From: Metabacillus sediminilitoris
Lineage (GTDB): Bacteria; Bacillota; Bacilli; Bacillales; Bacillaceae
NCBI RefSeq assembly: GCF_009720625.1
Contig: NZ_CP046266.1
Location: forward strand, 691,501-755,500
Reading direction: 5' to 3'
Length of the DNA stretch: 64,000 nucleotides
Numbering within the stretch: position 1 is the stretch's first letter; each line of letters begins with the position of its first letter. The notes beneath the pieces are model-generated. The model made no database searches. It saw only the letters and a list, made by a program, of their open reading frames with translations, and was not told where the DNA came from. Shown one piece after another: positions 1 to 64,000 of this stretch. Position numbers and translations under genes: made by a program.

Positions 1-580
1 GTCGATCTCTTCCAATAGGTTGATCAATTATCCCTTTTGTCTGCGCAAATTTTCCTTCCACTATTGCGATATATGTACGTTTAACTTTTCTTAATTCAAG
101 AGCTTGATCAAGCAAAGTGTGTGATAAATCATGTTTAGCAAAAATAATGGCTCCTGACGTATCTTTATCAAGACGATGAATATGCCTAACTCTAATTTGT
201 AATCCGTTCATTTGATAATAGGAAGCAATAGCGTTTGCTAACGTTCCTTTTTGATTTGGTTCATTTGGATGTGTATCAATTCCAGCCTCTTTATTGACTA
301 TTAATAAATGATCGTCTTCATATAACACATCGACTATTTTATACTCAGGTATGACACCATAATCCTCGTCTCCAAAAAGATGTAAATATAGCCGATCGCC
401 AAGCTCCAGTTTATGATTGACATCTGCTTTCTGCTTATTTTTTTTGATGGAAGATGCAGCATTCCACTTTTTGATTATCGCTTTAGATGCACCGAGTTCT
501 TTCGAAAGGACATGATACACGGTATTATTAGCCCACTCTTTCGTAATGTCTATTTCTAACCATTCACCTATTCGTTTCAA
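1..580 (-). CDS. RluA-family 23S rRNA pseudouridine synthase, C-terminus cut by window edge (YhcT-like)
   Basis: The minus strand reads as an uninterrupted protein of about 193 residues that runs off the window. It starts at a TTG with GGATTGGTGG upstream. The central motif HRLDKDTSG carries the catalytic aspartate of RluA-type pseudouridine synthases, and the downstream KRTYIAIVEG stretch is typical of the family. Such enzymes isomerise specific uridines in rRNA (or tRNA). The neighbours yhcU, yhcV, yhcW and yhcX match the B. subtilis yhcT-yhcX order, so this is most likely the YhcT orthologue. The target uridine cannot be inferred. No start other than TTG gives the full N-terminal part. Confidence 0.9.
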   Translation of the reverse strand, partial: MKRIGEWLEIDITKEWANNTVYHVLSKELGASKAIIKKWNAASSIKKNKQKADVNHKLELGDRLYLHLFGDEDYGVIPEYKIVDVLYEDDHLLIVNKEAGIDTHPNEPNQKGTLANAIASYYQMNGLQIRVRHIHRLDKDTSGAIIFAKHDLSHTLLDQALELRKVKRTYIAIVEGKFAQTKGIIDQPIGRDR

Positions 581-730
581 TTGGCCACCAATCCTTTATA
601 TATAGCTAGTATTAACGTTGTTTTTATGTTTGTTGCTCTAAGTGCCTCCTAGCCATGAAGCTCAGTACTGCAAGAGTTCATACGCTAACCTAGAATTTTT
701 GGTAAATAACAATTTCTTTTGCTATTCTAC

Positions 731-772
731 GCAGGTTGCCCTAGGCTGAACAAGGCGCTTGCGCTTTTTTTA
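731..772. repeat. Partial copy of the intergenic repeat at 811-935
   Basis: The segment CTGAACAAGGCGCTTGCGC followed by a T run repeats the right end of the longer element about 150 bp downstream. The GCGCTTGCGC hairpin plus T run may also act as a terminator. No gene is visible in 581-1065 apart from these two repeats. Confidence 0.6.
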
Positions 773-810
773 GAAGCATAAGAAGTGTAAGTTTTTTGTC
801 TTAGTTTCAG

Positions 811-935
811 TGTCTAGCTCCAGCGCCTAGCCCCTCGAGTCATAAGCCATTCCATAATTGAAGGCAAAATGCGCCTTCTATTATGGCCTGTCTTATGCTT
901 GTCGGGGCTGAACAAGGCGCTTGCGCATTTCTTAG
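811..935. repeat. Palindromic intergenic repeat typical of Bacillaceae
   Basis: The stretch opens with GTCTAGCTCCAGCGCC and ends with CTGAACAAGGCGCTTGCGC. Nested inverted pairs lie inside it: CATAAGCC/CTTATG, CATAAT/ATTATG and GAAGGC/GCCTTC, so the transcript would fold into one long imperfect hairpin. From memory, similar elements are scattered in intergenic DNA of many Bacillus-group genomes. No coding potential is seen. Confidence 0.65.
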
Positions 936-1065
936 TATACAAAACAAAGATTGGATGTACAATCTAGTTCCGGTAACACTTACCTCTGCAATGTCGAAAA
1001 GTACTGTGGTATGCTTACAATAGTAAAAGATAGAGAAGAATGAATGGAATAAAGGGTGATATGAA

Positions 1066-1470
1066 GTGAAGGTTGTTGTTGCGTCAACAGAAGAACAAGA
1101 ACGTCATATTGATGAACTTGTTGAACAAATATATACGGAAATTTTTCCTAAGTTTTTTCCTGATCAAGAAATAAAGTCATTAAAAGGACAAAAGGTATTA
1201 CAACCACAGGCAGCAGATCAAATGTATAATGGTACATTAAAAGATGCGTTTCAAATTATTTCCAGTCTGCAAGTCGTCATATCAGTGCTCAATCATATTG
1301 ATCATTGCAAAGATGAAAGAAAATATCGTGAAATGTTTGAACGGAATAGTTGTCATTTAAATGAATATGGATACTTTTTTCCGTTTTCTTTTTCTCAGTT
1401 TAAAAATGCTGAGAGTCAAGAAGGAGAATTTAGTCAATTTATTAAGCCAGCAAATGATTGGGTGGTTTAA
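1066..1470 (+). CDS. yhcU: YhcU-like protein, DUF5365 family, unknown function
   Basis: A 134-residue cytoplasmic protein that starts at GTG, with AAAGGGTGAT just upstream. The N-terminus resembles B. subtilis YhcU, and the position beside an RluA-type synthase and upstream of yhcV supports orthology. It has no signal peptide, membrane segment or recognisable catalytic motif. The sequence is mixed alpha-helical with a Phe-rich patch (YFFPFSFSQF) near residues 102-111. The stop codon is followed at once by a strong hairpin terminator, so it forms its own transcript. I cannot propose a function. Confidence 0.75.
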   Translation: MKVVVASTEEQERHIDELVEQIYTEIFPKFFPDQEIKSLKGQKVLQPQAADQMYNGTLKDAFQIISSLQVVISVLNHIDHCKDERKYREMFERNSCHLNEYGYFFPFSFSQFKNAESQEGEFSQFIKPANDWVV

Positions 1471-1473
1471 TTG

Positions 1474-1515
1474 AAAAACGAGGTTCTATACATGAGAGTA
1501 TAGAACCTCGTTTTG
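1474..1515 (+). terminator. Intrinsic terminator after yhcU, probably bidirectional
   Basis: A perfect stem (AAAACGAGGTTCTATAC pairs with its complement) encloses a 6-nt loop and ends in TTTTGTTGTTTT. The A run on the other side lets it also serve the convergent thioredoxin-like gene. Confidence 0.9.
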
Positions 1516-1576
1516 TTGTTTTGAGCTTTGTTGAAAAGCTAATGAAAATACTGACCAAACGCTTCTGCTTTTCTTA

Positions 1577-2047
1577 TTATTCCGCTTTCCATTCTGTTAA
1601 CAATGTACGAAAATTTTCTTCTGAGTTTGATCCTTCGATTCGATCAACTTCTTTACCATCCTTGTAATGAACAAGTGTTGGAGTCGCTGTAATTCCATAT
1701 TGATCCCAACCTTCTTCATATTCTAATATGTTATATTGGTTGATTTCTACTCCAACTTCATCAGCAACAGGCATGAGAACTGGTGTTGTTACTTTACAAT
1801 GTTCACATGTAGGACTAAAGAAATAAACAATTGTATCTTCTTTGTTTTCCAAATTTTTTTCTAACTCATCAGGGAGGATAATGTTTTGATAGTTCGGATC
1901 ATCTAATTGATCGATGGTGGCTGTATGGAGATCACTTTTACCATATACGTTTCCTTCCGCTTTTTCATTCTTTTGATAAGTTGTTATGAAGGCTAAAGCC
2001 CCGAATAAAACAAGGATAATTGCTCCAAAAATGATTATTTTTTTCAT
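1577..2047 (-). CDS. Membrane-anchored thioredoxin-like thiol-disulfide oxidoreductase (BdbA-like)
   Basis: A 156-residue protein with one N-terminal membrane segment (residues about 4-23) and an extracytoplasmic thioredoxin fold. The active site is C81-E-H-C84 in FFSPTCEHCK, and the conserved cis-proline region ITATPTLVHYKDG follows. It starts one base after the stop of the DsbB-like gene, so the two are co-translated. The pairing suggests that this protein is the thiol oxidant or reductant for exported proteins and that BdbC recycles it to quinone. The CEHC dipeptide favours an oxidase-like potential, but this is inference. It is shorter than the Bacillus BdbD family and closer in size to BdbA. 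Confidence 0.85.
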   Translation of the reverse strand: MKKIIIFGAIILVLFGALAFITTYQKNEKAEGNVYGKSDLHTATIDQLDDPNYQNIILPDELEKNLENKEDTIVYFFSPTCEHCKVTTPVLMPVADEVGVEINQYNILEYEEGWDQYGITATPTLVHYKDGKEVDRIEGSNSEENFRTLLTEWKAE

Positions 2048-2048
2048 C

Positions 2049-2480
2049 TTAACGACCTGCCTTTTTTAATAGTAGTAAGCTTGAAACGAAAATGATGATA
2101 AATGCAATAAGTGCCAAGAATGGAATCGTTATAAATCCTAGCCAGTTTATGTATTCACCAGTACAAGGAACAATACCACAGGATATTGAATTTTCACCTA
2201 AGAAATCGATTTTTTGAATGCTGTAATGGTAGATGGAGATGCATCCGCCTATACCTGAGAGAATGAGTGTATAAAGTGCAATTGATGCATCCTTTTTAAA
2301 TACGCCAATTCCCAAAATAATTACTAATGGATACATAAATATACGTTGATACCAACAAAGATCACAAGGAGTATATTGCATGATTTCTGAAAAATATAGG
2401 CTTCCTAATGTTGCGATAAATGAAGCAACCCATGCAGTGGATAATAAATTTTCAACCTTCTTACTATTCGTATTTGACAT
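2049..2480 (-). CDS. bdbC: Disulfide bond formation protein, DsbB family
   Basis: A 143-residue, four-helix membrane protein. The first Cys pair is C39-D-L-C42 in the loop before YQR, a DsbB signature. The second pair is C101/C106 in SCGIVPC. These match the quinone-reducing and partner-oxidising pairs of DsbB/BdbC. The gene lies one base upstream of a thioredoxin-like partner, giving a complete oxidation couple. In B. subtilis the corresponding genes are elsewhere, so this is an insertion between yhcU and yhcV relative to that genome. BdbB versus BdbC cannot be separated from sequence alone. Confidence 0.88.
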   Translation of the reverse strand: MSNTNSKKVENLLSTAWVASFIATLGSLYFSEIMQYTPCDLCWYQRIFMYPLVIILGIGVFKKDASIALYTLILSGIGGCISIYHYSIQKIDFLGENSISCGIVPCTGEYINWLGFITIPFLALIAFIIIFVSSLLLLKKAGR

Positions 2481-2687
2481 ATCATACCCTCACAAGTGTT
2501 TTCTTAAATTATAGTCTGAATAGCTTGGACTGTAAATGAGATAGGCTTGTGAACGATTGATGTGAATCGATAAAAACATCATTCATTATTACTATTTACA
2601 TTTTATTCACAAGCTATATTTGAAAAAAATGCTACATATAAACCTTAGTACAACAGTCCATACTATATTCGAAAGGGGAGGATTATA

Positions 2688-3113
2688 TTGAATACAATTC
2701 AAGAATGTATGACAACGAATGTCGAAACTGTATCTTCAAATCAATCGATTAAGGAAGCTGCAGCCATTATGAGTCAAAGTAATGTTGGTTCTATCCCGGT
2801 AGTTGATAATGGTCAACTTAAAGGAATCATTACAGACCGTGATATTACGATTCGTTCGACTTCAGAAGGACGAGACAGCGATACACCAGTTTCGCATGTT
2901 ATGACGACAAACCTTGTGTCAGGTCATACTTCAATGACTGCAGCTGAAGCAGCGAAGGTAATGGCACAGCATCAAATTCGCCGATTACCTATTGTTGAAA
3001 ACAATCAGTTAGTCGGGATTGTTGCCTTAGGTGATTTAGCAACAGACCAAATGTCTGACGAAGCGGCAGGAGCTGCATTAACAAATATTTCTGAACCAAC
3101 TAAAACAAATTAA
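2688..3113 (+). CDS. yhcV: Tandem CBS-domain protein (YhcV-like)
   Basis: A 141-residue soluble protein made of two CBS domains (about residues 1-60 and 66-125), each with the typical VVDNGQLKGIITDRDI or IVENNQLVGIVALGDL strand-helix ending. A TTG start is chosen because GAAAGGGGAGG precedes it at normal distance and no upstream ATG exists. CBS pairs bind adenosine nucleotides and act as regulatory modules; with no attached effector domain the partner is unknown. It matches B. subtilis YhcV in length and position and has its own terminator. Confidence 0.88.
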   Translation: MNTIQECMTTNVETVSSNQSIKEAAAIMSQSNVGSIPVVDNGQLKGIITDRDITIRSTSEGRDSDTPVSHVMTTNLVSGHTSMTAAEAAKVMAQHQIRRLPIVENNQLVGIVALGDLATDQMSDEAAGAALTNISEPTKTN

Positions 3114-3119
3114 CAAATG

Positions 3120-3147
3120 GGTCTGACTACGTGTCAGACCTTTTTTT
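3120..3147 (+). terminator. Intrinsic terminator after yhcV
   Basis: GGTCTGAC pairs with GTCAGACC around a 5-nt loop and is followed by seven T. Confidence 0.92.
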
Positions 3148-3268
3148 ACGTGCGAGATCATATACAAATTATCATTAAAATATCCTTTTTAAAGCAGCTA
3201 AAAACAAAAAATGAGATAAGTGAAAAAGCTATTCATGTTTTGTATACTAATGGAAAGGAGATGATTCG

Positions 3269-3928
3269 ATGATAAAAGCAATTATTTTTGATTTTGATGG
3301 ATTAATATTAGATACCGAAACACATGAATATGAAGTATTAAATGAAATCTTCAAAGAGCATCAAAGTGAATTACCTTTAGAAGTGTGGGGAAAATTGATT
3401 GGGACAATAACATCCTTTAATCCCTTTTCATATCTTGAAGAACAAACGAAAAAAACGTTTAATCATGATGAATTAAAAAAATTGCAAAAAGAACGATTTT
3501 CCCAAAGGATTATGCAGGAACATGCTAGACCAGGTGTGATTGATTATTTAGATGCTGCAAAATCACTCGGTCTTAAGATTGGGCTGGCATCAAGCTCGAA
3601 TTATGAATGGGTGTCATCCCATTTAAAAAGGCTTCAGTTGTTAGATCGATTTGAATGCATTCGAACTTCGGATCACGTTGAACATGTAAAGCCTGATCCT
3701 GCTCTTTATGTAGAAACAGCAAAATGTCTTGGGGTTAATCCTGAGGAATGCATTGCTTTTGAGGACTCTGCAAATGGAGCTTTAGCAGCCAAGCGAGCGG
3801 GAATGAAATGTGTGACAGTCCCAAACACTGTTACAAAGGGTTTAGAATTTTGCGAGGTAGATCACAGCTTGGAATCAATGGCACATATGGAATTAAAACA
3901 ATTAATCTCGTTTTTAAATGAACAATAA
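3269..3928 (+). CDS. yhcW: HAD-superfamily phosphatase, beta-phosphoglucomutase-like (YhcW)
   Basis: A 219-residue HAD subfamily IA hydrolase. Motif I is DFDGLILDTE (nucleophile Asp9, acid/base Asp11), motif II ASSSN, motif III the lysine in KPDPALY, and motif IV FEDSANG. A helical cap lies between motifs I and II (about residues 16-85). The product is a soluble phosphatase or phosphomutase acting on a small phosphorylated metabolite; the substrate is not evident. ATG with AAAGGAGATG upstream. It sits between yhcV and yhcX as in B. subtilis. Confidence 0.9.
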   Translation: MIKAIIFDFDGLILDTETHEYEVLNEIFKEHQSELPLEVWGKLIGTITSFNPFSYLEEQTKKTFNHDELKKLQKERFSQRIMQEHARPGVIDYLDAAKSLGLKIGLASSSNYEWVSSHLKRLQLLDRFECIRTSDHVEHVKPDPALYVETAKCLGVNPEECIAFEDSANGALAAKRAGMKCVTVPNTVTKGLEFCEVDHSLESMAHMELKQLISFLNEQ

Positions 3929-3972
3929 AGGGAATTATATCTACAAATTATAATTCTAAAGGAGAAAGCTTT

Positions 3973-5514
3973 ATGTCTGAAAAACTAGATTTATCCAAAT
4001 TTGAGAAGAAAATGATCATACGAAATATCGAAGAAAGCGATATTGATGCCATTATAAAGCTTCAGGCAAAATGCTTTCCTGGAATGGAACCATGGAAAAG
4101 GGAGCATTTAGAAAGCCATCTTGATCATTTTCCAGATGGACAATTTTGTGCTGAATTTGAAGGGAAAATCATCGGTTCATGTTCGAGTCTTTTAATTAAC
4201 TTTGATGAATATGATGATCGACATACATGGGATGATATTACGGATAATGGTTACATAACGAATCATGATCCACATGGATACAATATGTATGGTATTGAAG
4301 TAATGGTACATCCAAGCTACAGACGTATGAAGATTGGCCATCGTTTATATGAGGCAAGAAAAGACTTAGCAAGAAGATTAAACTTAAAAAGTATTATTAT
4401 TGGGGGAAGAATCCCAAATTATTATAAGTATGCAGATGAACTGACACCAAGAGAATATGTACAGCAAGTATCTTTACATAAAATATATGATCCAGTACTC
4501 TCATTTCAATTATTAAATGAATTTACCTTAATGAGAATAAATCCAAATTATTTATCAGATGATTTAGCTTCCTTCCAATATGCAACACTTATGGAATGGA
4601 ATAATGTTGATTATCAGCCAAATCCAAAACGATATTATAAAACATCAAATCCAGTACGAATCTGTGTTGTTCAATATATGATGAAACAAATTGATTCCTT
4701 TGATGAATTTGCAAAGCAGGTTGAATATTACACAGATGTTGCTTCTGATGCAGGCTCAGATTTTGCCGTTTTTCCGGAAATTTTCACGACACAGCTTATG
4801 TCCTTTCTTGATGAGAAAACACCAAGTAAAGCTATTCAACGTCTAACAGAATATACGGAGGAATATATTGAATTATTCACGGAGTTAGCTGTACGTTATA
4901 ATGTTAATATTATTGGCGGTTCACACGTGGTGGAGGAAGAGGGCCGAATCTATAATATCGCATATCTATTTCGACGTGATGGAACCATTGAAAAGCAATA
5001 CAAATTGCACATCACTCCTAATGAAAGAAAATGGTGGGGAATAAGCCGCGGCGATCAAGTAAGAGTGTTTAATACAGACTGTGGAAAAATTGCCATCCAA
5101 ATTTGTTACGATATTGAGTTTCCAGAGCTAGCCAGAATCGCAACGGATAAAGGAGCAAAGATCATTTTCACTCCTTTCTGTACAGAAGATCGTCAAGGCT
5201 ATTTAAGAGTTCGCTATTGTGCTCAAGCCCGCGCTGTTGAAAACCAAATTTATACAGTGATTGCTGGGACAGTTGGGAACCTTCCGCAAACAGAAAATAT
5301 GGATATCCAATATGCCCAATCAGCAATTTTTGCACCTTCAGATTTTGAATTTGCCCGTGATGGGATTGTAAATGAATGTAATGCAAATATTGAAATGGTA
5401 GCAATTGGTGATGTTGACTTAGAAATCTTAAGACGTCAACGTCAATCAGGAACTGTTAACCAATTGAAGGATCGTCGAAAAGACATTTACGCAATTCATT
5501 ATAAAAAGGATTAA
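3973..5514 (+). CDS. yhcX: GNAT acetyltransferase-nitrilase/amidase fusion (YhcX)
   Basis: A 513-residue two-domain protein. Residues about 13-215 form a GNAT N-acetyltransferase domain (VMVHPSYRRMKIGHRLYEAR is the acetyl-CoA loop). Residues about 228-510 form a carbon-nitrogen hydrolase domain with the Glu-Lys-Cys triad visible in FPEIFTT, the Lys of YKLHITP, and IQICYDIEFPE. The fusion is known in the YhcX family. It likely handles an amide or amine metabolite by paired acylation and hydrolysis, but the substrate is unknown. ATG with AAAGGAGAAAG upstream, and 44 bp after yhcW, so the two may share a transcript. Confidence 0.92.
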   Translation: MSEKLDLSKFEKKMIIRNIEESDIDAIIKLQAKCFPGMEPWKREHLESHLDHFPDGQFCAEFEGKIIGSCSSLLINFDEYDDRHTWDDITDNGYITNHDPHGYNMYGIEVMVHPSYRRMKIGHRLYEARKDLARRLNLKSIIIGGRIPNYYKYADELTPREYVQQVSLHKIYDPVLSFQLLNEFTLMRINPNYLSDDLASFQYATLMEWNNVDYQPNPKRYYKTSNPVRICVVQYMMKQIDSFDEFAKQVEYYTDVASDAGSDFAVFPEIFTTQLMSFLDEKTPSKAIQRLTEYTEEYIELFTELAVRYNVNIIGGSHVVEEEGRIYNIAYLFRRDGTIEKQYKLHITPNERKWWGISRGDQVRVFNTDCGKIAIQICYDIEFPELARIATDKGAKIIFTPFCTEDRQGYLRVRYCAQARAVENQIYTVIAGTVGNLPQTENMDIQYAQSAIFAPSDFEFARDGIVNECNANIEMVAIGDVDLEILRRQRQSGTVNQLKDRRKDIYAIHYKKD

Positions 5515-5530
5515 AAATCAAGCATTGAAG

Positions 5531-7090
<1,560 letters not shown>

Positions 7091-7356
7091 TCGGTTAATT
7101 TTTGTTAATTACTATATAAATTAAAGGGTACAGATGTCGAAAATTTACTATATGTGAATAATTATATTATTAATATTATCTACTTAAATAATTAAAGTAA
7201 TCGTCCGGAAATTGTTTTGAAATAACATCTAGGGATAATAAACATGAATTTTGCAGAATTTGTAGAAATTCAATCATGTAGAAAGTCCTAAAATATGTTA
7301 AAATATGAATGATTATTTCAAGAGAATACAATGTATGAACAAACCAGGAGGTCAAG

Positions 7357-9102
7357 ATGAGCTGGGAACTAAGCTACGAACGTTGGAAAAATAAGCAAGA
7401 CTTAGATCAAGAACTGAAAACTTTATTAACTGAAATTGAAGGTAATGAAAAAGTATTAGAAGATTGCTTTTACAAGGAATTAGAATTCGGAACAGGTGGT
7501 ATGCGCGGTGAGGTCGGGCCAGGTACAAACCGTATGAATTTATATACGATTCGAAAAGCATCTGAAGGCTTGGCAACTTACATAGATTCTTTTGGTGAGG
7601 AAGCAAAAAAGCGCGGTGTAGCAATTGCATATGATTCTCGCCATAAGTCACCCGAATTCGCGATGGAAGCTGCTAAGACGTTAGCTTCTCACGGAATTCA
7701 AACATACGTTTTTGAAGAGTTACGTCCTACTCCTGAATTATCATTTGCTGTTCGTCATTTGAATGCATTTTCAGGTATTGTTATTACAGCTAGTCATAAC
7801 CCTCCAGAATATAATGGCTACAAAGTATATGGTGAAGATGGTGGACAATTGCCGCCTGCTGCAGCTGATACAGTCATTTCATATGTCAATCAAGTAGAAG
7901 ATGAATTGCTAATTAAGGTTCAAGATGAGGCTGTGTTAAAAGAACAAGGACTAATCAAAATGATTGGTGAGGAAATTGACCAAGCCTATACAGAGAAGCT
8001 AACAACGATTTCTGTTAATCCTGGCCTTTCAAAAGAAGTTGATGTAAAAGTCATTTTCACGCCTTTACATGGAACGGCTAACAAGCCAGTTCGCAACGGA
8101 TTAAAAGCTCTTGGCTATGAAAATGTCACAGTAGTTAAAGAACAAGAACTGCCAGATCCAAATTTCTCTACTGTTAAATCACCTAATCCAGAAGAGCATG
8201 ATGCATTTACATTAGCGATTCGTGACGGAGAAACAATCGATGCTGATCTTCTTATCGGTACAGATCCAGATGCAGACAGACTTGGAGTAGCAGTGAAAAA
8301 TAATGAAGGTCAATATGTGGTGTTAACTGGTAACCAAACTGGTGCGCTTCTTCTACATTATTTACTATCTGAGAAAAAAGCGAACGGAACATTACCTGGT
8401 AATGGTGTCGTATTAAAAACAATCGTAACATCAGAAATCGGCCGTGATATTGCGACGTCATTTGGTTTAGATACAATTGATACTCTTACAGGATTTAAAT
8501 TTATCGGTGAAAAAATTAATGAGTACGAACGAACTGGACAATATGAATTTCAGTTTGGCTATGAAGAAAGTTACGGCTATTTGATCGGAGATTTTGCACG
8601 TGATAAGGATGCGGTGCAAGCAGCTTTATTAGCTGTTGAGGTTGCGGCTTTCTATAAAAAGAAAGGCTTAACACTGTATCAAGGATTACTGGAAATCTTT
8701 AAAGACTATGGCTATTACAAAGAGGGCTTACAATCACTTACACTAAAAGGAAAAGAAGGGGCAGAACAAATTCAAGGCATTCTTCATTCCTTTAGAACAA
8801 ATCCTCCAACTGTGGTTGCCGGTAAAAAAATCACAACAATCGAAGATTATAAAACAAGTGAACGTCAAAATGTACAAGCTGACACAACCGAAAAAATTGA
8901 TCTGCCAGGATCTAACGTATTAAAATACATCCTGGAGGATAACTCTTGGTTCTGTGTAAGACCATCTGGAACAGAGCCAAAAGCTAAGTTTTACTTCGGG
9001 GTTAATAGTGAGACACTAGAACAAAGTGAACAACAATTGGCTGCTTTAGAAGCTGGTGTGATGGAAATTGTAAATAATTTGGTTCATGAATTAAGTAAAT
9101 AA
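7357..9102 (+). CDS. pgcA: Alpha-phosphoglucomutase / phosphomannomutase
   Basis: A 581-residue alpha-D-phosphohexomutase that interconverts glucose 1- and 6-phosphate, supplying UDP-glucose for glycolipid and teichoic acid glucosylation in Bacillus. The active-site serine loop is [13 protein letters not shown], the metal site is [10 protein letters not shown], the sugar loop is GYEESYGYL, and the C-terminal phosphate-binding loop is [13 protein letters not shown] follows CAGGAGGTCAAG. Length and the position after glpK correspond to B. subtilis PgcA (YhxB). It has its own terminator. Confidence 0.95.
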
Positions 9103-9111
9103 GATAAAAGG

Positions 9112-9139
9112 GCGGACAACTGCAGTTGTCCGCTTTTTT
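9112..9139 (+). terminator. Intrinsic terminator after pgcA
   Basis: GCGGACAACTG pairs with CAGTTGTCCGC and runs into TTTTTT. Confidence 0.93.
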
Positions 9140-9153
9140 GCCACCTAAAATCA

Positions 9154-9194
9154 AGAAAAAAGAAGCTGACATTAAGGATAATTAGAATGTCAGC
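9154..9194 (-). terminator. Terminator for the yhdB-like gene
   Basis: On the minus strand GCTGACATT pairs with AATGTCAGC around a 12-nt loop and is followed by TTCTTTTTT. Confidence 0.8.
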
Positions 9195-9259
9195 CTCTTT
9201 CTGGTTAACCATCAGTAGTAATAAATTCCCCTGATGAAAGTCACGATTTATGTGTGAAG

Positions 9260-9499
9260 TTATATTTGTTGAACATATTCTAATTCTGGATATTCAACAG
9301 CATGATCAATATATCTTAGTAATGAATATAACTGTTTCTCGACTTCTTTGTAGTCATTTTCAAAGTTATATGCATGTAAAAAATGTTCAATTTTTTTTGA
9401 TAAGAAATCGTCCTTCGTGCGAACCATTAATATGAGTAGGTTATCCCACTGTGAACGATGTGTGTAATATAATGCTTTATCGTAGTCAACATTGTTCAA
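9260..9499 (-). CDS. yhdB: YhdB-like small protein, unknown function
   Basis: A 79-residue soluble protein starting at TTG with AAGGAGGGAG upstream. It is rich in Tyr, Leu and Asp (VDYDKALYYTHRSQWDNLLILM at the N-terminus) and resembles the Bacillus YhdB family in sequence and length. Its place just after pgcA agrees with the B. subtilis map. No catalytic motif or membrane segment is visible. It is monocistronic, with its own terminator. Confidence 0.75.
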   Translation of the reverse strand: MNNVDYDKALYYTHRSQWDNLLILMVRTKDDFLSKKIEHFLHAYNFENDYKEVEKQLYSLLRYIDHAVEYPELEYVQQI

Positions 9500-9663
9500 T
9501 TTGGACTCCCTCCTTCTTAAGGAGATATGATTATTGTGTGTGATTTGTTTTTTTTCTTACTGTGTAAAACTTGGTGTTATTGTCATTAGTGGCTTGGAAG
9601 TCATTACCCACATAAAAAAACAATAAAACGGCACGCTAAAAATAAAAAGGGTGTTTACATACA

Positions 9664-10638
9664 ATGAAGAAAAGGTTAACCATCCTTTTCCTAATTTTCC
9701 TAATTGGTATATGCCATGGACATGCAGTTGCAACTGAAAAGTATTCTTATGAAAGAATGAGGGGGCATTTGCAGCAATTAGCAAAAACATATGGGTTGGA
9801 AATGAAAGTAATCGGTCACTCAGAATTTGAACGAGAAATTTTAGCGATTAAGGTAGGGAAGGGACCGCGTTCCGTTCTGGTTACAGGTAGCCATCATGGG
9901 CGGGAATGGCTGACTACACATGTCATCATGAAAATGATTGATCAATATGCAATGGCCTATCAAAAAGGCATATCCTTATATGGACATAATCTAAATGTTT
10001 TGGATGAGATTGCGATTTGGTTTGTACCGATGGTTAATCCAGATGGTGTAATGATTCAACAAAAGGGAATTGCAGAGTTTCCTTTTCTTTTACAAGAAGT
10101 GTATCTAGATATGAATAAAGGGGATCAAGACTTTTCTAGATGGAAAGCTAACGGACTTGGTGTGGATTTAAATCGACAATATCCAGCAGGTTGGGAGCAA
10201 ATTGAAGGTGATCAACCACATGCTTCATATTCACATTACAAAGGTAAAAAGCCGTTTGAAGCGAGCGAAGTGAAGGCGCTTTTGACTTTTACTAAAAATA
10301 CTCAGCCATTAGTTTCTGTATCATACCACACCTCAGGCCGTATGATTTATTGGTATTACTTTAATGAACTACAGCATTTGCATCGTGATTATCAGCTAAT
10401 TGAACAAGTGGCTGAAAAGACAGATTATGAAATATCCTATCCACCTGCAAATGCAATTGGCGGCGGATATACGGATTGGTTTATTCAAGAATATAAAAGA
10501 CCTGCATTAACACTTGAGCTAAGTTATCTTGTAGAGGAAACAAATCCGCCATTATGTGTTTTGGAAGAAGAATGGGAAAAGAATAAAGAGGTTGGATTGA
10601 TTTTAGCAAATTTTGCAAAAAGGGAATTTTTACAGTGA
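9664..10638 (+). CDS. Secreted zinc carboxypeptidase, M14 family
   Basis: A 324-residue protein with an N-terminal signal peptide (hydrophobic residues 4-22). The zinc-binding pair is H78-G-R-E81 in GSHHGREW. Further family motifs are VPMVNPDGV, DLNRQYPAGW (substrate-binding Arg), SYHTSG (third zinc ligand) and the catalytic glutamate in LTLELSYL. All ligands are present, so it should be active outside the membrane, on peptides or on murein peptides carrying D-Glu/meso-Dap. It has no LysM or other wall-binding repeat. ATG follows AAAAAGGGTG. Confidence 0.88.
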   Translation: MKKRLTILFLIFLIGICHGHAVATEKYSYERMRGHLQQLAKTYGLEMKVIGHSEFEREILAIKVGKGPRSVLVTGSHHGREWLTTHVIMKMIDQYAMAYQKGISLYGHNLNVLDEIAIWFVPMVNPDGVMIQQKGIAEFPFLLQEVYLDMNKGDQDFSRWKANGLGVDLNRQYPAGWEQIEGDQPHASYSHYKGKKPFEASEVKALLTFTKNTQPLVSVSYHTSGRMIYWYYFNELQHLHRDYQLIEQVAEKTDYEISYPPANAIGGGYTDWFIQEYKRPALTLELSYLVEETNPPLCVLEEEWEKNKEVGLILANFAKREFLQ

Positions 10639-10790
10639 TCTATTCTTATGTGCAAATTTGAATATAAGTTGAAAATTTGGGCAAATTAATTTCAGCCAGC
10701 ATTAACCGGAAGTAATCCCAAGTAGAGCATGTGAATTTTCCTGGGAACACTGTCCGGCAAATGTCAAAAGTCTCAGGTATGGAGGAAATT

Positions 10791-11144
10791 ATGAAGCCGT
10801 TTTCACTATCTAAAATTCTTTTTACATTCGTAGCGTTAACATTGATTTTCACAGCAGGAATGAAAGCATATGGTGAACAAAATGTAGAGGAAATTGACTA
10901 TGAAAAGTGGAGCAAGATTGCTATTTCATCTGTTAAAGAAAAGTACCCTGATGCAGAACTAGTTGATTATAGGTATGTAAAACGTGAAGTGGTCAATGAA
11001 GAGGAATCAAAGGATATTTTCCATGTGAAAGTGAAGCAAAAGAATCAAGTGTTTATTGCTAATGTAGATGTTGTGTTTAATCCGAAAACAGCAAAACTTA
11101 TTACTGTGAATATAGAAAAAGTAGAAGGTGCTCCTAGTTTCTAG
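10791..11144 (+). CDS. Exported DUF3889-type protein
   Basis: A 117-residue protein with a signal peptide (residues about 1-27, ending near MKAYGEQ) and a small exported domain containing DYEKWSKIAISSVKEKYP and VNIEKVEG. This pattern resembles the DUF3889 family common in Bacillus. The ATG at 10791 is chosen because GGAGG sits 5 nt upstream and a signal peptide starts there; an in-frame ATG 60 bp earlier adds a polar stretch without a ribosome site. Its last codons form one arm of the terminator shared with nsrR. Confidence 0.72.
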   Translation: MKPFSLSKILFTFVALTLIFTAGMKAYGEQNVEEIDYEKWSKIAISSVKEKYPDAELVDYRYVKREVVNEEESKDIFHVKVKQKNQVFIANVDVVFNPKTAKLITVNIEKVEGAPSF

Positions 11145-11160
11145 GAACACTTTCTACTTT
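11121..11160. terminator. Bidirectional terminator between DUF3889 gene and nsrR
   Basis: GTAGAAGGTGCTCCTAG pairs with CTAGGAACACTTTCTAC with two mismatches; a T run follows on plus and an A run (T on minus) precedes it. The hairpin overlaps the 3' ends of both genes. Confidence 0.85.
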
Positions 11161-11594
11161 TGATTTAGGAAATATTCTAATATGGAATGTTGATTTTTCA
11201 CTAAGTCAGCCAAAGTATACTGATCAAGAACTGCCAAGTATGCTTGTAATGCACTGTTAAGAACATGTTTTAGACTACATACCGGTGAGAGGATACATTG
11301 ATTGTGATTACTGTCAAAGCATTCTACAATGTGAAAATCTTCTTCGGTTTTACGGACGATTTCTCCAATATTTATGTCTTCAGGTGAATGAGCTAACCTG
11401 ATTCCTCCATTGCGTCCGCGTATTGTTTCAATGACCTTCATTTTACCAAGTTCATAAGTGACCTTCATAAGATGGTTTTTCGAAATATTATACACTTCGG
11501 CAATTTCTTTAATATTGGAGAGTTCATTCTTTGGCTTTGTGGCTAAATATATTAATACTCTTAGTGAGTAATCGGTGTAATTTGTTAATCTCAT
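11154..11594 (-). CDS. nsrR: Nitric oxide-sensing Rrf2-family repressor
   Basis: A 146-residue Rrf2 regulator with an N-terminal winged helix (MRLTNYTDYSLRVLIYLA) and three conserved cysteines C92, C100 and C106 (VECFDSNHNQC...PVC). These are the spacing and positions expected for NsrR [4Fe-4S] ligands. Nitric oxide nitrosylates the cluster and relieves repression. It is transcribed away from hmp, its classic target, across a 220-bp gap containing candidate operators. The cysteine pattern and hmp context make NsrR far more likely than IscR or CymR. Confidence 0.93.
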   Translation of the reverse strand: MRLTNYTDYSLRVLIYLATKPKNELSNIKEIAEVYNISKNHLMKVTYELGKMKVIETIRGRNGGIRLAHSPEDINIGEIVRKTEEDFHIVECFDSNHNQCILSPVCSLKHVLNSALQAYLAVLDQYTLADLVKNQHSILEYFLNQK

Positions 11595-11732
11595 AAAAAG
11601 ACCTCACATTTTTAATATACTTTATCTTACCACAAATTCCTTTAAAAGCTTAGTTTGCGGTATCATGTAAATCACAGGCATAATTGTGAACAACAAATTC
11701 ACTTTCTTTTGTATTTGTGACAACTTTATAAA

Positions 11733-11800
11733 AGATGTATTTGAAATATTGCTTTAATGAAAATGGAGGACTATTATAAAGATATATTTTAAATACTACT
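11733..11800. promoter_or_regulatory. Candidate NsrR operators upstream of hmp
   Basis: Two AT-rich imperfect dyads, GATGTATTTGAAATATTG and AGATATATTTTAAATACTAC, lie in the nsrR/hmp gap. They resemble the ATGTATTTaAAATACAT-type NsrR sites of Bacillus. The assignment rests on pattern and location only. Confidence 0.5.
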
Positions 11801-11814
11801 TTAGGAGTGGTTTT

Positions 11815-13038
11815 ATGTTATCCGAAAATACGATTAAAATCGTAAAGTCTACTGCACCCATCCTTGCTGATCGAGGTGTCGAAATCACCACATATTTTTA
11901 TGAAAAATTGTTTGAAGCACACCCAGCGCTATTGAATATTTTTAACCATGCAAATCAAAAAAAAGGCCGTCAGCAAACAGCTTTAGCCAATACTGTATAT
12001 GCTGCAGCGACATATATTGACCAGCTTGAAGTATTAATACCAGCTGTGAAGCAAATTGCTCATAAGCACCGCAGTCTTGGTGTGAAAGAAGAACATTATC
12101 CAATTGTCGGCGAATTTTTACTTAAAGCAATAAAAGATGTACTAGGTGATGCGGCTACACCTGAAATTATTAACGCATGGGCTGAAGCATATGGAGTCAT
12201 TGCCCAAGTATTTATTGATGTTGAGAAAGAAATGTATAATGAGGCAAAAGCTCAGGCTTGGGAAGGTTTCAAGGCCTTTAAAGTTGTAAATAAAATTAAG
12301 GAAAGTTCAGTTATCACTTCCTTTTATTTACAGCCTGCAGATGGCTCAAGCACACCAACTTTTAAACCAGGTCAATACGTTACTGTCCGTCTAAAAGTTG
12401 AAGGTGAAGAGTACTTATTAAATCGTCAATATAGCTTATCAGACGCACCAGGTGAGAACCATTTAAGAATATCTGTGAAAAAAGAAGGGGAAGAACCTTC
12501 ATCACTAGGAAAGGTGTCAAATTATTTACATGAACATGTAAATGAAGGAGACGAAGTGGAGATAACTGCTCCAGCAGGTGACTTTGTATTAAATGAAACG
12601 GATAACACTCCTGTATATCTTATCAGTGGTGGCGTAGGGATCACTCCAATGATGAGTATGTTAAAAAGAATTGCTGATCAGCAACCTGATCGACATGTAA
12701 CATTTATCCATGCAGCAAAAAATGGTGCACTTCAAGCTTTCCAAGAAGAAGTAACGGAAACAGTAAATTCGTTGTCTAATGCAAAAAAAGTGATCGTATT
12801 CCAAAATCCAACACCGTCAGATAGAGAAAATCGTAAATTTGATGAAGAAGGCTATGTTGATTTCAATAAACTTCAAACAATTGTGGAAGAGAAGGAAGCA
12901 TCATTTTATGTTTGCGGACCGGTAGCTTTCATGAAAAATACAATTGAAAATCTTGAAAAACTAGGTGTAAAAGAAGAAAATATTCATTTTGAATTTTTCG
13001 GTCCTTCCATAAATTTAAAAGCGGATCAGACTGCTTAA
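11815..13038 (+). CDS. hmp: Flavohemoglobin nitric oxide dioxygenase
   Basis: A 407-residue three-domain protein. Residues 1-140 are globin, with the proximal His in VKQIAHKHRSLGV. Residues about 150-260 are the FAD domain (RQYSLSDAP). The C-terminal NAD(P)H domain has GGVGITPMMSM and FYVCGP. It oxidises NO to nitrate using O2 and NAD(P)H. Divergence from nsrR and the intervening dyads imply NO-induced expression. ATG follows TTTAGGAGTGG. Length matches B. subtilis Hmp closely. Confidence 0.96.
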   Translation: MLSENTIKIVKSTAPILADRGVEITTYFYEKLFEAHPALLNIFNHANQKKGRQQTALANTVYAAATYIDQLEVLIPAVKQIAHKHRSLGVKEEHYPIVGEFLLKAIKDVLGDAATPEIINAWAEAYGVIAQVFIDVEKEMYNEAKAQAWEGFKAFKVVNKIKESSVITSFYLQPADGSSTPTFKPGQYVTVRLKVEGEEYLLNRQYSLSDAPGENHLRISVKKEGEEPSSLGKVSNYLHEHVNEGDEVEITAPAGDFVLNETDNTPVYLISGGVGITPMMSMLKRIADQQPDRHVTFIHAAKNGALQAFQEEVTETVNSLSNAKKVIVFQNPTPSDRENRKFDEEGYVDFNKLQTIVEEKEASFYVCGPVAFMKNTIENLEKLGVKEENIHFEFFGPSINLKADQTA

Positions 13039-13056
13039 ATAAATAGTCGAACATAG

Positions 13057-13094
13057 CGCATTCTAAATGGTTTTTCCATTAGAATGCGTTTTTT
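13057..13094 (+). terminator. Intrinsic terminator after hmp
   Basis: CGCATTCTAA.TGG pairs with CCATTAGAATGCG around a T5 loop, followed by TTTTTT. Confidence 0.92.
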
Positions 13095-13132
13095 GCTGCT
13101 TTGATCTTGAAAAAAAGTATGATAGTATTCGT

Positions 13133-13161
13133 TTGACATTATACCTGTATGGGTATAATAT
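13133..13161 (+). promoter_or_regulatory. cstR promoter with CstR operator 1
   Basis: A TTGACA box and a TATAAT-type -10 flank ATACCTGTATGGGTAT, an inverted repeat of the ATACC-N5/6-GGGTAT class bound by CstR. The operator fills the spacer, so bound repressor would exclude RNA polymerase. Confidence 0.8.
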
Positions 13162-13252
13162 GAACCTTATCAGTTAGCTCCTTTTGCTTATCTGACTACT
13201 TATGAACGATAAAAATAAAATTAAAAACAGCCAAACTAGAAAGGAGAATCCT

Positions 13253-13513
13253 ATGGACTACAATGATCAAATTAAAAATAGAGTAAAAAGAATGGAAGGA
13301 CAGCTTAGAGGGATTTTGAAAATGATGGAAGAGAACAAGGATTGTAAAGAAGTCATCACTCAACTGTCAGCTGTACGCTCCGCTGTGGATCGAACAGTAG
13401 GAGTGATCGTAAGTTCAAACTTAGTAGAATGTGTTATGGAAGCAGAGAAAAACGGTCAAAATACGGATGAATTAATAAAAGAAGCAGTCAACCTCCTTGT
13501 AAAAAGCAGATAA
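13253..13513 (+). CDS. cstR: Persulfide-sensing CsoR-family repressor CstR (YrkD-like)
   Basis: An 86-residue all-helical DUF156 protein. Cys31 and Cys60 (NKDCKEV, NLVECV) are at the positions used by S. aureus CstR, while the His of copper-binding CsoR is replaced by Asn56 (SSNLVEC). This favours a sulfane-sulfur sensor that forms di- to tetrasulfide links between subunits. ATG at 13253 follows GAAAGGAGAAT; an upstream ATG would add 17 polar residues with no ribosome site. Five matching operators lie in the next 2.7 kb, all before sulfur-transfer genes. Homologous to B. subtilis YrkD. Confidence 0.92.
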   Translation: MDYNDQIKNRVKRMEGQLRGILKMMEENKDCKEVITQLSAVRSAVDRTVGVIVSSNLVECVMEAEKNGQNTDELIKEAVNLLVKSR

Positions 13514-13522
13514 TATTTTTGG

Positions 13523-13565
13523 TTGACATTCTTTTTTTACTTTATTAATATACCCATAGGGGTAA
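13523..13565 (+). promoter_or_regulatory. Promoter and CstR operator 2 before tusA
   Basis: TTGACA, 17 bp, TAATAT, then ATACCCATAGGGGTA immediately downstream of and overlapping the -10. This gives tusA and probably the following genes their own CstR-controlled promoter. Confidence 0.8.
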
Positions 13566-13595
13566 AGGTAAATAAAAATATAGGAGGAATATAAA

Positions 13596-13823
13596 ATGAC
13601 AGTAGATAAAGTTTTAGATGCAAAAGGATTAGCGTGTCCAATACCAATTGTGAAAACAAAAAAGGCGATGACTGAATTGGAATCAGGACAAGTGTTAGAG
13701 ATTCATACAACAGATAAAGGGGCAAAAAATGATCTTACTGCATGGGCAAAATCAGGTGGACATGAGCTTTTGAAACATGAAGAAGAAAATAATATTTTAA
13801 AATTTTGGATCAAAAAAGGGTAA
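13596..13823 (+). CDS. TusA-family sulfur carrier (YrkI-like)
   Basis: A 75-residue TusA protein with the family motif DAKGLACPIPIVKTKKAM; Cys14 is the sulfur-carrying residue. It accepts persulfide from rhodaneses or DsrE-type proteins and passes it on. ATG follows TAGGAGGAAT. It lies 82 bp after cstR behind its own CstR operator. The same motif recurs almost unchanged in the TusA-rhodanese fusion 1.5 kb downstream, which suggests duplication. Confidence 0.93.
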   Translation: MTVDKVLDAKGLACPIPIVKTKKAMTELESGQVLEIHTTDKGAKNDLTAWAKSGGHELLKHEEENNILKFWIKKG

Positions 13824-13841
13824 ATTTTTTTAATTGATTTT

Positions 13842-13857
13842 ATACCAATACGGGTAA
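13842..13857 (+). promoter_or_regulatory. CstR operator 3 before dsrE-like gene
   Basis: ATACCAATACGGGTAA, same architecture as the other four sites, with TTGATT about 8 bp upstream. The left half has lost one C. Confidence 0.7.
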
Positions 13858-13889
13858 AGGTAAATTTATATTGAGGAGGAACAGGAGTT

Positions 13890-14369
13890 ATGACAGAAAA
13901 GAAAAGTACAACAATCATCTTATTTAGCGGAGACTATGATAAAGCGATGGCGGCATACATCATAGCGAATGGTGCAGCGGCTTATGATCATGAAGTGACT
14001 ATCTTCCACACTTTTTGGGGATTAAATGCATTGCGAAAAGATGAAGCTATTTCGATTAAAAAAGGTTTCATGGAAAATATGTTTGCGAAAATGATGCCAA
14101 GAGGGGCAGATAAAATGGGCTTATCAAACATGAACTTTGCGGGAATGGGTCCTAAAATGATTAAAAACGTAATCAAAAAGCATAATGCAGTACCTTTACC
14201 TCAATTGATTGAAATGGCACAAGAGCAAGATGTTAAGTTAGTTGCATGTACAATGACTATGGATTTATTAGGTCTACAGAAAGAAGAGTTGTTAGATCAA
14301 ATTGAATATGCTGGAGTTGCTGCATATTTAGCTGACGCTCAAGAAGGTAATGTAAATTTATTTATATAA
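13890..14369 (+). CDS. DsrE/DsrF/DrsH-like sulfur-transfer protein (YrkE-like)
   Basis: A 159-residue soluble protein beginning STTIILFSGDYDKAMAAYIIANGAAAYDHEVTIFHTFWG, the alpha/beta pattern of the DsrE superfamily. The likely persulfide-carrying residue is the cysteine in VACTMTMDLLGL near residue 120. It should shuttle sulfane sulfur with the adjacent TusA and rhodaneses. It begins ATG after GAGGAGGAACAGG and lies 9 bp before the next gene, so both share a transcript. Corresponds to B. subtilis YrkE. Confidence 0.88.
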   Translation: MTEKKSTTIILFSGDYDKAMAAYIIANGAAAYDHEVTIFHTFWGLNALRKDEAISIKKGFMENMFAKMMPRGADKMGLSNMNFAGMGPKMIKNVIKKHNAVPLPQLIEMAQEQDVKLVACTMTMDLLGLQKEELLDQIEYAGVAAYLADAQEGNVNLFI

Positions 14370-14378
14370 GGAGATAAT

Positions 14379-14741
14379 ATGATGGACTATTTGAATGTTA
14401 TCATTCTCGCACTCGTTATTTTCTATTTTATCAAGCGTCTTTTGCCGGCAAAAGGTGTGAAACAAATATCTACAACAGACTTAAAAAAAGCATTGACTGA
14501 TAAAAATAAACAATTTATTGATGTACGAACTCCAGGAGAGTTCAGGGTAAACAATATTCGCGGCTTTAACAATATTCCACTTCATCAATTAGCCAAAAAT
14601 GCAAATAAACTATCAAAGGAAAAAGAGGTAGTTGTCATCTGTCAAAGTGGAATGAGAAGTAACAAGGCTAGTAAGTTATTAAAAAAACAAGGGTTTAAAC
14701 AAGTGACAAATGTAAAAGGCGGCATGAGTGCTTGGAGTTAA
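14379..14741 (+). CDS. Membrane-anchored single-domain rhodanese
   Basis: A 120-residue protein with one N-terminal membrane helix (YLNVIILALVIFYFI, about residues 3-17) and a rhodanese domain from about residue 28. The active-site loop is C88-Q-S-G-M-R-S, a six-residue loop typical of sulfane-sulfur transferases. The domain probably faces the cytoplasm. TAAGGAGATAAT precedes ATGATG, so either Met could start translation. It is co-transcribed with the DsrE-like gene and the next rhodanese. Confidence 0.9.
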   Translation: MMDYLNVIILALVIFYFIKRLLPAKGVKQISTTDLKKALTDKNKQFIDVRTPGEFRVNNIRGFNNIPLHQLAKNANKLSKEKEVVVICQSGMRSNKASKLLKKQGFKQVTNVKGGMSAWS

Positions 14742-14767
14742 TAGAAATATTTAAGGAGGAGCATAAC

Positions 14768-15067
14768 GTGAAGGAAATGACTGCAAAAGAAGTAGAAGAA
14801 TTACTTAATGAAGGAAAGAAACTTGCTATTATTGATGTACGTGAAGTAGATGAAGTAGTTGAAGGGAAAATTCCGGGAGCTGTAAATATTCCATTAGGAT
14901 TAGTAGAGTTTCGTATGCATGAATTAGATAAATCAAAAGAGTATACGATGGTGTGCCGTTCTGGTGGAAGAAGCGGTAAAGCTGCTAAATTCCTTGAAAG
15001 TCATGGATTTAAAATCATTAATATGACTGGTGGTATGCTTGCGTGGGAAGGAAATGTAGAGAAATAA
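14768..15067 (+). CDS. Cytoplasmic single-domain rhodanese
   Basis: A 99-residue rhodanese with active-site loop C63-R-S-G-G-R-S and the ending NMTGGMLAWEG. The GTG at 14768 is chosen because TTAAGGAGGA ends 7 nt before it; an in-frame ATG 36 bp earlier overlaps the preceding gene and lacks a ribosome site. It likely accepts sulfane sulfur from low-molecular-weight persulfides and hands it to TusA. It is one of four rhodanese domains within 2.7 kb. Confidence 0.92.
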   Translation: MKEMTAKEVEELLNEGKKLAIIDVREVDEVVEGKIPGAVNIPLGLVEFRMHELDKSKEYTMVCRSGGRSGKAAKFLESHGFKIINMTGGMLAWEGNVEK

Positions 15068-15085
15068 ATTTTTTTGAAAATTAAT

Positions 15086-15101
15086 ATACCCTATTGGGTA
15101 T
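15086..15101 (+). promoter_or_regulatory. CstR operator 4, perfect palindrome
   Basis: ATACCCTATTGGGTAT is the most symmetric of the five sites. It is 17 bp before the TusA-rhodanese start and includes TTAATATA as a probable -10. Confidence 0.82.
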
Positions 15102-15118
15102 TAAATGGAGGCTTCAAT

Positions 15119-15688
15119 ATGGAGAACGTGAAAGCAAATGAAGTATTAGATGCAAAAGGATTAGCGTGTCCAATGCCGATAGTAAAAACCAAAAAAGCAA
15201 TAAATACCCTAGAGGATGGTTTCGTTTTGGAAGTTCAAGCTACAGATAAAGGATCAAAAGCAGACATGAAAGCATGGGCTGAAAGCACGGGACATCAGTA
15301 TTTAGGCACAATTGAAGAGGGAGACGTGTTAAGGCATTATATTAGAAAGTCATCAAGTGATGACACCATCGATAGAAAACACCCAGTAGTTGCGAATAAC
15401 GAAGAACTAGAAAAGAAATTGAAAGAAAATGAGAACATTGTTGTTCTAGATGTAAGGGAAGCAGCAGAGTATGCATTTAATCATATACCTAATTCCATCA
15501 CGATTCCTTTGGGGGAACTAGAGAATCGATATAATGAATTAAACAAAGATGATGTTATTTATGTTGTATGTCGTACTGGAAGTCGTAGTGATTTTGCTGC
15601 ACAAAAATTAACAGAAAACGGATTTACGAACGTTATTAATGTTGTGCCGGGCATGAGTCAGTGGTCTGGGGAAACGACGAGTATTTAA
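15119..15688 (+). CDS. TusA-rhodanese fusion sulfurtransferase (YrkF/CstA-like)
   Basis: A 189-residue fusion. Residues 1-76 are a TusA domain (DAKGLACPMP, Cys17) and about 88-187 a rhodanese domain (VVCRTGSRSD, Cys151). Fusing carrier and transferase allows direct intramolecular persulfide relay. ATG at 15119 follows ATGGAGG; the in-frame start 45 bp upstream lies within the operator and is rejected. Same domain order and size as B. subtilis YrkF; S. aureus CstA has related domains in a longer protein. Confidence 0.93.
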   Translation: MENVKANEVLDAKGLACPMPIVKTKKAINTLEDGFVLEVQATDKGSKADMKAWAESTGHQYLGTIEEGDVLRHYIRKSSSDDTIDRKHPVVANNEELEKKLKENENIVVLDVREAAEYAFNHIPNSITIPLGELENRYNELNKDDVIYVVCRTGSRSDFAAQKLTENGFTNVINVVPGMSQWSGETTSI

Positions 15689-15733
15689 AAATTGCTATGC
15701 TGTGGATGTAACACGAACGTTCTGTTTATTTGT

Positions 15734-15819
15734 GGCTCTTTTCTAAGAGATTGCTGCTTTTAAAACGAAATCAACCACAACGCATTACTTGGTAAATCAA
15801 CAAAGTTTACGAAAACAGC
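15734..15819 (+). repeat. Short internally deleted copy of the GGCT-ended miniature repeat
   Basis: Starts GGCTCTTTTCTAAGAGATTG and ends CAACAAAGTTTACGAAAACAGC, with AATCAACCACA.CGCATTACTTGGTAAAT between. Both ends match the large copies near 29.2 and 58.4 kb, but the GC-rich core is missing. It lies between yrkF and yrkH, just before CstR operator 5. Confidence 0.8.
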
Positions 15820-15840
15820 ATTATTTTTTTACACGATTTT

Positions 15841-15856
15841 ATACCTTGGGGGGTAA
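15841..15856 (+). promoter_or_regulatory. CstR operator 5 before the persulfide dioxygenase
   Basis: ATACCTTGGGGGGTAA, 7 bp before the ATG and overlapping the ribosome site GGGGGGTAATTGAGAG. Bound repressor would therefore block near the start of the transcript. TTTACA lies about 12 bp upstream as a possible -35. Confidence 0.72.
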
Positions 15857-15863
15857 TTGAGAG

Positions 15864-16991
15864 ATGACTGTAAATGTAATGACTTCAAAAGAAGTAACAA
15901 AAAAGGTATTTAATAAAGAAGAATTATTTATTTTAGATGTTCGTAATGAAAGTGACTTTCAAGATTGGAAAATTGAAGGAGAAAACTTCGCTTTTTTAAA
16001 CGTTCCTTACTTTGATTTACTTGATGGTGTCAAAGAAATAATAGATAAGCTGCCTGCCAATAAAGATATCTTAGTTGTTTGTGCAAAAGAAGGTTCATCT
16101 ATCATGGTAGCTGAAATGTTGTCAGAAGCCGGACTTACAGTTTCTTACCTAAAAGGTGGAATGAAGGCTTGGAGTGAACATTTAGAACCTGTAAAAATTG
16201 GCGATTTACAAAATGGCGGAGAAATTTATCAATTTGTCCGTATCGGAAAAGGCTGCTTATCATATATGGTTGTTTCAAATGGTGAAACAGCCATTATTGA
16301 TTCAACGAGAATGACAGATATTTATCTGGATTTTGCAAAAGGGTTGGATGTAAAAATTACTCATGTCTTTGATACACATCTTCATGCAGATCACATTTCA
16401 GGTGGAAAAATCATTTCTGAAAAAACAAACGCAACATACTGGCTGCCGCCAAAGGATGCAGAGGATGTAACGTTTGAGTACCAACCGCTTGAAGATGGAC
16501 ATGATGTTGTCATTGGAAACACAAAGATAACGATTCAAGCTTTATATTCTCCAGGTCACACCATTGGGTCAACTTCATTTGTAATAGATGAGAAGTTCTT
16601 ACTTTCAGGCGATATCTTATTTATTGATTCAATTGGAAGACCTGATCTAGCTGGGATGGCGGAAGATTGGGTTGGAGATTTAAGAGAAAGTCTTTACAAA
16701 CGTTACAGAGAGTTGTCTGAAGAATTGATCGTTCTTCCAGCACATTTCATGATGATTGATGAATTAAACGATGATGGAAGTGTATCAGAAAAATTAGGTA
16801 CACTATATGCAAAAAATCATGGTTTGAACATCGATGACGATAATGAATTTAGAAAGCTAGTCACTGAAAACCTGCCGCCACAGCCAAATGCCTACCAAGA
16901 AATTCGTCAAACAAATATGGGGAAAATGACCCCTGATGAAGAAAAACAACGTGAAATGGAAATTGGACCAAACCGTTGTGCTGTTCGATGA
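15864..16991 (+). CDS. Rhodanese-metallo-beta-lactamase persulfide dioxygenase (YrkH/CstB-like)
   Basis: A 375-residue fusion. An N-terminal rhodanese domain (about 1-112, loop VVCAKEGSS with Cys73) is followed by an ETHE1-like metallo-beta-lactamase domain with [11 protein letters not shown], a histidine in SPGHTIGST, and a later histidine in LPAHF. The family oxidises glutathione/bacillithiol/CoA persulfides to sulfite with O2 at a single iron. S. aureus CstB has the opposite domain order, while B. subtilis YrkH is similar to this one. ATG has the operator-overlapping ribosome site. It should be the terminal oxidising step of this regulon. Confidence 0.9.
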
Positions 16992-17037
16992 CTAAGGGAA
17001 ACATTTTGGACTCTCTTTGCTCAAAGGGGGCATATTA

Positions 17038-17814
17038 ATGGACTTTACATTTATTATATCAATCTTCTTAATTGGATTTATAGGTTCATATATTTCAGGA
17101 ATGCTGGGAATTGGCGGTTCCATCATTAAATACCCGATGCTTTTATATATCCCTCCTTTATTCGGCTTAGCAGCATTTACTGCACATGAAGTCTCTGGGA
17201 TAAGCGCTGTTCAAGTATTATTTGCGACAATCGGTGGTGTTTGGGCATATCGAAAAGGCGGCTATTTAAATAAGAAGTTAATTGGTTATATGGGCGTTAG
17301 TATTTTAATTGGTAGTTTCGTAGGTGGATATGGTTCTAAGTTAATGTCGGAGAGTGGTATTAATTTCATATATGGTATATTAGCGTTAATTGCCGCGCTT
17401 ATGATGTTTATTCCGAAAAAAGGGATTGATGATATTCCGCTTGATCAGGTGAAGTTTAATAAATGGATTGCGGCTTTACTCGCTCTAATCGTAGGTATAG
17501 GGGCTGGTATTGTTGGAGCAGCTGGGGCCTTTTTGTTAGTTCCTATCATGTTAGTCGTGTTAAAGATTCCAACAAGAATGACCATTGCTTCTTCACTAGC
17601 CATTACGTTCATTTCATCAATTGGTGCAACTGTTGGGAAGATTACGACAGGTCAAGTTGATTATTTCCCAGCTTTTATTATGGTTATTGCAAGTGTTATC
17701 GCTTCACCTCTAGGAGCCATGGCAGGGAAGAAGATAAATACAAAAGTGTTACAGTTTTTTTTAGCGCTATTAATTTGTACAACAGCAATGAAAATTTGGT
17801 TGGATCTATTATAA
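17038..17814 (+). CDS. TauE/SafE-family sulfur-anion exporter (YrkJ-like)
   Basis: A 258-residue, roughly eight-helix membrane protein. Two homologous halves carry the family motifs [14 protein letters not shown] and [15 protein letters not shown]. It probably exports sulfite or thiosulfate made by the preceding dioxygenase. ATG at 17038 follows AAAGGGGGC; a start 21 bp upstream would include the ribosome site in the coding sequence. It is the last gene of the CstR cluster. The cluster has no sulfide:quinone reductase, unlike S. aureus cst-sqr. Confidence 0.9.
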
Positions 17815-17875
17815 GTTCATACTTGCAGCTGAGTGCATATAACATGTATGCAGTATTGTTTTTTTGTTGCTACTT

Positions 17876-17909
17876 AAGAAGTACTTGTAAATCAAGTACT
17901 TCTTTTTTT
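17876..17909 (+). terminator. Terminator of the persulfide regulon
   Basis: AGAAGTACTTG pairs with CAAGTACTTCT around TAAAT, then TTTTTTT. Confidence 0.92.
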
Positions 17910-18002
17910 CATTGAATCAGTTGGAATCACTTATAGATTGCAATCATACCATCATAAGGATAAATAAAAAATTACGGTTTTTTAATAAGGGGGGAAAGTA
18001 TA

Positions 18003-18329
18003 ATGTACAATCCTAACTATTCTGTTTCAAAAGAACTTTATTGGACGAAAGATGCACGAGTGGGAAAAATAACGATTGCGCCAGAGTCAACACCTTTAAG
18101 AGTAGGAAAGAAAAATTTAAAGGGAAGGAGACAATTAATTGTTGTCAATGACGCAAGTACATATCTTTTCCATTCAATAAATCCAAATTTTACGCTGGAA
18201 AGCGGCGAATATATCTTCCATTCCCCAGGTGAAGTCATAACCTACAATTTAAATCCTGAAGACGATTTAACAATATATGCTAAAACAAAAGAATATCCAG
18301 TAAGAATTAGAGTTTTTGAGGTGATATGA
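18003..18329 (+). CDS. Unknown beta-rich protein, first of a two-gene pair
   Basis: A 108-residue protein I do not recognise. It has no signal peptide or membrane helix. It is predicted mostly beta strand, with alternating hydrophobic residues (RQLIVVNDASTYLFHSI) and many aromatics. ATG follows AAGGGGGGAAAG at ideal distance, so translation should be strong. The next gene starts one base after its stop, indicating a single transcript and perhaps a complex. The beta-rich, Tyr-rich character and nearby ferritin-like gene are compatible with a spore-coat or other surface structure, but that is a guess. Confidence 0.8.
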   Translation: MYNPNYSVSKELYWTKDARVGKITIAPESTPLRVGKKNLKGRRQLIVVNDASTYLFHSINPNFTLESGEYIFHSPGEVITYNLNPEDDLTIYAKTKEYPVRIRVFEVI

Positions 18330-18330
18330 A

Positions 18331-18837
18331 ATGGCGATCGAAAGCTATCAATTTAGAAGTGCGTCTTATTGGTTAGGCTTTGTTTTTGCAGGTCAGGCTT
18401 TCACCGTTTCACATCGTGCGATCATTCCTGCACATAGGACATTATATTTACAAATAACAACTAGTAATGATCGAATCACTCATATTACAAATCAAAATAT
18501 CATTAGCGGAAGAGAGCAACTAGGAATTAAAATGATCAAGAATCCAAGCTTTTTCCCAGGAAGAAAAAGGGTTCAACCTGTTAATCTAGATGATCGTTCC
18601 CAGATAAAGGCTGATACATCCTTTTTGTTGGGGGCAAAAGAAGTTTATGGAGGAAAAATAATGGAAGAAACCTTCATTCCTATGTATGGCAATGGACAGG
18701 TTGGAGCACCTGTGGAATCTGCGTTATTTGAAAGGATTTTGCATTATTCATCAAACTATCTATTAGCTATCACAAATGAAGGAGATTATCCAACACATGT
18801 ATCTGTTAATCTTGCTTTCTACGAATCAGAAAATTAA
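18331..18837 (+). CDS. Unknown beta-rich protein, second of the pair
   Basis: A 168-residue protein of unknown family without signal peptide or membrane span. It is rich in beta-prone segments (RAIIPAHRTLYLQITTSN, YLLAITNEGDYPTHVSVNLAFYE). The C-terminus, with NEGDYPTHVSVNLAFYE, looks like a jelly-roll or lipocalin-like edge. GAGGTGATATGAA bridges the stop of the first gene and this start, so the two are translationally coupled. Followed 45 bp later by a ferritin-like gene in the same orientation. Confidence 0.8.
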   Translation: MAIESYQFRSASYWLGFVFAGQAFTVSHRAIIPAHRTLYLQITTSNDRITHITNQNIISGREQLGIKMIKNPSFFPGRKRVQPVNLDDRSQIKADTSFLLGAKEVYGGKIMEETFIPMYGNGQVGAPVESALFERILHYSSNYLLAITNEGDYPTHVSVNLAFYESEN

Positions 18838-18882
18838 AAATCATTACTAATAGAATAAAGTAGTTAAATTAGGAGGTACAAT

Positions 18883-19311
18883 ATGTATCATTATTATGAT
18901 TTAACTAGACAAACGAATAAGTTAATTTCTCATATTGAAAAAGCAATCAATGGAGAGTATAGTGCGATCAATTGTTACTCAAAGATAGCAGAGTTGGCAC
19001 CTAACGAAGAGGTAAAAAAGCAAATACTTGAAATCCGTCAAGATGAGACAAAACATTTTCAACAGTTTGTCCAAATATATGGCAACTTAACTGGACGCCA
19101 ACCTCAACCAAAAATTGTAGAAGAGTGTCCAAATAGCTATAAAAGCTGCTTAGAATTTGCGTTAAAGGATGAGCAGAAAACTGTTGATTTTTACCTGGAT
19201 ATTGCGGATGAATCTACCAATCCAAGAATTAAAGAAGCCTTCCGCAGAGCAGCAGCGGATGAACAAAATCATGCGGTCTGGTTTTTATACTATTTTGTAA
19301 AAGTAAAATAA
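18883..19311 (+). CDS. Ferritin-like/rubrerythrin-type protein (YhjR-like)
   Basis: A 142-residue four-helix protein. Carboxylate-bearing helices show E21-x2-A-I-N (NGEYSAINCYSKI), DETKHF, EFALKDEQKTVDFYLDI and DEQNHAVWF, giving two ExxH-like motifs for a di-iron centre. It resembles the rubrerythrin-domain proteins of Bacillus such as YhjR. There is no C-terminal rubredoxin domain, so it probably stores iron or quenches peroxide with an outside electron donor. TTAGGAGGTAC precedes ATG. Tandem hairpins follow. I did not verify every ligand. Confidence 0.78.
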   Translation: MYHYYDLTRQTNKLISHIEKAINGEYSAINCYSKIAELAPNEEVKKQILEIRQDETKHFQQFVQIYGNLTGRQPQPKIVEECPNSYKSCLEFALKDEQKTVDFYLDIADESTNPRIKEAFRRAAADEQNHAVWFLYYFVKVK

Positions 19312-19317
19312 GAGTTA

Positions 19318-19393
19318 ACTAATAAACTATGAAATACTTCCATAGTTTATTAGTCTAATTCTTCCCATGGCTTATAGCCTTGGGGAGAATTAG
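19318..19393 (+). terminator. Tandem hairpins after the ferritin-like gene
   Basis: ACTAATAAACTATG pairs with CATAGTTTATTAGT, then CTAATTCTTCCC pairs with GGGGAGAATTAG with one G-U pair. Neither has a long T tract, so termination efficiency is uncertain. The rest of the gap to 19646 shows no gene. Confidence 0.6.
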
Positions 19394-19646
19394 AAAGAAT
19401 ACCTTTCATTTTTCCTCATTGAAATCTTATTACCTTCCACATTATTTTTTTATAATTCCTAAATGAATTCTTTGTATAGAATATGACAAATGTAAAGGGG
19501 TTTTTTAGAAAATCAGCAATTATTAAAATCAAATTTACAAAATGAGCAGAAATTTCATGCTATTTTTACCCTGGCTTAACCAAACAAACTTGTCGATAAG
19601 TTAGAGTGGAATTGTCGAAGGAAATAAAAAGGAGAATTAGGCAGAG

Positions 19647-20369
19647 ATGAAATTACAAGAGGACAAGCCTTGTCATTTGGAAATTTCCGAGTATTTCATT
19701 GATCATATTCAATCTGGAGTTTTCAGAGAAAATGAGAAACTCCCCTCAGAAAATGAACTTTGTTTGCAATTTAAGGTAAATCGTCATGTTGTAAGACAGG
19801 CACTTGCAAGGCTTACGAATTTAGGCTGGATTACGCCTTTTCAAGGCAGGGGCTGTTATGTAAATCCAATTCAAAGGCCAATTCAATATGTATTGTCATC
19901 AAACACTCGATTTTCTGACAATATGAAACACTTAGGGATTGAACATCAAAGTGAATTAATTAGCTGGGAAAAAGGCTTGCCAACAGAAGTGGAACAAAAG
20001 AACCTTTTTTTAACAAATAACCAAGCTATTTATCGATTGGAAATTCTTAGATTAATTAATAGACAGCCTCTTTCTATCACAACAACTGTCATGCCTGAAG
20101 AGGAGGTTCCCAATCTGGAAAGCTGCTTAGAAAATTTTTCATCACTTTATCGCATTTTATCAGACAATTATCAGGTGCGGCCTATTCGTTCAAGATCAAT
20201 CTTTCAGGCAACTCTGCCAATGCTTAAGGATGCAAAAATCTTAGAAATTCCAGAAAATATCCCGATTATTCAAATCGAAAGCATCATGAATCATCCAGGC
20301 GGTAATCCGATAGAGTACAGTATTGCAAGAATTAGAGGCGATATGCATAAATGCCTAGTTGAATTTTAG
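19647..20369 (+). CDS. phnF: GntR-family phosphonate utilisation regulator
   Basis: A 240-residue regulator with an N-terminal GntR winged helix (residues about 8-72, LPSENELCLQFKVNRHVVRQAL) and a C-terminal UTRA ligand domain (about 90-235). This is the HutC/PhnF subfamily architecture. It is located immediately before phnD, so it probably represses the phosphonate transporter and perhaps the C-P lyase genes, responding to phosphate or a phosphonate intermediate. ATG follows AAAAGGAGAATTAGG. Start and length are typical for the family. Confidence 0.9.
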   Translation: MKLQEDKPCHLEISEYFIDHIQSGVFRENEKLPSENELCLQFKVNRHVVRQALARLTNLGWITPFQGRGCYVNPIQRPIQYVLSSNTRFSDNMKHLGIEHQSELISWEKGLPTEVEQKNLFLTNNQAIYRLEILRLINRQPLSITTTVMPEEEVPNLESCLENFSSLYRILSDNYQVRPIRSRSIFQATLPMLKDAKILEIPENIPIIQIESIMNHPGGNPIEYSIARIRGDMHKCLVEF

Positions 20370-20456
20370 CTATTCAAAATGAATCAACACTGGAAATGGA
20401 ATTCATACCTTCGGGGATGATAATAAATTAAATTAAAATTTAAGGAGGAAAGTCAA

Positions 20457-21509
20457 ATGAAAAAAGCTCTCTTATTGATTATGTTTTTACTTATTGCAGC
20501 AATTTCCGCAGCATGTTCAGCTGGTGGTGAGAAGACAGCAGCCGGCGGGGAAAAGGCAGCTGGTGGAAGTGGTGACGATACTCTTACTATTGCTTGGTAC
20601 CCAAATGAATCTGGAGCAGATTTGAAAGATGCTCGTGATGAAATTGGTAGAGTTATTGAGGAAGCAACAGGGAAAAAAGTAGAGCATAAAACAACGACAG
20701 ATTATATTATTGCGATTGAAGCATTAGCAACAGGTAACGCTGATTTAGCCTTTATGGGTGCGCAAGGTTATATTGAAGCAAATGCTAAGAATGATAAAGT
20801 TCAACCATTAGTTGTTCCAAGTGGTGCTTCAGGAACATTAGAGGACGCTGTTTATCATAGCTGGTTAGCAGTTAAAAAAGGAAATGAAGATGCTTATAAA
20901 AATGGCGATGAGTATTCTATTGATAACATTGTAGATAAAAAGTTTTCTTTCGTATCTAACAGTTCAACTTCTGGATTTAAAGTTCCTTCAGATGGAATCG
21001 TTTCTCACTTTAGTGAAAAAGATGAGTACAAGGATTTAACACCAGAAGACCTTCTTGAGGGTGGGAAATTCTTTAGTGAAGTTCTTTATGGGGGATCACA
21101 TCAAGGTTCAGCAGTTAACTTATTGTCAGATAAAGCCGATGTTGCAGCATTCTGTGATACTTGTGTAAGCAACTATGTAGAATTAGCAGATGGGGAAGCA
21201 AATACGCCGGGAGCAACTTATAAAGTTAAAGCTGATGCTGCTGAACCATTTAATACAGTTCCAGGTGCAGAATTTAACATTATCTCAGTAACACCAGTAT
21301 TAAATGCTCCTTTTGCAGTAAATACTGAAACAGTTAGTGAAGAAGACAAACAAGCTCTAATCGATGCCTTTACATCTGATGAAATGGCAAATAATGATAA
21401 GGTATTTGTACCTGAAGATGCAACTGGATTATTCACGAAATCGGATAAAGAGCGCTTCTTAGAAGTAGAAGATGCTTGGTTTGATCCAATTAGAGAATTA
21501 TCTAAATAA
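20457..21509 (+). CDS. phnD: Phosphonate ABC transporter, substrate-binding lipoprotein
   Basis: A 350-residue lipoprotein with the lipobox ISAAC (Cys20), followed by a Gly/Ala-rich linker and a periplasmic-binding fold of the PhnD family (LTIAWYPNES, ADLAFMGAQGYIEA, VSNSSTSGFKVPS). It captures phosphonates or related phosphorus compounds outside the membrane and delivers them to PhnE. ATG follows TAAGGAGGAAAG. It begins a compact phnD-C-E-E transcript. The substrate may also be phosphite or phosphate ester, which this family can bind. Confidence 0.94.
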   Translation: MKKALLLIMFLLIAAISAACSAGGEKTAAGGEKAAGGSGDDTLTIAWYPNESGADLKDARDEIGRVIEEATGKKVEHKTTTDYIIAIEALATGNADLAFMGAQGYIEANAKNDKVQPLVVPSGASGTLEDAVYHSWLAVKKGNEDAYKNGDEYSIDNIVDKKFSFVSNSSTSGFKVPSDGIVSHFSEKDEYKDLTPEDLLEGGKFFSEVLYGGSHQGSAVNLLSDKADVAAFCDTCVSNYVELADGEANTPGATYKVKADAAEPFNTVPGAEFNIISVTPVLNAPFAVNTETVSEEDKQALIDAFTSDEMANNDKVFVPEDATGLFTKSDKERFLEVEDAWFDPIRELSK

Positions 21510-21531
21510 ACATTTATAAAGGGAGTTAACT

Positions 21532-22320
21532 ATGACAACGTTATTAGAGTTAAAAAATGTATCAAAACAATATGGTAAAGATACATTAGCGTTATCAGAT
21601 GTTAACTTCTCTGTTAATGAAGGAGAGTTTATTTCCATTATTGGTCCGTCTGGAGCAGGGAAGTCTACTCTCCTTCGCTGTATGAATCGTATGATTGATG
21701 CTAACAGAGGAGAAATATTATTTGATAATGTAAATGTTTTAGATTTGAAGAAAAGAGACCTTAGAAAGTTACGCACAAAAATAGGAATGATTTTTCAACA
21801 CTATAATCTTGTTAACAGGCTAAGTGTTATTGAAAATGTTCTGCACGGAAGACTTGGTTACAAAACGGTTATTGGCGGGGCCTTAGGATTTTATAGTGAA
21901 GAAGAAAAAAGACAAGCTATATCCTTATTAAAGATATTAGGATTAGAAGATCAAATGTACAAACGATGTGATCAGTTAAGCGGTGGACAAAAACAGCGTG
22001 TAGGGATTGCACGAGCGTTAATACAAGATCCTAAATTGTTATTGTGTGATGAACCGATTGCTTCTTTGGATCCTAATGCATCTAAGGTTATTATGGATCA
22101 CTTAAAAAATATTTCGACTACCATGGGGATTACTGTTCTCGTTAATTTGCATCAAGTTGATGTTGCTCTTTCTTATTCAGACAGAGTTATAGGGGTTAGC
22201 AAAGGAAAAGTTGTCTACAATGGATCCCCAAGTGACATCACAAATGAAGAAATACATGGCATTTACGGTTCTGAAGCAGGCGAACTTATCATGGATTTTG
22301 GAGGGAAACACGTTGGGTAA
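21532..22320 (+). CDS. phnC: Phosphonate ABC transporter ATPase
   Basis: A 262-residue ABC ATPase with Walker A GPSGAGKST, signature LSGGQKQRVGIARAL, Walker B LLCDEPIASLD and a switch His in NLHQVD. It powers uptake through the two PhnE permeases. ATG follows AAAGGGAG 22 bp after phnD, and its 3' end overlaps the TTG start of phnE by 8 bp. Confidence 0.95.
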   Translation: MTTLLELKNVSKQYGKDTLALSDVNFSVNEGEFISIIGPSGAGKSTLLRCMNRMIDANRGEILFDNVNVLDLKKRDLRKLRTKIGMIFQHYNLVNRLSVIENVLHGRLGYKTVIGGALGFYSEEEKRQAISLLKILGLEDQMYKRCDQLSGGQKQRVGIARALIQDPKLLLCDEPIASLDPNASKVIMDHLKNISTTMGITVLVNLHQVDVALSYSDRVIGVSKGKVVYNGSPSDITNEEIHGIYGSEAGELIMDFGGKHVG

Positions 22321-23095
22321 TTTTTTCGTTAAGAAAAGAGTACAGTCACTTCTTGTTATTTCCTTATTACTCCTTGTTTCATACGGTTCAATTCTGATTA
22401 CCGAATTTGATGTTATAGCTGGTTTGAATTCGATTCCGAATGCAATTACATGGGGAATTTCTAATTTTTACCCAACGATGGAATCACTTGAGAAACTGCC
22501 AAGCATTTTAGAAAAACTTCAAGAAACGGTATTAATATCAATTGCTGCTGCTTCAGTAGCTGCTATTTTTGCCATTGTGTTTGCCATTATTGGATCAAAG
22601 ACAACAAGAATGAATGGGGTTTTAAGTACATTTAGCAGAGGAATAGCTACTTTATTTCGAAATATTGATGTGGCAGCATGGTCAATGATTTTGTTATTTT
22701 CATTTGGACAAAGCTCATTAACTGGTTATTTCGCTTTATTCTTTGTTTCTTTTGGCTTTTTAACAAGAGCGTTTATGGAGACAATTGATGAAGTTGGAGT
22801 TGGATCTGTTGAGGCGCTTACGTCAACAGGTGCAAGCTATACGTCAACTATTATACATTCTGTCATCCCTTCCTGCATTCCCCAAATTATTAGCTGGGTA
22901 TTATTTATGATTGAAACAAATATACGCAGTGCTACATTAGTAGGAATCCTCACGGGAACAGGCATCGGTTTTTCTTTCGACTTGTTTTATAAAAGCTTAA
23001 ATTATAATGCAGCAAGTTTAGTTGTTTTGACAATTGTCGTAACCATCTTAACAATTGAATTCATTTCAAATTATGTAAGAAGGGTGATTTTATAA
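22313..23095 (+). CDS. phnE: Phosphonate ABC transporter permease 1
   Basis: A 260-residue inner-membrane permease of the PhnE type with about six helices and the cytoplasmic EAA loop GVGSVEALTSTGASYTSTI. A TTG start inside the end of phnC is chosen: TTGGAGGGAAAC precedes it and the preceding in-frame ATG would overlap phnC by over 100 bp. It pairs with the second permease to form a heterodimer. Confidence 0.9.
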   Translation: MGNFFVKKRVQSLLVISLLLLVSYGSILITEFDVIAGLNSIPNAITWGISNFYPTMESLEKLPSILEKLQETVLISIAAASVAAIFAIVFAIIGSKTTRMNGVLSTFSRGIATLFRNIDVAAWSMILLFSFGQSSLTGYFALFFVSFGFLTRAFMETIDEVGVGSVEALTSTGASYTSTIIHSVIPSCIPQIISWVLFMIETNIRSATLVGILTGTGIGFSFDLFYKSLNYNAASLVVLTIVVTILTIEFISNYVRRVIL

Positions 23096-23961
23096 TGAGA
23101 GTTGGTGAGTATAGTAAAGTTGATCATACTGAGAGCTTCCAGCTAAATTCGTTAAATAAACGGATAAAAATTAAACGAATCAATAAAGCTACTATCACTA
23201 TTCGATTAACGATGATCATGCTGATTTTATTGACGATCTATGGTTTTCTAACCTTTGATTATAAGAATATCAATCTATTTGATGGTATTCTCATGACACT
23301 TACTAATCTTAAAGTGATGTTCTTAGAGGCTCATTTTGTCCATTTTACATTTCCAGAAGCCATATACCAATCTCTAGTTACAATGGGACTGGCGTTATTA
23401 ACAACATTGATAGGAGCGTTCATAGCTCTGATTTTAGCATTATTTGCTGCACAAAACTTGTCAACAGCTAGAGTATCGAATAGTATTAAAGGCTTTGTTG
23501 CATTTATTAGAGCAGTTCCAACTGTTTTATGGGTACTGATCTTTGCTGTCGCGGCAGGATTAGGCAGTGTCGCAGCAGTTATCGGGATGACCTTCCATTC
23601 AATTGGATACTTAATAAAAGCTTACTCTGAATCATTTGAAGAGTTAGATGAAGGTGTGATCGAAGCGTTAAGAGGAAGCGGTGCAAGCTGGTGGCAAATT
23701 GTTTTTCAGGCTGTTATTCCGTCATCCTTAACATACCTGATCTCATGGACATTTTTACGATTTGAAATCAACTTTGGTGTGGCAATTGCAATGGGTGCTG
23801 CTGCAGGGGCTGGCGGTATTGGTTTCGATATGTTTATGGCAAGCAGCTTTTATCTTGATTTACGAGAAGTAGGAACAATTACGTACTTCATTTTATTCTT
23901 CGCTGTTCTATTAGAAATTATCGCTACAAGAATTAAATCCAAATTACAAATCAAACTATAA
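23095..23961 (+). CDS. phnE: Phosphonate ABC transporter permease 2
   Basis: A 288-residue PhnE paralogue with a longer cytoplasmic N-terminus (residues 1-35), about six helices and an EAA loop (DEGVIEALRGSGASWWQIV). Its ATG shares one base with the stop codon of permease 1. Two divergent phnE genes are common in Bacillaceae phosphonate systems. A hairpin terminator follows, so the transporter transcript ends before the C-P lyase genes. Confidence 0.92.
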   Translation: MRVGEYSKVDHTESFQLNSLNKRIKIKRINKATITIRLTMIMLILLTIYGFLTFDYKNINLFDGILMTLTNLKVMFLEAHFVHFTFPEAIYQSLVTMGLALLTTLIGAFIALILALFAAQNLSTARVSNSIKGFVAFIRAVPTVLWVLIFAVAAGLGSVAAVIGMTFHSIGYLIKAYSESFEELDEGVIEALRGSGASWWQIVFQAVIPSSLTYLISWTFLRFEINFGVAIAMGAAAGAGGIGFDMFMASSFYLDLREVGTITYFILFFAVLLEIIATRIKSKLQIKL

Positions 23962-23976
23962 TTTTACTCGATTTGA

Positions 23977-24006
23977 AAGCACAGGAAAGACATACTTGTG
24001 CTTTTT
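23977..24006 (+). terminator. Terminator of the phnDCEE transcript
   Basis: AAGCACA pairs with TGTGCTT around a 13-nt loop, followed by TTTTTC. Confidence 0.75.
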
Positions 24007-24032
24007 CTTTTACCCAAATGTTCTTCTTTAAA

Positions 24033-24055
24033 GGCTCTTTTCTAATAGATTGTTA
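24033..24055 (+). repeat. Orphan left end of the GGCT-ended miniature repeat
   Basis: GGCTCTTTTCTAATAGATTG is nearly identical to the end of the copies at 15.7 and 58.5 kb, but the rest of the element is absent. It marks the junction between the phn transporter transcript and the inserted amine oxidase/Tat operon. Confidence 0.6.
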
Positions 24056-24492
24056 TAAAACGGTAGTTTTATAGAAAGGATAGCGCATTTTTGGAGTTTA
24101 TCATATAAAATAATAGTAAATTAACGTACATATCGACATCTAAACCATCAAATTTATAAATGGAGTGACCCATGATGTTTCCATTAGGTTCTGAACAACG
24201 CCCGATCATTAACATACCGACAATAACAATAATGTCCCCAATAATTTTTGAAGTCACTAATAGAAGGGCAATGAGTGCGGTAAAAATAGGAGGAAAATTC
24301 ATAGAAATACCGGCTGTTCTTGCGATTAGTGTGTTAGGAATGAGCTATTCATTTTTGAGTAGCTTACTACGGAATTTAAAGGTGTTGCAAATACAGAAAC
24401 GGTTATTGTCAAAACATCACTGATTTATGTTAAAGAGCAAGGTTGGAAGGTGGATGATGTTGAGTTTGTTGGACAATTGACTGCTCGAGAAT
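24056..24492. other. Non-coding or decayed stretch with possible gene remnant
   Basis: Two overlapping open frames on opposite strands (plus 24172, minus 24302) lack convincing ribosome sites or recognisable products. Near the 3' end the plus strand reads LTTEFKGVANTETVIVKTSL and continues to a stop at 24494 as well-formed codons without a start, preceded by an in-frame stop. This looks like the tail of a degraded gene. Confidence 0.4.
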
Positions 24493-24534
24493 AAAAAAGA
24501 AAAAACGCTAGGATGATAGTGTTTTTTCTTTTTT
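24493..24534 (-). terminator. Terminator of the amine oxidase/Tat operon, bidirectional
   Basis: AAAAAAGAAAAAACGCTA pairs with TAGTGTTTTTTCTTTTTT with one G-U pair. T runs on both strands fit a bidirectional terminator. Confidence 0.8.
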
Positions 24535-24626
24535 AATTAATGGACATAGTATTAATTGTTTATTTATTTTTTTAATACAGTATATAATTAAAAAAGGATC
24601 TTCTTGAATAAAAACATAATAATGAA

Positions 24627-25355
24627 TTACACTGTCAATTCCAATTCCCTTGCGAGTCTCTTCTTATAAACAATCTTGGAAATAGAAACGCTCAATTCGT
24701 AAAGAAGAAGTAAAGGAACAATAACTAGAATATCTGAGATAAAATCAGGAGGAGTAATAAGGATTGACACCACAACGAGTACAAAATAGGAAGCTTTCCT
24801 CGCCTTTGCCAACCTCACTGGATTAAGTATTCCTAGTCTCGTTAAAAACATCACTACCAACGGCATCTCAAATAGAAAGCCGAAAGGTAAGCTAATGTGA
24901 ATCATGAACTTAAAATATTTATCTGCTGTAAACATCGTTTCAAACTGCCCTGCAGAAATATTCATTAGAAATCCTAATACAATTGGAAACAATACCAAGT
25001 ATCCAAAGCAGATTCCAACAATAAACAATATGAATAATCCTGGGATGAAGAATAAAGTTACTTTACTCTCGTCTTTTGTCAGAGCAGGAGCTATAAATTT
25101 CCATAACTGAAATGCAGCTACAGGAATTGTCAATGCTATTGCAAAAACACCAGAGATCATCATATACACCCATAAAATATCACTTGGTCCTAGTACAGCT
25201 AATTTCTCATTAAGATCTCTAATTAACCAATTATAAATATCTTGGACAAAAACAAATGCACAAACAAAAAAGATAATGAATGCTAACAAAACTATGATAA
25301 TTCGTTTACGAAGTTCTTCTAAATGTCCAATGAGATTAAGTTCTTTGTTTTCCAT
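24627..25355 (-). CDS. tatC: Twin-arginine translocase subunit TatC
   Basis: A 242-residue, six-helix protein beginning with the TatC cytoplasmic signature HLEELRKRI and containing the family segments LWKFIAPALTKDE, FGFLFEMPLVVMFL and SILITPPDFISD. TatC recognises the twin-arginine signal of folded substrates. It is the last gene of a four-gene transcript whose first product carries a Tat signal, so this is a dedicated translocase. ATG follows AACAGGAGGCG. Confidence 0.95.
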   Translation of the reverse strand: MENKELNLIGHLEELRKRIIIVLLAFIIFFVCAFVFVQDIYNWLIRDLNEKLAVLGPSDILWVYMMISGVFAIALTIPVAAFQLWKFIAPALTKDESKVTLFFIPGLFILFIVGICFGYLVLFPIVLGFLMNISAGQFETMFTADKYFKFMIHISLPFGFLFEMPLVVMFLTRLGILNPVRLAKARKASYFVLVVVSILITPPDFISDILVIVPLLLLYELSVSISKIVYKKRLARELELTV

Positions 25356-25414
25356 GATGGACGCCTCCTGTTAAAAAAAGAAGTAGACGAGTTTCCCCGC
25401 CTACATCATCATAA

Positions 25415-25645
25415 TCAAACTACTGATTTATCCTGTTTCGTTTCTATAGCGGTTAATCCAGTGTTTTTCTTTTCATCTCTTTCCTCATTTTCATCATCTG
25501 ATACTAAACCTTTTGTCGCATTCTTAAATTCTGATAAAGTATTTCCGAAAGCTCGACCGATCGCAGGTAATTTAGAAGGTCCAAAGATTACAAGTGCTAT
25601 TATTAGAATTAAAATCAAGCCTGGTACACCGATATTTTGTAACAT
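25415..25645 (-). CDS. tatA: Twin-arginine translocase pore subunit TatA
   Basis: A 76-residue protein: a short N-terminal membrane helix ([15 protein letters not shown]), the hinge FGPSKLP, an amphipathic helix ([19 protein letters not shown]) and an acidic/charged tail. These are diagnostic of TatA in Gram-positive TatA-TatC systems, which lack TatB. The ATG at 25645 is preferred because ATAGGAGTG lies upstream; the in-frame TTG 18 bp earlier would include that site. Confidence 0.94.
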
Positions 25646-25674
25646 TAAATTCACTCCTATCAAATAATCTGTTA

Positions 25675-26217
25675 TTACTTGTTTGTATTTTTATAAGCTA
25701 CTTCTGCTTCAATCTCAATGAGAAAATCGGGACTAACTAAACTTTCCACACCTACAGTAGATCGAGCAGTTTTCACTGGGTTTTCTTTTGTATTAAAGAA
25801 TTGGGCATAAGCATCAAACCATCCTTGATAATCTGGTTTATTTCCTTTGTTTGGATCTGGAGCAACATATACTCGCAGATATGTTACATCATTAAGGGAA
25901 AGTCCTTTAGCTTCTAAATCTGTTTCAAATTTCTTTAAGATTCCGATTGCTTGAGTTTCTGTATCACCATATCTTTCGTATGTAGTTTTTCCATCTTTAT
26001 TTAGAAGAGGTGGGACAGTTCCGCTAAACGATAACCGATTAAAATTGTGTGGTACATTAACTGAACTAGAAATTGCAGAAGTTGGAGATCCAAAGAAGGT
26101 TACTTCCTTGGATTTCAATGCGTCTTTTTCACTACCTGCTGAGGCAAAAGAGAATCCTACAATTAAACTTGTCCCAATGACTGTAGTGGCAATGATTGAT
26201 TTAATTGTCTTTTTCAT
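25675..26217 (-). CDS. Exported RidA/YjgF-family imine deaminase
   Basis: A 180-residue protein with a Sec signal peptide (residues 1-27, ending FSFASA) and a RidA domain (about 45-176). The substrate Arg is in ARSTVGV and the catalytic-site glutamates are in LIEIEAEV. RidA proteins hydrolyse reactive 2-imino/enamino acids released by amino acid-oxidising or PLP enzymes, and are normally cytoplasmic. Here it is exported and lies 53 bp after a Tat-exported flavin amine oxidase, whose imine product it could clear outside the cell. Its signal lacks a twin arginine, so it should travel by Sec. ATG follows AAAGGAGCTG. Confidence 0.9.
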
Positions 26218-26270
26218 AAAGTCAGCTCCTTTAATCTTTGAAACATGGATAGTTAAAATAAATCAATTGT

Positions 26271-27896
26271 TTATCCTACTTTAGAAGGAACCTTACCTTC
26301 TTTTAGTACGTCTTCATGAATTCTGCTAACTACAATTCTTGCTGATTCAAATGCACCTGCCATCCATCCAGTTAAATAACTGAGATGTTCACCAGCAAGA
26401 TGAACTCGACCTTGTGGCTCATTTAAAATTGGATAGTAGCTTTTAAGATCAGATGCGGAGTATTCTGCCCATCCACCTTCATTGTATTTAATTTTATGCC
26501 ATGCTACTGAGAAGGAATTTTCAAATTCTTTTGAATATTGAGGGTGTATCTTTGCTCCTTGATTTAAAGCACGGGCCTGCCGCTGTGAAAGGGATAGATC
26601 TCCATAATCTACTGCATTTTGACCAAAATTATAATAGCCAATTAATACACCTTTTTGTGATAAATAGCCATATGAAGGGTACCAAATCTGTGAAATATCC
26701 ATATTCGTTGTAGTAATGCCACCAAGAATACGATCATCCTGCTCCCAGAATCTATTTTTAAATTGAAAACCAATTTTCCCAGTCTTTGCATAATTAATAC
26801 TTCTAATTGCATTTTTCATTGGTTCAGTAAAATCAGCTGAAATATTTTTTAATACAGGGAGTGGGATTGTACAAATACAATAATCACCTGTGATTTCCTT
26901 TGTTTTTCCATCAGCTTTTGTTTTGTAAACAATCCGAACACCATTTGCTGTTTGTCTAATTTCTTGTACTTCAGCTCCGAATGTTATTATTCCAGGTAAC
27001 TGCTTTTCAAGAGCCTTTGGAATTTGGTCCATCCCTCCAACTGGTTGGAACATCATAGGCTGTTGTTGAAAACTATAATCTCCACTAATATTATTCATCA
27101 TCCCTGATTGAAGAAGCTCGCTAAAGGAATAAGGTTGATCTATTGTACCAGGCTGATGACCTCCACCAGGTAATTCCTTATATCCACGGCGACTAGAACC
27201 TTTGTATGTATAATCTGTAGATAAATCACCTTCTCTTTTTAGATATGCTGTTAATTTTTCAATATCATCTTTTGTAAGAGGAGAATCTAACGATGTTTTA
27301 TCTGCAACTTTAGCTAATAATTCCGAAACATAGCCTCGAGTATCAGACTTTACAGTACCCTTACGTATTTTCTGATTGGATAGAGGACCTGCATTTTCCT
27401 GATAGTAGTACGAGAATTCATTTGAATTAGCAAATACTTCAAGTTCAACTCCCAGTTCTCTACAATAATCTAGTGTTACATGATGTTGTGGAATACGGGC
27501 AGGGCCTGCATTCATGTATTGTCCTTTATCAAATTTAGATGTTTGTTTCACACCATTAATTTCCGTTTCTGTAGTACCTTGTCTAACTGTCCAGTTTCGG
27601 CCACCAGTACGATCCCTTGCCTCAAGTATTTTACAGTTGTATCCAGCTTTACCCAATTCATAAGCTGCTGCCATTCCGGCAATGCCTGCTCCTAAAATGA
27701 TAATTTTTTTACCATTTTTATTTGCCATAGTTAAATCACTTCTTTTAGGAGCGTTGAATTCTTTTGCGCTTGCTAACGAGTGACCCAATAAACCTAAAGA
27801 TTCCATTGCGCCCCAAACTGCAACTGCTCCACCAACTTTACCAGCTTGGTTAAGAAAATCTCTTCTTGTCATGCCTTTACCTTGGTTATTTTCCAT
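26271..27896 (-). CDS. Tat-exported flavin-containing amine / L-amino acid oxidase
   Basis: A 541-residue flavoprotein. The N-terminus contains R11-R12-D-F-L followed by a hydrophobic stretch ending ASA, a twin-arginine signal. Residues about 64-92 form the FAD-binding fold (IIILGAGIAGMAAAYELGKAG) and RTGGRNW is the second flavin motif. The C-terminal FAD motif is HLAGEHLSYLTGWMAGAFESA. This is the amine oxidase/LAAO family, which turns an amino acid or amine into an imine plus H2O2. It heads an operon with exported RidA, TatA and TatC. ATG follows AAAAGGAGATAA. The substrate cannot be told from sequence. Confidence 0.93.
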   Translation of the reverse strand: MENNQGKGMTRRDFLNQAGKVGGAVAVWGAMESLGLLGHSLASAKEFNAPKRSDLTMANKNGKKIIILGAGIAGMAAAYELGKAGYNCKILEARDRTGGRNWTVRQGTTETEINGVKQTSKFDKGQYMNAGPARIPQHHVTLDYCRELGVELEVFANSNEFSYYYQENAGPLSNQKIRKGTVKSDTRGYVSELLAKVADKTSLDSPLTKDDIEKLTAYLKREGDLSTDYTYKGSSRRGYKELPGGGHQPGTIDQPYSFSELLQSGMMNNISGDYSFQQQPMMFQPVGGMDQIPKALEKQLPGIITFGAEVQEIRQTANGVRIVYKTKADGKTKEITGDYCICTIPLPVLKNISADFTEPMKNAIRSINYAKTGKIGFQFKNRFWEQDDRILGGITTTNMDISQIWYPSYGYLSQKGVLIGYYNFGQNAVDYGDLSLSQRQARALNQGAKIHPQYSKEFENSFSVAWHKIKYNEGGWAEYSASDLKSYYPILNEPQGRVHLAGEHLSYLTGWMAGAFESARIVVSRIHEDVLKEGKVPSKVG

Positions 27897-28611
27897 AATT
27901 TATCTCCTTTTCTTTTACTAGATTGATAGTTGATAGATTGATTATATTTTAGGGAAATTCCAAAGTCTGTATTTATGTAAGGAAATATGACGGAGTTTTT
28001 CGAATTTTTTGACAATATTTTTGAAAATGGTATAAAAAAGGACCTTTTTAACTACTAGTTTTCAATACTATTTCAATTTCTGCTGGAATTATAAGATTTA
28101 TGTTAGATTTTGTTACATAACAGATGTTTGGGGGAGTCTGAAGAAGTAATGTTTGAGGAAATAATGTAATTGACCATGATGTTCCGATTAGAATTAACAA
28201 GTTCTAAAATGAATGTTGCCCGATGAGGGAAACATCTCCTTTAAGTGAGACAGTCCAAATAGAAATTACTTTTTATTTTAATAATTTGAGTTTTAAAACT
28301 TTTTATTGAAAATAATCCTTACGAAGAAAATAGGGGATTTTTATTTAATTATTATTAGAGGAATTTATGAATGAGAAAAGGAATTTTAAGCTGTTATTGT
28401 TGATTGGTAAGGATAAATAAAGTAAAGATCATTTAGTTATGTATTACAAAGAAAGCTTTTCTTAAGAAAGAATGCATGGTTACCTTGTATTATACCTGAG
28501 AAGGTTTTTTATTTTGTTGAGACATTTGTAATGTGACAGAAGTTAAAGTTGATGAATGATCTATTCATCTAATTTGTAAAAGTAGATAATACAATATCTG
28601 AAACTTAGTTA
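27897..28611. other. Long AT-rich intergenic region upstream of the amine oxidase operon
   Basis: Stop codons are dense in all frames and I see no supported gene. The segment next to the oxidase contains a TATAAT match on the minus strand about 50 bp upstream of its ATG, a plausible -10 for the operon. Confidence 0.5.
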
Positions 28612-28636
28612 AGGCGACCAAATTTGGTCACCTTTT
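28612..28636 (+). terminator. Hairpin with T run, orphan terminator
   Basis: GGCGACCAAA pairs with TTTGGTCACC and is followed by TTTTT on the plus strand. No plus-strand gene is visible upstream of it. Confidence 0.65.
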
Positions 28637-29003
28637 TAATCTTCTAGAAGCCTGAGTATATTGTTTATTGCATCTTCGCTATTTCCTTTTCTGAACTTAT
28701 CAATAAAATCAATATATAAAAGCTCGAAGATTCGTTCTAATGTATAACATGATTAGGCTGCACTTCTTCCATATCGGCTAGAATCACTTCACCGCGAAGT
28801 GCAACTTTCCTTCTCATTCTTAACTCCATTGTTATTTTTTCCTGTTTTGTATCAAATTCAACCAATTTAAAAACATTTTCCCCATTTTGCTGCAGCTGAG
28901 TTCCTTTTGAGGATTGCTCAAGTGAATTTAAAAGGTCAAATATTGCGCGTGGATCTGGACGCTTTTTTGCGTAAAGAAGGAAGTCGTTATATAAAAGATT
29001 CAT
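28636..29003 (-). pseudogene. Unknown protein, probably frameshifted
   Basis: An 88-residue reading frame starts at 29003 and stops at 28737, ending QPNHVIH. In another frame the coding-like sequence continues without a gap as LERIFELLYIDFIDKFRKGN and on to a stop at 28636, just before a hairpin. That tail has no start codon of its own and an in-frame stop just upstream, so one base change appears to split an original gene of about 125 residues. The product is soluble and charged; I do not recognise it. The upstream ribosome site is poor. Confidence 0.5.
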
Positions 29004-29108
29004 TAAGTCATTTTGAATAAAGGAGTAATCTCTATTTAATGTAGGTGGTCATTTTTTATTCCAAAACACTGATTGTGAAATAATGTTCTTAAACTATAGG
29101 AGAGCTTT

Positions 29109-29281
29109 AGTTTTTTTAAGCAAAAAACTATTTATGGTTGATTGGGGAGGAAGTGCGAGACCCCGCAGGCGTTTACGCCGAGGATGCTCACCGCCCGCCC
29201 CGCGGTCATCGTGCATCTGGAGCTGTAATCAACCACACCGCATTACTAAGTAAATAGCAACAAAGTTTGTTAAAACAGCCT
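29109..29281 (+). repeat. Full-length GGCT-ended miniature repeat with GC-rich core
   Basis: Contains TTTTTTTAAGCAAAAAACTATTT at the left, a GC-rich core (GAGACCCCGCAGGCG and CACCGCCCGCCCCGCGG) and ends TTTGTTAAAACAGCC. The core contrasts sharply with the AT-rich surroundings and is almost identical to the inverted copy at 58.4 kb. It lies at the other border of the inserted block, just before phnG. Confidence 0.85.
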
Positions 29282-29387
29282 TCTTAAAAATTTATATAGT
29301 ATTTACATTAGCTTAACCATTGTAACTCATTAATAAGTTACCTTTTAGGTATCACTTGGAGCTGTTGAAAAATAGGAGGTAATCGAG

Positions 29388-29825
29388 ATGAAAAAATCAA
29401 GGTTGACGAAAATCCTCGTAGAAGGAAGACATGAGTTTCTTACAAAATGGACGGAAGCTATTGAAAAAATAACAAATGTAAATATTGTCCGTGCACCTTC
29501 AACTGGATTAGTCATGCTTAAAACAAGAGATTCAGTTTCAAAACAACCGTTTTATATGGGAGAAGTCCTTGTAACGGAGTGTTCGGTTTCGATTGATCAT
29601 CATGCTGGATTCGGCATTATTATGGGTGAGAATCCAGAGCGTTCCTATCAAATCGCAGTCGTGGATGCTGCTTTAAATGCGCAACTACCAATCATAAGCA
29701 AATTGCTAACTGAATTGGAAATGGAAGAGAAATATATCCAGCAAAGAATATATGAAGAAGCAGCAAGGGCTGCAACAACGAAAGTCCAATTTGATACGAT
29801 GGAGGATTACAATGCAAAAAGCTAA
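29388..29825 (+). CDS. phnG: C-P lyase subunit PhnG
   Basis: A 145-residue PhnG protein with the family pattern RAPSTGLVMLKTRDSV...PFYMGEVLVTECSV and a conserved GFGIIMGENPERSYQIAVVDA. PhnG joins PhnH, PhnI and PhnJ in the core complex; PhnI with PhnG, H and L displaces adenine from ATP by methylphosphonate. ATG follows TAGGAGGTAATCG. It begins the second phn transcript, and its end overlaps phnH by 14 bp. Confidence 0.94.
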   Translation: MKKSRLTKILVEGRHEFLTKWTEAIEKITNVNIVRAPSTGLVMLKTRDSVSKQPFYMGEVLVTECSVSIDHHAGFGIIMGENPERSYQIAVVDAALNAQLPIISKLLTELEMEEKYIQQRIYEEAARAATTKVQFDTMEDYNAKS

Positions 29826-30438
29826 TCTTGAGACATTTGATATGGTCCATGGTACACAACAAATTTTCCGAAAATTATTAGATTGCATGTCAAGACCTGG
29901 GAAAATCCAATCTATCTCTGAAGAAATTGCTCCCATAAACGAATTGGAAGGATTTGCGAGTGTCCTTCAAGGTATTGCTTTTACATTAATCGATCGTGAA
30001 GTTAACTTTTATGTTCTTTCAAACCATGCTGAAACGATCACACGATCCTTAGAGTGGAAAACGTATAGTAAAAGAAGTTCCATACAAGATGCTGATTATA
30101 TCTTTATTACAAATCCTGAAGTAGTTGAAAACATAACTGAAATGATGCAGCAAGTAAAAAAAGGTACACTTTTGGATCCACATGATAGTGCAACAGTTGT
30201 TCTATGTGTAAAAGAAGTAACAAAAATACCTGCTGCCACAGGAAAACTAATGATGAGTGGACCAGGAATTGCCTCAGAGCAAACAGTCTACATTGACGGA
30301 TTACAAGCTAAATGGATTGAGGAACGTAATAAAGCTACAAAGGAGTTCCCATTAGGAATCGACATCATTTTAACAACAAGAGATGGGGACATGATGGCAA
30401 TACCTAGAACTACTTTACTAGAAAGTGAGGAATTGTAG
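29812..30438 (+). CDS. phnH: C-P lyase subunit PhnH
   Basis: A 208-residue PhnH protein (FRKLLDCMSRPGKIQSI near the N-terminus, GTLLDPHDSATVVL mid-protein). PhnH has a PLP-transferase-like fold without activity and is a structural partner of PhnGIJ. The ATG at 29812 is chosen because GATGGAGGATT precedes it; a further in-frame ATG 60 bp upstream lies inside phnG. The stop is directly followed by the phnI ATG. Confidence 0.93.
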   Translation: MQKANLETFDMVHGTQQIFRKLLDCMSRPGKIQSISEEIAPINELEGFASVLQGIAFTLIDREVNFYVLSNHAETITRSLEWKTYSKRSSIQDADYIFITNPEVVENITEMMQQVKKGTLLDPHDSATVVLCVKEVTKIPAATGKLMMSGPGIASEQTVYIDGLQAKWIEERNKATKEFPLGIDIILTTRDGDMMAIPRTTLLESEEL

Positions 30439-31560
30439 ATGGGTTATGTAGCTGTGACTGGTGGTCAAAAAGCAATTGAACATGCAAATGATCTCACCAA
30501 ATACTATCGCTTAAAAAATGCTGATGGAGTACTAAATATTAAAGAAATTGAAGCACAGTTTCGACTTTTAATTGATCGTGTTATGGGGGAAGGCGGTCTT
30601 TATGCCCCTGAATATGCTGCATTAGCTTTAAAACAAGCCGAAGGGGATCCGGCAGAAGCAGCTTTTCTATTAAGAGCATATCGTTCAACATTACCAAGAA
30701 ATCATTACTCTCTGACTGTTGAACCAAGTGAAATGAGAGTTTTACGAAAAATTTCCTCATCTTTTAAAGATATTCCTGGAGGTCAAATACTTGGTCCAAC
30801 ATATGACTATACTCATAGATTATTAAACTTTGATTTAAAAAACGAAGAAACGGACGTCATTAAGGAATTTTTAGCGGATTTTGAACTATCTTCTAAGGTT
30901 GACGGAGAGGATATCACGACATATGGGAAAGTAACAGATTTGCTGCAGCAAGAAGGATTAGTAGGCAACCACAGCTGCGAAGAAGTGGAGCCATTTGATG
31001 TAACGAGAGACAAGCTTATTTTTCCTGCCTCACGCTCTGCGAGACTGCAAATTCTTTCAAGGGGCGAAACAGGTGCCATGACATCATTTGCTTATAGCAG
31101 TATGAGAGGATATGGAGTTGTTCACCCAACAATTGGAGAATTAAGAGTTGGTTATACCGATGTTTACATACCTTATCCATATGGTGAAGAAGATGATTCG
31201 ATTTACATTGGCGAAATCATGGTAACGGAAGTAGAAACGATTAATTCGTTTGCTCAAAATGAACAAGGGAATGTCGAATTTTTACTTGGCTATGGCTTAA
31301 CATTCGGGCAAAACGAGGTAAAGGCGATTGCCATGGCGATTCTTGAAAGAAGTTTGGAGACAGAAGGAACTTCACCAACACAAGACGAGGAATTTGTGTT
31401 GTTGCATATTGATAGCGTTGAAGCTCACGGGTTTGTTTCACACTTAAAACTGCCGCACTATATTACATTCCAATCTAAGCTGGACCGGATTAGAGAAGCA
31501 AAAAATACAAAACAAAATAACAAAACAATAGAACAGGCTGTAACTTTTAATCCATTTTAA
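30439..31560 (+). CDS. phnI: C-P lyase nucleosidase subunit PhnI
   Basis: A 373-residue PhnI (MGYVAVTGGQKAIEHAN start; ASRSARLQILSRGETGAMTSFAYSSMRGYG). PhnI cleaves the N-glycosidic bond of a nucleotide and transfers ribose triphosphate to the phosphonate to give ribose 1-methylphosphonate 5-triphosphate. The ATG follows directly after the phnH stop, with GTGAGGAATTGTAG as the ribosome site. Confidence 0.95.
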   Translation: MGYVAVTGGQKAIEHANDLTKYYRLKNADGVLNIKEIEAQFRLLIDRVMGEGGLYAPEYAALALKQAEGDPAEAAFLLRAYRSTLPRNHYSLTVEPSEMRVLRKISSSFKDIPGGQILGPTYDYTHRLLNFDLKNEETDVIKEFLADFELSSKVDGEDITTYGKVTDLLQQEGLVGNHSCEEVEPFDVTRDKLIFPASRSARLQILSRGETGAMTSFAYSSMRGYGVVHPTIGELRVGYTDVYIPYPYGEEDDSIYIGEIMVTEVETINSFAQNEQGNVEFLLGYGLTFGQNEVKAIAMAILERSLETEGTSPTQDEEFVLLHIDSVEAHGFVSHLKLPHYITFQSKLDRIREAKNTKQNNKTIEQAVTFNPF

Positions 31561-31597
31561 TAGTGTTCATTAATGAATCGAGAGGGAGGAAAGTGAA

Positions 31598-32458
31598 ATG
31601 AAAATGGAAGTTGCACATACGTACAATTATGCCTTTTTAGATGAAGGTTCAAAAAGAGAAATAAGACGATCTGTTTTGAAGGCTGTTGCAATCCCTGGTT
31701 ATCAAGTTCCGTTTGCATCCAGAGAAATGCCGATTGGAAGAGGATGGGGGACAGGAGGGTTACAAATCACTCTTTCTTTAATAGGTGAAAAAGATACGTT
31801 AAAAGTAATTGACCAAGGTCATGATGACAGTGTCAATGCTGTTAGCATTAAGCGTTTAGTCGAGACATGTTCAAATGTAAGGGCAACTGAAAATTCAGAG
31901 GAAGCCACTATCATTCAAACAAGGCATAGGATTCCCGAAATTCCTTTAAGACAGGATCAAATTTTAGTATTACAAGTGCCGCTCCCTGAGCCTTTAAGAA
32001 GAGTGGAAGCAAAAGAAAAAGATACGAAAAGACTTCATGCCGAAATGGATTACAGCAGTATTTGGCTTCGATTATACGAGGACATCGTGAAATGGGGGAA
32101 AATCACGATTGGAGCCGACTATCCAAGCATGGTCAACGGAAGGTATATTTTTAACCCAAGCCCAATTCCACGCTATGACTTATTAAAATTACACCAAGCA
32201 AATGGATTGTTTTTATTTGGTGCAGGCAGAGAAAAGAAGATTTATGCCATCCCTCCGTACACAGATGTGAAGCCGTTGGAATTTGATGATTATCCATTCG
32301 AGGTAGAAAATTTTGATGGATTAACATGTCAATCTTGTGGAAGCAAAGATGTATTTCTAGATGAAATTTATGATGCTGAGACAGGAAAAAAACGATATCA
32401 GTGCTCTGATACTGGATACTGTCAAACGAAACAAAATGAAAGAGGGTCTTTCGTATGA
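31598..32458 (+). CDS. phnJ: C-P lyase radical SAM catalytic subunit PhnJ
   Basis: A 286-residue PhnJ. The iron-sulfur cysteines C244-x2-C247-x21-C269-x5-C275 are present in the spacing known for the family, and GWGTGGLQITLSLIG supports the assignment. PhnJ uses S-adenosylmethionine and a [4Fe-4S] cluster to break the C-P bond, releasing methane (or another alkane) and 5-phosphoribosyl 1,2-cyclic phosphate. The stop overlaps the phnK start by 4 bp. ATG follows GAGGGAGGAAAG. Confidence 0.96.
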   Translation: MKMEVAHTYNYAFLDEGSKREIRRSVLKAVAIPGYQVPFASREMPIGRGWGTGGLQITLSLIGEKDTLKVIDQGHDDSVNAVSIKRLVETCSNVRATENSEEATIIQTRHRIPEIPLRQDQILVLQVPLPEPLRRVEAKEKDTKRLHAEMDYSSIWLRLYEDIVKWGKITIGADYPSMVNGRYIFNPSPIPRYDLLKLHQANGLFLFGAGREKKIYAIPPYTDVKPLEFDDYPFEVENFDGLTCQSCGSKDVFLDEIYDAETGKKRYQCSDTGYCQTKQNERGSFV

Positions 32459-33312
32459 TGATTGATGCTGTACAAAAGGAAAAACCCGAACTTGTCGTAA
32501 AGGGCTTAAATAAAAGATATGGCAAAGGGTGTTCAAATTGTGAAACACCTGAAATGAATCATGAAGAAGATAATCGCTGTCCACATTGTGGAAGTGTTTG
32601 GGCATGTATGAATGTTGATTTTGAATTGTATAAAGGAGAAATATTAGGGATTGTTGGTGAAAGTGGATCTGGAAAAAGCTCGTTAGTGAAGAGTTTATAC
32701 TTTGATGATGCTATTTCATCTGGAAGTGCCACTATTTCAACGTATAAAGATGGTGAGGTAAATATATTTACAGAATCTGCTCAACAAAAGCGGTACATTC
32801 GAAATTATATTATGGGCATGGTTTATCAAAACCCATATATGGGGTTGAAAATGTCTTTTTCAAGCGGAGGGAATATCGCAGAAAAATTAATTGCCTCAGG
32901 TACTTTTCACGTCGGAACCATTCGTGATCGGGCAAAGCAGTTATTGGAACATGTTGAAATCCCATTAACGAGAATGGATGAACTTCCGAAAAATTTTAGT
33001 GGCGGAATGCAGCAAAGAGTGCAGATTTCGAAGGCTTTGGCGAATAATCCTCCGATTCTTTTACTAGATGAAGTAACGACAGGTTTAGATCTATCGGTAC
33101 AGGCTAGAGTACTAGATTTAATTCGAAGAATCCAACGAGATTTAGGTGTGGCAATGATAGTCGTTTCACATGATTTAGGTGTGATTAGGATGCTTGCAGA
33201 TCGCACTATGGTCATGCGTCATGGAAAAGTCGTTGAGAGAGGACTGACAGATCAAATCTTAGAGGACCCGCAGCATCCTTATACACAGCAATTGGTCCAT
33301 TCTCTTTTATAA
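32455..33312 (+). CDS. phnK: C-P lyase ATP-binding subunit PhnK
   Basis: A 285-residue ABC-type ATPase with Walker A GESGSGKSS, signature FSGGMQQRVQISKAL and Walker B LLLDEVTTGLD. Two CxxC-like pairs lie in its N-terminus (GCSNC and CPHCG, residues about 23-46), an extension not needed for ATP binding that may hold zinc. PhnK docks on the PhnGHIJ core. Its start overlaps phnJ. Confidence 0.94.
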   Translation: MMIDAVQKEKPELVVKGLNKRYGKGCSNCETPEMNHEEDNRCPHCGSVWACMNVDFELYKGEILGIVGESGSGKSSLVKSLYFDDAISSGSATISTYKDGEVNIFTESAQQKRYIRNYIMGMVYQNPYMGLKMSFSSGGNIAEKLIASGTFHVGTIRDRAKQLLEHVEIPLTRMDELPKNFSGGMQQRVQISKALANNPPILLLDEVTTGLDLSVQARVLDLIRRIQRDLGVAMIVVSHDLGVIRMLADRTMVMRHGKVVERGLTDQILEDPQHPYTQQLVHSLL

Positions 33313-33449
33313 AGCGAGATGTAAAAGCTTAGAACAGCACCCTGTGGCTTCTCTCGGCTTGGATGTCCTGTCTTCGTAGAGATCTAGCGCTAATAAGTTT
33401 TAAATTAGACACAAAACTTACTTATCACACAAAAAGGCTGAGGTGAATT

Positions 33450-34643
33450 ATGATGAACACGCTAAAGATTTATTCAGCAAATATTGTCACACCTGAAAAA
33501 GTTATATATAACGGAACGGTTTTCATTGAGGATGATAAAATCACACAAATTTTAGAAGGCTTACCTCCAGAAATACAGCCAGAGGATATTGATGCGAACG
33601 GAAGCTGGTTATTACCTGGTCTGGTAGATTCACATAGTGATGCCATTGAAATGGAGCTCGAGCCTAGACCGAGCACCACCTTCCCGCTTGAAGTTTCTTT
33701 TTATGAATTAGAGAAAAAGCTTGTTGGTGAGGGAATTACAACAATCTATCATTCTCTTTCATTGCTTGAAGAGAATGCAAAAAAATTTATTAGAAAAAAT
33801 AGTACAGTTTTATCCGTAGTAGAAGGAATAAATCGGTTAGCACAAGGTGCGTTTCTTATTCGTCATCGAACACATTTACGATATGAAATTACAAATATAA
33901 GTGCAGTTGAGGAAGTCAAAGAATTAATTATGAATCATAAAATTGATCAGCTTTCTTTTATGGACCATACCCCAGGACAAGGACAATTTCGCGACATTGA
34001 AATTCATAAAAAGTTATTGATAGACCACCGCCGTTTTTCAGAGGAAGAAGCGATGGAAATCATTGAAGAAAGTCTAAAACAGGTAAAATTAGAAGATCAT
34101 ATATTAAAAGAATTAGCTGATTTAGCACGTGAGCATCAGATCCCCATTGCTTCCCATGATGATGACACAATTGAAAAACTGGACCTTGTAAAAGAATGGA
34201 ATGCAACGATTAGTGAATTCCCTATCGAACTTCATGTTGCGAAAAAGGCAAAAGAAATGGGGTTATACGTCGTGATGGGAGCACCTAATGCATTACTAGG
34301 AAAATCTCATAGTAATAATCTTTCAGCTATGGAAGCTTTGGAACACAATGTTGTAGACATATTGTGCTCTGACTATTACCCTTCTTCATTGCTACATGCA
34401 GCTTTTAAATTACACGCTGAAGGCATGCCGATCAATAAAGCAATAAACATGGTCTCTTTAAATCCTGCAAAGGCATTATATATTGATCATGAAGTAGGAT
34501 CCATTAAAGTTGGGAAAAAAGCGGATCTATTAATTGTAGGTGAGGACCAATCACGGCCAGTCTTAAAAATGGTACTTGTTAATGGAAAAGTTGTTTGTCA
34601 AATGAATTATCAACTGCCGCTCTCTGTCAGCGGAAGAATATAG
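33450..34643 (+). CDS. phnM: Alpha-D-ribose 1-methylphosphonate 5-triphosphate diphosphatase PhnM
   Basis: A 397-residue amidohydrolase-superfamily protein. The metal motif ([10 protein letters not shown]) is followed by [17 protein letters not shown] and the C-terminal [17 protein letters not shown]. PhnM removes diphosphate from the phosphonate ribose triphosphate before PhnJ acts. A 137-bp gap separates it from phnK with no clear hairpin, so read-through is likely. ATGATG follows GGCTGAGGTGAATT. Confidence 0.94.
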
Positions 34644-34657
34644 AGAGGGAATGTCTA

Positions 34658-35269
34658 ATGGGGCATAAACAATTAGGAGTAGAACCGAGTATTCATCCAA
34701 GTGCTAAAGTAGAAAATAGTTTTATAGGGGAGTGGACAGAAATTGGTCCAAATACAAAAATAGAAGAATCATCTTTTGGTGATTATAGTTACACCTCAGG
34801 TGATTCAGAAATTATTTATTCATCGATTGGAAAGTTTTGTTCAATTGCTTCCCATGTTCGTATTAATCCAGTAAATCATCCAATGTGGCGAGTAACACAA
34901 CATCATCTTACGTATCGACTAACGCAATATGAACTAGGTGAACAAGATGATGTTGATTTCTTCAATTGGCGAAGAGAGCATCATGTGAATATTGGTCATG
35001 ATGTATGGATTGGCCATGGAGCTATCATCATGCCAGGGGTATCAATCGGTACAGGTGCTGTAATAGGTGCTGGATCAGTCGTTACTAAGGATGTTCCAGC
35101 CTATACGATTGCGGTAGGGGTACCGGCAAAACCAATCAAAAGACGTTTTTCAGAAGAGATAGCTGAAAAACTTTTAAAAATTGAGTGGTGGAATTGGGAG
35201 CGGAAACTTATTGAGGAACGTATCAGTGATCTCAATGATGTAGAAAATTTCATTTTGAAATATTCGTAA
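34658..35269 (+). CDS. Phosphonate-operon hexapeptide-repeat acyltransferase
   Basis: A 203-residue left-handed beta-helix protein with hexapeptide turns ([34 protein letters not shown]) and the catalytic-type histidine in [11 protein letters not shown]. It belongs to the transferase family found inside phn operons; it may acetylate aminoalkylphosphonates. The ATG at 34658 follows AGAGAGGGAATG; an upstream in-frame start would overlap phnM. It is one of the accessory enzymes and not part of the core complex. Confidence 0.85.
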
Positions 35270-35289
35270 TAGGAAAGGGAGGGAATGAA

Positions 35290-36009
35290 ATGGCAGAGCT
35301 TTTAAGCATGAAGGAGCTAGAAAAGACCTTTACGATGCATTATCTCCACGGAGAACATATAGTAGGTTGTAAGAATATTAGCTTTGACTTAAATGAAGGT
35401 GAGTTTATTGGCATCACGGGTAAAAGCGGTGCCGGCAAATCAACGATCCTAAAAACCATTTACCGAACGTATCTTCCAACAGGAGGACAACTCATCTTTC
35501 ACTCAGATCAGTTCGGACCGATTGATATTATTAAAGCTACAGAACGTGAAATGATCGCATTGCGAAAAAAAGAAATCGGCTATGTCTCGCAATTTCTTAA
35601 TGTCATGCCGCGTGTGACTGCATTAGAAGTTGTGATGGATGCGATTCTTGAAATGGGAATAGAAGGGGAAGAAGCAGAAGAAAAGGCAAAAAATATTTTG
35701 TCTCATTTTCGATTACAAGAATCATTGTGGAACTCTTTTCCTAAGACATTCAGCGGAGGAGAAAAACTGCGGCTAAATTTGGCTCAAGCGATGGTGAAAA
35801 AACCAAAGTTGTTATTGCTTGATGAACCAACTGCTTCATTAGATGATGCTTCCAAACAATCAGTAAAAGAAATGATTGAGCAGCTAAAACAATCAGGAAC
35901 AAGCATGATCGGGATATTTCATGATTTAGAATTTATGGAAAAGGTTGTTGACTCACATTACCACCTAGAAAATGGCGTCTTGTACAAAAAAATGGCTGTT
36001 GCTGAATAA
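35290..36009 (+). CDS. phnL: C-P lyase ATP-binding subunit PhnL
   Basis: A 239-residue ABC-type ATPase with Walker A GKSGAGKST, signature FSGGEKLRLNLAQAM and Walker B LLLDEPTASLD, and the PhnL-like KEIGYVSQFLNVMPRVTALEVV. It cooperates with the PhnGHI step. ATG follows GAAAGGGAGGGAA 20 bp after the acetyltransferase gene. Confidence 0.93.
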   Translation: MAELLSMKELEKTFTMHYLHGEHIVGCKNISFDLNEGEFIGITGKSGAGKSTILKTIYRTYLPTGGQLIFHSDQFGPIDIIKATEREMIALRKKEIGYVSQFLNVMPRVTALEVVMDAILEMGIEGEEAEEKAKNILSHFRLQESLWNSFPKTFSGGEKLRLNLAQAMVKKPKLLLLDEPTASLDDASKQSVKEMIEQLKQSGTSMIGIFHDLEFMEKVVDSHYHLENGVLYKKMAVAE

Positions 36010-36032
36010 TTTCGATTGGAGCTGATCAAATA

Positions 36033-36890
36033 ATGATTGATTTACATTGTCATACAAATATCTCAGACAATTCTCTTTCGATTGAGGAAGTTATTACACT
36101 TGCGAAAGCCAAAGGTGTCAAACATTTAGCCATTACTGATCACGATACAACGAAAGGTCTTTTTCAAGCAAATCAAATTGGGAAGTCATTAGGGGTAGAA
36201 ATTATTCCTGGTATTGAGATTTCAGCATATGATTTTCAGCGAAACCGTCGTGCACATATTTTAGGATTATTTATTACTCCTGAACATCCGGCAATCAAAC
36301 AATTGTGTGATCCACTAGTGGCGAAAAGGCATGAAGCCTCTTGGCAAATGGTGTCACTTATACAAAAGGCTGGATATGAGATTACCTGGGAAGAGGTACT
36401 TGCCCTTTGTGAAGAAGGAACAGGAGTGTATAAACAACATATAATGCATGTTTTACTAAATAAAGGGTATACAGACCGAATTTATGGTAATCTTTATAAA
36501 AAACTATTCAAAAGAGCAGATTCTACTGGAGAAAAAGGCTTGGCTTTCGTTCCAATTGATTACATTGATGTGCTTGATGCGATTCAAGTAATAAGGAAAG
36601 CTGGTGGAGTACCGATCCTCGCCCACCCAGGTCAATTCAATAATTACTCTGCTGTTAATGAGTGGGTACATGCAGGACTTGAAGGAATAGAAGTTCTACA
36701 CCCTTTACATGACAAAGAAGATGAAATGAAAGCAAGGGTATTGGCTGAGAAGTGGGACCTTATTCAAACAGGAGGATCAGATTTTCATGGTTTTTATGGA
36801 GAAAAGCCTAACGAAATTGGCTCGAAAAATATTGGATATGAGCACTTCAATCAATTGATTGAAAGGAAAAAAGTACTTCAGCAATTATAA
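36033..36890 (+). CDS. PHP-family phosphoesterase, candidate phosphoribosyl 1,2-cyclic phosphate phosphodiesterase
   Basis: A 285-residue PHP protein. Metal ligands are in DLHCHTNISD, ITDHDTT, PGIEISAY, LAHPGQF and GGSDFHG, so the trinuclear site looks complete. A PHP enzyme in another phosphonate utiliser is known to hydrolyse 5-phosphoribosyl 1,2-cyclic phosphate to ribose 5-phosphate and phosphate (EC 3.1.4.57). phnP and phnN are missing here, so this protein could bypass both. It is the last gene before the terminator and 23 bp after phnL. Confidence 0.82.
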   Translation: MIDLHCHTNISDNSLSIEEVITLAKAKGVKHLAITDHDTTKGLFQANQIGKSLGVEIIPGIEISAYDFQRNRRAHILGLFITPEHPAIKQLCDPLVAKRHEASWQMVSLIQKAGYEITWEEVLALCEEGTGVYKQHIMHVLLNKGYTDRIYGNLYKKLFKRADSTGEKGLAFVPIDYIDVLDAIQVIRKAGGVPILAHPGQFNNYSAVNEWVHAGLEGIEVLHPLHDKEDEMKARVLAEKWDLIQTGGSDFHGFYGEKPNEIGSKNIGYEHFNQLIERKKVLQQL

Positions 36891-36904
36891 AAATATGTTG
36901 AAAA

Positions 36905-36941
36905 GCAGTGAATTTCACATTAGAAATTACACTGTTTTTTT
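36905..36941 (+). terminator. Terminator of the C-P lyase transcript
   Basis: CAGTGAATTTC pairs with GAAATTACACTG with one bulge, followed by TTTTTTT. Confidence 0.85.
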
Positions 36942-37082
36942 ATATTGGTTGACATCTATGATTTGGCGAGTATAGTTGTTTTCTCCACGAGGATTTACTC
37001 TGTTTTGGCGAGTAAACATAATCATTCCGAGGGTATCTTTTTTTTGCTGTGAAACTGTTTGTTCATATATTTAAATACAGCC

Positions 37083-37112
37083 TCATGAATCCCAACTTCT
37101 GCTCATACAATA
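37083..37112 (+). promoter_or_regulatory. Candidate sigma-E promoter of spoVR
   Basis: CATACAATA matches the sigma-E -10 CATACA-T, with TCATGAATC 14 bp upstream as a weak -35. It lies 28 bp before the spoVR ATG. In B. subtilis spoVR is expressed by sigma-E. Confidence 0.6.
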
Positions 37113-37139
37113 TTGTAAGAATAGCTTAGGGGGGAGATT

Positions 37140-38555
37140 ATGAAAGAAGCTGATCAAAAGGCTCTTGAATATGCGATAGGAGAAATAACTGAAATAGCAA
37201 AGGGGTTTGGATTAGATTTTTATCCGATGAGATACGAAATCTGTCCTGCTGATATTATTTATACTTTCGGCGCATATGGTATGCCTACACGTTTTTCTCA
37301 CTGGAGTTTCGGAAAGCAATTCCATAAAATGAAGCTGCAATATGATTTAGGATTAAGTAAAATTTATGAGCTCGTCATAAATTCTGACCCATGCTATGCA
37401 TTTTTATTAGATACAAACTCGCTTATCCAAAATAAATTAATTGTCGCCCATGTATTGGCTCATTGTGATTTCTTTAAAAATAATGCTCGATTTAGCAATA
37501 CAAAGCGTGAGATGGTTGAAAGCATGGCTGCAACTGCAGAGCGAATAAAGCAATACGAAATTGAACATGGAAGACAGGAAGTTGAAACATTTTTAGATGC
37601 GGTGCTTTCGATTCAAGAACATATCGATCCGTCTCTTGTTCGTCCGAAATTAGCTTGGTCAATCGATGATATTGAGATAGAAGAGGAAGAGGAACGAAAC
37701 GCTACGCCATATGATGATCTTTGGAATCTTGATCGAAAACAAGAAGTAAATCGTTCATTGAAAAAGAAAAAGCGTAAATTGCCGCCATCACCAGAAAAGG
37801 ATGTTCTCTTATTTATTGAAGAATATAGTCGAGAGCTGGAAGATTGGCAGCGTGATATTTTAACAATGATGCGGGAAGAAATGCTATACTTCTGGCCTCA
37901 GCTAGAAACAAAAATCATGAATGAGGGCTGGGCTTCATACTGGCATCAACGAATCCTTCGGGAGCTTGATTTAACATCTGATGAATCCATTGAATTTGCC
38001 AAATTGAACGCAGGTGTTGTACAGCCGTCAAAAACGAGCATTAATCCGTATTACTTAGGGCTAAAGATTTTTGAAGATATTGAAGAACGCTATAATAACC
38101 CGACAGAAGATATGAAAATGTTTGGTGTTACACCTGGATCTGGCCGAGAAAAAATGTTTGAAGTACGTGAAGTAGAATCTGATATATCGTTTATACGAAA
38201 TTATTTAACAAAGGACCTTGTTATGCGCGAAGATATGTATTTGTTTCAAAAACAGGGCCGTGATTATAAAATTGTCGATAAAGAGTGGGAAACAGTACGA
38301 GATCAGCTTGTAAGTATGCGTGTAAATGGCGGGTTCCCATATATTACTGTTAATGATGGAGATTATCTGAAAAATAATGAACTCTATTTAAAGCACTGGT
38401 ATGAAGATATAGAATTAGACTTAAAATACTTAGAAAAGGTATTACCATATGTGTTCCAGCTTTGGGGTCGACCAGTGCATATGGAGAGTGTGTTAGAAGG
38501 TAAGCCTGTGTTATTTTCATATGATGGGAAGAGTGTTTCAAGGAAATATATATAA
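37140..38555 (+). CDS. spoVR: Stage V sporulation protein R
   Basis: A 471-residue SpoVR-family protein ([57 protein letters not shown]). In B. subtilis SpoVR is needed for proper spore cortex formation; its biochemical role is still unclear, although the HxxxH-rich core and EGWASYWH suggest a metal-binding site. ATG follows TTAGGGGGGAG. It is monocistronic, with a sigma-E-like promoter and its own terminator. Confidence 0.95.
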
Positions 38556-38562
38556 GGATGGA

Positions 38563-38591
38563 AAGTCACTGAGTGTTCAGTGGCTTTTTTT
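38563..38591 (+). terminator. Terminator after spoVR
   Basis: AGTCACTGA pairs with TCAGTGGCT (one G-U pair), followed by TTTTTTT. Confidence 0.9.
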
Positions 38592-38633
38592 GCGTAAATT
38601 AAAAAAGGAGGCTTTATTAATTTTGAGGAAGCT

Positions 38634-38762
38634 ATGAAGGGAAAATCGCAAAATCTAAAACTAAAAAACTGGATTGGATATATTTGTGATGGTATGAAAA
38701 AAGTTTCTGAACTTATTCATCAAGATATTGTAAATTGTTTGAAATTAATAAAAGGGATGTAG
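38634..38762 (+). CDS. Small ORF of 42 residues, unknown
   Basis: Reads MKGKSQNLKLKNWIGYICDG, then MKKVSELIHQDIVNCLKLIK and a stop. GAGGAAGCT precedes the ATG. A second, stronger site (AAAGGAGG at 38604) lies upstream, and the frame stays open to an ATT at 38616 that would add MNFEEA. The peptide is basic, helix-prone and amphipathic. It sits between spoVR and the SpoIIP-like genes. Coding is plausible but unproven. Confidence 0.4.
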   Translation: MKGKSQNLKLKNWIGYICDGMKKVSELIHQDIVNCLKLIKGM

Positions 38763-38837
38763 GAATATATATTAATATATTGCAAAAGAATCCGATAAAA
38801 ATTGTATCTAGACTATAAAATTACTTGAGGGAATACA

Positions 38838-39836
38838 GTGAGATATTTAAGCAGAAAGACTTTAAAATTATTATTGGTTACTTCAATAACATTGTTTGTT
38901 AGTTTACTAATGTATATTTTTTACCTACATGGAAAAGAGCCAAACGATATAACAAGAAAACAGGTTATCAATGACAACAATGAAGAAAAGGACATTAAGG
39001 GGATAACAAAATTCCTTTCAGATAATAGGGACTCAAAAACAGAAAATACATCAGAAGAGATAAACTCAAGGGAAATAGTTCCAGATAAAGCAGCACTTCA
39101 AAAGGATGCAGCACTTGATCAAAGAAAGATTGATGCATTTGATGAAAATAAAATAAAAGAGCCTAATATCAGTAATGAAAAGTTACATAGTACATTTGGT
39201 CGAAAAGTTGCATTCATTTACTTTTCCCATAATCGGGAATCTTTCTTACCTTATTTTAAAAATGGAACAACTCCTGAGAAAACATACCATTCTAAGCTAA
39301 ATGTATCATTAATTGGTCAAAGATTAGGAAGACGTTTAAAAAGTAATGGCATCTGGAATAGGGTAAGCAATGTGGATATAATAACTATGCTTTATGAACG
39401 AGATTTAAAATTCGATAGTTCTTATGAAATGTCTCGTAAAATTGTAATAGAAGAAAAACGAATAAATCCAGACCTGGAAATGACATTTGATATTCATCGC
39501 GATGCATTACCAAGAAGTTTATCGACTATAAATATTAACGGAAAATCCTATGCAAAGATTTCATTTGTTATTGGAAGTGCACATCAAAGTTATAAGGATA
39601 ACCTGAATTTTACAAAGGGTATTAATGAATTAATTGAAAAAAGTTATCCAGGACTCTCAAGGGGGATAATAATAAAAAGTCAAAAACAAGGTAACGGTGT
39701 TTATAATCAGGATTTATTGCCTAATAGTGTAATTATTGAAATTGGTGGAGTTGATAATAACTTAGAGGAACTTTATCGTACTGCTGACGTATTGGGGAAT
39801 ATCATAAGTCAATATTATTGGGAAAATATACATTAA
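38838..39836 (+). CDS. Divergent SpoIIP-like N-acetylmuramoyl-L-alanine amidase/endopeptidase
   Basis: A 332-residue protein with one N-terminal membrane helix (about 9-28), a charged linker and a SpoIIP domain from about residue 130. Catalytic/zinc motifs remain: the His of FSHNRESF, DIHRDA and the Glu of EIGGVDNN. The family's THSWESF is here SHNRESF. SpoIIP with SpoIID and SpoIIM drives engulfment by cutting septal peptidoglycan. A GTG start is used, with TTGAGGGAATA upstream. It is the first of two adjacent SpoIIP genes and is the more divergent. Confidence 0.82.
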   Translation: MRYLSRKTLKLLLVTSITLFVSLLMYIFYLHGKEPNDITRKQVINDNNEEKDIKGITKFLSDNRDSKTENTSEEINSREIVPDKAALQKDAALDQRKIDAFDENKIKEPNISNEKLHSTFGRKVAFIYFSHNRESFLPYFKNGTTPEKTYHSKLNVSLIGQRLGRRLKSNGIWNRVSNVDIITMLYERDLKFDSSYEMSRKIVIEEKRINPDLEMTFDIHRDALPRSLSTININGKSYAKISFVIGSAHQSYKDNLNFTKGINELIEKSYPGLSRGIIIKSQKQGNGVYNQDLLPNSVIIEIGGVDNNLEELYRTADVLGNIISQYYWENIH

Positions 39837-39864
39837 CATAACGTAATACTTTATTAAAGAAAAC

Positions 39865-39904
39865 CTTACGGTAAATACCTCAATCATTACTGTAAGTTTT
39901 TTTG
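39865..39904 (+). terminator. Terminator between the two spoIIP genes
   Basis: CTTACGGTAA pairs with TTACTGTAAG (one G-U pair) and is followed by TTTTTTTT; the two paralogues are therefore transcribed separately. Confidence 0.82.
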
Positions 39905-39980
39905 TAATAAATGAAATATTTTTTTAGCTATACACTCTCTTTTTTAATCATAGTATGTAAAAAAGGGGGTTGTCCAAAAA

Positions 39981-41141
39981 ATGAATAAACAAAAAGAACC
40001 ACCAAAATTTCTATTCTACCCGATATTAGGAATTGTCATCATTTACTTAATAATAATTATTATGCTCATCACTAATTTGAAGGTGAATTCAAGTGCTGTA
40101 CAAAACACGATTGGTAACTTAAGCAGCAATGATGTTTTTGCCCATTTCCTTAGAGCTGAAAATCATTATTTTTATCAAAAGGGTGAAGAAGAACTATTCA
40201 CTTTATCTGATACATCTAGAATAGCTATTCAAATAGCAACTAATGTTAAACCAACAGATGCTCGAACATTTCTAGGTAGCGAATTACCAGGTTTAAGGCT
40301 ATATGATACTGAAATTGTTGTGGCTGGAGAAGGAACAGACTTAACTACTCTTCCACATGAATCTGCACCACCAACTGAGGTCTTGCTACAAGAACGAAAA
40401 GTAGCTGAGGAGATATTAAAAGAAAGAGAAGATCATTCAAATAATGAAGTTGTTCAAGAAAATCCTCCAAAGAATAAAACAGTTTATATCTATCAAACAC
40501 ACAGTTGGGAATCATTTCTTCCATTGCTAAAGGACGCTGACATACCAGATGAAGCAACAAGTAACGACGAAAGGGCAAATGTCATAGGCCTTGGACAACG
40601 GATGAGTGAAAATTTAATTAACAAAGGAATTGGTGTAGTTCATGATACAACAAATATGACTCAAACCTTACATGAAAAAGGTTTAAGATCTACTAAAGCG
40701 TATGCAGTTTCTGGAGATATTGTTCAAGAAGCAGTTTCTAATCAAAAGAATGATCTAAATTACTTTATTGATATACATCGTGATTCCGCTCGAAGAAGTA
40801 TAACAACCAAAAAAATTAACGGAAGAGACTATGCAAGACTGTACTTTGTAGTAGGAAAAGAACACAAAAACTACTTAGAAAATCTTGAAACAGCAAAAGA
40901 ATTGCATAAGGAATTAGAGAAAAAGTACCCAGGTATTAGCAGGGGAGTATTTCTTAAATCGAAAAGTGAAGGAAATGGTGTCTATAATCAGGATATTTCA
41001 GATAAGGCGATGTTAGTTGAAATAGGGGGAGTAGATAATAATCTGAATGAACTTGATAGAACAGTGGATGCATTTACGGATGTTTTTGCAGATTATTATT
41101 GGAAGTCAAACGAAGTAAAAGAGGTAAACGGAAATGGTTAA
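39981..41141 (+). CDS. spoIIP: Stage II sporulation protein P
   Basis: A 386-residue protein, close to the length of B. subtilis SpoIIP. One membrane helix (about 10-30) is followed by an extracytoplasmic region and the amidase/endopeptidase domain with YQTHSWESFLP, FIDIHRDSARR, GNGVYNQD and LVEIGGVDNN. It digests septal murein during engulfment. ATG follows AAAAGGGGGTTGTCC. The gene overlaps the start of a 54-residue membrane ORF. The usual spoIIP neighbour gpr is not here, which hints that this locus is an extra copy. Confidence 0.9.
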   Translation: MNKQKEPPKFLFYPILGIVIIYLIIIIMLITNLKVNSSAVQNTIGNLSSNDVFAHFLRAENHYFYQKGEEELFTLSDTSRIAIQIATNVKPTDARTFLGSELPGLRLYDTEIVVAGEGTDLTTLPHESAPPTEVLLQERKVAEEILKEREDHSNNEVVQENPPKNKTVYIYQTHSWESFLPLLKDADIPDEATSNDERANVIGLGQRMSENLINKGIGVVHDTTNMTQTLHEKGLRSTKAYAVSGDIVQEAVSNQKNDLNYFIDIHRDSARRSITTKKINGRDYARLYFVVGKEHKNYLENLETAKELHKELEKKYPGISRGVFLKSKSEGNGVYNQDISDKAMLVEIGGVDNNLNELDRTVDAFTDVFADYYWKSNEVKEVNGNG

Positions 41142-41298
41142 TTTCTTACCAACATCATTAAAGTGGTTATTTTTTACTTTCATTACAACTTTAACATCTA
41201 ATTATCTAACAGGTATTTCAATATTTACCTTAGCTTTGTTTGTTACAGGCTTTATCTTTTCAATCGGATATTTTTATAAAGAAAATTTATTAAAATGA
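41134..41298 (+). CDS. Small membrane protein overlapping the spoIIP stop codon
   Basis: A 54-residue ORF whose ATG lies 5 bp before the spoIIP stop, with AAGAGGTAAACGG upstream, so it is translationally coupled. It has two predicted membrane helices (SLKWLFFTFITTL and ISIFTLALFVTGFIFSIGYF) and a short KENLLK tail. A bidirectional hairpin follows 14 bp later. I do not recognise the family; the coupling suggests a sporulation or membrane role with SpoIIP. Confidence 0.6.
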   Translation: MVNFLPTSLKWLFFTFITTLTSNYLTGISIFTLALFVTGFIFSIGYFYKENLLK

Positions 41299-41312
41299 CT
41301 TTTATAAAGTAA

Positions 41313-41347
41313 AAGGGACTTTCTATTTTCAATTCAGAAAGTCCCTT
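41313..41347. terminator. Hairpin after spoIIP and the small ORF
   Basis: AAGGGACTTTCT pairs with AGAAAGTCCCTT around an 11-nt loop; only short T runs follow on either strand. Confidence 0.7.
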
Positions 41348-41468
41348 AATAATATCTAATAAAGACAGCCTTATCCTAATACCGAAGAGTTTATAGCCAT
41401 TGATCCTGCATAATTTCTGCACAATTATGTAATAATCTAGAGTCAATAACAATATGAGGAGATCTAAT

Positions 41469-42200
41469 GTGTATATTTTCTTTATCAAATTAAGCTCATG
41501 GTTAAGTTAACCATTTTTTAATATGGCAAATAGCTTAGATGGAATTCCAATCGCCTTTGCATTTGTTCTCGGCATAGTAGGGGCTCTTGCACCTTGTCAA
41601 TTTGTGGGGAATATTAGGGCCATAACACTGTATGGCAATCGTTCACTCCAAAGGAAAATAGTTTGGAAAGATGTCTTTGGTTTTATTTTTGGCAAGGTGG
41701 TTGCTTTTTCTTTATTAGGATTATTAATATGGGTGTTTGGTAGGGAGATCGAGGGATATCTAACAATTTATTTTCCATGGATGCGTAAATTGATGGGTCC
41801 CTTATTAATTGTAGTGGGTTTAGTTATGCTTGGATTAATAAAGCCAAAATGGTCATTAAAATTATTTGAATTAACAAAGAATGGTAAGCGAGAAAATCCT
41901 TTTGGTTCTTTTCTGCTTGGATTTAGTTTTTCTCTCGCATTCTGCCCAACTATGTTTGTTTTATATTTTATATCCCTGATGCCAGTTGTTTTGTCCAGTT
42001 CATATGGGGTTATTCTACCTACCTTGTTTGCTTTAGGAACAGTTCTTCCATTACTCGCAACGATTTTTCTTATGTGGTACCTTGGAGGAAGTGGAGTTTT
42101 ATTGAAAAAAGGGAGGAAGTTAGGTACTCTTATTCAAAGAATTGCAGGTGTCTTCATGACTTTTGTAGGAATAATCGATTCAATAACCTATTGGTTATAA
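41469..42200 (+). pseudogene. CcdA/DsbD-like membrane protein with an in-frame TAA at codon 14
   Basis: GTG at 41469, preceded by GAGGAG at 7 nt, opens a frame reading MYIFFIKLSSWLS, then TAA at 41508-41510, then PFFNMANSLDGIPI and on for 225 more residues without another stop. The main part has about six helices, with C-P motifs LAPCQFVGN and AFCPTMF typical of CcdA/DsbD-type electron carriers. The first 13 residues look like the normal N-terminus. An ATG at 41523 could restart translation but has no ribosome site. So this is either a recent nonsense mutation or a gene started internally. It sits before the copper genes. Confidence 0.7.
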
Positions 42201-42234
42201 AAAATGGGCGAAAAAATAATTTTTTACTCTTTAC

Positions 42235-42257
42235 ATAGGGTAGGGGGGTATAGTATA
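42235..42257 (+). promoter_or_regulatory. CsoR-type copper operator 1
   Basis: CATAGGGTAGGGGGGTATAGTA resembles the TACCCTACGGGGGTATGGTA-type CsoR operator of Bacillus; TATAGTAT within it can serve as the -10. It lies upstream of the small interrupted ORF and copZ. Confidence 0.75.
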
Positions 42258-42278
42258 TTTGTTGTAGAGAGGTGATAA

Positions 42279-42404
42279 ATGGAAAAAAGATTTAGAGCTC
42301 TTGAAGAGAAAGCCGCTAGTCTATGGTTATATTAAATATTAGTTTTGTGTAGTGTGATCTTACAATTAGTTTCTGCTCATTCTGCTAAGTACTTTATCAT
42401 ATAA
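42279..42404 (+). pseudogene. Small membrane peptide frame split by an in-frame TAA
   Basis: AGAGAGGTGATAA precedes ATG. The frame reads MEKRFRALEEKAASLWLY, TAA, then in the same frame ILVLCSVILQLVSAHSAKYF and a stop. Together the pieces would make a 41-residue protein with one membrane helix, first in the copper-regulated transcript. This may be a nonsense mutant of a small membrane protein, or only the 18-residue leader may be translated. The continuity of frame across the stop is the only evidence. Confidence 0.4.
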
Positions 42405-42428
42405 AAATTTTTAAAGGAGAGATTAAGA

Positions 42429-42635
42429 ATGGAAAAAACAACATTGAAAGTTAATGGTATGTCATGTGGTCATTGTGTCAATTCAGTTGAAGGAAGCGTT
42501 GGAAAATTAGATGGTGTTAAGTCAGCAAAAGTTAATTTGAAGGCTGGAGAAGTTGATGTAGAATTTAATCCTTCTGAGGTATCCCTAGGTAAAATTAAAG
42601 AAACAATTGATGATCAAGGCTACGAAGTTAAATAA
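42429..42635 (+). CDS. copZ: Copper chaperone CopZ
   Basis: A 68-residue HMA domain with the Cu(I) site MSCGHC. It shuttles copper to the CopA ATPase encoded next. ATG follows AAAGGAGAGATTAAG. It lies downstream of a CsoR-type operator and is followed by its own hairpin, then by a second operator before copA, so both genes respond to copper separately. Confidence 0.95.
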   Translation: MEKTTLKVNGMSCGHCVNSVEGSVGKLDGVKSAKVNLKAGEVDVEFNPSEVSLGKIKETIDDQGYEVK

Positions 42636-42646
42636 TAAGTTAAGAA

Positions 42647-42680
42647 AAAGATAACGTGCTACAATAGCACGTTATCTTTC
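42647..42680. terminator. Hairpin terminator after copZ
   Basis: AAAGATAACGTGCTA pairs perfectly with TAGCACGTTATCTTT around a 3-nt loop; no long T run follows the stem. Confidence 0.85.
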
Positions 42681-42689
42681 ACAAAAAAT

Positions 42690-42708
42690 TATACCCCCCA
42701 CCCGTATG
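42690..42708 (+). promoter_or_regulatory. CsoR-type copper operator 2 before copA
   Basis: TATACCCCCCACCCGTATG is a CsoR-type operator in the reverse orientation to site 1, 19 bp before the copA ATG. The csoR gene itself is not in this window. Confidence 0.75.
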
Positions 42709-42726
42709 AAAGAAGAGGTGATGTAA

Positions 42727-45141
42727 ATGAGTAGTGAGGTTAAAGAAACAAATTATCAAATTATAGGAATGACATGTGCTGCATGTGCAACAAGAATTGA
42801 AAAAGGCCTAAATAAGATGGACGGTGTTAAAGAAGCAAATGTAAATTTAGCACTTGAAAAATCAACGATTAAGTATGACCCTACACTTGTGTCTGAAGAA
42901 GACTTTCAAAAGAAAATTAAGGGGCTCGGCTACGATGTAGTAAAAGAGAAAAAAGAATTTAATATTACTGGTATGACATGTGCTGCTTGTGCAACAAGAA
43001 TTGAAAAAGGACTAAACAAATTAGAAGGTGTTAAAAAGGCAGCTGTAAACCTGGCCTTAGAAAGTGCAACAGTGGAATATAATCCTTCATTAATAAGCAC
43101 ACAAGAAATTGTTAAACGTGTTGAGAAATTAGGATATAAAGCTATTTCAAAAGAGGAAAAAGAAGATAACGAAGATTATCGCCAAAAGGAAATCAAGAAA
43201 CAACAGGGAAAGTTTATATTCTCATTAATCCTCTCTTTGCCACTATTGTGGGCGATGGTTAGCCATTTCACTTTTACGTCTTTTATCTACCTACCAGATG
43301 CATTAATGAACCCTTGGGTGCAATTAGTTCTTGCCACTCCAGTCCAATTTTTCATTGGAAAGCAATTCTATGTAGGTGCCTATAAAGCATTAAGAAATAA
43401 AAGTGCAAATATGGATGTTTTAGTTGCACTAGGAACATCAGCTGCTTACTTTTATAGTTTATATTTAACGATAGCATCCATAGGTTCTCATGCCCACATG
43501 GTGAGTCTCTATTATGAAACAAGTGCTATCTTGATTACCTTGATTCTTTTAGGAAAGCTTTTTGAAGCAAAAGCAAAAGGTCGTTCATCAGAAGCAATTA
43601 AAAAGTTAATGGGTCTTCAGGCAAAAACAGCAATTGTTATTAGAGATGGAGTTGAAAAAGAATTACCACTTGAAGAAGTTCAAGTTGGTGACCTCGTATA
43701 TATCAAGCCAGGTGAGAAAGTACCAGTGGATGGTGAAATTATCGAAGGGCAATCTGCGATAGATGAATCCATGTTAACAGGCGAAAGTGTTCCTATTGAT
43801 AAAACAATTGGTGATTTAGTTATTGGTGCAACGATCAATAAGAATGGTTTTTTAAAGATAAAAGCAAAGAAAGTAGGAAGAGATACAGCCCTTTCCCAAA
43901 TCATTAAGGTTGTAGAAGAAGCTCAAGGATCGAAGGCTCCGATTCAACGTCTTGCTGATCAAATCTCAGGAATCTTTGTCCCTATTGTTGTAGGTATTGC
44001 TATTGTCACTTTCCTGATCTGGTATATTTGGATTAGTCCAGGTGATTTTGCGGAAGCTCTAGAAAAATTAATTGCTGTATTGGTAATTGCTTGTCCTTGT
44101 GCACTCGGTTTAGCTACACCTACATCAATTATGGCAGGTTCAGGGAGAGCTGCTGAGTTTGGTATTCTCTTTAAAGGAGGAGAACACCTAGAAAAGACAC
44201 ACCTTATAGACACAGTAATTCTAGATAAAACAGGAACAGTTACAAATGGTACTCCAAAATTAACTGATGTCATTTTACATGAAGACTTTGAAGAACTAGA
44301 GTTTTTATCACTTATTGGTTCTGCTGAAAATCAGTCTGAACATCCTTTGGCTCAAGCAATTGTTCAGGGGATAAAAGAAAAAAATATAGGTCTAAAAGAG
44401 GTAAAAGAATTTGAAGCAATCCCAGGTTATGGTGTAAGAGCTATTGTAGATAATAGAAGAATTCTTATTGGAACCCGCAGGCTTATGACAAAAGAACACA
44501 TTGATATAGAAACAGCATTACCGACGATGGAAAGCCTTGAGAACACTGGAAAAACAGCTATGCTTGTAAGCATTGATGGAATATACATCGGTATTGTTGC
44601 CGTAGCCGATACAATTAAAGAAACATCAATAGAGGCTATTCAACGATTAAAGGATTTGAATATTAATGTTGTTATGATTACAGGTGATAATAAAAGAACA
44701 GCAGAGGCTATTGGAAAACAGGTCAAAATTGAACATGTTATTGCTGAGGTTCTCCCTGAAGGTAAAGCCGAAGAAGTAAAGAAACTTCAAAAAGAAGGAA
44801 AAAAGGTAGCTATGGTTGGCGATGGAATTAATGATGCCCCAGCTTTAGCTGTTGCTGATATTGGAATGGCTTTGGGTACAGGAACAGATGTAGCGATGGA
44901 GGCTGCTGATATTACGCTAATAAGTGGTGATTTAAATACGATCGCAGATGCAATTATTATGAGTAAAAAAACCATTCGAAATATCAAACAAAACCTCTTC
45001 TGGGCATTTGCATATAACGTAGTTGGTATTCCAATTGCAGCAATTGGTCTTTTGGCTCCATGGTTAGCTGGTGCTGCTATGGCTTTCAGTTCAGTATCTG
45101 TTGTAATAAATGCTCTACGCCTCCAAAGAATTAAGTTGTAA
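42727..45141 (+). CDS. copA: Copper-exporting P1B-type ATPase CopA
   Basis: An 804-residue heavy-metal ATPase. Two N-terminal HMA domains (MTCAACATRI at about 15-25 and again about 83-93) bind Cu(I), and are nearly identical, suggesting internal duplication. The membrane CPC site is C456-P-C458, the phosphorylated Asp is in DKTGT (about 500), and the hinge motif is GDGINDAPALA. It exports Cu(I) using ATP. ATG follows AAGAGGTGATGT, and the upstream CsoR-type operator implies copper induction. It accepts copper from CopZ. Confidence 0.97.
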   Translation: MSSEVKETNYQIIGMTCAACATRIEKGLNKMDGVKEANVNLALEKSTIKYDPTLVSEEDFQKKIKGLGYDVVKEKKEFNITGMTCAACATRIEKGLNKLEGVKKAAVNLALESATVEYNPSLISTQEIVKRVEKLGYKAISKEEKEDNEDYRQKEIKKQQGKFIFSLILSLPLLWAMVSHFTFTSFIYLPDALMNPWVQLVLATPVQFFIGKQFYVGAYKALRNKSANMDVLVALGTSAAYFYSLYLTIASIGSHAHMVSLYYETSAILITLILLGKLFEAKAKGRSSEAIKKLMGLQAKTAIVIRDGVEKELPLEEVQVGDLVYIKPGEKVPVDGEIIEGQSAIDESMLTGESVPIDKTIGDLVIGATINKNGFLKIKAKKVGRDTALSQIIKVVEEAQGSKAPIQRLADQISGIFVPIVVGIAIVTFLIWYIWISPGDFAEALEKLIAVLVIACPCALGLATPTSIMAGSGRAAEFGILFKGGEHLEKTHLIDTVILDKTGTVTNGTPKLTDVILHEDFEELEFLSLIGSAENQSEHPLAQAIVQGIKEKNIGLKEVKEFEAIPGYGVRAIVDNRRILIGTRRLMTKEHIDIETALPTMESLENTGKTAMLVSIDGIYIGIVAVADTIKETSIEAIQRLKDLNINVVMITGDNKRTAEAIGKQVKIEHVIAEVLPEGKAEEVKKLQKEGKKVAMVGDGINDAPALAVADIGMALGTGTDVAMEAADITLISGDLNTIADAIIMSKKTIRNIKQNLFWAFAYNVVGIPIAAIGLLAPWLAGAAMAFSSVSVVINALRLQRIKL

Positions 45142-45316
45142 TGAGAAATACAACAACTCCTCTTTGCTAAGGGGCTTGATGTTTATTGAAATAGGAAACA
45201 GGGAAACTTTTTGTTTAGGACAATGTTAAGAAAAAAGAAAAATATGCATATTTTCTGCAAATTATTTTGTTACTCTTTTGTTAGATCTATTAAAGTGGAT
45301 ATTGAGGAGGATAATA

Positions 45317-45907
45317 ATGAGTAAAAAAATTGGAATGGGAATTGTTTCATTGATTTTAGCATTTACGTTATCAGCGTGTGCAAGTAATGATGAGGAAACT
45401 AAATCAGATAAAAATACGAATACTGAAACGAATTCAAGTACTGAAGAAAGTACGGAGATGGACCATTCTGAGATGAACCATTCTGGCTCAGGTGAAGTTC
45501 CAGAAGGTTTGAAAGAGGCAGAAAATCCTACCTATAAAGTTGGAAGTCAAGCTAACCTTGAAACAGACCACATGGAAGGGATGAAGGGTGCTGAAGCAAC
45601 AATTGTTGGAGCCTATGAAACCACAGCATATGTTGTTTCATATACTCCGACTACTGGTGGGGAAAAAGTAGAAAATCATAAATGGGTTATTCACGAAGAA
45701 ATTGAAAATGCTGGGGATGAAAAATTCGAACCAGGAACTGAAGTTGTCTTAAACGCAGATCATATGGAAGGGATGAAAGGTGCAACAGCTGAAATTGATT
45801 CAGCTGAAGAAACTACTGTGTATATGGTGGATTACACTCCTACAAATGGAGGAGAAAAAGTAAAAAATCACAAATGGGTAACAGAAAGTGAACTGTCATC
45901 TAAATAA
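45317..45907 (+). CDS. YdhK-like lipoprotein with two DUF1541 repeats
   Basis: A 196-residue lipoprotein: signal peptide ending LSAC (Cys about 21), an acidic Ser/Thr/Glu linker with HSEMNHSG, then two copies of a DUF1541 repeat (DHMEGMKGAEATIVGAYETTAYVVSYTPTTGGEKV and a close second). The first half has Met/His-rich patches that could bind Cu. ATG at 45317 follows TGAGGAGGATAA; a start 39 bp earlier lacks one. Location after copA links it to copper resistance. Confidence 0.85.
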   Translation: MSKKIGMGIVSLILAFTLSACASNDEETKSDKNTNTETNSSTEESTEMDHSEMNHSGSGEVPEGLKEAENPTYKVGSQANLETDHMEGMKGAEATIVGAYETTAYVVSYTPTTGGEKVENHKWVIHEEIENAGDEKFEPGTEVVLNADHMEGMKGATAEIDSAEETTVYMVDYTPTNGGEKVKNHKWVTESELSSK

Positions 45908-45943
45908 ATTTTAGCTAATTGAATAAAAGCTAACTTAAAAAGA

Positions 45944-45971
45944 GCTTATCAAAATAGATAAGCCTTTTTTT
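45944..45971 (+). terminator. Terminator after the YdhK-like gene
   Basis: GCTTATC pairs with GATAAGC, followed by CTTTTTTT. Confidence 0.82.
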
Positions 45972-46128
45972 CTTTAATATTAAAGTCTCAAGAAAAATAA
46001 TTTCGTTGAATGATATAGATCTATAATAACGAATACCTTTTATTTGACCTGATTTTCAATTAAGTACCTTTACTTAAATGTTGATTATTACAAAATAAAT
46101 ATAGATCCATTCCTTAAAGATTTAACTC

Positions 46129-46641
46129 TTAACTTTGCTCATTTCGTTTATGCCACCCGTAGCGAGTCATGCCCCGAGGTTTATACACAGAAAGTATTGT
46201 GACAGCAAGCAACACCAGAAGACCGCCACCAGCATGGACAACGAGGGAGAGTCTCGCCTCTAGAAGATTGTCGCTTGTTAATGTAGTGTTTGAGGCTATA
46301 TCCGATATATAACTAATTGGCTTCAGTTGCAAAATCAAGACGATGGTTGCAAGGAGGGTTAGCAGGAATTTTACTAAAACCCAATAATGATGGAATAAGC
46401 CCCATTTAGTTCCAAGTGATTGAACAAGTCCGCTTAGCAATGAGACGAGACTTAACGGAACGATCACTAACCTGGCTGTTAGCTCCATCGAGAGATAGGC
46501 GGCACGCACAATGTGATTATCTTGGCTGTTCAAACCAGAAATAGAAAGAGCTAGGAATACAGCAACCGCACCGATCCAGCTAACAGTGGAAATGATATGT
46601 ACCAATAGTGCTAATTTGCGGATACTAGGTAACATGATCAT
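46129..46641 (-). CDS. Four-helix integral membrane protein, DUF2269-like
   Basis: A 170-residue protein with about four membrane helices and a His at HIISTVSWIG, resembling DUF2269-type membrane proteins (conserved PLSLVSLLSGLVQSLGTKWGLFHHYWVLVKF). Function is unknown. Its ATG overlaps the stop of the upstream small membrane protein by 4 bp, so the two are coupled. It belongs to the minus-strand genes of the metal stress island. Confidence 0.7.
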   Translation of the reverse strand: MIMLPSIRKLALLVHIISTVSWIGAVAVFLALSISGLNSQDNHIVRAAYLSMELTARLVIVPLSLVSLLSGLVQSLGTKWGLFHHYWVLVKFLLTLLATIVLILQLKPISYISDIASNTTLTSDNLLEARLSLVVHAGGGLLVLLAVTILSVYKPRGMTRYGWHKRNEQS

Positions 46642-46835
46642 GTTAGGTGTACCTTATGTTCTACTGTTGAAAAATAGTTACTAGACCCATAAGACGAAAA
46701 GTGACGACCAGGACCGTGATCACCACCGATGCCAGTGATTTTCATGATTACAAACAACAGAATTAAAACGATAGCAATGATAAAAAAGACTTTCACCCAG
46801 CGTGGTGTGTTAGGGGGCAATTCGCGATCAGACAT
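46638..46835 (-). CDS. Small single-helix membrane protein
   Basis: A 65-residue protein with one membrane helix (VFFIIAIVLILLFVIMKI) flanked by an N-terminal SDRELPPNTPRW and a His/Gly-rich tail (GGDHGPGRHFSSYGSS). The tail could bind metal. It is translationally coupled to the DUF2269-like protein downstream. GAGGAGGACAAG precedes its ATG. I do not recognise a function. Confidence 0.75.
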   Translation of the reverse strand: MSDRELPPNTPRWVKVFFIIAIVLILLFVIMKITGIGGDHGPGRHFSSYGSSNYFSTVEHKVHLT

Positions 46836-47024
46836 TTACTTGTCCTCCTCTTTCGTATAATGTACTAATACTTTTCTCATTTAGTTTCCTCATCGATATA
46901 TTCTCCTCTTAAATTCATATTCTCTTAGCTCGATTCTGTTTTATATAAAGAGAATCACACTTTTTTTCAAAACTTACACCTTACTTACTATAATCCAATG
47001 TTAGTTTAACGTACCCGTATTTTC

Positions 47025-47963
47025 TTATTTAATTTCCCCATCGGTCATTAAGGATTTCCAAGAGGTGCCGTTATCTATGGTTTGATATATGTCATTTTTA
47101 TAGGTAATTACTGTAATCTCGTCTCTATTTTTGGGGTTTGAAGCAATAAGCATAACTGGATTGTCTTGATTAATTTCAGATGGTATGGAAAGGTTAACCT
47201 CTTTTTGAGTCGCAAGATCTTTTTTGATAAGTGTAGAATCATTTTCATTTAAACTAAAATAATAGATTGAGTTTTCGTCGAATTGTAAAGTAGTAACTGG
47301 ATTAGAATTTGAAATTAACTTGAATTGGCTGCCAAAATCATCTGAAATAAATAAGCCATTATCAGTGGAGATTCCAATCATATTTGACTTTGTTGGATGG
47401 GTAGCGATGTTACCAATAGAGTTAAAAGAAACTCCTTTCATGTCACTTTTTATCCAATTCTCTCCTTCGTCATCTGTGTAATATAAGCCTGTTTCTAATT
47501 CTGTATTTTGCATTTCATTAATGACGTATATCGTATGGCTAGTGTACCCCGCAGCTAAATAGTGAAAATCTGTTTCACCGTAAAAAGCAAGTTTTTTAAA
47601 AGATCTTCCAGCATCTGAGCTTTTGATTAATCCAAGTGGGTTTTTTAAATTAGATCCTTGCTCAGGATGCCCACTTGAGTAAAACCCCTCATCAATAGCT
47701 TGGAATCCCATATAATCATGATTGTTTTCACTTGTTTTATACCATTTATTGTGTGAAAGTCGAACTAATCCATCATGAATGGCGAAATATAAATCATTAT
47801 TGTTTCCTGCGTACCCCATCCCGTGAATATGTTCTATTTTTATATCCTTTAATTCTTCAAAAGTTTCTGAATTTTGAGTTGAGTTTTTTGTCTCTACTTC
47901 ATTACATGCTGTTAGAAAAATACTTATAAAAAATAGAGAGATAATCCTTCTTTTAATCTTCAC
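47025..47963 (-). CDS. BNR/sialidase-like repeat lipoprotein, F510_1955 family
   Basis: A 312-residue lipoprotein (signal peptide with LTAC, Cys20) followed by beta-propeller-like blades: HIHGMGYAGNNNDLYFAIHDGL, SSDAGRSF, TDDEGENW and SDDFGSQF are Asp-box-like turns. It resembles the F510_1955 glycosylhydrolase-like family. It has no proven enzymatic role. ATG follows AGGTAAAAAG. It lies in the same orientation as and upstream of the small membrane pair, near the copper genes. Confidence 0.8.
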   Translation of the reverse strand: MKIKRRIISLFFISIFLTACNEVETKNSTQNSETFEELKDIKIEHIHGMGYAGNNNDLYFAIHDGLVRLSHNKWYKTSENNHDYMGFQAIDEGFYSSGHPEQGSNLKNPLGLIKSSDAGRSFKKLAFYGETDFHYLAAGYTSHTIYVINEMQNTELETGLYYTDDEGENWIKSDMKGVSFNSIGNIATHPTKSNMIGISTDNGLFISDDFGSQFKLISNSNPVTTLQFDENSIYYFSLNENDSTLIKKDLATQKEVNLSIPSEINQDNPVMLIASNPKNRDEITVITYKNDIYQTIDNGTSWKSLMTDGEIK

Positions 47964-48017
47964 CTTTTTACCTCCAAGATCTAGATCAGTGCTATTGCTA
48001 AATAACTTTCGGAGTCA

Positions 48018-48707
48018 TCAGTATGCCTCTGAACTCCATTTATACCCCACTCCCCAAACAGTTTTTAAATGTTTATCAACTGGAAATTCTGCATGACGTA
48101 GTTTTTCCCTGACGTTTCTTATATGAGAATCAATTGTTCTATCTTCTGTTTCGGCTCTTAGTCCCCACAAAGTTGTAAGGAGATGCTCCCGTGAGAAAAC
48201 CTTATTTGGGTAATTCAAAAATAACTCTAATAGGTCAAATTCTTTTGGGGTTAATGTAATTCCTTCATTACGAAATCTCAGTTCGAAGGTTGCTTTATTT
48301 AAAGTTAAACCTTTAAAAGTAATATGGCCTTCTTCATTTTTATGCCCACTAGTCCGACGAATCACTGCTTCGATTCTTGCTAACAATTCCTGTTCGTTAA
48401 AAGGTTTTGATAAATAATCGTCTGCTCCAGTTTTTAAGCCTCTGACGATATCTTGCTTTTCACTTCTAGCCGTTAACATAATGATAGGCACATTAGAAAA
48501 ATGTCTTATTTTTTCACAGGTTGTCCAACCATCCATTTCTGGCATCATGACATCAAGAATGACAATATCGGCATTTTCCTGCTCTAAAAACTTTATGCCA
48601 TCTTTACCTGAGACTTTCTTTATACACTTGTAACCATAAGGAGATATATATAAAGATAATAAATCAAGCATTCTTTGTTCATCATCAATTAGTAAAACGG
48701 TTTTCAT
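48018..48707 (-). CDS. OmpR/PhoB-family response regulator
   Basis: A 229-residue regulator with a receiver domain (phospho-acceptor in VILDVMMPEMDG, Lys in LSKPF) and a C-terminal winged helix (LTPKEFDLLELFLNYPNKVFSREHLL). ATG follows AAGGAGCAATAAA one base after the sensor kinase stop. The pair lies amid copper/metal resistance genes and probably controls them or the lipoprotein next to it. Confidence 0.94.
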   Translation of the reverse strand: MKTVLLIDDEQRMLDLLSLYISPYGYKCIKKVSGKDGIKFLEQENADIVILDVMMPEMDGWTTCEKIRHFSNVPIIMLTARSEKQDIVRGLKTGADDYLSKPFNEQELLARIEAVIRRTSGHKNEEGHITFKGLTLNKATFELRFRNEGITLTPKEFDLLELFLNYPNKVFSREHLLTTLWGLRAETEDRTIDSHIRNVREKLRHAEFPVDKHLKTVWGVGYKWSSEAY

Positions 48708-48708
48708 T

Positions 48709-50082
48709 TTATTGCTCCTTTAATATGATTTTAAAACATGCCCCTTTACTATCTATACTTTCAGCTGAAATTACACCATTATGAGCCTCCACTATTTCTT
48801 TGACAATAGCCAAGCCTAAACCAAAACCACCAGTTAGCCTTGATCGAGATTTATCAACACGGTATAAGCGGTCAAAGATATATGGTAAATCATCAGAAGG
48901 AATTCCCTTTCCTTGGTCTTTGATAAAAATGATTATGTTATTGTTTTCCTGTAATACTTCAATCGTAGTAATTGTATTCTCTTTAGAGTATTTTAGAGAA
49001 TTATCTAATAGGTTTAAAAAGACTTGTTCAAAGCGTATAGGATCAATTTCAACAAAAACATTCTTCTTACAATCTACCTGTAAATGAATTCCTTTACTTT
49101 TAAATGCAGGTAGTACCTTACCATATATAGATTGAATGAATAAACAAATATTTGTACGTTCTTTTGAAATAGAAAATTCATTTTGGTCCATCCTTGCAAG
49201 TTCAAATAATTCTTGTAATAAATCACTTACATGATCCGCTTCTTCATGAATGATGTTTAAGTAACTAATTCTTTCTGTTTCATCTAAAGTGTTTCTTCTT
49301 CCAATATCGGCATAACCTTTTATGTAGGTTAAAGGAGTGCGAAGTTCATGAGAAATACTTGCTAAAAATTCATTTCTTTCCTTTTTTAAATAATTCAAGT
49401 CATTAGCCAGTGTTTGAATTGATTTTGATAATTCACCAATTTCATCATTTGAAGTAACAGGAAGAGAAACAGAAAAATCACCTATACTTAGTTTACTAGT
49501 TGCTTCTTTCATCGAAACAAGGGGTCTTGTTAAAGCTCTAGATAAAAAGAAAATCGTTATCAGCGTAAAAAATAAGATCAATAACGCAGCAAGAAAGAAA
49601 TGATTATTCAATTGTGAAATAAAATGATGAATCTGATTTTTGCTTTTGAACATGTAAACATATCCTTGATTTTGTTTTCCTCCATCATAAGATGAAACCG
49701 TTGCAATGTATTTTTCATTTTTCAAGTTTGATTGTAATATCAGTCCGTTTCTTGGTATATCATAAGTCGCTTTACTTAATATTTTTTTCATATCATCATC
49801 GATTGCTTTAGATGATTCTAATACATCACCGTCTGTATTTGTAATGACGACTTCTGTATCTGTTTGGGATTCCATTAATCCAATGTGATGAAGAGTAGCA
49901 TTATCAGATGACATTTCTAGAACATCACGATGGCTATTTCCTCTTGCCCTTAATGAAGATAGTTCTTCGTTGACAAGAGAGTGTATGACATTACGATGTA
50001 AATAAACCATTGAACAAGTTTCAATGATGAAAATGCAAATAAAGAACCATAAGCCTAATTTAATTGAGATTTTCATATTCAT
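48709..50082 (-). CDS. Membrane sensor histidine kinase
   Basis: A 457-residue kinase: membrane helix at 6-26, an extracellular sensor region (about 27-158), a second helix (about 160-180), HAMP, HisKA with the phospho-His in SISHELRTPLTYIKG, and a HATPase domain (DNSLKYSK, DQGKGIP, GGFGLGLAIV). It forms an operon with the response regulator. The stimulus cannot be told from the sensor region; context suggests metal or envelope stress. Confidence 0.94.
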   Translation of the reverse strand: MNMKISIKLGLWFFICIFIIETCSMVYLHRNVIHSLVNEELSSLRARGNSHRDVLEMSSDNATLHHIGLMESQTDTEVVITNTDGDVLESSKAIDDDMKKILSKATYDIPRNGLILQSNLKNEKYIATVSSYDGGKQNQGYVYMFKSKNQIHHFISQLNNHFFLAALLILFFTLITIFFLSRALTRPLVSMKEATSKLSIGDFSVSLPVTSNDEIGELSKSIQTLANDLNYLKKERNEFLASISHELRTPLTYIKGYADIGRRNTLDETERISYLNIIHEEADHVSDLLQELFELARMDQNEFSISKERTNICLFIQSIYGKVLPAFKSKGIHLQVDCKKNVFVEIDPIRFEQVFLNLLDNSLKYSKENTITTIEVLQENNNIIIFIKDQGKGIPSDDLPYIFDRLYRVDKSRSRLTGGFGLGLAIVKEIVEAHNGVISAESIDSKGACFKIILKEQ

Positions 50083-50270
50083 TCACCTTTACAAGTATAG
50101 GGATATTTTAATGCGAAAATGTTGAGAAAGTATGCAGATTGAATGATATTACTTTATTGTTTCTCATTAGCAGTAACATCATATCATTCAATACAAATGC
50201 TAATTGCTTGAAAATGCATATTTTCTTCACACTTTTTAATTATTCTATTCAAATAAACATTAATCCTGAG

Positions 50271-50576
50271 GTGATTGAACTGAATAAGCTGAAATTAACC
50301 AAAACTGGACAGGTATATATTCCAAATTGGATAAGAAGTGAAATAAATCTTAAACCTAGCGATATAATAAATATTTTTTTAGAGGATAAAAAAATTGTAA
50401 TAACAAATAAGGAAGGATATGATTACGAAAGTCAATGTGTGTTTAGCCAAAACGGAACTGTTCATATACCAAGAGAGATCAGAAGATTATGTCATATCAA
50501 CTCAGAAGCTGTATTTAGTGTGACCATAAATAAAGAGGAACAGAAATTTAATTTAATTCCAGATGGTAAAGGTTAG
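50271..50576 (+). CDS. Protein with two SpoVT/AbrB-type DNA-binding domains
   Basis: The frame contains two AbrB-like swapped-hairpin units: NKLKLTKTGQVYIPNWIRSE and a second, CVFSQNGTVHIPREIRRL. Each would form half of a DNA-binding fold, so a single chain could act as a pseudodimer. Start is uncertain: the GTG at 50271 has a weak ribosome site, while CTG at 50280 follows GAGGTGATTGAA at normal distance and would give MNKLKLTKTG, the classic AbrB beginning. An earlier ATG adds about 44 residues that look non-coding. Confidence 0.65.
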   Translation: MIELNKLKLTKTGQVYIPNWIRSEINLKPSDIINIFLEDKKIVITNKEGYDYESQCVFSQNGTVHIPREIRRLCHINSEAVFSVTINKEEQKFNLIPDGKG

Positions 50577-50675
50577 AGTATTAACTTAAAAGGGTACACA
50601 CGCACATTAATATATTGGAAACTAATGTACGAGTATTATCATGTTATTGAACGAATAAAAGTTTCAATTATAATG

Positions 50676-50703
50676 AAAAAAGCATCAAAATGATGCTTTT
50701 TTT
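50676..50703. terminator. Bidirectional terminator between the AbrB-like gene and chrA
   Basis: AAAAAAGCATCA pairs with TGATGCTTTTTTT around a short A-rich loop. Confidence 0.85.
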
Positions 50704-50714
50704 GATTTCGAGTA

Positions 50715-51920
50715 TTAGATTAATGTAATCAACGATCCGCCAACCGCTCCAGTTATGACGATAATCCATGGGGGTAACTTCCAATAGACTAGCATACTGA
50801 ATAGTACCGCAGCTAAAGCGAAGTCAATTGGAGTGAGAATACTGCTAGTCCAGATAGGGTCGTAAAAAGCAGAAATAAGGATTCCAACAACGGCTGCATT
50901 TACGCCCATTAATGCTCCTCTTATTTTAGGATTACGACGTAATACATCCCAAAAAGGTAATGTGCCTAAAATAAGCAGAAACGCAGGTAAGAAAATTGCA
51001 ATGGTCGCTAATAAACCACCTTGCCATCCATTCATAACTGTACCTAGATAGGCAGCAAATGTAAACAGTGGACCTGGAACAGCTTGTGTTGCTCCATAAC
51101 CAGCCAAGAATGCTTCTTCACTAAGCCATCCTGTTGGTACAAATTCACGTTCTAATAAAGGCAAAACGACATGACCACCACCAAAGACTAATGAACCCGA
51201 TCGATAAAAGCTATCAAACATAGCAATCCAATTTAAAGAAGATACTTCACTTAAAATTGGCAGAAGAATAAGTAATCCGAAAAATAATGTTAAGCAAAAA
51301 ATGGCAGTACCTTTTGAAATTGGAAATTCGATTCTTGAATCATCACGATCTGTGTTTTTTCTATATAAATAAAATCCAGCTAATCCAGCAATAAGTATGA
51401 CTCCTACTTGTGTAAATGCAGTTTGCCATAAAAGTGTACTTACTAATGCAAATAAAGCAAGTGCCTTCCTTTTTAAATCTGGAGTAAGCTTTTGCGCCAT
51501 TCCTAAGATGGCGTGTGCGACAACAGCAACTGCAACGATTTTTAATCCATGTATCCAACCAGCATCTGCTACATTTAATCCCTGAAGAATGTAAGCAAAG
51601 ATGATTAGTGCTAAGACAGAGGGAAGCGTAAACCCAATAAAGGAAATAATCCCTCCCAAAACTCCAGCACGCATAACGCCAATCCCAATCCCTACTTGAC
51701 TACTGGCTGGTCCAGGTAGAAATTGACAAAGTGCAACTAGATCTGCATAGCTTTTTTCATCCATCCATTTCCTTCTGCGGATATATTCTTCATGAAAGTA
51801 CCCTAAGTGGGCGATTGGTCCACCAAAGGATGTTAATCCGAGCCTCGTTGAAACAATAAGAATTTCAAACAATGAACGAAATACATGATGCATATTAGCT
51901 TGTCTCATGAGTGAGTTCAC
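50715..51920 (-). CDS. chrA: Chromate transporter ChrA
   Basis: A 401-residue, roughly 10-12 helix protein made of two homologous CHR domains (first: TRLGLTSFGGPIAHLGYFHEEYIRRRKWMDE; second: SGSLVFGGGHVVLPLLEREFV). It is a long-chain ChrA that effluxes chromate by proton exchange. ATG with a weak upstream site; the next in-frame Met is 4 codons later. It is the last gene of the metal island on this strand and has its own terminator. Confidence 0.93.
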   Translation of the reverse strand: MNSLMRQANMHHVFRSLFEILIVSTRLGLTSFGGPIAHLGYFHEEYIRRRKWMDEKSYADLVALCQFLPGPASSQVGIGIGVMRAGVLGGIISFIGFTLPSVLALIIFAYILQGLNVADAGWIHGLKIVAVAVVAHAILGMAQKLTPDLKRKALALFALVSTLLWQTAFTQVGVILIAGLAGFYLYRKNTDRDDSRIEFPISKGTAIFCLTLFFGLLILLPILSEVSSLNWIAMFDSFYRSGSLVFGGGHVVLPLLEREFVPTGWLSEEAFLAGYGATQAVPGPLFTFAAYLGTVMNGWQGGLLATIAIFLPAFLLILGTLPFWDVLRRNPKIRGALMGVNAAVVGILISAFYDPIWTSSILTPIDFALAAVLFSMLVYWKLPPWIIVITGAVGGSLITLI

Positions 51921-52214
51921 CTTCTTTATTAGTCATTCATTTCTTTGAAACGTTCGATATTAATCATTTTATCATTCACTTTTCTTTTTTCTCGTCTAAA
52001 AGCTAATATTTACAAAAAATTTACATGTAACTTTCTGTGATTCAAAAACATGGACGTGATTACAACTACAAAGAGAGTTCAGTTCATAAGGATGCTAGTA
52101 TCGCGGATTCCATAATCGTGCTTAACATCCACGAATGGATTTTTGTTTTATCCCTTGATTCCAAAAAGAATTTCGCTGAAAATATAAGATGACTAAAGTC
52201 AATAGGGGTGAAAT

Positions 52215-52706
52215 ATGAAGGTTAAAATCTTGTTCATTAGTATACTATCAACATTTATAATATCTGCTTGTTCTGGACAATCAAAAGTTGTAGAAAATAT
52301 GGGCGAACATGCCAGTCATCAAGAACATACTAGCTATGATATTCAAGAGGAAACGAAAGGTATAAGCGAAATCCCTCATTTTCTAAAAGATAAACCTGAG
52401 GATATGCAAATTATTTACACTGCTGCAGCAAAAAATAAGGAGTTGCTTGAAAACATTCCATGCTACTGTGGTTGTGGAGAATCTGCAAATCATAAAAATA
52501 ATTATGATTGCTTTGTGTTTGAGAATAAGGTAAGTGGTGCTATCGTGTGGGATGATCATGGAACAAAATGTGGAGTTTGTTTAGAGATCGCTGCTCAATC
52601 CATTCTTGATTACCAAGAAGGAAAAAGCATAAAAGAGATTCGCTCGGAGATTGATGAAATGTACAAAGATGGTTATGCAAGACCTACACCAACACCAGAA
52701 GTATAA
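52215..52706 (+). CDS. PCYCGC-motif lipoprotein
   Basis: A 163-residue lipoprotein (ISAC lipobox, Cys19) with a short His-rich stretch (GEHASHQEHTSYD) and the hallmark IPCYCGCGES followed by DCFVFENK and KCGVCLE. The cysteines could form a metal or disulfide site in the extracytoplasmic region. The biological role is unknown. ATG follows ATAGGGGTGAAAT. It is a common accompaniment of metal resistance islands in Bacillus. Confidence 0.88.
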   Translation: MKVKILFISILSTFIISACSGQSKVVENMGEHASHQEHTSYDIQEETKGISEIPHFLKDKPEDMQIIYTAAAKNKELLENIPCYCGCGESANHKNNYDCFVFENKVSGAIVWDDHGTKCGVCLEIAAQSILDYQEGKSIKEIRSEIDEMYKDGYARPTPTPEV

Positions 52707-52720
52707 ATCGAATAACATTC

Positions 52721-52745
52721 AGCTGCCGCAAAAGGGCAGCTTTTT
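52721..52745 (+). terminator. Terminator after the PCYCGC lipoprotein
   Basis: AGCTGCC pairs with GGGCAGCT around GCAAAA, followed by TTTTT. Confidence 0.85.
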
Positions 52746-52820
52746 CATGTTCGCAAAAGTTACATATAAGAAAGAAACTTGATGCGAGGGAGATGATAGA
52801 TAGATAAACTACTAATTAAT

Positions 52821-53867
52821 CTATTTTGTATTTAATAATACTTGTTGCATCAAATACTCAGCATCCCTTCCAACACCTTGAAGGAGGGCTGATCCTGTTC
52901 TGTATTGCCAAGGCAGGCCTAAAAAAAATAATCCTCTTATTGATGTTACACCTCTTTGGTGAATAGGAACTCCCTTTTTATCAAATACACTTGGTGTATG
53001 AATCCAGCCATAATTTCCATTAAAGCCAGTTGACCAAATGATGTTTGCTGCTTCTATTTTACTATTGTCTTCAAAAACGATATGATCATTTACCACAGAT
53101 TTTGCCCTTAGTTTTAATGTGATTTTTCCATTCTTAAGTAAAGATTTTAATTCATATCCAAAAATAGGGTCAGGCATTTCCTTAAAAAATTCTCCGAATT
53201 TACTGTTTGTATGTACCTTTAATATTCCAAGTTTATCAAACCACCAAAATATGCTTTTATTACCTAAATCTTGAGGCAGGAATTTCAGTTTATGCCCAAC
53301 TGATAAATAGACATTTCTATCATTTGATAACTCAACAGCAATTTGTGAACCAGAATTTCCTCCTCCTACAACCAATGCAGGACCTTGTTTTAATTGTTTA
53401 GAATTTTTATAATTTGATGAATGCAGTTGGAGAACCTGATCGGAAAGTAAACGTGAGAAGTCTGGGATATAAGGATGTTGAAAAGGTCCTGTTGCAATAA
53501 CTACTTGCTTAGCCGTATAGTCCCCGCGATTCGTTGTTAGCAAAAAGTTAGTTGCTGTTTGTTCTAGTTTGGAAATAGATGTATTTAGGAGGATTGGTAG
53601 TGAGAATGTTTCTGCATATTTCGTTAAATAATCTGCCATTTCATCTTTGGTAGGATAGTGATTTGGCATACCGTCTAATTCCAAACCAGGCAATGAACTA
53701 TATGAAACTGGTGTAAATAATGTTAATGAATCATAACGGTTCTTCCAGGCCTCACCAATCGTAAGTCCTTTATCTAAAATAAGAAATGTTAACTTTGTTT
53801 GTTTCAGATAATAACCCATAGATAGTCCTGCCTGGCCTGAACCAACAATGATAACATCATAAATCAT
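52821..53867 (-). CDS. FAD-dependent flavin monooxygenase, CzcO/YcnL-type oxidoreductase
   Basis: A 348-residue flavoprotein with N-terminal FAD site VIIVGSGQAGLSMGYYL, a second NAD(P) site VVGGGNSGSQIAVEL, and ATGPFQHPYIPDF, an arrangement like CzcO and flavin monooxygenases. ATG at 53867; SD GGGAGAGATAAG. It is transcribed from the opposite strand to the PCYCGC gene and is monocistronic. Its substrate is unknown. The FMO fingerprint FxGxxxHxxx is not clearly present, so reductase function is an alternative. Confidence 0.85.
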   Translation of the reverse strand: MIYDVIIVGSGQAGLSMGYYLKQTKLTFLILDKGLTIGEAWKNRYDSLTLFTPVSYSSLPGLELDGMPNHYPTKDEMADYLTKYAETFSLPILLNTSISKLEQTATNFLLTTNRGDYTAKQVVIATGPFQHPYIPDFSRLLSDQVLQLHSSNYKNSKQLKQGPALVVGGGNSGSQIAVELSNDRNVYLSVGHKLKFLPQDLGNKSIFWWFDKLGILKVHTNSKFGEFFKEMPDPIFGYELKSLLKNGKITLKLRAKSVVNDHIVFEDNSKIEAANIIWSTGFNGNYGWIHTPSVFDKKGVPIHQRGVTSIRGLFFLGLPWQYRTGSALLQGVGRDAEYLMQQVLLNTK

Positions 53868-54072
53868 GACTTATCTCTCCCTATAATAAGTTCGTATTAA
53901 TTTCCAAATTATAGCATAAATCCGGATGTTATGAATAAATTAATTTTTTTATAAGAATTGAGAAATAAGAACTTGTAGAGAGGGTAAAATAGTCATGGAT
54001 TGAATGGTGGAAATTCTACTAACTTAAAAGAGAGGGTATAAATAAAAAGGAATAGTAGAAAAACATCTACTA

Positions 54073-54174
54073 ATGATGGTTAGTAAAAGAATATTATTTA
54101 GTTCAACTTTAATGACCGTAGTTTTAGGTGTTCTCGCTCTAATAATAGAGTCTATTACCAGTTCTATGCCGTAA
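54073..54174 (+). CDS. Possible 33-residue small membrane protein
   Basis: Reads MMVSKRILFSSTLMTVVLGV, then LALIIESITSSMP and a stop directly before a hairpin terminator. One membrane helix with a basic N-terminus. TTGAGA and TAAAAT-type promoter elements lie 100 bp upstream; no convincing ribosome site is seen. Plausible but weak. Confidence 0.35.
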   Translation: MMVSKRILFSSTLMTVVLGVLALIIESITSSMP

Positions 54175-54199
54175 AGGGAGTGATTTATGCACTCCCTTT
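54173..54199. terminator. Bidirectional terminator between the small ORF and the fluoride channel operon
   Basis: AAAGGGAGTG pairs perfectly with CACTCCCTTT around a 7-nt loop, and directly abuts the stop codons of flanking small ORFs on both strands. Confidence 0.85.
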
Positions 54200-54386
54200 A
54201 ATGCTTTCTACGGTCGTAAAATTGACTTCTTTGCAAGTCCAGTTTATATTTTCGATAACGTTTAACAGACAAATTTCGCATTGGACACTCGCCAATCTTA
54301 AAAAGGCATGTTTCACGACCAGCACCATTCAATTTAGAAATGGTGCTCAAGTGCTTTACACACTTACTTCTACAGTAAAACTGCAT
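54198..54386 (-). CDS. Cys-rich basic 62-residue protein translationally coupled to crcB
   Basis: ATG lies 2 bp after the stop of crcB and the frame ends at TAA directly before the terminator. The protein has two paired cysteine groups (FYCRSKC near the N-terminus and ETCLFKIGEC mid-protein) and a very basic C-terminal half (VKRYRKYKLDLQRSQFYDRRKH). The four cysteines could bind zinc or form disulfides, and the basic tail suggests nucleic acid binding. It has no ribosome site of its own, so expression depends on coupling. Family not recognised. Confidence 0.5.
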   Translation of the reverse strand: MQFYCRSKCVKHLSTISKLNGAGRETCLFKIGECPMRNLSVKRYRKYKLDLQRSQFYDRRKH

Positions 54387-54388
54387 CT

Positions 54389-54757
54389 TTAGGAAGGAAT
54401 GAAAAAGAAACCAATTGCAGCGGAAATAACCCCTAATCCAAATGATGATACGACATAAAGGATGGCTATTTTTATTTTATTTGAGTATATAAGCGTGATT
54501 GTCTCGTATCCAAATGTTGAAAAGGTTGTATATGCTCCACAAAATCCCACCCCGATAAAGTACCAAGCCCAATCAGATAGTTGATTTGAATGATGCAAAT
54601 TAGCAATTATGCCAAGTAAAAATGATCCTGAAATATTAATAAGCCATGTACCCATTGGAAATGGATACATTCTCTTTGTTCTGTTACTAATAAAACTGCC
54701 AAATAAAAATCTTAAAGCCGCACCTAAAGATCCACCTAGTCCTATTAACCAAATCAT
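54389..54757 (-). CDS. crcB: Fluoride channel subunit, CrcB/FluC family
   Basis: A 122-residue, four-helix protein with the FluC pore motif GVGFCGAYTTFSTFGYE and a conserved GGSLGAALRF start. It overlaps its partner by 4 bp and forms with it a dual-topology heterodimeric fluoride channel. Export lowers cytoplasmic fluoride. No fluoride riboswitch consensus was spotted upstream. Confidence 0.93.
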   Translation of the reverse strand: MIWLIGLGGSLGAALRFLFGSFISNRTKRMYPFPMGTWLINISGSFLLGIIANLHHSNQLSDWAWYFIGVGFCGAYTTFSTFGYETITLIYSNKIKIAILYVVSSFGLGVISAAIGFFFIPS

Positions 54758-55140
54758 ACAGTATCACCTCTTTTTCGATTTAAAAGAGCTACTTTACTGC
54801 CTAAGAAGGTTAATAGTAGACCAAGTATCATTGTTGAGAGCACATAAACCAGTGCAGTAACATAAAGTCCCTTTAGGAACAATTGAATGGTCTCTACTGA
54901 AAATGTTGAGAATGTTGTAAAGGAACCGATAAATCCTGTTCCAAAAATAAAGGTATATGCTGGGTTTATTGTTTTTCTGTGATTAACAAATGTTAAAAAC
55001 CACCCTAGAATAAAACAACCGATAAGATTAACAGAAAGTGTTGCTAACGGAAATCCATTTTCAGTGTATAGCCATTCTCCAACAGAATATCTGCAAATAG
55101 TACCTAAAAACCCACCAATTATCACGAATAATAAAGACAT
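54754..55140 (-). CDS. crcB: Fluoride channel subunit, CrcB/FluC family (partner)
   Basis: A 128-residue CrcB paralogue with GGFLGTICRYSVGEWL, FGTGFIGSFTTFSTFSVET and four helices. Two tandem crcB genes of opposite topology are common in Bacillus. It heads the two-gene cassette. No consensus fluoride riboswitch (GG.GATGG...CTGATRA..CCTAC) is visible between it and ynfA. Confidence 0.93.
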   Translation of the reverse strand: MSLLFVIIGGFLGTICRYSVGEWLYTENGFPLATLSVNLIGCFILGWFLTFVNHRKTINPAYTFIFGTGFIGSFTTFSTFSVETIQLFLKGLYVTALVYVLSTMILGLLLTFLGSKVALLNRKRGDTV

Positions 55141-55177
55141 AGGAAATCACCAATCTAAACGTTTATATTAAATAAGT

Positions 55178-55513
55178 TCAATTTCTCGGAGCCCAAAGCA
55201 TAATGGATACACCAATTAAACAAATAAAGGCACCTATCCAATCATATGTATCGGGCACTTTTTTATCGATTCCCCAGCCCCAAAGGACAGACAAAATAAT
55301 AAAAACACCGCCATAAGCAGCGTACACTCTGCCGAAAGAAGGGAATAATTGAAACGTAGCGATCACCCCATATAGAGCTAAAGCTATGCCACCACCTATT
55401 CCAAAATAGTATGGCTTTCCTTCACGTAACCATAACCAGATAAGATAACCTCCGCCAATTTCAGTTATTCCAGCTAGAAGAAATAATGCAATGATAGTAA
55501 ACACTTTTAACAC
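55178..55513 (-). CDS. YnfA/UPF0060-family membrane protein
   Basis: A 111-residue, four-helix small multidrug-resistance-like protein ([41 protein letters not shown]) of the YnfA (UPF0060) family. Some relatives contribute to drug export. It is upstream of the crcB genes with a 37-bp gap and may share their transcript. No clear ribosome site but start ATG is conserved in the family. Confidence 0.88.
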
Positions 55514-55872
55514 CTACAATCAACGTTCACTTAAATAGTATCATTTTTACATATGATAACATATCAAATCACAAGGAGAGTAGTTACTTCGATATGTCTC
55601 TTGTTCGTGTCGGTTTTTATCAAATGTACGATTTTTCTTTTAAGTTGATAGATTATAAGGGGAAGGTGATCGTTTTATTTAAAAAATTGATAGATTTCAT
55701 TTCCATGCATCTGCTATTACTGTCCAGAATCAATCTTTCACATCTAAACCTATTATCTTAGTTGGAGAATTGCCTTTGAATTGTTAAATATTGACCTTTA
55801 CTATTACAATAATCCTATTTTATATATGATATATTTGTTAAGGGTTAGGTAGAAAGTAGGAGGGATATAACT
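55514..55872. other. Intergenic region before hemAT
   Basis: A 359-bp AT-rich gap. TTGACC at about 55791 with a TATTTTATA stretch 18-19 bp later is a plausible promoter for hemAT. A 54-codon frame from 55594 has its nearest AAGGAG 16 bp upstream and no recognisable product, so I did not call it. Confidence 0.4.
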
Positions 55873-57165
55873 ATGTTTTTTAAAAAAGTGAAACAATCAT
55901 ATGATAGGATCCAAATTACAAATGGGAAAGCAGCTATTAACGTTTCTCCGGGAAGTGACATTGAGAAGCAAATTCAGATGATAGCACTAACAAAAGAAGA
56001 TCTGGAGATTATTCATGCTTTACAACCGTTTGTAGCTGAAAATATTGATAAAATTGTTGGAGGGTTTTATCGCAATTTAGAGAATGAACCATCTTTATTT
56101 AAGATTATAAATGATCATAGTTCAATTGAAAGATTGAAAAAAACCCTAACTAAACATATAGCAGAAATGTTTGATGGTGTAATAGATGGAGAATATTTTG
56201 AAAAGAGAATCCGAATTGCACAAATACACGTGAGAATCGGGTTAAAAACAAAGTGGTATATGTGTGCTTTTCAGGATTTGTTCCTTTCATTAGTTGAAAT
56301 TATTGAAGAGAAGCTTATACATAAAGAAGACTATTATTTAGCAATTAAGGCTGTATCAAAAATATTAAATCTTGAACAACAATTGGTTCTTGAAGCCTAT
56401 GACGCTGAATCTGATAGATTAAGAAGACAAAACGAAGAGCAAAAGATCTTGATTAGGGAAAATGTCGCAAGTGCATCAGAAAATCTTGCAGCCATTTCTG
56501 AAGAAACGAATGCAACTTTTCACCAATTGGAAGCTCAATCTTATGAAATTGTATCCCTTGCAAATAAAGGAACAGAATTATCTATATTGGCTGAAGAACG
56601 TGCTGAAGATGGAAAAGAGCAGTTAGGTAAACAAAATGCTAATATGCAAAGTATTTCTAGTGCGGTAAATGACATATCAAAAGATGTACAGGTATTATTA
56701 GAAATCAGTAAAGAAATGCAGGAAATTGTTAACATTGTCACTAGTGTTGCAGACCAGACAAATTTATTGTCATTAAACGCTGCGATCGAAGCCGCTAGAG
56801 CCGGCGAACATGGCCGAGGTTTTTCAGTCGTGGCAGATGAAGTTCGAAAGCTTTCTGAAGAGACAAAGGTATCGGTTACGAACGTAGCTAATTTAATTCT
56901 TAATACAAATTCTCAAGTCGAAAAGTTAACACAATCGCTCGGGAAAATCAGGGATTCAGTAACGAATGGCAGCAATAGCATGAAAGAAACAGATATGCAC
57001 TTTGAAGAAATCCTTAAAACGATGAGTGAAACAAAACGTCAAAATAACAAGATTGAACATGAACTCGTTTCTTTTGTTAACGTAGTAAATGAAATCGGAA
57101 AGGCATTTGAAGAGGTTGCCTTATCTGCGGATAGTCTTACAACTATAACACATGAAATGAATTAG
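55873..57165 (+). CDS. hemAT: Globin-coupled methyl-accepting oxygen sensor HemAT
   Basis: A 430-residue protein, close to B. subtilis HemAT (432). Residues about 20-175 are a globin sensor with the proximal His119 ([12 protein letters not shown]) and the distal Tyr66 (GGFYRNL). The C-terminal half is the MCP signalling domain, with the conserved hairpin [36 protein letters not shown]. It lacks membrane helices, so it is a soluble aerotaxis receptor. ATG follows GTAGGAGGGATA. It precedes a PAS/HD-GYP gene by 18 bp. Confidence 0.94.
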
Positions 57166-57183
57166 TACTCTTAAGAGAGAGGA

Positions 57184-58203
57184 ATGGAGAAGTTGACCAA
57201 GATTGAAGAGTTGCCATTTCAACTTGAAAGTTATTTAATGCTCGGAGATGCGGTTATTATTACCGATTACAAGCATATTATTGTTAATGTAAACAAGGAA
57301 TTCGAAAAGGTAACCGGTTATTCAGGGGATTCCATAATTGGCGAACATGCTCGATTTATGAAGTCAAAGATGACACCAAAGTCAACCTACACATCACTAA
57401 AAAAGATGTTAAGTGAAGGTAAGCCGTGGTCAGGTGTGTTTGTCAATCGAAAAAAGTCCGGTGAAATCTGGCATTCGTCAATCACGATTTCTCCGATACA
57501 GGTTGGAATGGATGTGTACTTTGTTGGTGTTTTTCGTGAATTAGAACAATTAAAGCAAGGTATTTATCTCTCAGAAAATAAACGAATAGAAACACAGAGA
57601 GAATTACTTAAGGTTCTAGCTATTTCTTGTGAAATTCGTGACCCGGGCATTGAAGAACATTTATTTCGAGTACAGGAATTAACCGAAATGCTAATTACAG
57701 AACATGTTCAAAGACATCATTTAAAGATTCCAAAAAATACCGTACATCATATTATTCATTCAAGTATTCTCCATGATATCGGAAAATCCGGTATCCCTGA
57801 AGGAATCTTGTATAAACCAGGTCCATTGACAACATATGAGCGAAAAATAATTGAAATGCACCCTTTGATGGGTGTCGATATCGTTAATAAATTTTCGAAA
57901 GAATTACATTCAGAATTAATTTTTAATCAAGATATTGTACGGAATATTATTCTTTATCATCATGAAAAGTGGGATGGAACAGGATACCCGAATCAATTAA
58001 GTGGTGAGGATATTCCCTTAGAAGCGAGAATTGTAGCAGTTGTCGATGTTTACGATGCATTGACAAGCCGAAGACCATATAAAGACTCTTGGACGACAGA
58101 GGATGCACTATCTTTTATTTACGAACAAAAAGGGAAACATTTTGACCCATTCATTGTTGAAACATTTTTAGATCATTTTGAGCGTAAAGCCATCATTAGT
58201 TAA
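57184..58203 (+). CDS. PAS/HD-GYP domain phosphodiesterase or metal phosphohydrolase
   Basis: A 339-residue protein with a PAS domain (residues about 12-125, NKEFEKVTGYSGDSIIGEH), then an HD-GYP domain (HDIGKSGIPEGILYKPGPL, HHEKWDGTGYP, LEARIVAVVDVYDALTSRRPYK). The complete HD and GYP motifs predict c-di-GMP or other cyclic dinucleotide hydrolysis. ATG follows AAGAGAGAGGA. Co-transcription with hemAT suggests that oxygen sensing and second-messenger turnover are linked. Its effector partner is not visible here. Confidence 0.9.
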   Translation: MEKLTKIEELPFQLESYLMLGDAVIITDYKHIIVNVNKEFEKVTGYSGDSIIGEHARFMKSKMTPKSTYTSLKKMLSEGKPWSGVFVNRKKSGEIWHSSITISPIQVGMDVYFVGVFRELEQLKQGIYLSENKRIETQRELLKVLAISCEIRDPGIEEHLFRVQELTEMLITEHVQRHHLKIPKNTVHHIIHSSILHDIGKSGIPEGILYKPGPLTTYERKIIEMHPLMGVDIVNKFSKELHSELIFNQDIVRNIILYHHEKWDGTGYPNQLSGEDIPLEARIVAVVDVYDALTSRRPYKDSWTTEDALSFIYEQKGKHFDPFIVETFLDHFERKAIIS

Positions 58204-58244
58204 TTATTTTTTCTTTTACATTTCTATCATTTAATATATATTTC

Positions 58245-58273
58245 TAGCAATGGATGAGTTTCATCCATTGCTA
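58245..58273. terminator. Inverted repeat after the HD-GYP gene
   Basis: TAGCAATGGATGA pairs perfectly with TCATCCATTGCTA around a 3-nt loop; no T run follows, so it may not terminate efficiently. Confidence 0.6.
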
Positions 58274-58337
58274 TTACTCAAACAACAAAAGGCTGTTTAA
58301 ATGGAAGTCTCCTACTAAAGTTATCCTTATTTTTATT

Positions 58338-58557
58338 GGCTGTTTTAACAAACTTTGTTGCTATTTACTTAGTAGTGCGGAGGGGTTGATTGTAGCGAGA
58401 GATGCACGATGACCGCGGGGCGGGCGGTAAGCCTCCTCGGCGTAAACGCCTGCGGGGTCTCACCTGTCCCGCTACACCCGCAGGAGTCTCGCAATCTGCT
58501 CCAATCAACCTTAAATAGTTTTTTGCTTAAAAAACAACAATCTTTTAGAAAAGAGCC
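58338..58557 (-). repeat. Full-length GGCT-ended miniature repeat, inverted copy
   Basis: In the reverse orientation to the copy at 29.2 kb. Its ends are GGCTGTTTTAAC and GGCTCTTTTCTAA read inward, an imperfect inverted terminal pair. Core motifs are GAGACCCCGCAGGCG and TTACCGCCCGCCCCGCGG. It carries an extra GTGTAGCGGGACAGGTGAG segment not present in the 29.2 kb copy. Nothing else in 58204-58916 looks coding. Confidence 0.88.
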
Positions 58558-58916
58558 TTTTTATTAAACTCTGTTGCAATACCTACATCAAATTTCATAA
58601 CCATTCTTTTTTATTCAATAACAAGACTTCTTACTGCTTTCTATGTACGTTTCATTTTAATGGATAGAATGTATGTGAGGAAAAATGACAACATTAAGGG
58701 AAAATGAAGCATTAGAAGGTAAGGTATATATATAATTCTGAATATTCTTGTTTTCTAAGTGTTTATGAATGAAAGATAGAAGTGTTGACAAAGAATAGAA
58801 TCGATATGAATGATTTGGATACTTATTTTAATTTAATCATGTTAGATTTCAGCGAGACGGCGGAACAAGTTGGTTATCTCTACAATTTTCATAAAAAATT
58901 GGAAAGGGGATTTTTC

Positions 58917-60539
58917 ATGAGACAATTATTATGGGGAAATCCTGAAACACTTCGTCGCTTGTTATGTGAACTTGTCAGTTGGGATAGTCGAACTCTAACA
59001 GAGGGGGAACGAACATTTACTAGTAAGCTTCAAGAAAAGCTAAGAATGCTGGATTATTTCAAAAAAAATCCTGAACACTTATCACTTCATAAAGCAGACC
59101 TTGGAAGGTGTTTTGTAGGTGCATTATACAAGCATCAAGATGCAGAAGAGACAATTGTCTTAATAAGTCATTTTGACACGGTTCAAACAGATGAATATGG
59201 TGATCTTGAACCATATGCTTGTCAACCAGAGGAGTTAACAAAGATCCTTCATAATCGAAAAGATGATCTTTCCCAAGAAGCTCGAGCTGATTTAGAGTCA
59301 GGGGAGTATTTGTTCGGTCGAGGGACAATGGATATGAAAATGGGGCTTGCTATTCATATGGCTCTCATAGAAAAAGCAAGTGTTGAAGAGTGGCCGATCA
59401 ACCTTCTTTTGTTATCAGTTCCTGATGAAGAAGTGAATTCGTCAGGTATGCGAGCAGCGGTAAAACAACTTGTAGCCATTCGGGATAAATATAATCTTAA
59501 ATACAAACTGTTTCTAAATAGTGAGCCATCATTTTCACAAAAACCTGGTGATAACAAACATTATATTTATACTGGATCAATGGGAAAGATCATGCCTGCA
59601 GCTCTTTTCTATGGAAAAGAAACACATGTTGGTGAACCACTGAAAGGAATAACAGCTAATTATATCGCTTCATATCTTACACAGCTTATAGAGTGGAACC
59701 CTCTTTTTTGTGAAAGTGATCTTGGTGAAAGCACACCATTACCAGTTTCACTCCAGCAAAAAGATTTAAAAATGCAATACTCAACACAAACACCATATAG
59801 TGCAGCAGCACTTTACAATATATTTATATTGAAAAGAACCGCTCAAGATATAATGGAAATATTTGAGCAACTTGCACAAGAAGCGGCGCAAAGGTGCAAT
59901 GATGCCTATCGAGCAATTTGCCGGCGTGAACAAATTGAAGGTGTTGGTAATGTTAGAGTATTGAGATATGAGAATTTAGTTGAGCATGCTGTAGAGAAGT
60001 TCGGAACAACGTTTATTAAACAAATAAAGAGGGAAATACTCGAGAATCCTGAATGGGATGAACGGGAAAAGTCGATCAGAATTGCTGATAAATTGATGAT
60101 TCAATGCCAAGAACTAGCTCCGGCTATCATATTATTATTTGCACCGCCATATTACCCAGCTGTCAATTCGTCAAATGATCCGTTAATTATTAAATCTGTG
60201 CAATTAATGAAGGAGGCTGCAAGCAAGTTTGAGTTGGAACTTAGTCAAATTCACTACTTTAATGGGATTTGTGATTTAAGTTATGTTCAATATAAAGATG
60301 ATGCAGATGGTTTAACGATTTTTGAAAGGAATGCACCTGTCTGGGGAGATTCTTACACAATCCCGTTTGGAGAGATGCTCCAACTTCAAGCACCGGTTCT
60401 CAATATAGGGCCATTTGGCAAAGATGCACATCAACGTACGGAGCGTCTCCATATAGATAGTGGTTTTATTCATACTCCATTCATGCTTGAAAGCTTAATA
60501 AAGAGTATGTTTTTTAGTAAGCTGGAGAATGTCTGTTAA
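58917..60539 (+). CDS. M20-family peptidase, RocB-type
   Basis: A 540-residue M20 metallopeptidase fold. Metal-binding motifs: ISHFDTVQTDEYG, GRGTMDMKMGLAI and the catalytic glutamates in VPDEEVNSSG. It resembles B. subtilis RocB of arginine utilisation. The start at 58917 is preferred because GGAAAGGGGATTT precedes it; an in-frame TTG 135 bp upstream adds residues without homology evidence. No other roc genes are adjacent, so the physiological substrate is open. Terminator follows directly. Confidence 0.85.
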   Translation: MRQLLWGNPETLRRLLCELVSWDSRTLTEGERTFTSKLQEKLRMLDYFKKNPEHLSLHKADLGRCFVGALYKHQDAEETIVLISHFDTVQTDEYGDLEPYACQPEELTKILHNRKDDLSQEARADLESGEYLFGRGTMDMKMGLAIHMALIEKASVEEWPINLLLLSVPDEEVNSSGMRAAVKQLVAIRDKYNLKYKLFLNSEPSFSQKPGDNKHYIYTGSMGKIMPAALFYGKETHVGEPLKGITANYIASYLTQLIEWNPLFCESDLGESTPLPVSLQQKDLKMQYSTQTPYSAAALYNIFILKRTAQDIMEIFEQLAQEAAQRCNDAYRAICRREQIEGVGNVRVLRYENLVEHAVEKFGTTFIKQIKREILENPEWDEREKSIRIADKLMIQCQELAPAIILLFAPPYYPAVNSSNDPLIIKSVQLMKEAASKFELELSQIHYFNGICDLSYVQYKDDADGLTIFERNAPVWGDSYTIPFGEMLQLQAPVLNIGPFGKDAHQRTERLHIDSGFIHTPFMLESLIKSMFFSKLENVC

Positions 60540-60561
60540 CAAGACTGATGAAAAAAGCTTT

Positions 60562-60611
60562 AAAGTCAACTGGTAAGGTCGAATGATTACGACTTAAACA
60601 GTTGGCTTTTT
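60562..60611 (+). terminator. Terminator after the RocB-type gene
   Basis: AAAGTCAACTG pairs with CAGTTGGCTTT (one G-U pair), enclosing an inner GTCG/CGAC stem, then TTTTT. Confidence 0.8.
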
Positions 60612-60863
60612 CATGTTTTAAATTCGTTTCAACATGCTGTACCTTTTATAAAACCATGAAGGTTGAAAACATTGATCCTTACATTGTGCAAACCTATTCA
60701 TAAAGATTGGTCTAAAAAAGGATCCTAAGGGTATGCGATAGGGATAAAAGAGATTTTAAAAAGTTTAAATTAGGTGCTAAGATAAGGTATTATAGTCATT
60801 TTAAAGTAACTAAAATAAAAGAACAATAATATAGATGTTTTTTGGGTTTGGAGGGTTTTTATT

Positions 60864-61901
60864 GTGATTACTTTAGGTCCTAGAGCACTAAAGACGGGGA
60901 TATCAGTTACACTTGCTTTATATATTTGTTATTTCTTTGGATTAGAGCCGGCTGTTTTTGCTGCAATTGCAGCTGTTTTTTCAATGCAGCCTTCTATTTA
61001 TCGAACATGGAGACAAATGCTTGATCAGTTAATGACAAATACATTTGGCGCGATTATTGCTTTATTAGCAGTAAAGTTTTTGGATCAAACACCTCTTACG
61101 ATAGGTGTTGTCTTAATATTTGTTATTTTAATTAGTTTGAAACTTAAAATGGAAGGCAACATCATTTCCCTTACAATAGTGACTGTTTTAGCAATCATGA
61201 CTGCTCCTGGGAATGAGGATTGGTTGTATGCATTGAATCGTTTTACGATTATGATGATCGGAATTTTTACTGCATTTCTTATCAATGCCTTATTATTTCC
61301 ACCAAAATTTAAACAAATTTATTATCAAAAAGTACAGGAAGCATTTCAGACATTATCCTTGCTGCTTAGAACAGCCATTTCAGATGAACTAACCGAAAAA
61401 ACATTTAAAGAAAACTGGGCAATGTTAATAAAGAGTAGAGAAAAACTCGAGGAACAATACAAAATATTCGATGAAGAACGAGAGAAAATGGCTAAAATAA
61501 ATCCTTTGAATGTGAGAGAAATAGTCGTGTTCAAACAAATGTTGAAGACAATAAAGCAAGGTGAAGCTGTATTGGAAGTGATTGATGAACATTACTTTCA
61601 AAGTAAAACAAACGATGAAGAGAATCAGCTATTTGATCAGTTTCTCGAACATCTCATTAAATGCCATGAGTATTATTTGTTGAAATATGAAGGAAAAGTA
61701 AAAATTGAAGATTCTGATACGATCTCAATAAACGAAGAAGAACTAAAGCTATTTTTTGAAAAACTCTTAAATAACTACAAAGAAGACCCAGATAATAAAA
61801 TGAGAATTATATCAGTTGGAGTTTCAGTATTTGAGTATGCTTTTCAATTACAAAGATTTAATAAACTATTGGATAGTTATTTAAAGAAAACCATTTTATG
61901 A
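60864..61901 (+). CDS. Aromatic acid exporter (ArAE_1) family membrane protein
   Basis: A 345-residue protein with about five or six helices in residues 1-145 (the FUSC/ArAE domain, AIAAVFSMQPSIYRTWRQMLDQLMTN) and a soluble coiled-coil C-terminal half (about 150-345). It is the YqjA-like group of putative aromatic acid exporters in Bacillus. GTG start with TTTGGAGGGTTTT upstream. The 3' end pairs with the next bases to form a hairpin. Confidence 0.85.
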   Translation: MITLGPRALKTGISVTLALYICYFFGLEPAVFAAIAAVFSMQPSIYRTWRQMLDQLMTNTFGAIIALLAVKFLDQTPLTIGVVLIFVILISLKLKMEGNIISLTIVTVLAIMTAPGNEDWLYALNRFTIMMIGIFTAFLINALLFPPKFKQIYYQKVQEAFQTLSLLLRTAISDELTEKTFKENWAMLIKSREKLEEQYKIFDEEREKMAKINPLNVREIVVFKQMLKTIKQGEAVLEVIDEHYFQSKTNDEENQLFDQFLEHLIKCHEYYLLKYEGKVKIEDSDTISINEEELKLFFEKLLNNYKEDPDNKMRIISVGVSVFEYAFQLQRFNKLLDSYLKKTIL

Positions 61902-61921
61902 ACACAATCATAAAATGGTTT
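61888..61921. terminator. Hairpin overlapping the ArAE gene stop codon
   Basis: AAACCATTTTATGA pairs perfectly with TCATAAAATGGTTT around ACACAA; the stop codon is inside the stem. T run is absent, so termination efficiency is unclear. Confidence 0.6.
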
Positions 61922-62089
61922 GTGAAATTATTTTTAGTGTTCGCTACTGATAAAATTGTGACAGATTTCCTTGATAGGGTTAAGCGTGTCGCAGAATTTG
62001 AAAAGTAGGCAGATCGCTTTCTCTTGAATAATTACGGTAAAAGAGAATTAAACTAACTACTATCTAGCTAATCAATTAGGAGTAGAATA

Positions 62090-62932
62090 GTGAGAATAAA
62101 TCCATTTAAGAGGAAAATAAATAGAAAATCAAAGCCATTTATTGTGCTATTAATTATGCACGTAATCGTGTTAGGTTTTACTTTTATTAAAAAAAGGGAT
62201 AAAAGATATTTTGTATTATTCCTATCAAACATTGGGTTTGCATATCTTTTTGAATTTTTTGTTCTGAACTTATTCCATGGTTATACATATTATCCGAACA
62301 TATTAAAGAATAAAAAACTCGATAATTATTTGGGTGCAATATTTTCACAAGCTATATATGTTCCAATTGCTGCAACAGCCATTACAGCATTTCGATTAAA
62401 ATGGAAATGGAAATTGATTTTTTCAATCTTTTTTGTTTTGATTGAACTTCTTTTTGTTCGTTTGAAGATTTTTCGTAATAACTGGTGGAAGACAACGTAT
62501 ACTTTCTTATTTTTACTTGTATGTTTTATAGGAAGTGACAAGTGGTTTCAATTATTAAAAAAAGAACAGCCAATTGTTAAGTGGATTACCTCCTTTATGT
62601 CGATGTATACCTACAATATGAATGTCTTCTTTATCCTATCCGTATTTAAATTGCTGAAGATGGGAGATGGTGTCATTCAAACCTGGAATAAACATTTTTC
62701 CATTGTCCCTTTTTATTCCTATTTTTTAACGGCAGTTACTCTCATCACGTATAAAATGAAGTGGAAATATTCCAATCTAATGGGCGTTCTCTTTATTTCT
62801 TATATTGATTACATTTTGCTTTTAAATAAAGTATTTAAACACAAACGAACAATTATTATTTTATTTCCACTACATGTCTTCATGTTTCTTTTCTCTACAA
62901 AATTATTTACGATTATTTTTGAAGAAGAATAA
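62090..62932 (+). CDS. Multispan membrane protein, unknown function
   Basis: A 280-residue, strongly hydrophobic protein with about eight helices and Lys/Arg-rich N-terminus (RINPFKRKINRKSK). GTG at 62090 follows TTAGGAGTAGAAT. Conserved aromatics (FRNNWWKTTYTFLFL, KWKYSNLMGVLF) recall the CBO0543-type membrane proteins, but the similarity is uncertain. Base composition is more AT-rich than its neighbours. No functional partner is evident. Confidence 0.75.
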   Translation: MRINPFKRKINRKSKPFIVLLIMHVIVLGFTFIKKRDKRYFVLFLSNIGFAYLFEFFVLNLFHGYTYYPNILKNKKLDNYLGAIFSQAIYVPIAATAITAFRLKWKWKLIFSIFFVLIELLFVRLKIFRNNWWKTTYTFLFLLVCFIGSDKWFQLLKKEQPIVKWITSFMSMYTYNMNVFFILSVFKLLKMGDGVIQTWNKHFSIVPFYSYFLTAVTLITYKMKWKYSNLMGVLFISYIDYILLLNKVFKHKRTIIILFPLHVFMFLFSTKLFTIIFEEE

Positions 62933-63000
62933 AAAAAGTTAGAGACGGTGGGGCAAAAAATAATAAAGCTTGTAAACATACCTCAAGGAAAAACAGGATA

Positions 63001-63046
63001 AATCGAGTGAATAACCACAGAGGATATTCACTCGATTTTTTATTTT
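63001..63046 (+). terminator. Terminator between the two membrane protein genes
   Basis: AATCGAGTGAATA pairs with TATTCACTCGATT around an 11-nt loop, followed by TTTTATTTTT. Confidence 0.85.
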
Positions 63047-63235
63047 TCGGAAAATCCCCTAGTGAGATCTTAATTTAGGAGATATCCTCCTAAGCCTAAA
63101 AACATGTAGATAATTGAATAAGATAGACCTTAAAGAGAATCTTATTTATAAAGAAACTTTTACAAAAATTGTTTTGTAATAGGCCTGATTCAAAAACAAA
63201 GATGTATGGCTTTGTAATAGGAGGTTTTTTATCTA

Positions 63236-63802
63236 GTGGATAACGAGCAGTATTGGGAACAAATATATGAAAAAAGTGATGAGTTAAACTCATTATATTC
63301 TTCATACTGGAATCAATATTCTAATTTCGAGACTTGGCAGTTCTGGGTAGTCATTTCTTTATTAGTCATTCCACTCATATTGCTATATTTTATGTTAGAC
63401 AGAAAAAGAATTTTTGAGGTATTATTCTTCGGATATACAATCCATATGCTTTGGGGCTATATTGATCTTGCCCTTGGGCGAAACGGTTACTTTGTTCATA
63501 CATATTTTCTAACACCTGTATTGCCAATCGCGACAAACATTACTGCATCGGTACTACCTGTAGGATTCTTGCTGCTATATCAATATTGTACAAATCACAA
63601 TAAAAATTTCTATCTGTCTACATTATTGTTAAGTGCAATATTTGCATTTGGTTTTGCTGGTATTGAAAGATTTTTGGGGTTAGTGGAATTTAGAAAAGGA
63701 ATGAATCATTTTTATCTTTATTTAATTGACTTGGGGATCGTATTTATTACTTACTGGTTCACAAAGTTGATCTTAAGACTAAGAGATGTAGTACGTACTT
63801 AA
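63236..63802 (+). CDS. CBO0543-like multispan membrane protein
   Basis: A 188-residue protein with about five helices (WVVISLLVIPLILLYFML, VLFFGYTIHMLWGYIDLALG, LPIATNITASVLPVGFLLLY). The pattern of GYID followed by Tyr-rich loops fits the CBO0543-like family from Bacillus and Clostridium, whose function is unknown. GTG start, with TAGGAGG 11 nt upstream. It is separated from the previous membrane protein by a terminator, so it has its own promoter. Confidence 0.72.
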   Translation: MDNEQYWEQIYEKSDELNSLYSSYWNQYSNFETWQFWVVISLLVIPLILLYFMLDRKRIFEVLFFGYTIHMLWGYIDLALGRNGYFVHTYFLTPVLPIATNITASVLPVGFLLLYQYCTNHNKNFYLSTLLLSAIFAFGFAGIERFLGLVEFRKGMNHFYLYLIDLGIVFITYWFTKLILRLRDVVRT

Positions 63803-63831
63803 TGTATCATTGTTAGATGAAGAGGCATAAA

Positions 63832-63870
63832 AAATAAGGCTTGAGGATATATTCACTCAAGCCTTATTTT
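63832..63870. terminator. Bidirectional terminator before the final HAD gene
   Basis: AATAAGGCTTGAG pairs with CTCAAGCCTTATT around a 9-nt loop; T run on plus and A run on the other side. Confidence 0.9.
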
Positions 63871-63941
63871 TCAGGAATTAGTGTTTAAAGTACATCAAAA
63901 TTAAATAACAAGTTTATTTGCCTGTAGCTGTATTTACCTTT

Positions 63942-64000
63942 TTATTTAGCAGCTAACACATACTTCTCAATGGCATGTGCAACACCATGCTCATTATTTG
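63942..64000 (-). CDS. C-terminus of a HAD hydrolase, Cof-like, cut by window edge
   Basis: The last 18 codons read NNEHGVAHAIEKYVLAAK and a stop. The motif N-x-E/D-x-G-V-A-x-A-I is the C-terminal signature of Cof-type (HAD-IIB) phosphatases. The rest lies outside the window, so only family assignment is possible. Confidence 0.65.
   Translation of the reverse strand, partial: NNEHGVAHAIEKYVLAAK

Follow-up and report, generated by a model that had tools for sequence, protein, structure and literature searches.

A predicted secreted L-amino acid oxidase encoded with a putatively exported Rid protein and TatAC in Metabacillus sediminilitoris: a probable nitrogen-scavenging cassette

A cassette of four genes in Metabacillus sediminilitoris can be read as a nitrogen-starvation unit whose main task is the deamination of extracellular amino acids and not detoxification, and we put the probability of this reading at about 0.73. 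The genes were found in a stretch of 64,000 nucleotides (the window), where they occupy 24627..27896 on the minus strand in the order LAAO, Rid, TatA, and TatC, separated by gaps of 53, 11, and 59 nt between the called open reading frames (LAAO-Rid, Rid-TatA, and TatA-TatC, respectively). This four-gene arrangement is correct as first described and far from chance. Its features, from upstream to downstream, are as follows.

28101..28117, minus strand: exact TnrA/GlnR box (TGTNAN7TNACA), -221 to -205 from the LAAO start codon
27976..27992, minus strand: second TnrA/GlnR-like box with one mismatch, -96 to -80 from the LAAO start
27941..27946, minus strand: TATAAT -10 hexamer, 29 nt after the proximal box, read from the sequence
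26271..27896, minus strand: predicted secreted L-amino acid oxidase (LAAO), 541 aa, FAD flavoprotein with a TRRDFL Tat signal (PF01593)
25675..26217, minus strand: predicted exported Rid3-like imine deaminase, 180 aa, with a Sec-type leader recognized by hydrophobicity (PF01042)
25415..25645, minus strand: TatA, 76 aa from the ATG at 25645 (PF02416; NF011430)
25383..25404, minus strand: terminator-like hairpin between tatA and tatC, conserved in homologous gaps
24627..25355, minus strand: TatC, 242 aa (TIGR00945)

On the basis of the observed genes, signals, conserved linkage, and conserved boxes, the following mechanism can be proposed. When nitrogen is scarce, TnrA (or GlnR) would act at the upstream boxes and turn the operon on. 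The Tat system would, as the signal suggests, carry the folded, FAD-loaded LAAO across the membrane, and outside the cell the enzyme would convert L-amino acids into imino acids and H2O2. The Sec-exported Rid, to judge from tested relatives, would speed the conversion of imino acids into keto acids and ammonium near the cell, and the released ammonium would be taken up. Encoding TatA and TatC in the same operon may let translocation capacity increase together with the cargo, and the hairpin after tatA probably keeps TatA in excess of TatC. The first-pass annotation had proposed an extracellular detoxification unit or a producer of H2O2 and ammonia; in the present scheme imine removal is retained as a step and ammonium as the aim, whereas detoxification would not be the main function and H2O2 would be a by-product.

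The oxidase contains a PF01593 domain (184 bits) and is closest to the R. opacus L-amino acid oxidase 2jae (399 bits), followed by other LAAO-type chains at 149 bits and below. It was read as an LAAO because putrescine and monoamine oxidases score 52 bits or less against it, and a generic amine oxidase of either kind was discarded on the same comparison. The earlier designation of a flavin amine oxidase with an RR-type Tat signal is thus right about the domain and the RR leader, and is made more exact by the assignment to LAAO. The leader begins MENNQGKGMTRRDFLNQ..., and the RR motif is present in 72/72 long LAAO matches, whose start codons were chosen by script to favor the motif. Arg134, invariant in 73/73 rows, lines up with the RIPQ arginine of 2jae; we take it to be the carboxylate-binding arginine of R. 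opacus-type LAAO. The predicted activity is the oxidation of L-amino acids with release of H2O2, and the substrate range would likewise be that of an LAAO.

The Rid protein matches PF01042 with 37.7 bits (cut-off 27.3), and its leader shows a K-rich start, a hydrophobic core, and the sequence FSFASA|GS. The mean Kyte-Doolittle value of this leader is 2.07 over 15 residues, compared to 0.89 and 1.0 for the two other Rids of the same genome, which have no such leader. The N-terminus is hydrophobic above the cut-off of 1.6 in 79/80 Rids, the remaining one having a value of 1.56, so the proposed signal peptide looks sound by hydrophobicity. Export signals are carried by both oxidase and Rid across the loci tested, suggesting that both proteins are exported and could cooperate outside the cell. 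The best solved relatives of the Rid, PFL1385 and PSPTO3006, both belong to Rid3, a placement made by nearest relatives rather than by a subfamily tree. PFL_1385 and PSPTO_3006 reduced semicarbazone formation from imines generated by snake L-amino acid oxidase (PMC5619798). The catalytic residues Arg152 and Glu170 are kept in 81/81 aligned rows, and retention of the catalytic Arg and Glu is described as the criterion for RidA and Rid1-3 (PMC4433059); a regular-expression motif count gave 70/80, compared to Arg in 81/81 by alignment.

The pairing of the two genes is conserved. Among 394 genomes of a related family, probably Paenibacillaceae, 62 encode both LAAO and exported Rid, one LAAO only, none Rid only, and 331 neither; these counts hold at E-values of 1e-60 and 1e-20, and the two genes are adjacent in 62/62 pairs. 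Within the window's own family, LAAO and Rid were each found in 7 of 80 genomes, and these are the same seven. The four-gene order, or its Paenibacillus rearrangement, was also conserved in other genomes. Co-occurrence and adjacency of LAAO and Rid, together with the conserved order, rule out a chance neighborhood. A leader failing as a signal peptide, or an oxidase and Rid that never co-occur, had been named as arguments against a joint system; neither was encountered in the genomes and loci covered, where the leaders look sound and the pair is conserved. The loci are related to each other, so that all such counts overstate the independent evidence. The cassette is also rare: two samples of 398 genomes each, one drawn across the class and one across the phylum, contained it only in the window's genome and therefore gave no co-occurrence data. 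Rid can be retained without the oxidase, as in seven Peribacillus-type loci where Rid is still intact (dN/dS 0.17-0.28) but LAAO has decayed or is missing; the dN/dS contrast between these orphan Rids and cassette Rids is weak, 13/21 cassette pairs being without a value. One genome (G1156) has LAAO, TatA, and TatC with no Rid match.

Both Tat proteins score above curated cut-offs: TatA reaches 78 bits for TatA_B_E (PF02416) and 101.5 bits for NF011430 (cut-off 62), and TatC has a family match of 202 bits and 188.9 bits for TIGR00945 (cut-off 132.7). The start codon of TatA is very probably the ATG at 25645, which is preceded by AGGAG, and not the TTG at 25663 of the ORF list (frame 25663-25415). 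The set of amine oxidase, Rid, TatA, and TatC is thereby confirmed in its families, all on the minus strand with short gaps. The single transcript first assumed is qualified by the terminator-like hairpin between tatA and tatC. Such hairpins occur in 13/25 tatA-tatC gaps (window included), compared to a mean of 0.11 and a maximum of 2 in 100 single-base shuffles of the homologous gaps.

The linkage of the Tat genes raises the question of whether the local TatAC is an exclusive, co-evolved translocase for the oxidase, which we consider unlikely. In the 72 named-genome loci with LAAO and Rid, which show two layouts of the cassette, TatA is beside the pair in 70/72 and TatC in 67/72; short contigs account for both TatA-less loci and two of the five TatC-less loci. 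The LAAO-TatC distance correlation is 0.92 over all 65 cassettes (LAAO-Rid 0.86), a value that perhaps comes largely from the split between the two layouts; within the 18 Bacillaceae-type cassettes it is 0.57, compared to 0.77 for LAAO-Rid. The starred branches of a quick tree are by themselves compatible with one origin of the cassette TatCs and do not force more than one, and PhoD-TatAdCd offers a comparable case (PMC3827258). However, constraining the cassette TatCs to one clade was rejected (AU p 0.0005), also when a long branch was left out (AU p 0.0007), which argues against a single origin. The cassette group for this test was chosen by position, and the test came after a first look at the tree; the AU set was reduced from 102 rows to 61 by dropping duplicates and keeping one "up" TatC in eight, and a second set of 55 rows dropped duplicates, L056, and all "up" TatCs. 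In addition, the TatC of L035/L040 groups with the PhoX-linked TatC of this genome (support 88). The cassette TatCs thus appear to come from several lineages. A housekeeping-type Tat pair, adjoining rex/groES (names recognized by eye), is present in the same genome, which has seven intact TatC genes, the window's among them. The Tat genes are coupled to the oxidase in position and probably also in dosage; of the "dedicated" Tat pair claimed earlier, the conserved linkage stands, but an exclusive, co-evolved partnership is improbable.

Conserved TnrA/GlnR boxes and an adjacent TnrA-like gene are the reason for taking ammonium scavenging in nitrogen-poor conditions as the purpose of the cassette. 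The sequence TGTNAN7TNACA is the TnrA/GlnR consensus (PMC3412718, PMC9948412). The boxes, which constitute the main functional clue, were missed in the first-pass annotation. An exact box lies upstream of LAAO in 62/72 loci, compared to 8/351 control regions; within the window alone, two were found against 1.65 expected, which is not significant, and the box was therefore counted by the cross-locus test only. Exact boxes at -79 to -110 are present in many of the other loci, whereas in the window the proximal box carries one mismatch and only the distal box is exact; no exact box lies upstream in the family members L122 and L124. In Bacillaceae-type loci, an exact box occurs in 13/20 (shuffle mean 0.28, maximum 2) and a box within one mismatch in 20/20 (shuffle mean 5.98, maximum 12). 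At offset 29 after the box, at least five of the six TATAAT positions match in 8/20 of these upstream regions (window included), the next best offsets giving 3/20; the 52 Paenibacillaceae-type regions show no -10 peak (0 at offset 29 and 1 at offset 30). A divergent TnrA-like gene adjoins LAAO in 51/52 Paenibacillaceae-type loci, and the one such neighbor searched has TnrA as its best solved relative. None of the 20 Bacillaceae-type loci has an adjacent tnrA-like gene, so the idea that the boxes serve only the divergent gene fails for them. The window's own genome encodes TnrA (166.6 bits, cut-off 140), and a weaker match of 85 bits is probably GlnR. As a counter-result, an exact box also lies within 450 bp of one of seven other Tat-cargo genes of this genome, that of PhoD. 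Overall, the pattern makes the operon a probable member of the TnrA/GlnR nitrogen regulon that would be induced when nitrogen is scarce.

These boxes also bear on the idea of a weapon or signal, in which the secreted oxidase would make H2O2 against competitors while Rid shields the producer surface from imines. Flavoenzymes of this class are expected to release H2O2 as a by-product, and PMC4699246 deals with antimicrobial amino acid oxidases from marine bacteria; conserved nitrogen-control boxes and a neighboring TnrA-like gene are nevertheless unexpected for a weapon, and we judge this explanation improbable. It comes close to the view of the first-pass annotation. That the main benefit is indole-3-acetic acid (IAA, auxin) made from tryptophan outside the cell, as in Gluconacetobacter and Chlamydomonas, is very improbable: none of the four genes encodes a cytochrome c or decarboxylase, and with nitrogen control the target product would rather be ammonium. 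In its favor, transposon insertions in lao of the lao-cccA-ridA cluster abolished IAA in G. diazotrophicus (PMC5053998).

The nitrogen-scavenging reading would have wider consequences. A class of bacterial oxidases would gain a candidate physiological role; for the Rhodococcus enzymes, the authors of PMC4699246 knew of no proposed physiological function. Rid, usually seen as a cytoplasmic housekeeper, would become the ammonium-releasing step of a nutrient pathway outside the bacterial cell. The boxes and gene order predict an operon that is nitrogen-induced and tnrA-dependent, and that supports growth on amino acids. More generally, Tat export in Bacillota might be modular, nutrient-scavenging cargos having repeatedly captured their own TatAC and a nutrient switch, with the cassette as the nitrogen version; we see the chances of this proposal as evenly balanced. 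Six of the seven intact TatC genes of the genome sit behind different putative Tat cargos, and the TnrA-controlled oxidase with its exported Rid would parallel the phosphate-linked PhoD-TatAdCd. If so, bacterial Rid proteins would truly act as catalysts outside the cell, and the Paenibacillaceae cassette would bring its own TnrA-like regulator. The locus offers a test case for translocases as cargo-linked modules.

A secreted LAAO with a Rid is already known from Chlamydomonas; the literature searched contained no case of such a pair coupled to Tat genes and TnrA sites. The Chlamydomonas gene cluster joins an exported LAAO, LAO1, with the Rid partner LAO2/RIDA for extracellular deamination, and LAO1 is induced by nitrogen limitation (PMC10805672); it differs in being eukaryotic and, as described, in having no Tat genes, whereas nitrogen control here is predicted to act through TnrA/GlnR-type sites. 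The lao-cccA-ridA cluster of G. diazotrophicus likewise pairs ridA with an LAAO gene whose product has a Tat signal and shares 34% identity with the R. opacus enzyme, but it includes a cytochrome c and was studied for auxin, and the account given names no tat genes in the cluster and describes no export of the Rid (PMC5053998). The Pseudomonas proteins PFL_1385 and PSPTO_3006, the closest solved Rids, resemble the cassette Rid as imine deaminases acting on L-amino acid oxidase products, with no Tat operon in their description (PMC5619798). In phoD-tatAdCd of Bacillus subtilis, a Tat cargo gene has its own tatAC pair and is tied to phosphate supply (PMC3827258); the cargo there is PhoD, whereas here it is a predicted nitrogen-releasing oxidase with a Sec-exported partner.

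The four-gene set claimed by the first-pass annotation was found by sequence reading at 27896-24627 on the minus strand. The first gene encodes a flavoprotein oxidase whose top solved relative, by a wide margin (399 bits), is the L-amino acid oxidase (LAAO) of Rhodococcus opacus, and the Tat signal proposed for it is present as a twin-arginine motif, TRRDFL, at the N-terminal opening of the protein. In the alignment, a conserved arginine of the oxidase, aligned with the presumed carboxylate site, is kept in all 73 rows. The top solved relatives of the Rid protein are PFL1385 and PSPTO3006, both of which are Rid3 and act on imines from an L-amino acid oxidase according to the accessible part of PMC5619798; its catalytic Arg and Glu are kept in 81/81 rows. 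The predicted Sec signal of this Rid appears to hold, in the form of a Sec-type leader, which is a special feature of the cassette Rid because the window's genome has two further detected Rids and neither carries one. TatA, with a start probably at 25645, and then TatC complete the gene order behind Rid.

Named genomes were scanned with an alignment of the cassette Rid, which gave 146 relatives, and the best 80 loci were kept. A search for the same neighbours in other genomes showed a long LAAO match directly upstream of Rid in 72 of these best 80 of 146 loci; the remaining eight are L045, which is cut by a contig end, and seven Peribacillus-type loci whose oxidase has decayed or been lost. 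Among the 72 oxidases, that of L050 has an interrupted frame, and one Rid reads as truncated (L080). The RR motif is present in 72/72 LAAOs, with start codons picked in its favour, and a leader was recognized by eye in 80/80 Rids, of which 79 pass a hydrophobicity cut-off of 1.6 and the other reaches 1.56. The co-occurrence expected of a joint system was also found in whole genomes. Of 80 genomes in the window's family, 7 carry Rid, and these 7 are also the ones with an LAAO of 77-100% identity; 17 more genomes have LAAO-like matches only, at ≤36% identity, with cassette-type Rid absent. A second family of this class, probably Paenibacillaceae, was covered by 394 genomes: 62 have both genes, one has LAAO only and none has Rid only. 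In every one of these 62 the two genes are neighbours on the same strand, their matches 23-278 nt apart, the oxidase match being split in two in G1059; the LAAO-only genome, G1156, contains LAAO, TatA and a divergent TatC, with no Rid match. The whole-genome link between LAAO and Rid is as tight as in the named loci.

The cassette is sporadic, and rare across the class and phylum at large. In the seven Peribacillus-type loci (L032, L033, L034, L036, L037, L038, and L052), an exported Rid occurs without an oxidase and is intact in all seven; C-terminal oxidase remnants, some of them weak, lie upstream in six, and clear TatC remnants are found in two. These Rids are under purifying selection, with dN/dS of 0.17-0.28 (21 pairs); the values for Rids of cassettes with LAAO are 0.04-0.08, from only 8 of 21 pairs. 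Because the Peribacillus-type Rid is selected after loss of the oxidase, the exported Rid may have another role.

Two layouts of the cassette, labelled by us from genus names and gene order, differ in the place of TatC. It lies downstream in 19 of 20 Bacillaceae-type loci, the twentieth (L031) stopping short of it. Of the 52 Paenibacillaceae-type loci, 44 carry TatC upstream in divergent orientation and 4 carry it downstream; it was not found in the other 4 (including L068, a short contig). TatA is next after Rid in 51 of the 52. The Tat genes are kept near LAAO-Rid in both layouts, and therefore the association outlasts a rearrangement. An AU test on the TatC tree, applied after a first look at a tree, rejected a single grouping of the 19 Bacillaceae-type cassette TatCs (p 0.0005), and again of 18 without one long branch (p 0.0007); given these values, the cassette TatCs seemingly do not form one clade. 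The starred tree branches by themselves are compatible with a single origin. The TatCs of L035 and L040 cluster (support 88) with the TatC that is linked to PhoX in the window's genome. Distance correlations for LAAO-TatC and LAAO-Rid are 0.92 and 0.86 across all 65 cassettes, and 0.57 and 0.77 across 18 Bacillaceae-type cassettes. The simplest reading of these sequences would be that a stable LAAO-Rid pair has repeatedly captured or exchanged TatAC. Terminator-like hairpins with differing stem sequences occupy 13 of 25 tatA-tatC gaps (the window and 24 loci) versus 0.11 in shuffles; in the window:

25383-25404, terminator-like hairpin between tatA and tatC

The hairpin suggests that TatA is made in excess of TatC, possibly setting the TatA:TatC ratio.

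The window's genome has seven intact TatC genes, one broken TatC and nine TatA matches, one of which stands alone; 31 other genomes checked have 2 to 5 TatC matches each. Every TatAC except the rex/groES-linked pair (named by eye) sits behind its own, different putative Tat cargo. These cargos are the cassette oxidase, an amidohydrolase, a beta-helix protein whose RR motif is weak, two PhoX, and two metallophosphoesterases, one of which has the broken TatC. A phosphonate locus (20457-23961 and 29388-32458) surrounds the operon, with genes for a phosphonate-binding protein and an ABC transporter on one flank and phnGHIJ on the second; the strand of these phosphonate genes is opposite to that of the operon. 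The whole cassette is also found on a 362 kb plasmid of Metabacillus dongyingensis (NZ_OK052578.1, 172517-175785; DNA 83% identical over 96% of the query), suggesting horizontal spread.

Nitrogen control is indicated by both a neighbouring gene and upstream sites. In Paenibacillus loci, a small MerR-type gene adjoins LAAO divergently. The one searched, from L083, has TnrA as its top solved relative (92.6 bits; GlnR, 59.4), and four tested against the TnrA model scored 108-127 bits, below the cut-off of 140. Such a TnrA-like gene adjoins LAAO in 51 of 52 Paenibacillaceae-type loci (L063, L083, L090, L098, and 47 others), L067 being the exception. This is notable because P. polymyxa WLY78 lacks tnrA, as stated in the available part of PMC9948412. 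The TnrA/GlnR consensus is given as TGTNAN7TNACA in the accessible parts of PMC3412718 and PMC9948412. In 62/72 loci an exact box lies no more than 450 bp upstream of LAAO, versus about 1 in single-base shuffles and 8/351 in other upstream regions of the same loci; for Bacillaceae-type loci alone, the count is 13/20 against a shuffle mean of 0.28 (maximum 2 in 100). Box positions are narrow, mostly -79 to -110, while the sequence at the unspecified positions is variable, with 49 different boxes among 59. The window has two boxes:

28101-28117, distal box, exact match to the consensus
27976-27992, proximal box, one mismatch

A perfect TATAAT follows 29 nt past the proximal box, which therefore lies at about -50 from the expected transcription start. 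Positions near -50 are activating for TnrA. Matches to the -10 element peak at offset 29 in the Bacillaceae-type set (8/20), and no -10 peak at such an offset is seen in the Paenibacillaceae-type set. The window's genome encodes one TnrA above the model cut-off and one weaker match, probably GlnR.

The genes, leaders, conserved Rid and oxidase residues, linkage, and boxes form the observed base of a mechanism in which the operon would be nitrogen-induced and the oxidase, exported by Tat, would act on L-amino acids outside the cell. Rid would then assist ammonium release, with H2O2 as a by-product. Against this mechanism stand the sporadic and rare occurrence of the cassette, the Rids kept without an oxidase in Peribacillus-type loci and, to a slight degree, the missing -10 peak in the Paenibacillaceae-type set.

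A term search of the main text of TnrA/GlnR regulon papers gave no mention of amine or amino acid oxidase. No link of LAAO-Rid to Tat genes or TnrA was found among the papers listed and text parts from an open-licence library, which misses most subscription papers and leaves absence unproven. As far as the available parts of the sources go, RidA and Rid3 genes cluster with amine oxidase genes (Niehaus et al., PMC4433059), and Chlamydomonas has an extracellular LAO1, induced by N limitation, with a Rid partner, LAO2 (PMC10805672), a periplasmic LAAO-RidA complex of this alga being cited in PMC5053998. The same source, in its accessible part, describes in G. diazotrophicus an LAAO with a Tat signal together with ridA and cytochrome c, and TatAdCd is described in part of PMC3827258 as the Tat pair belonging to PhoD of B. 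subtilis.
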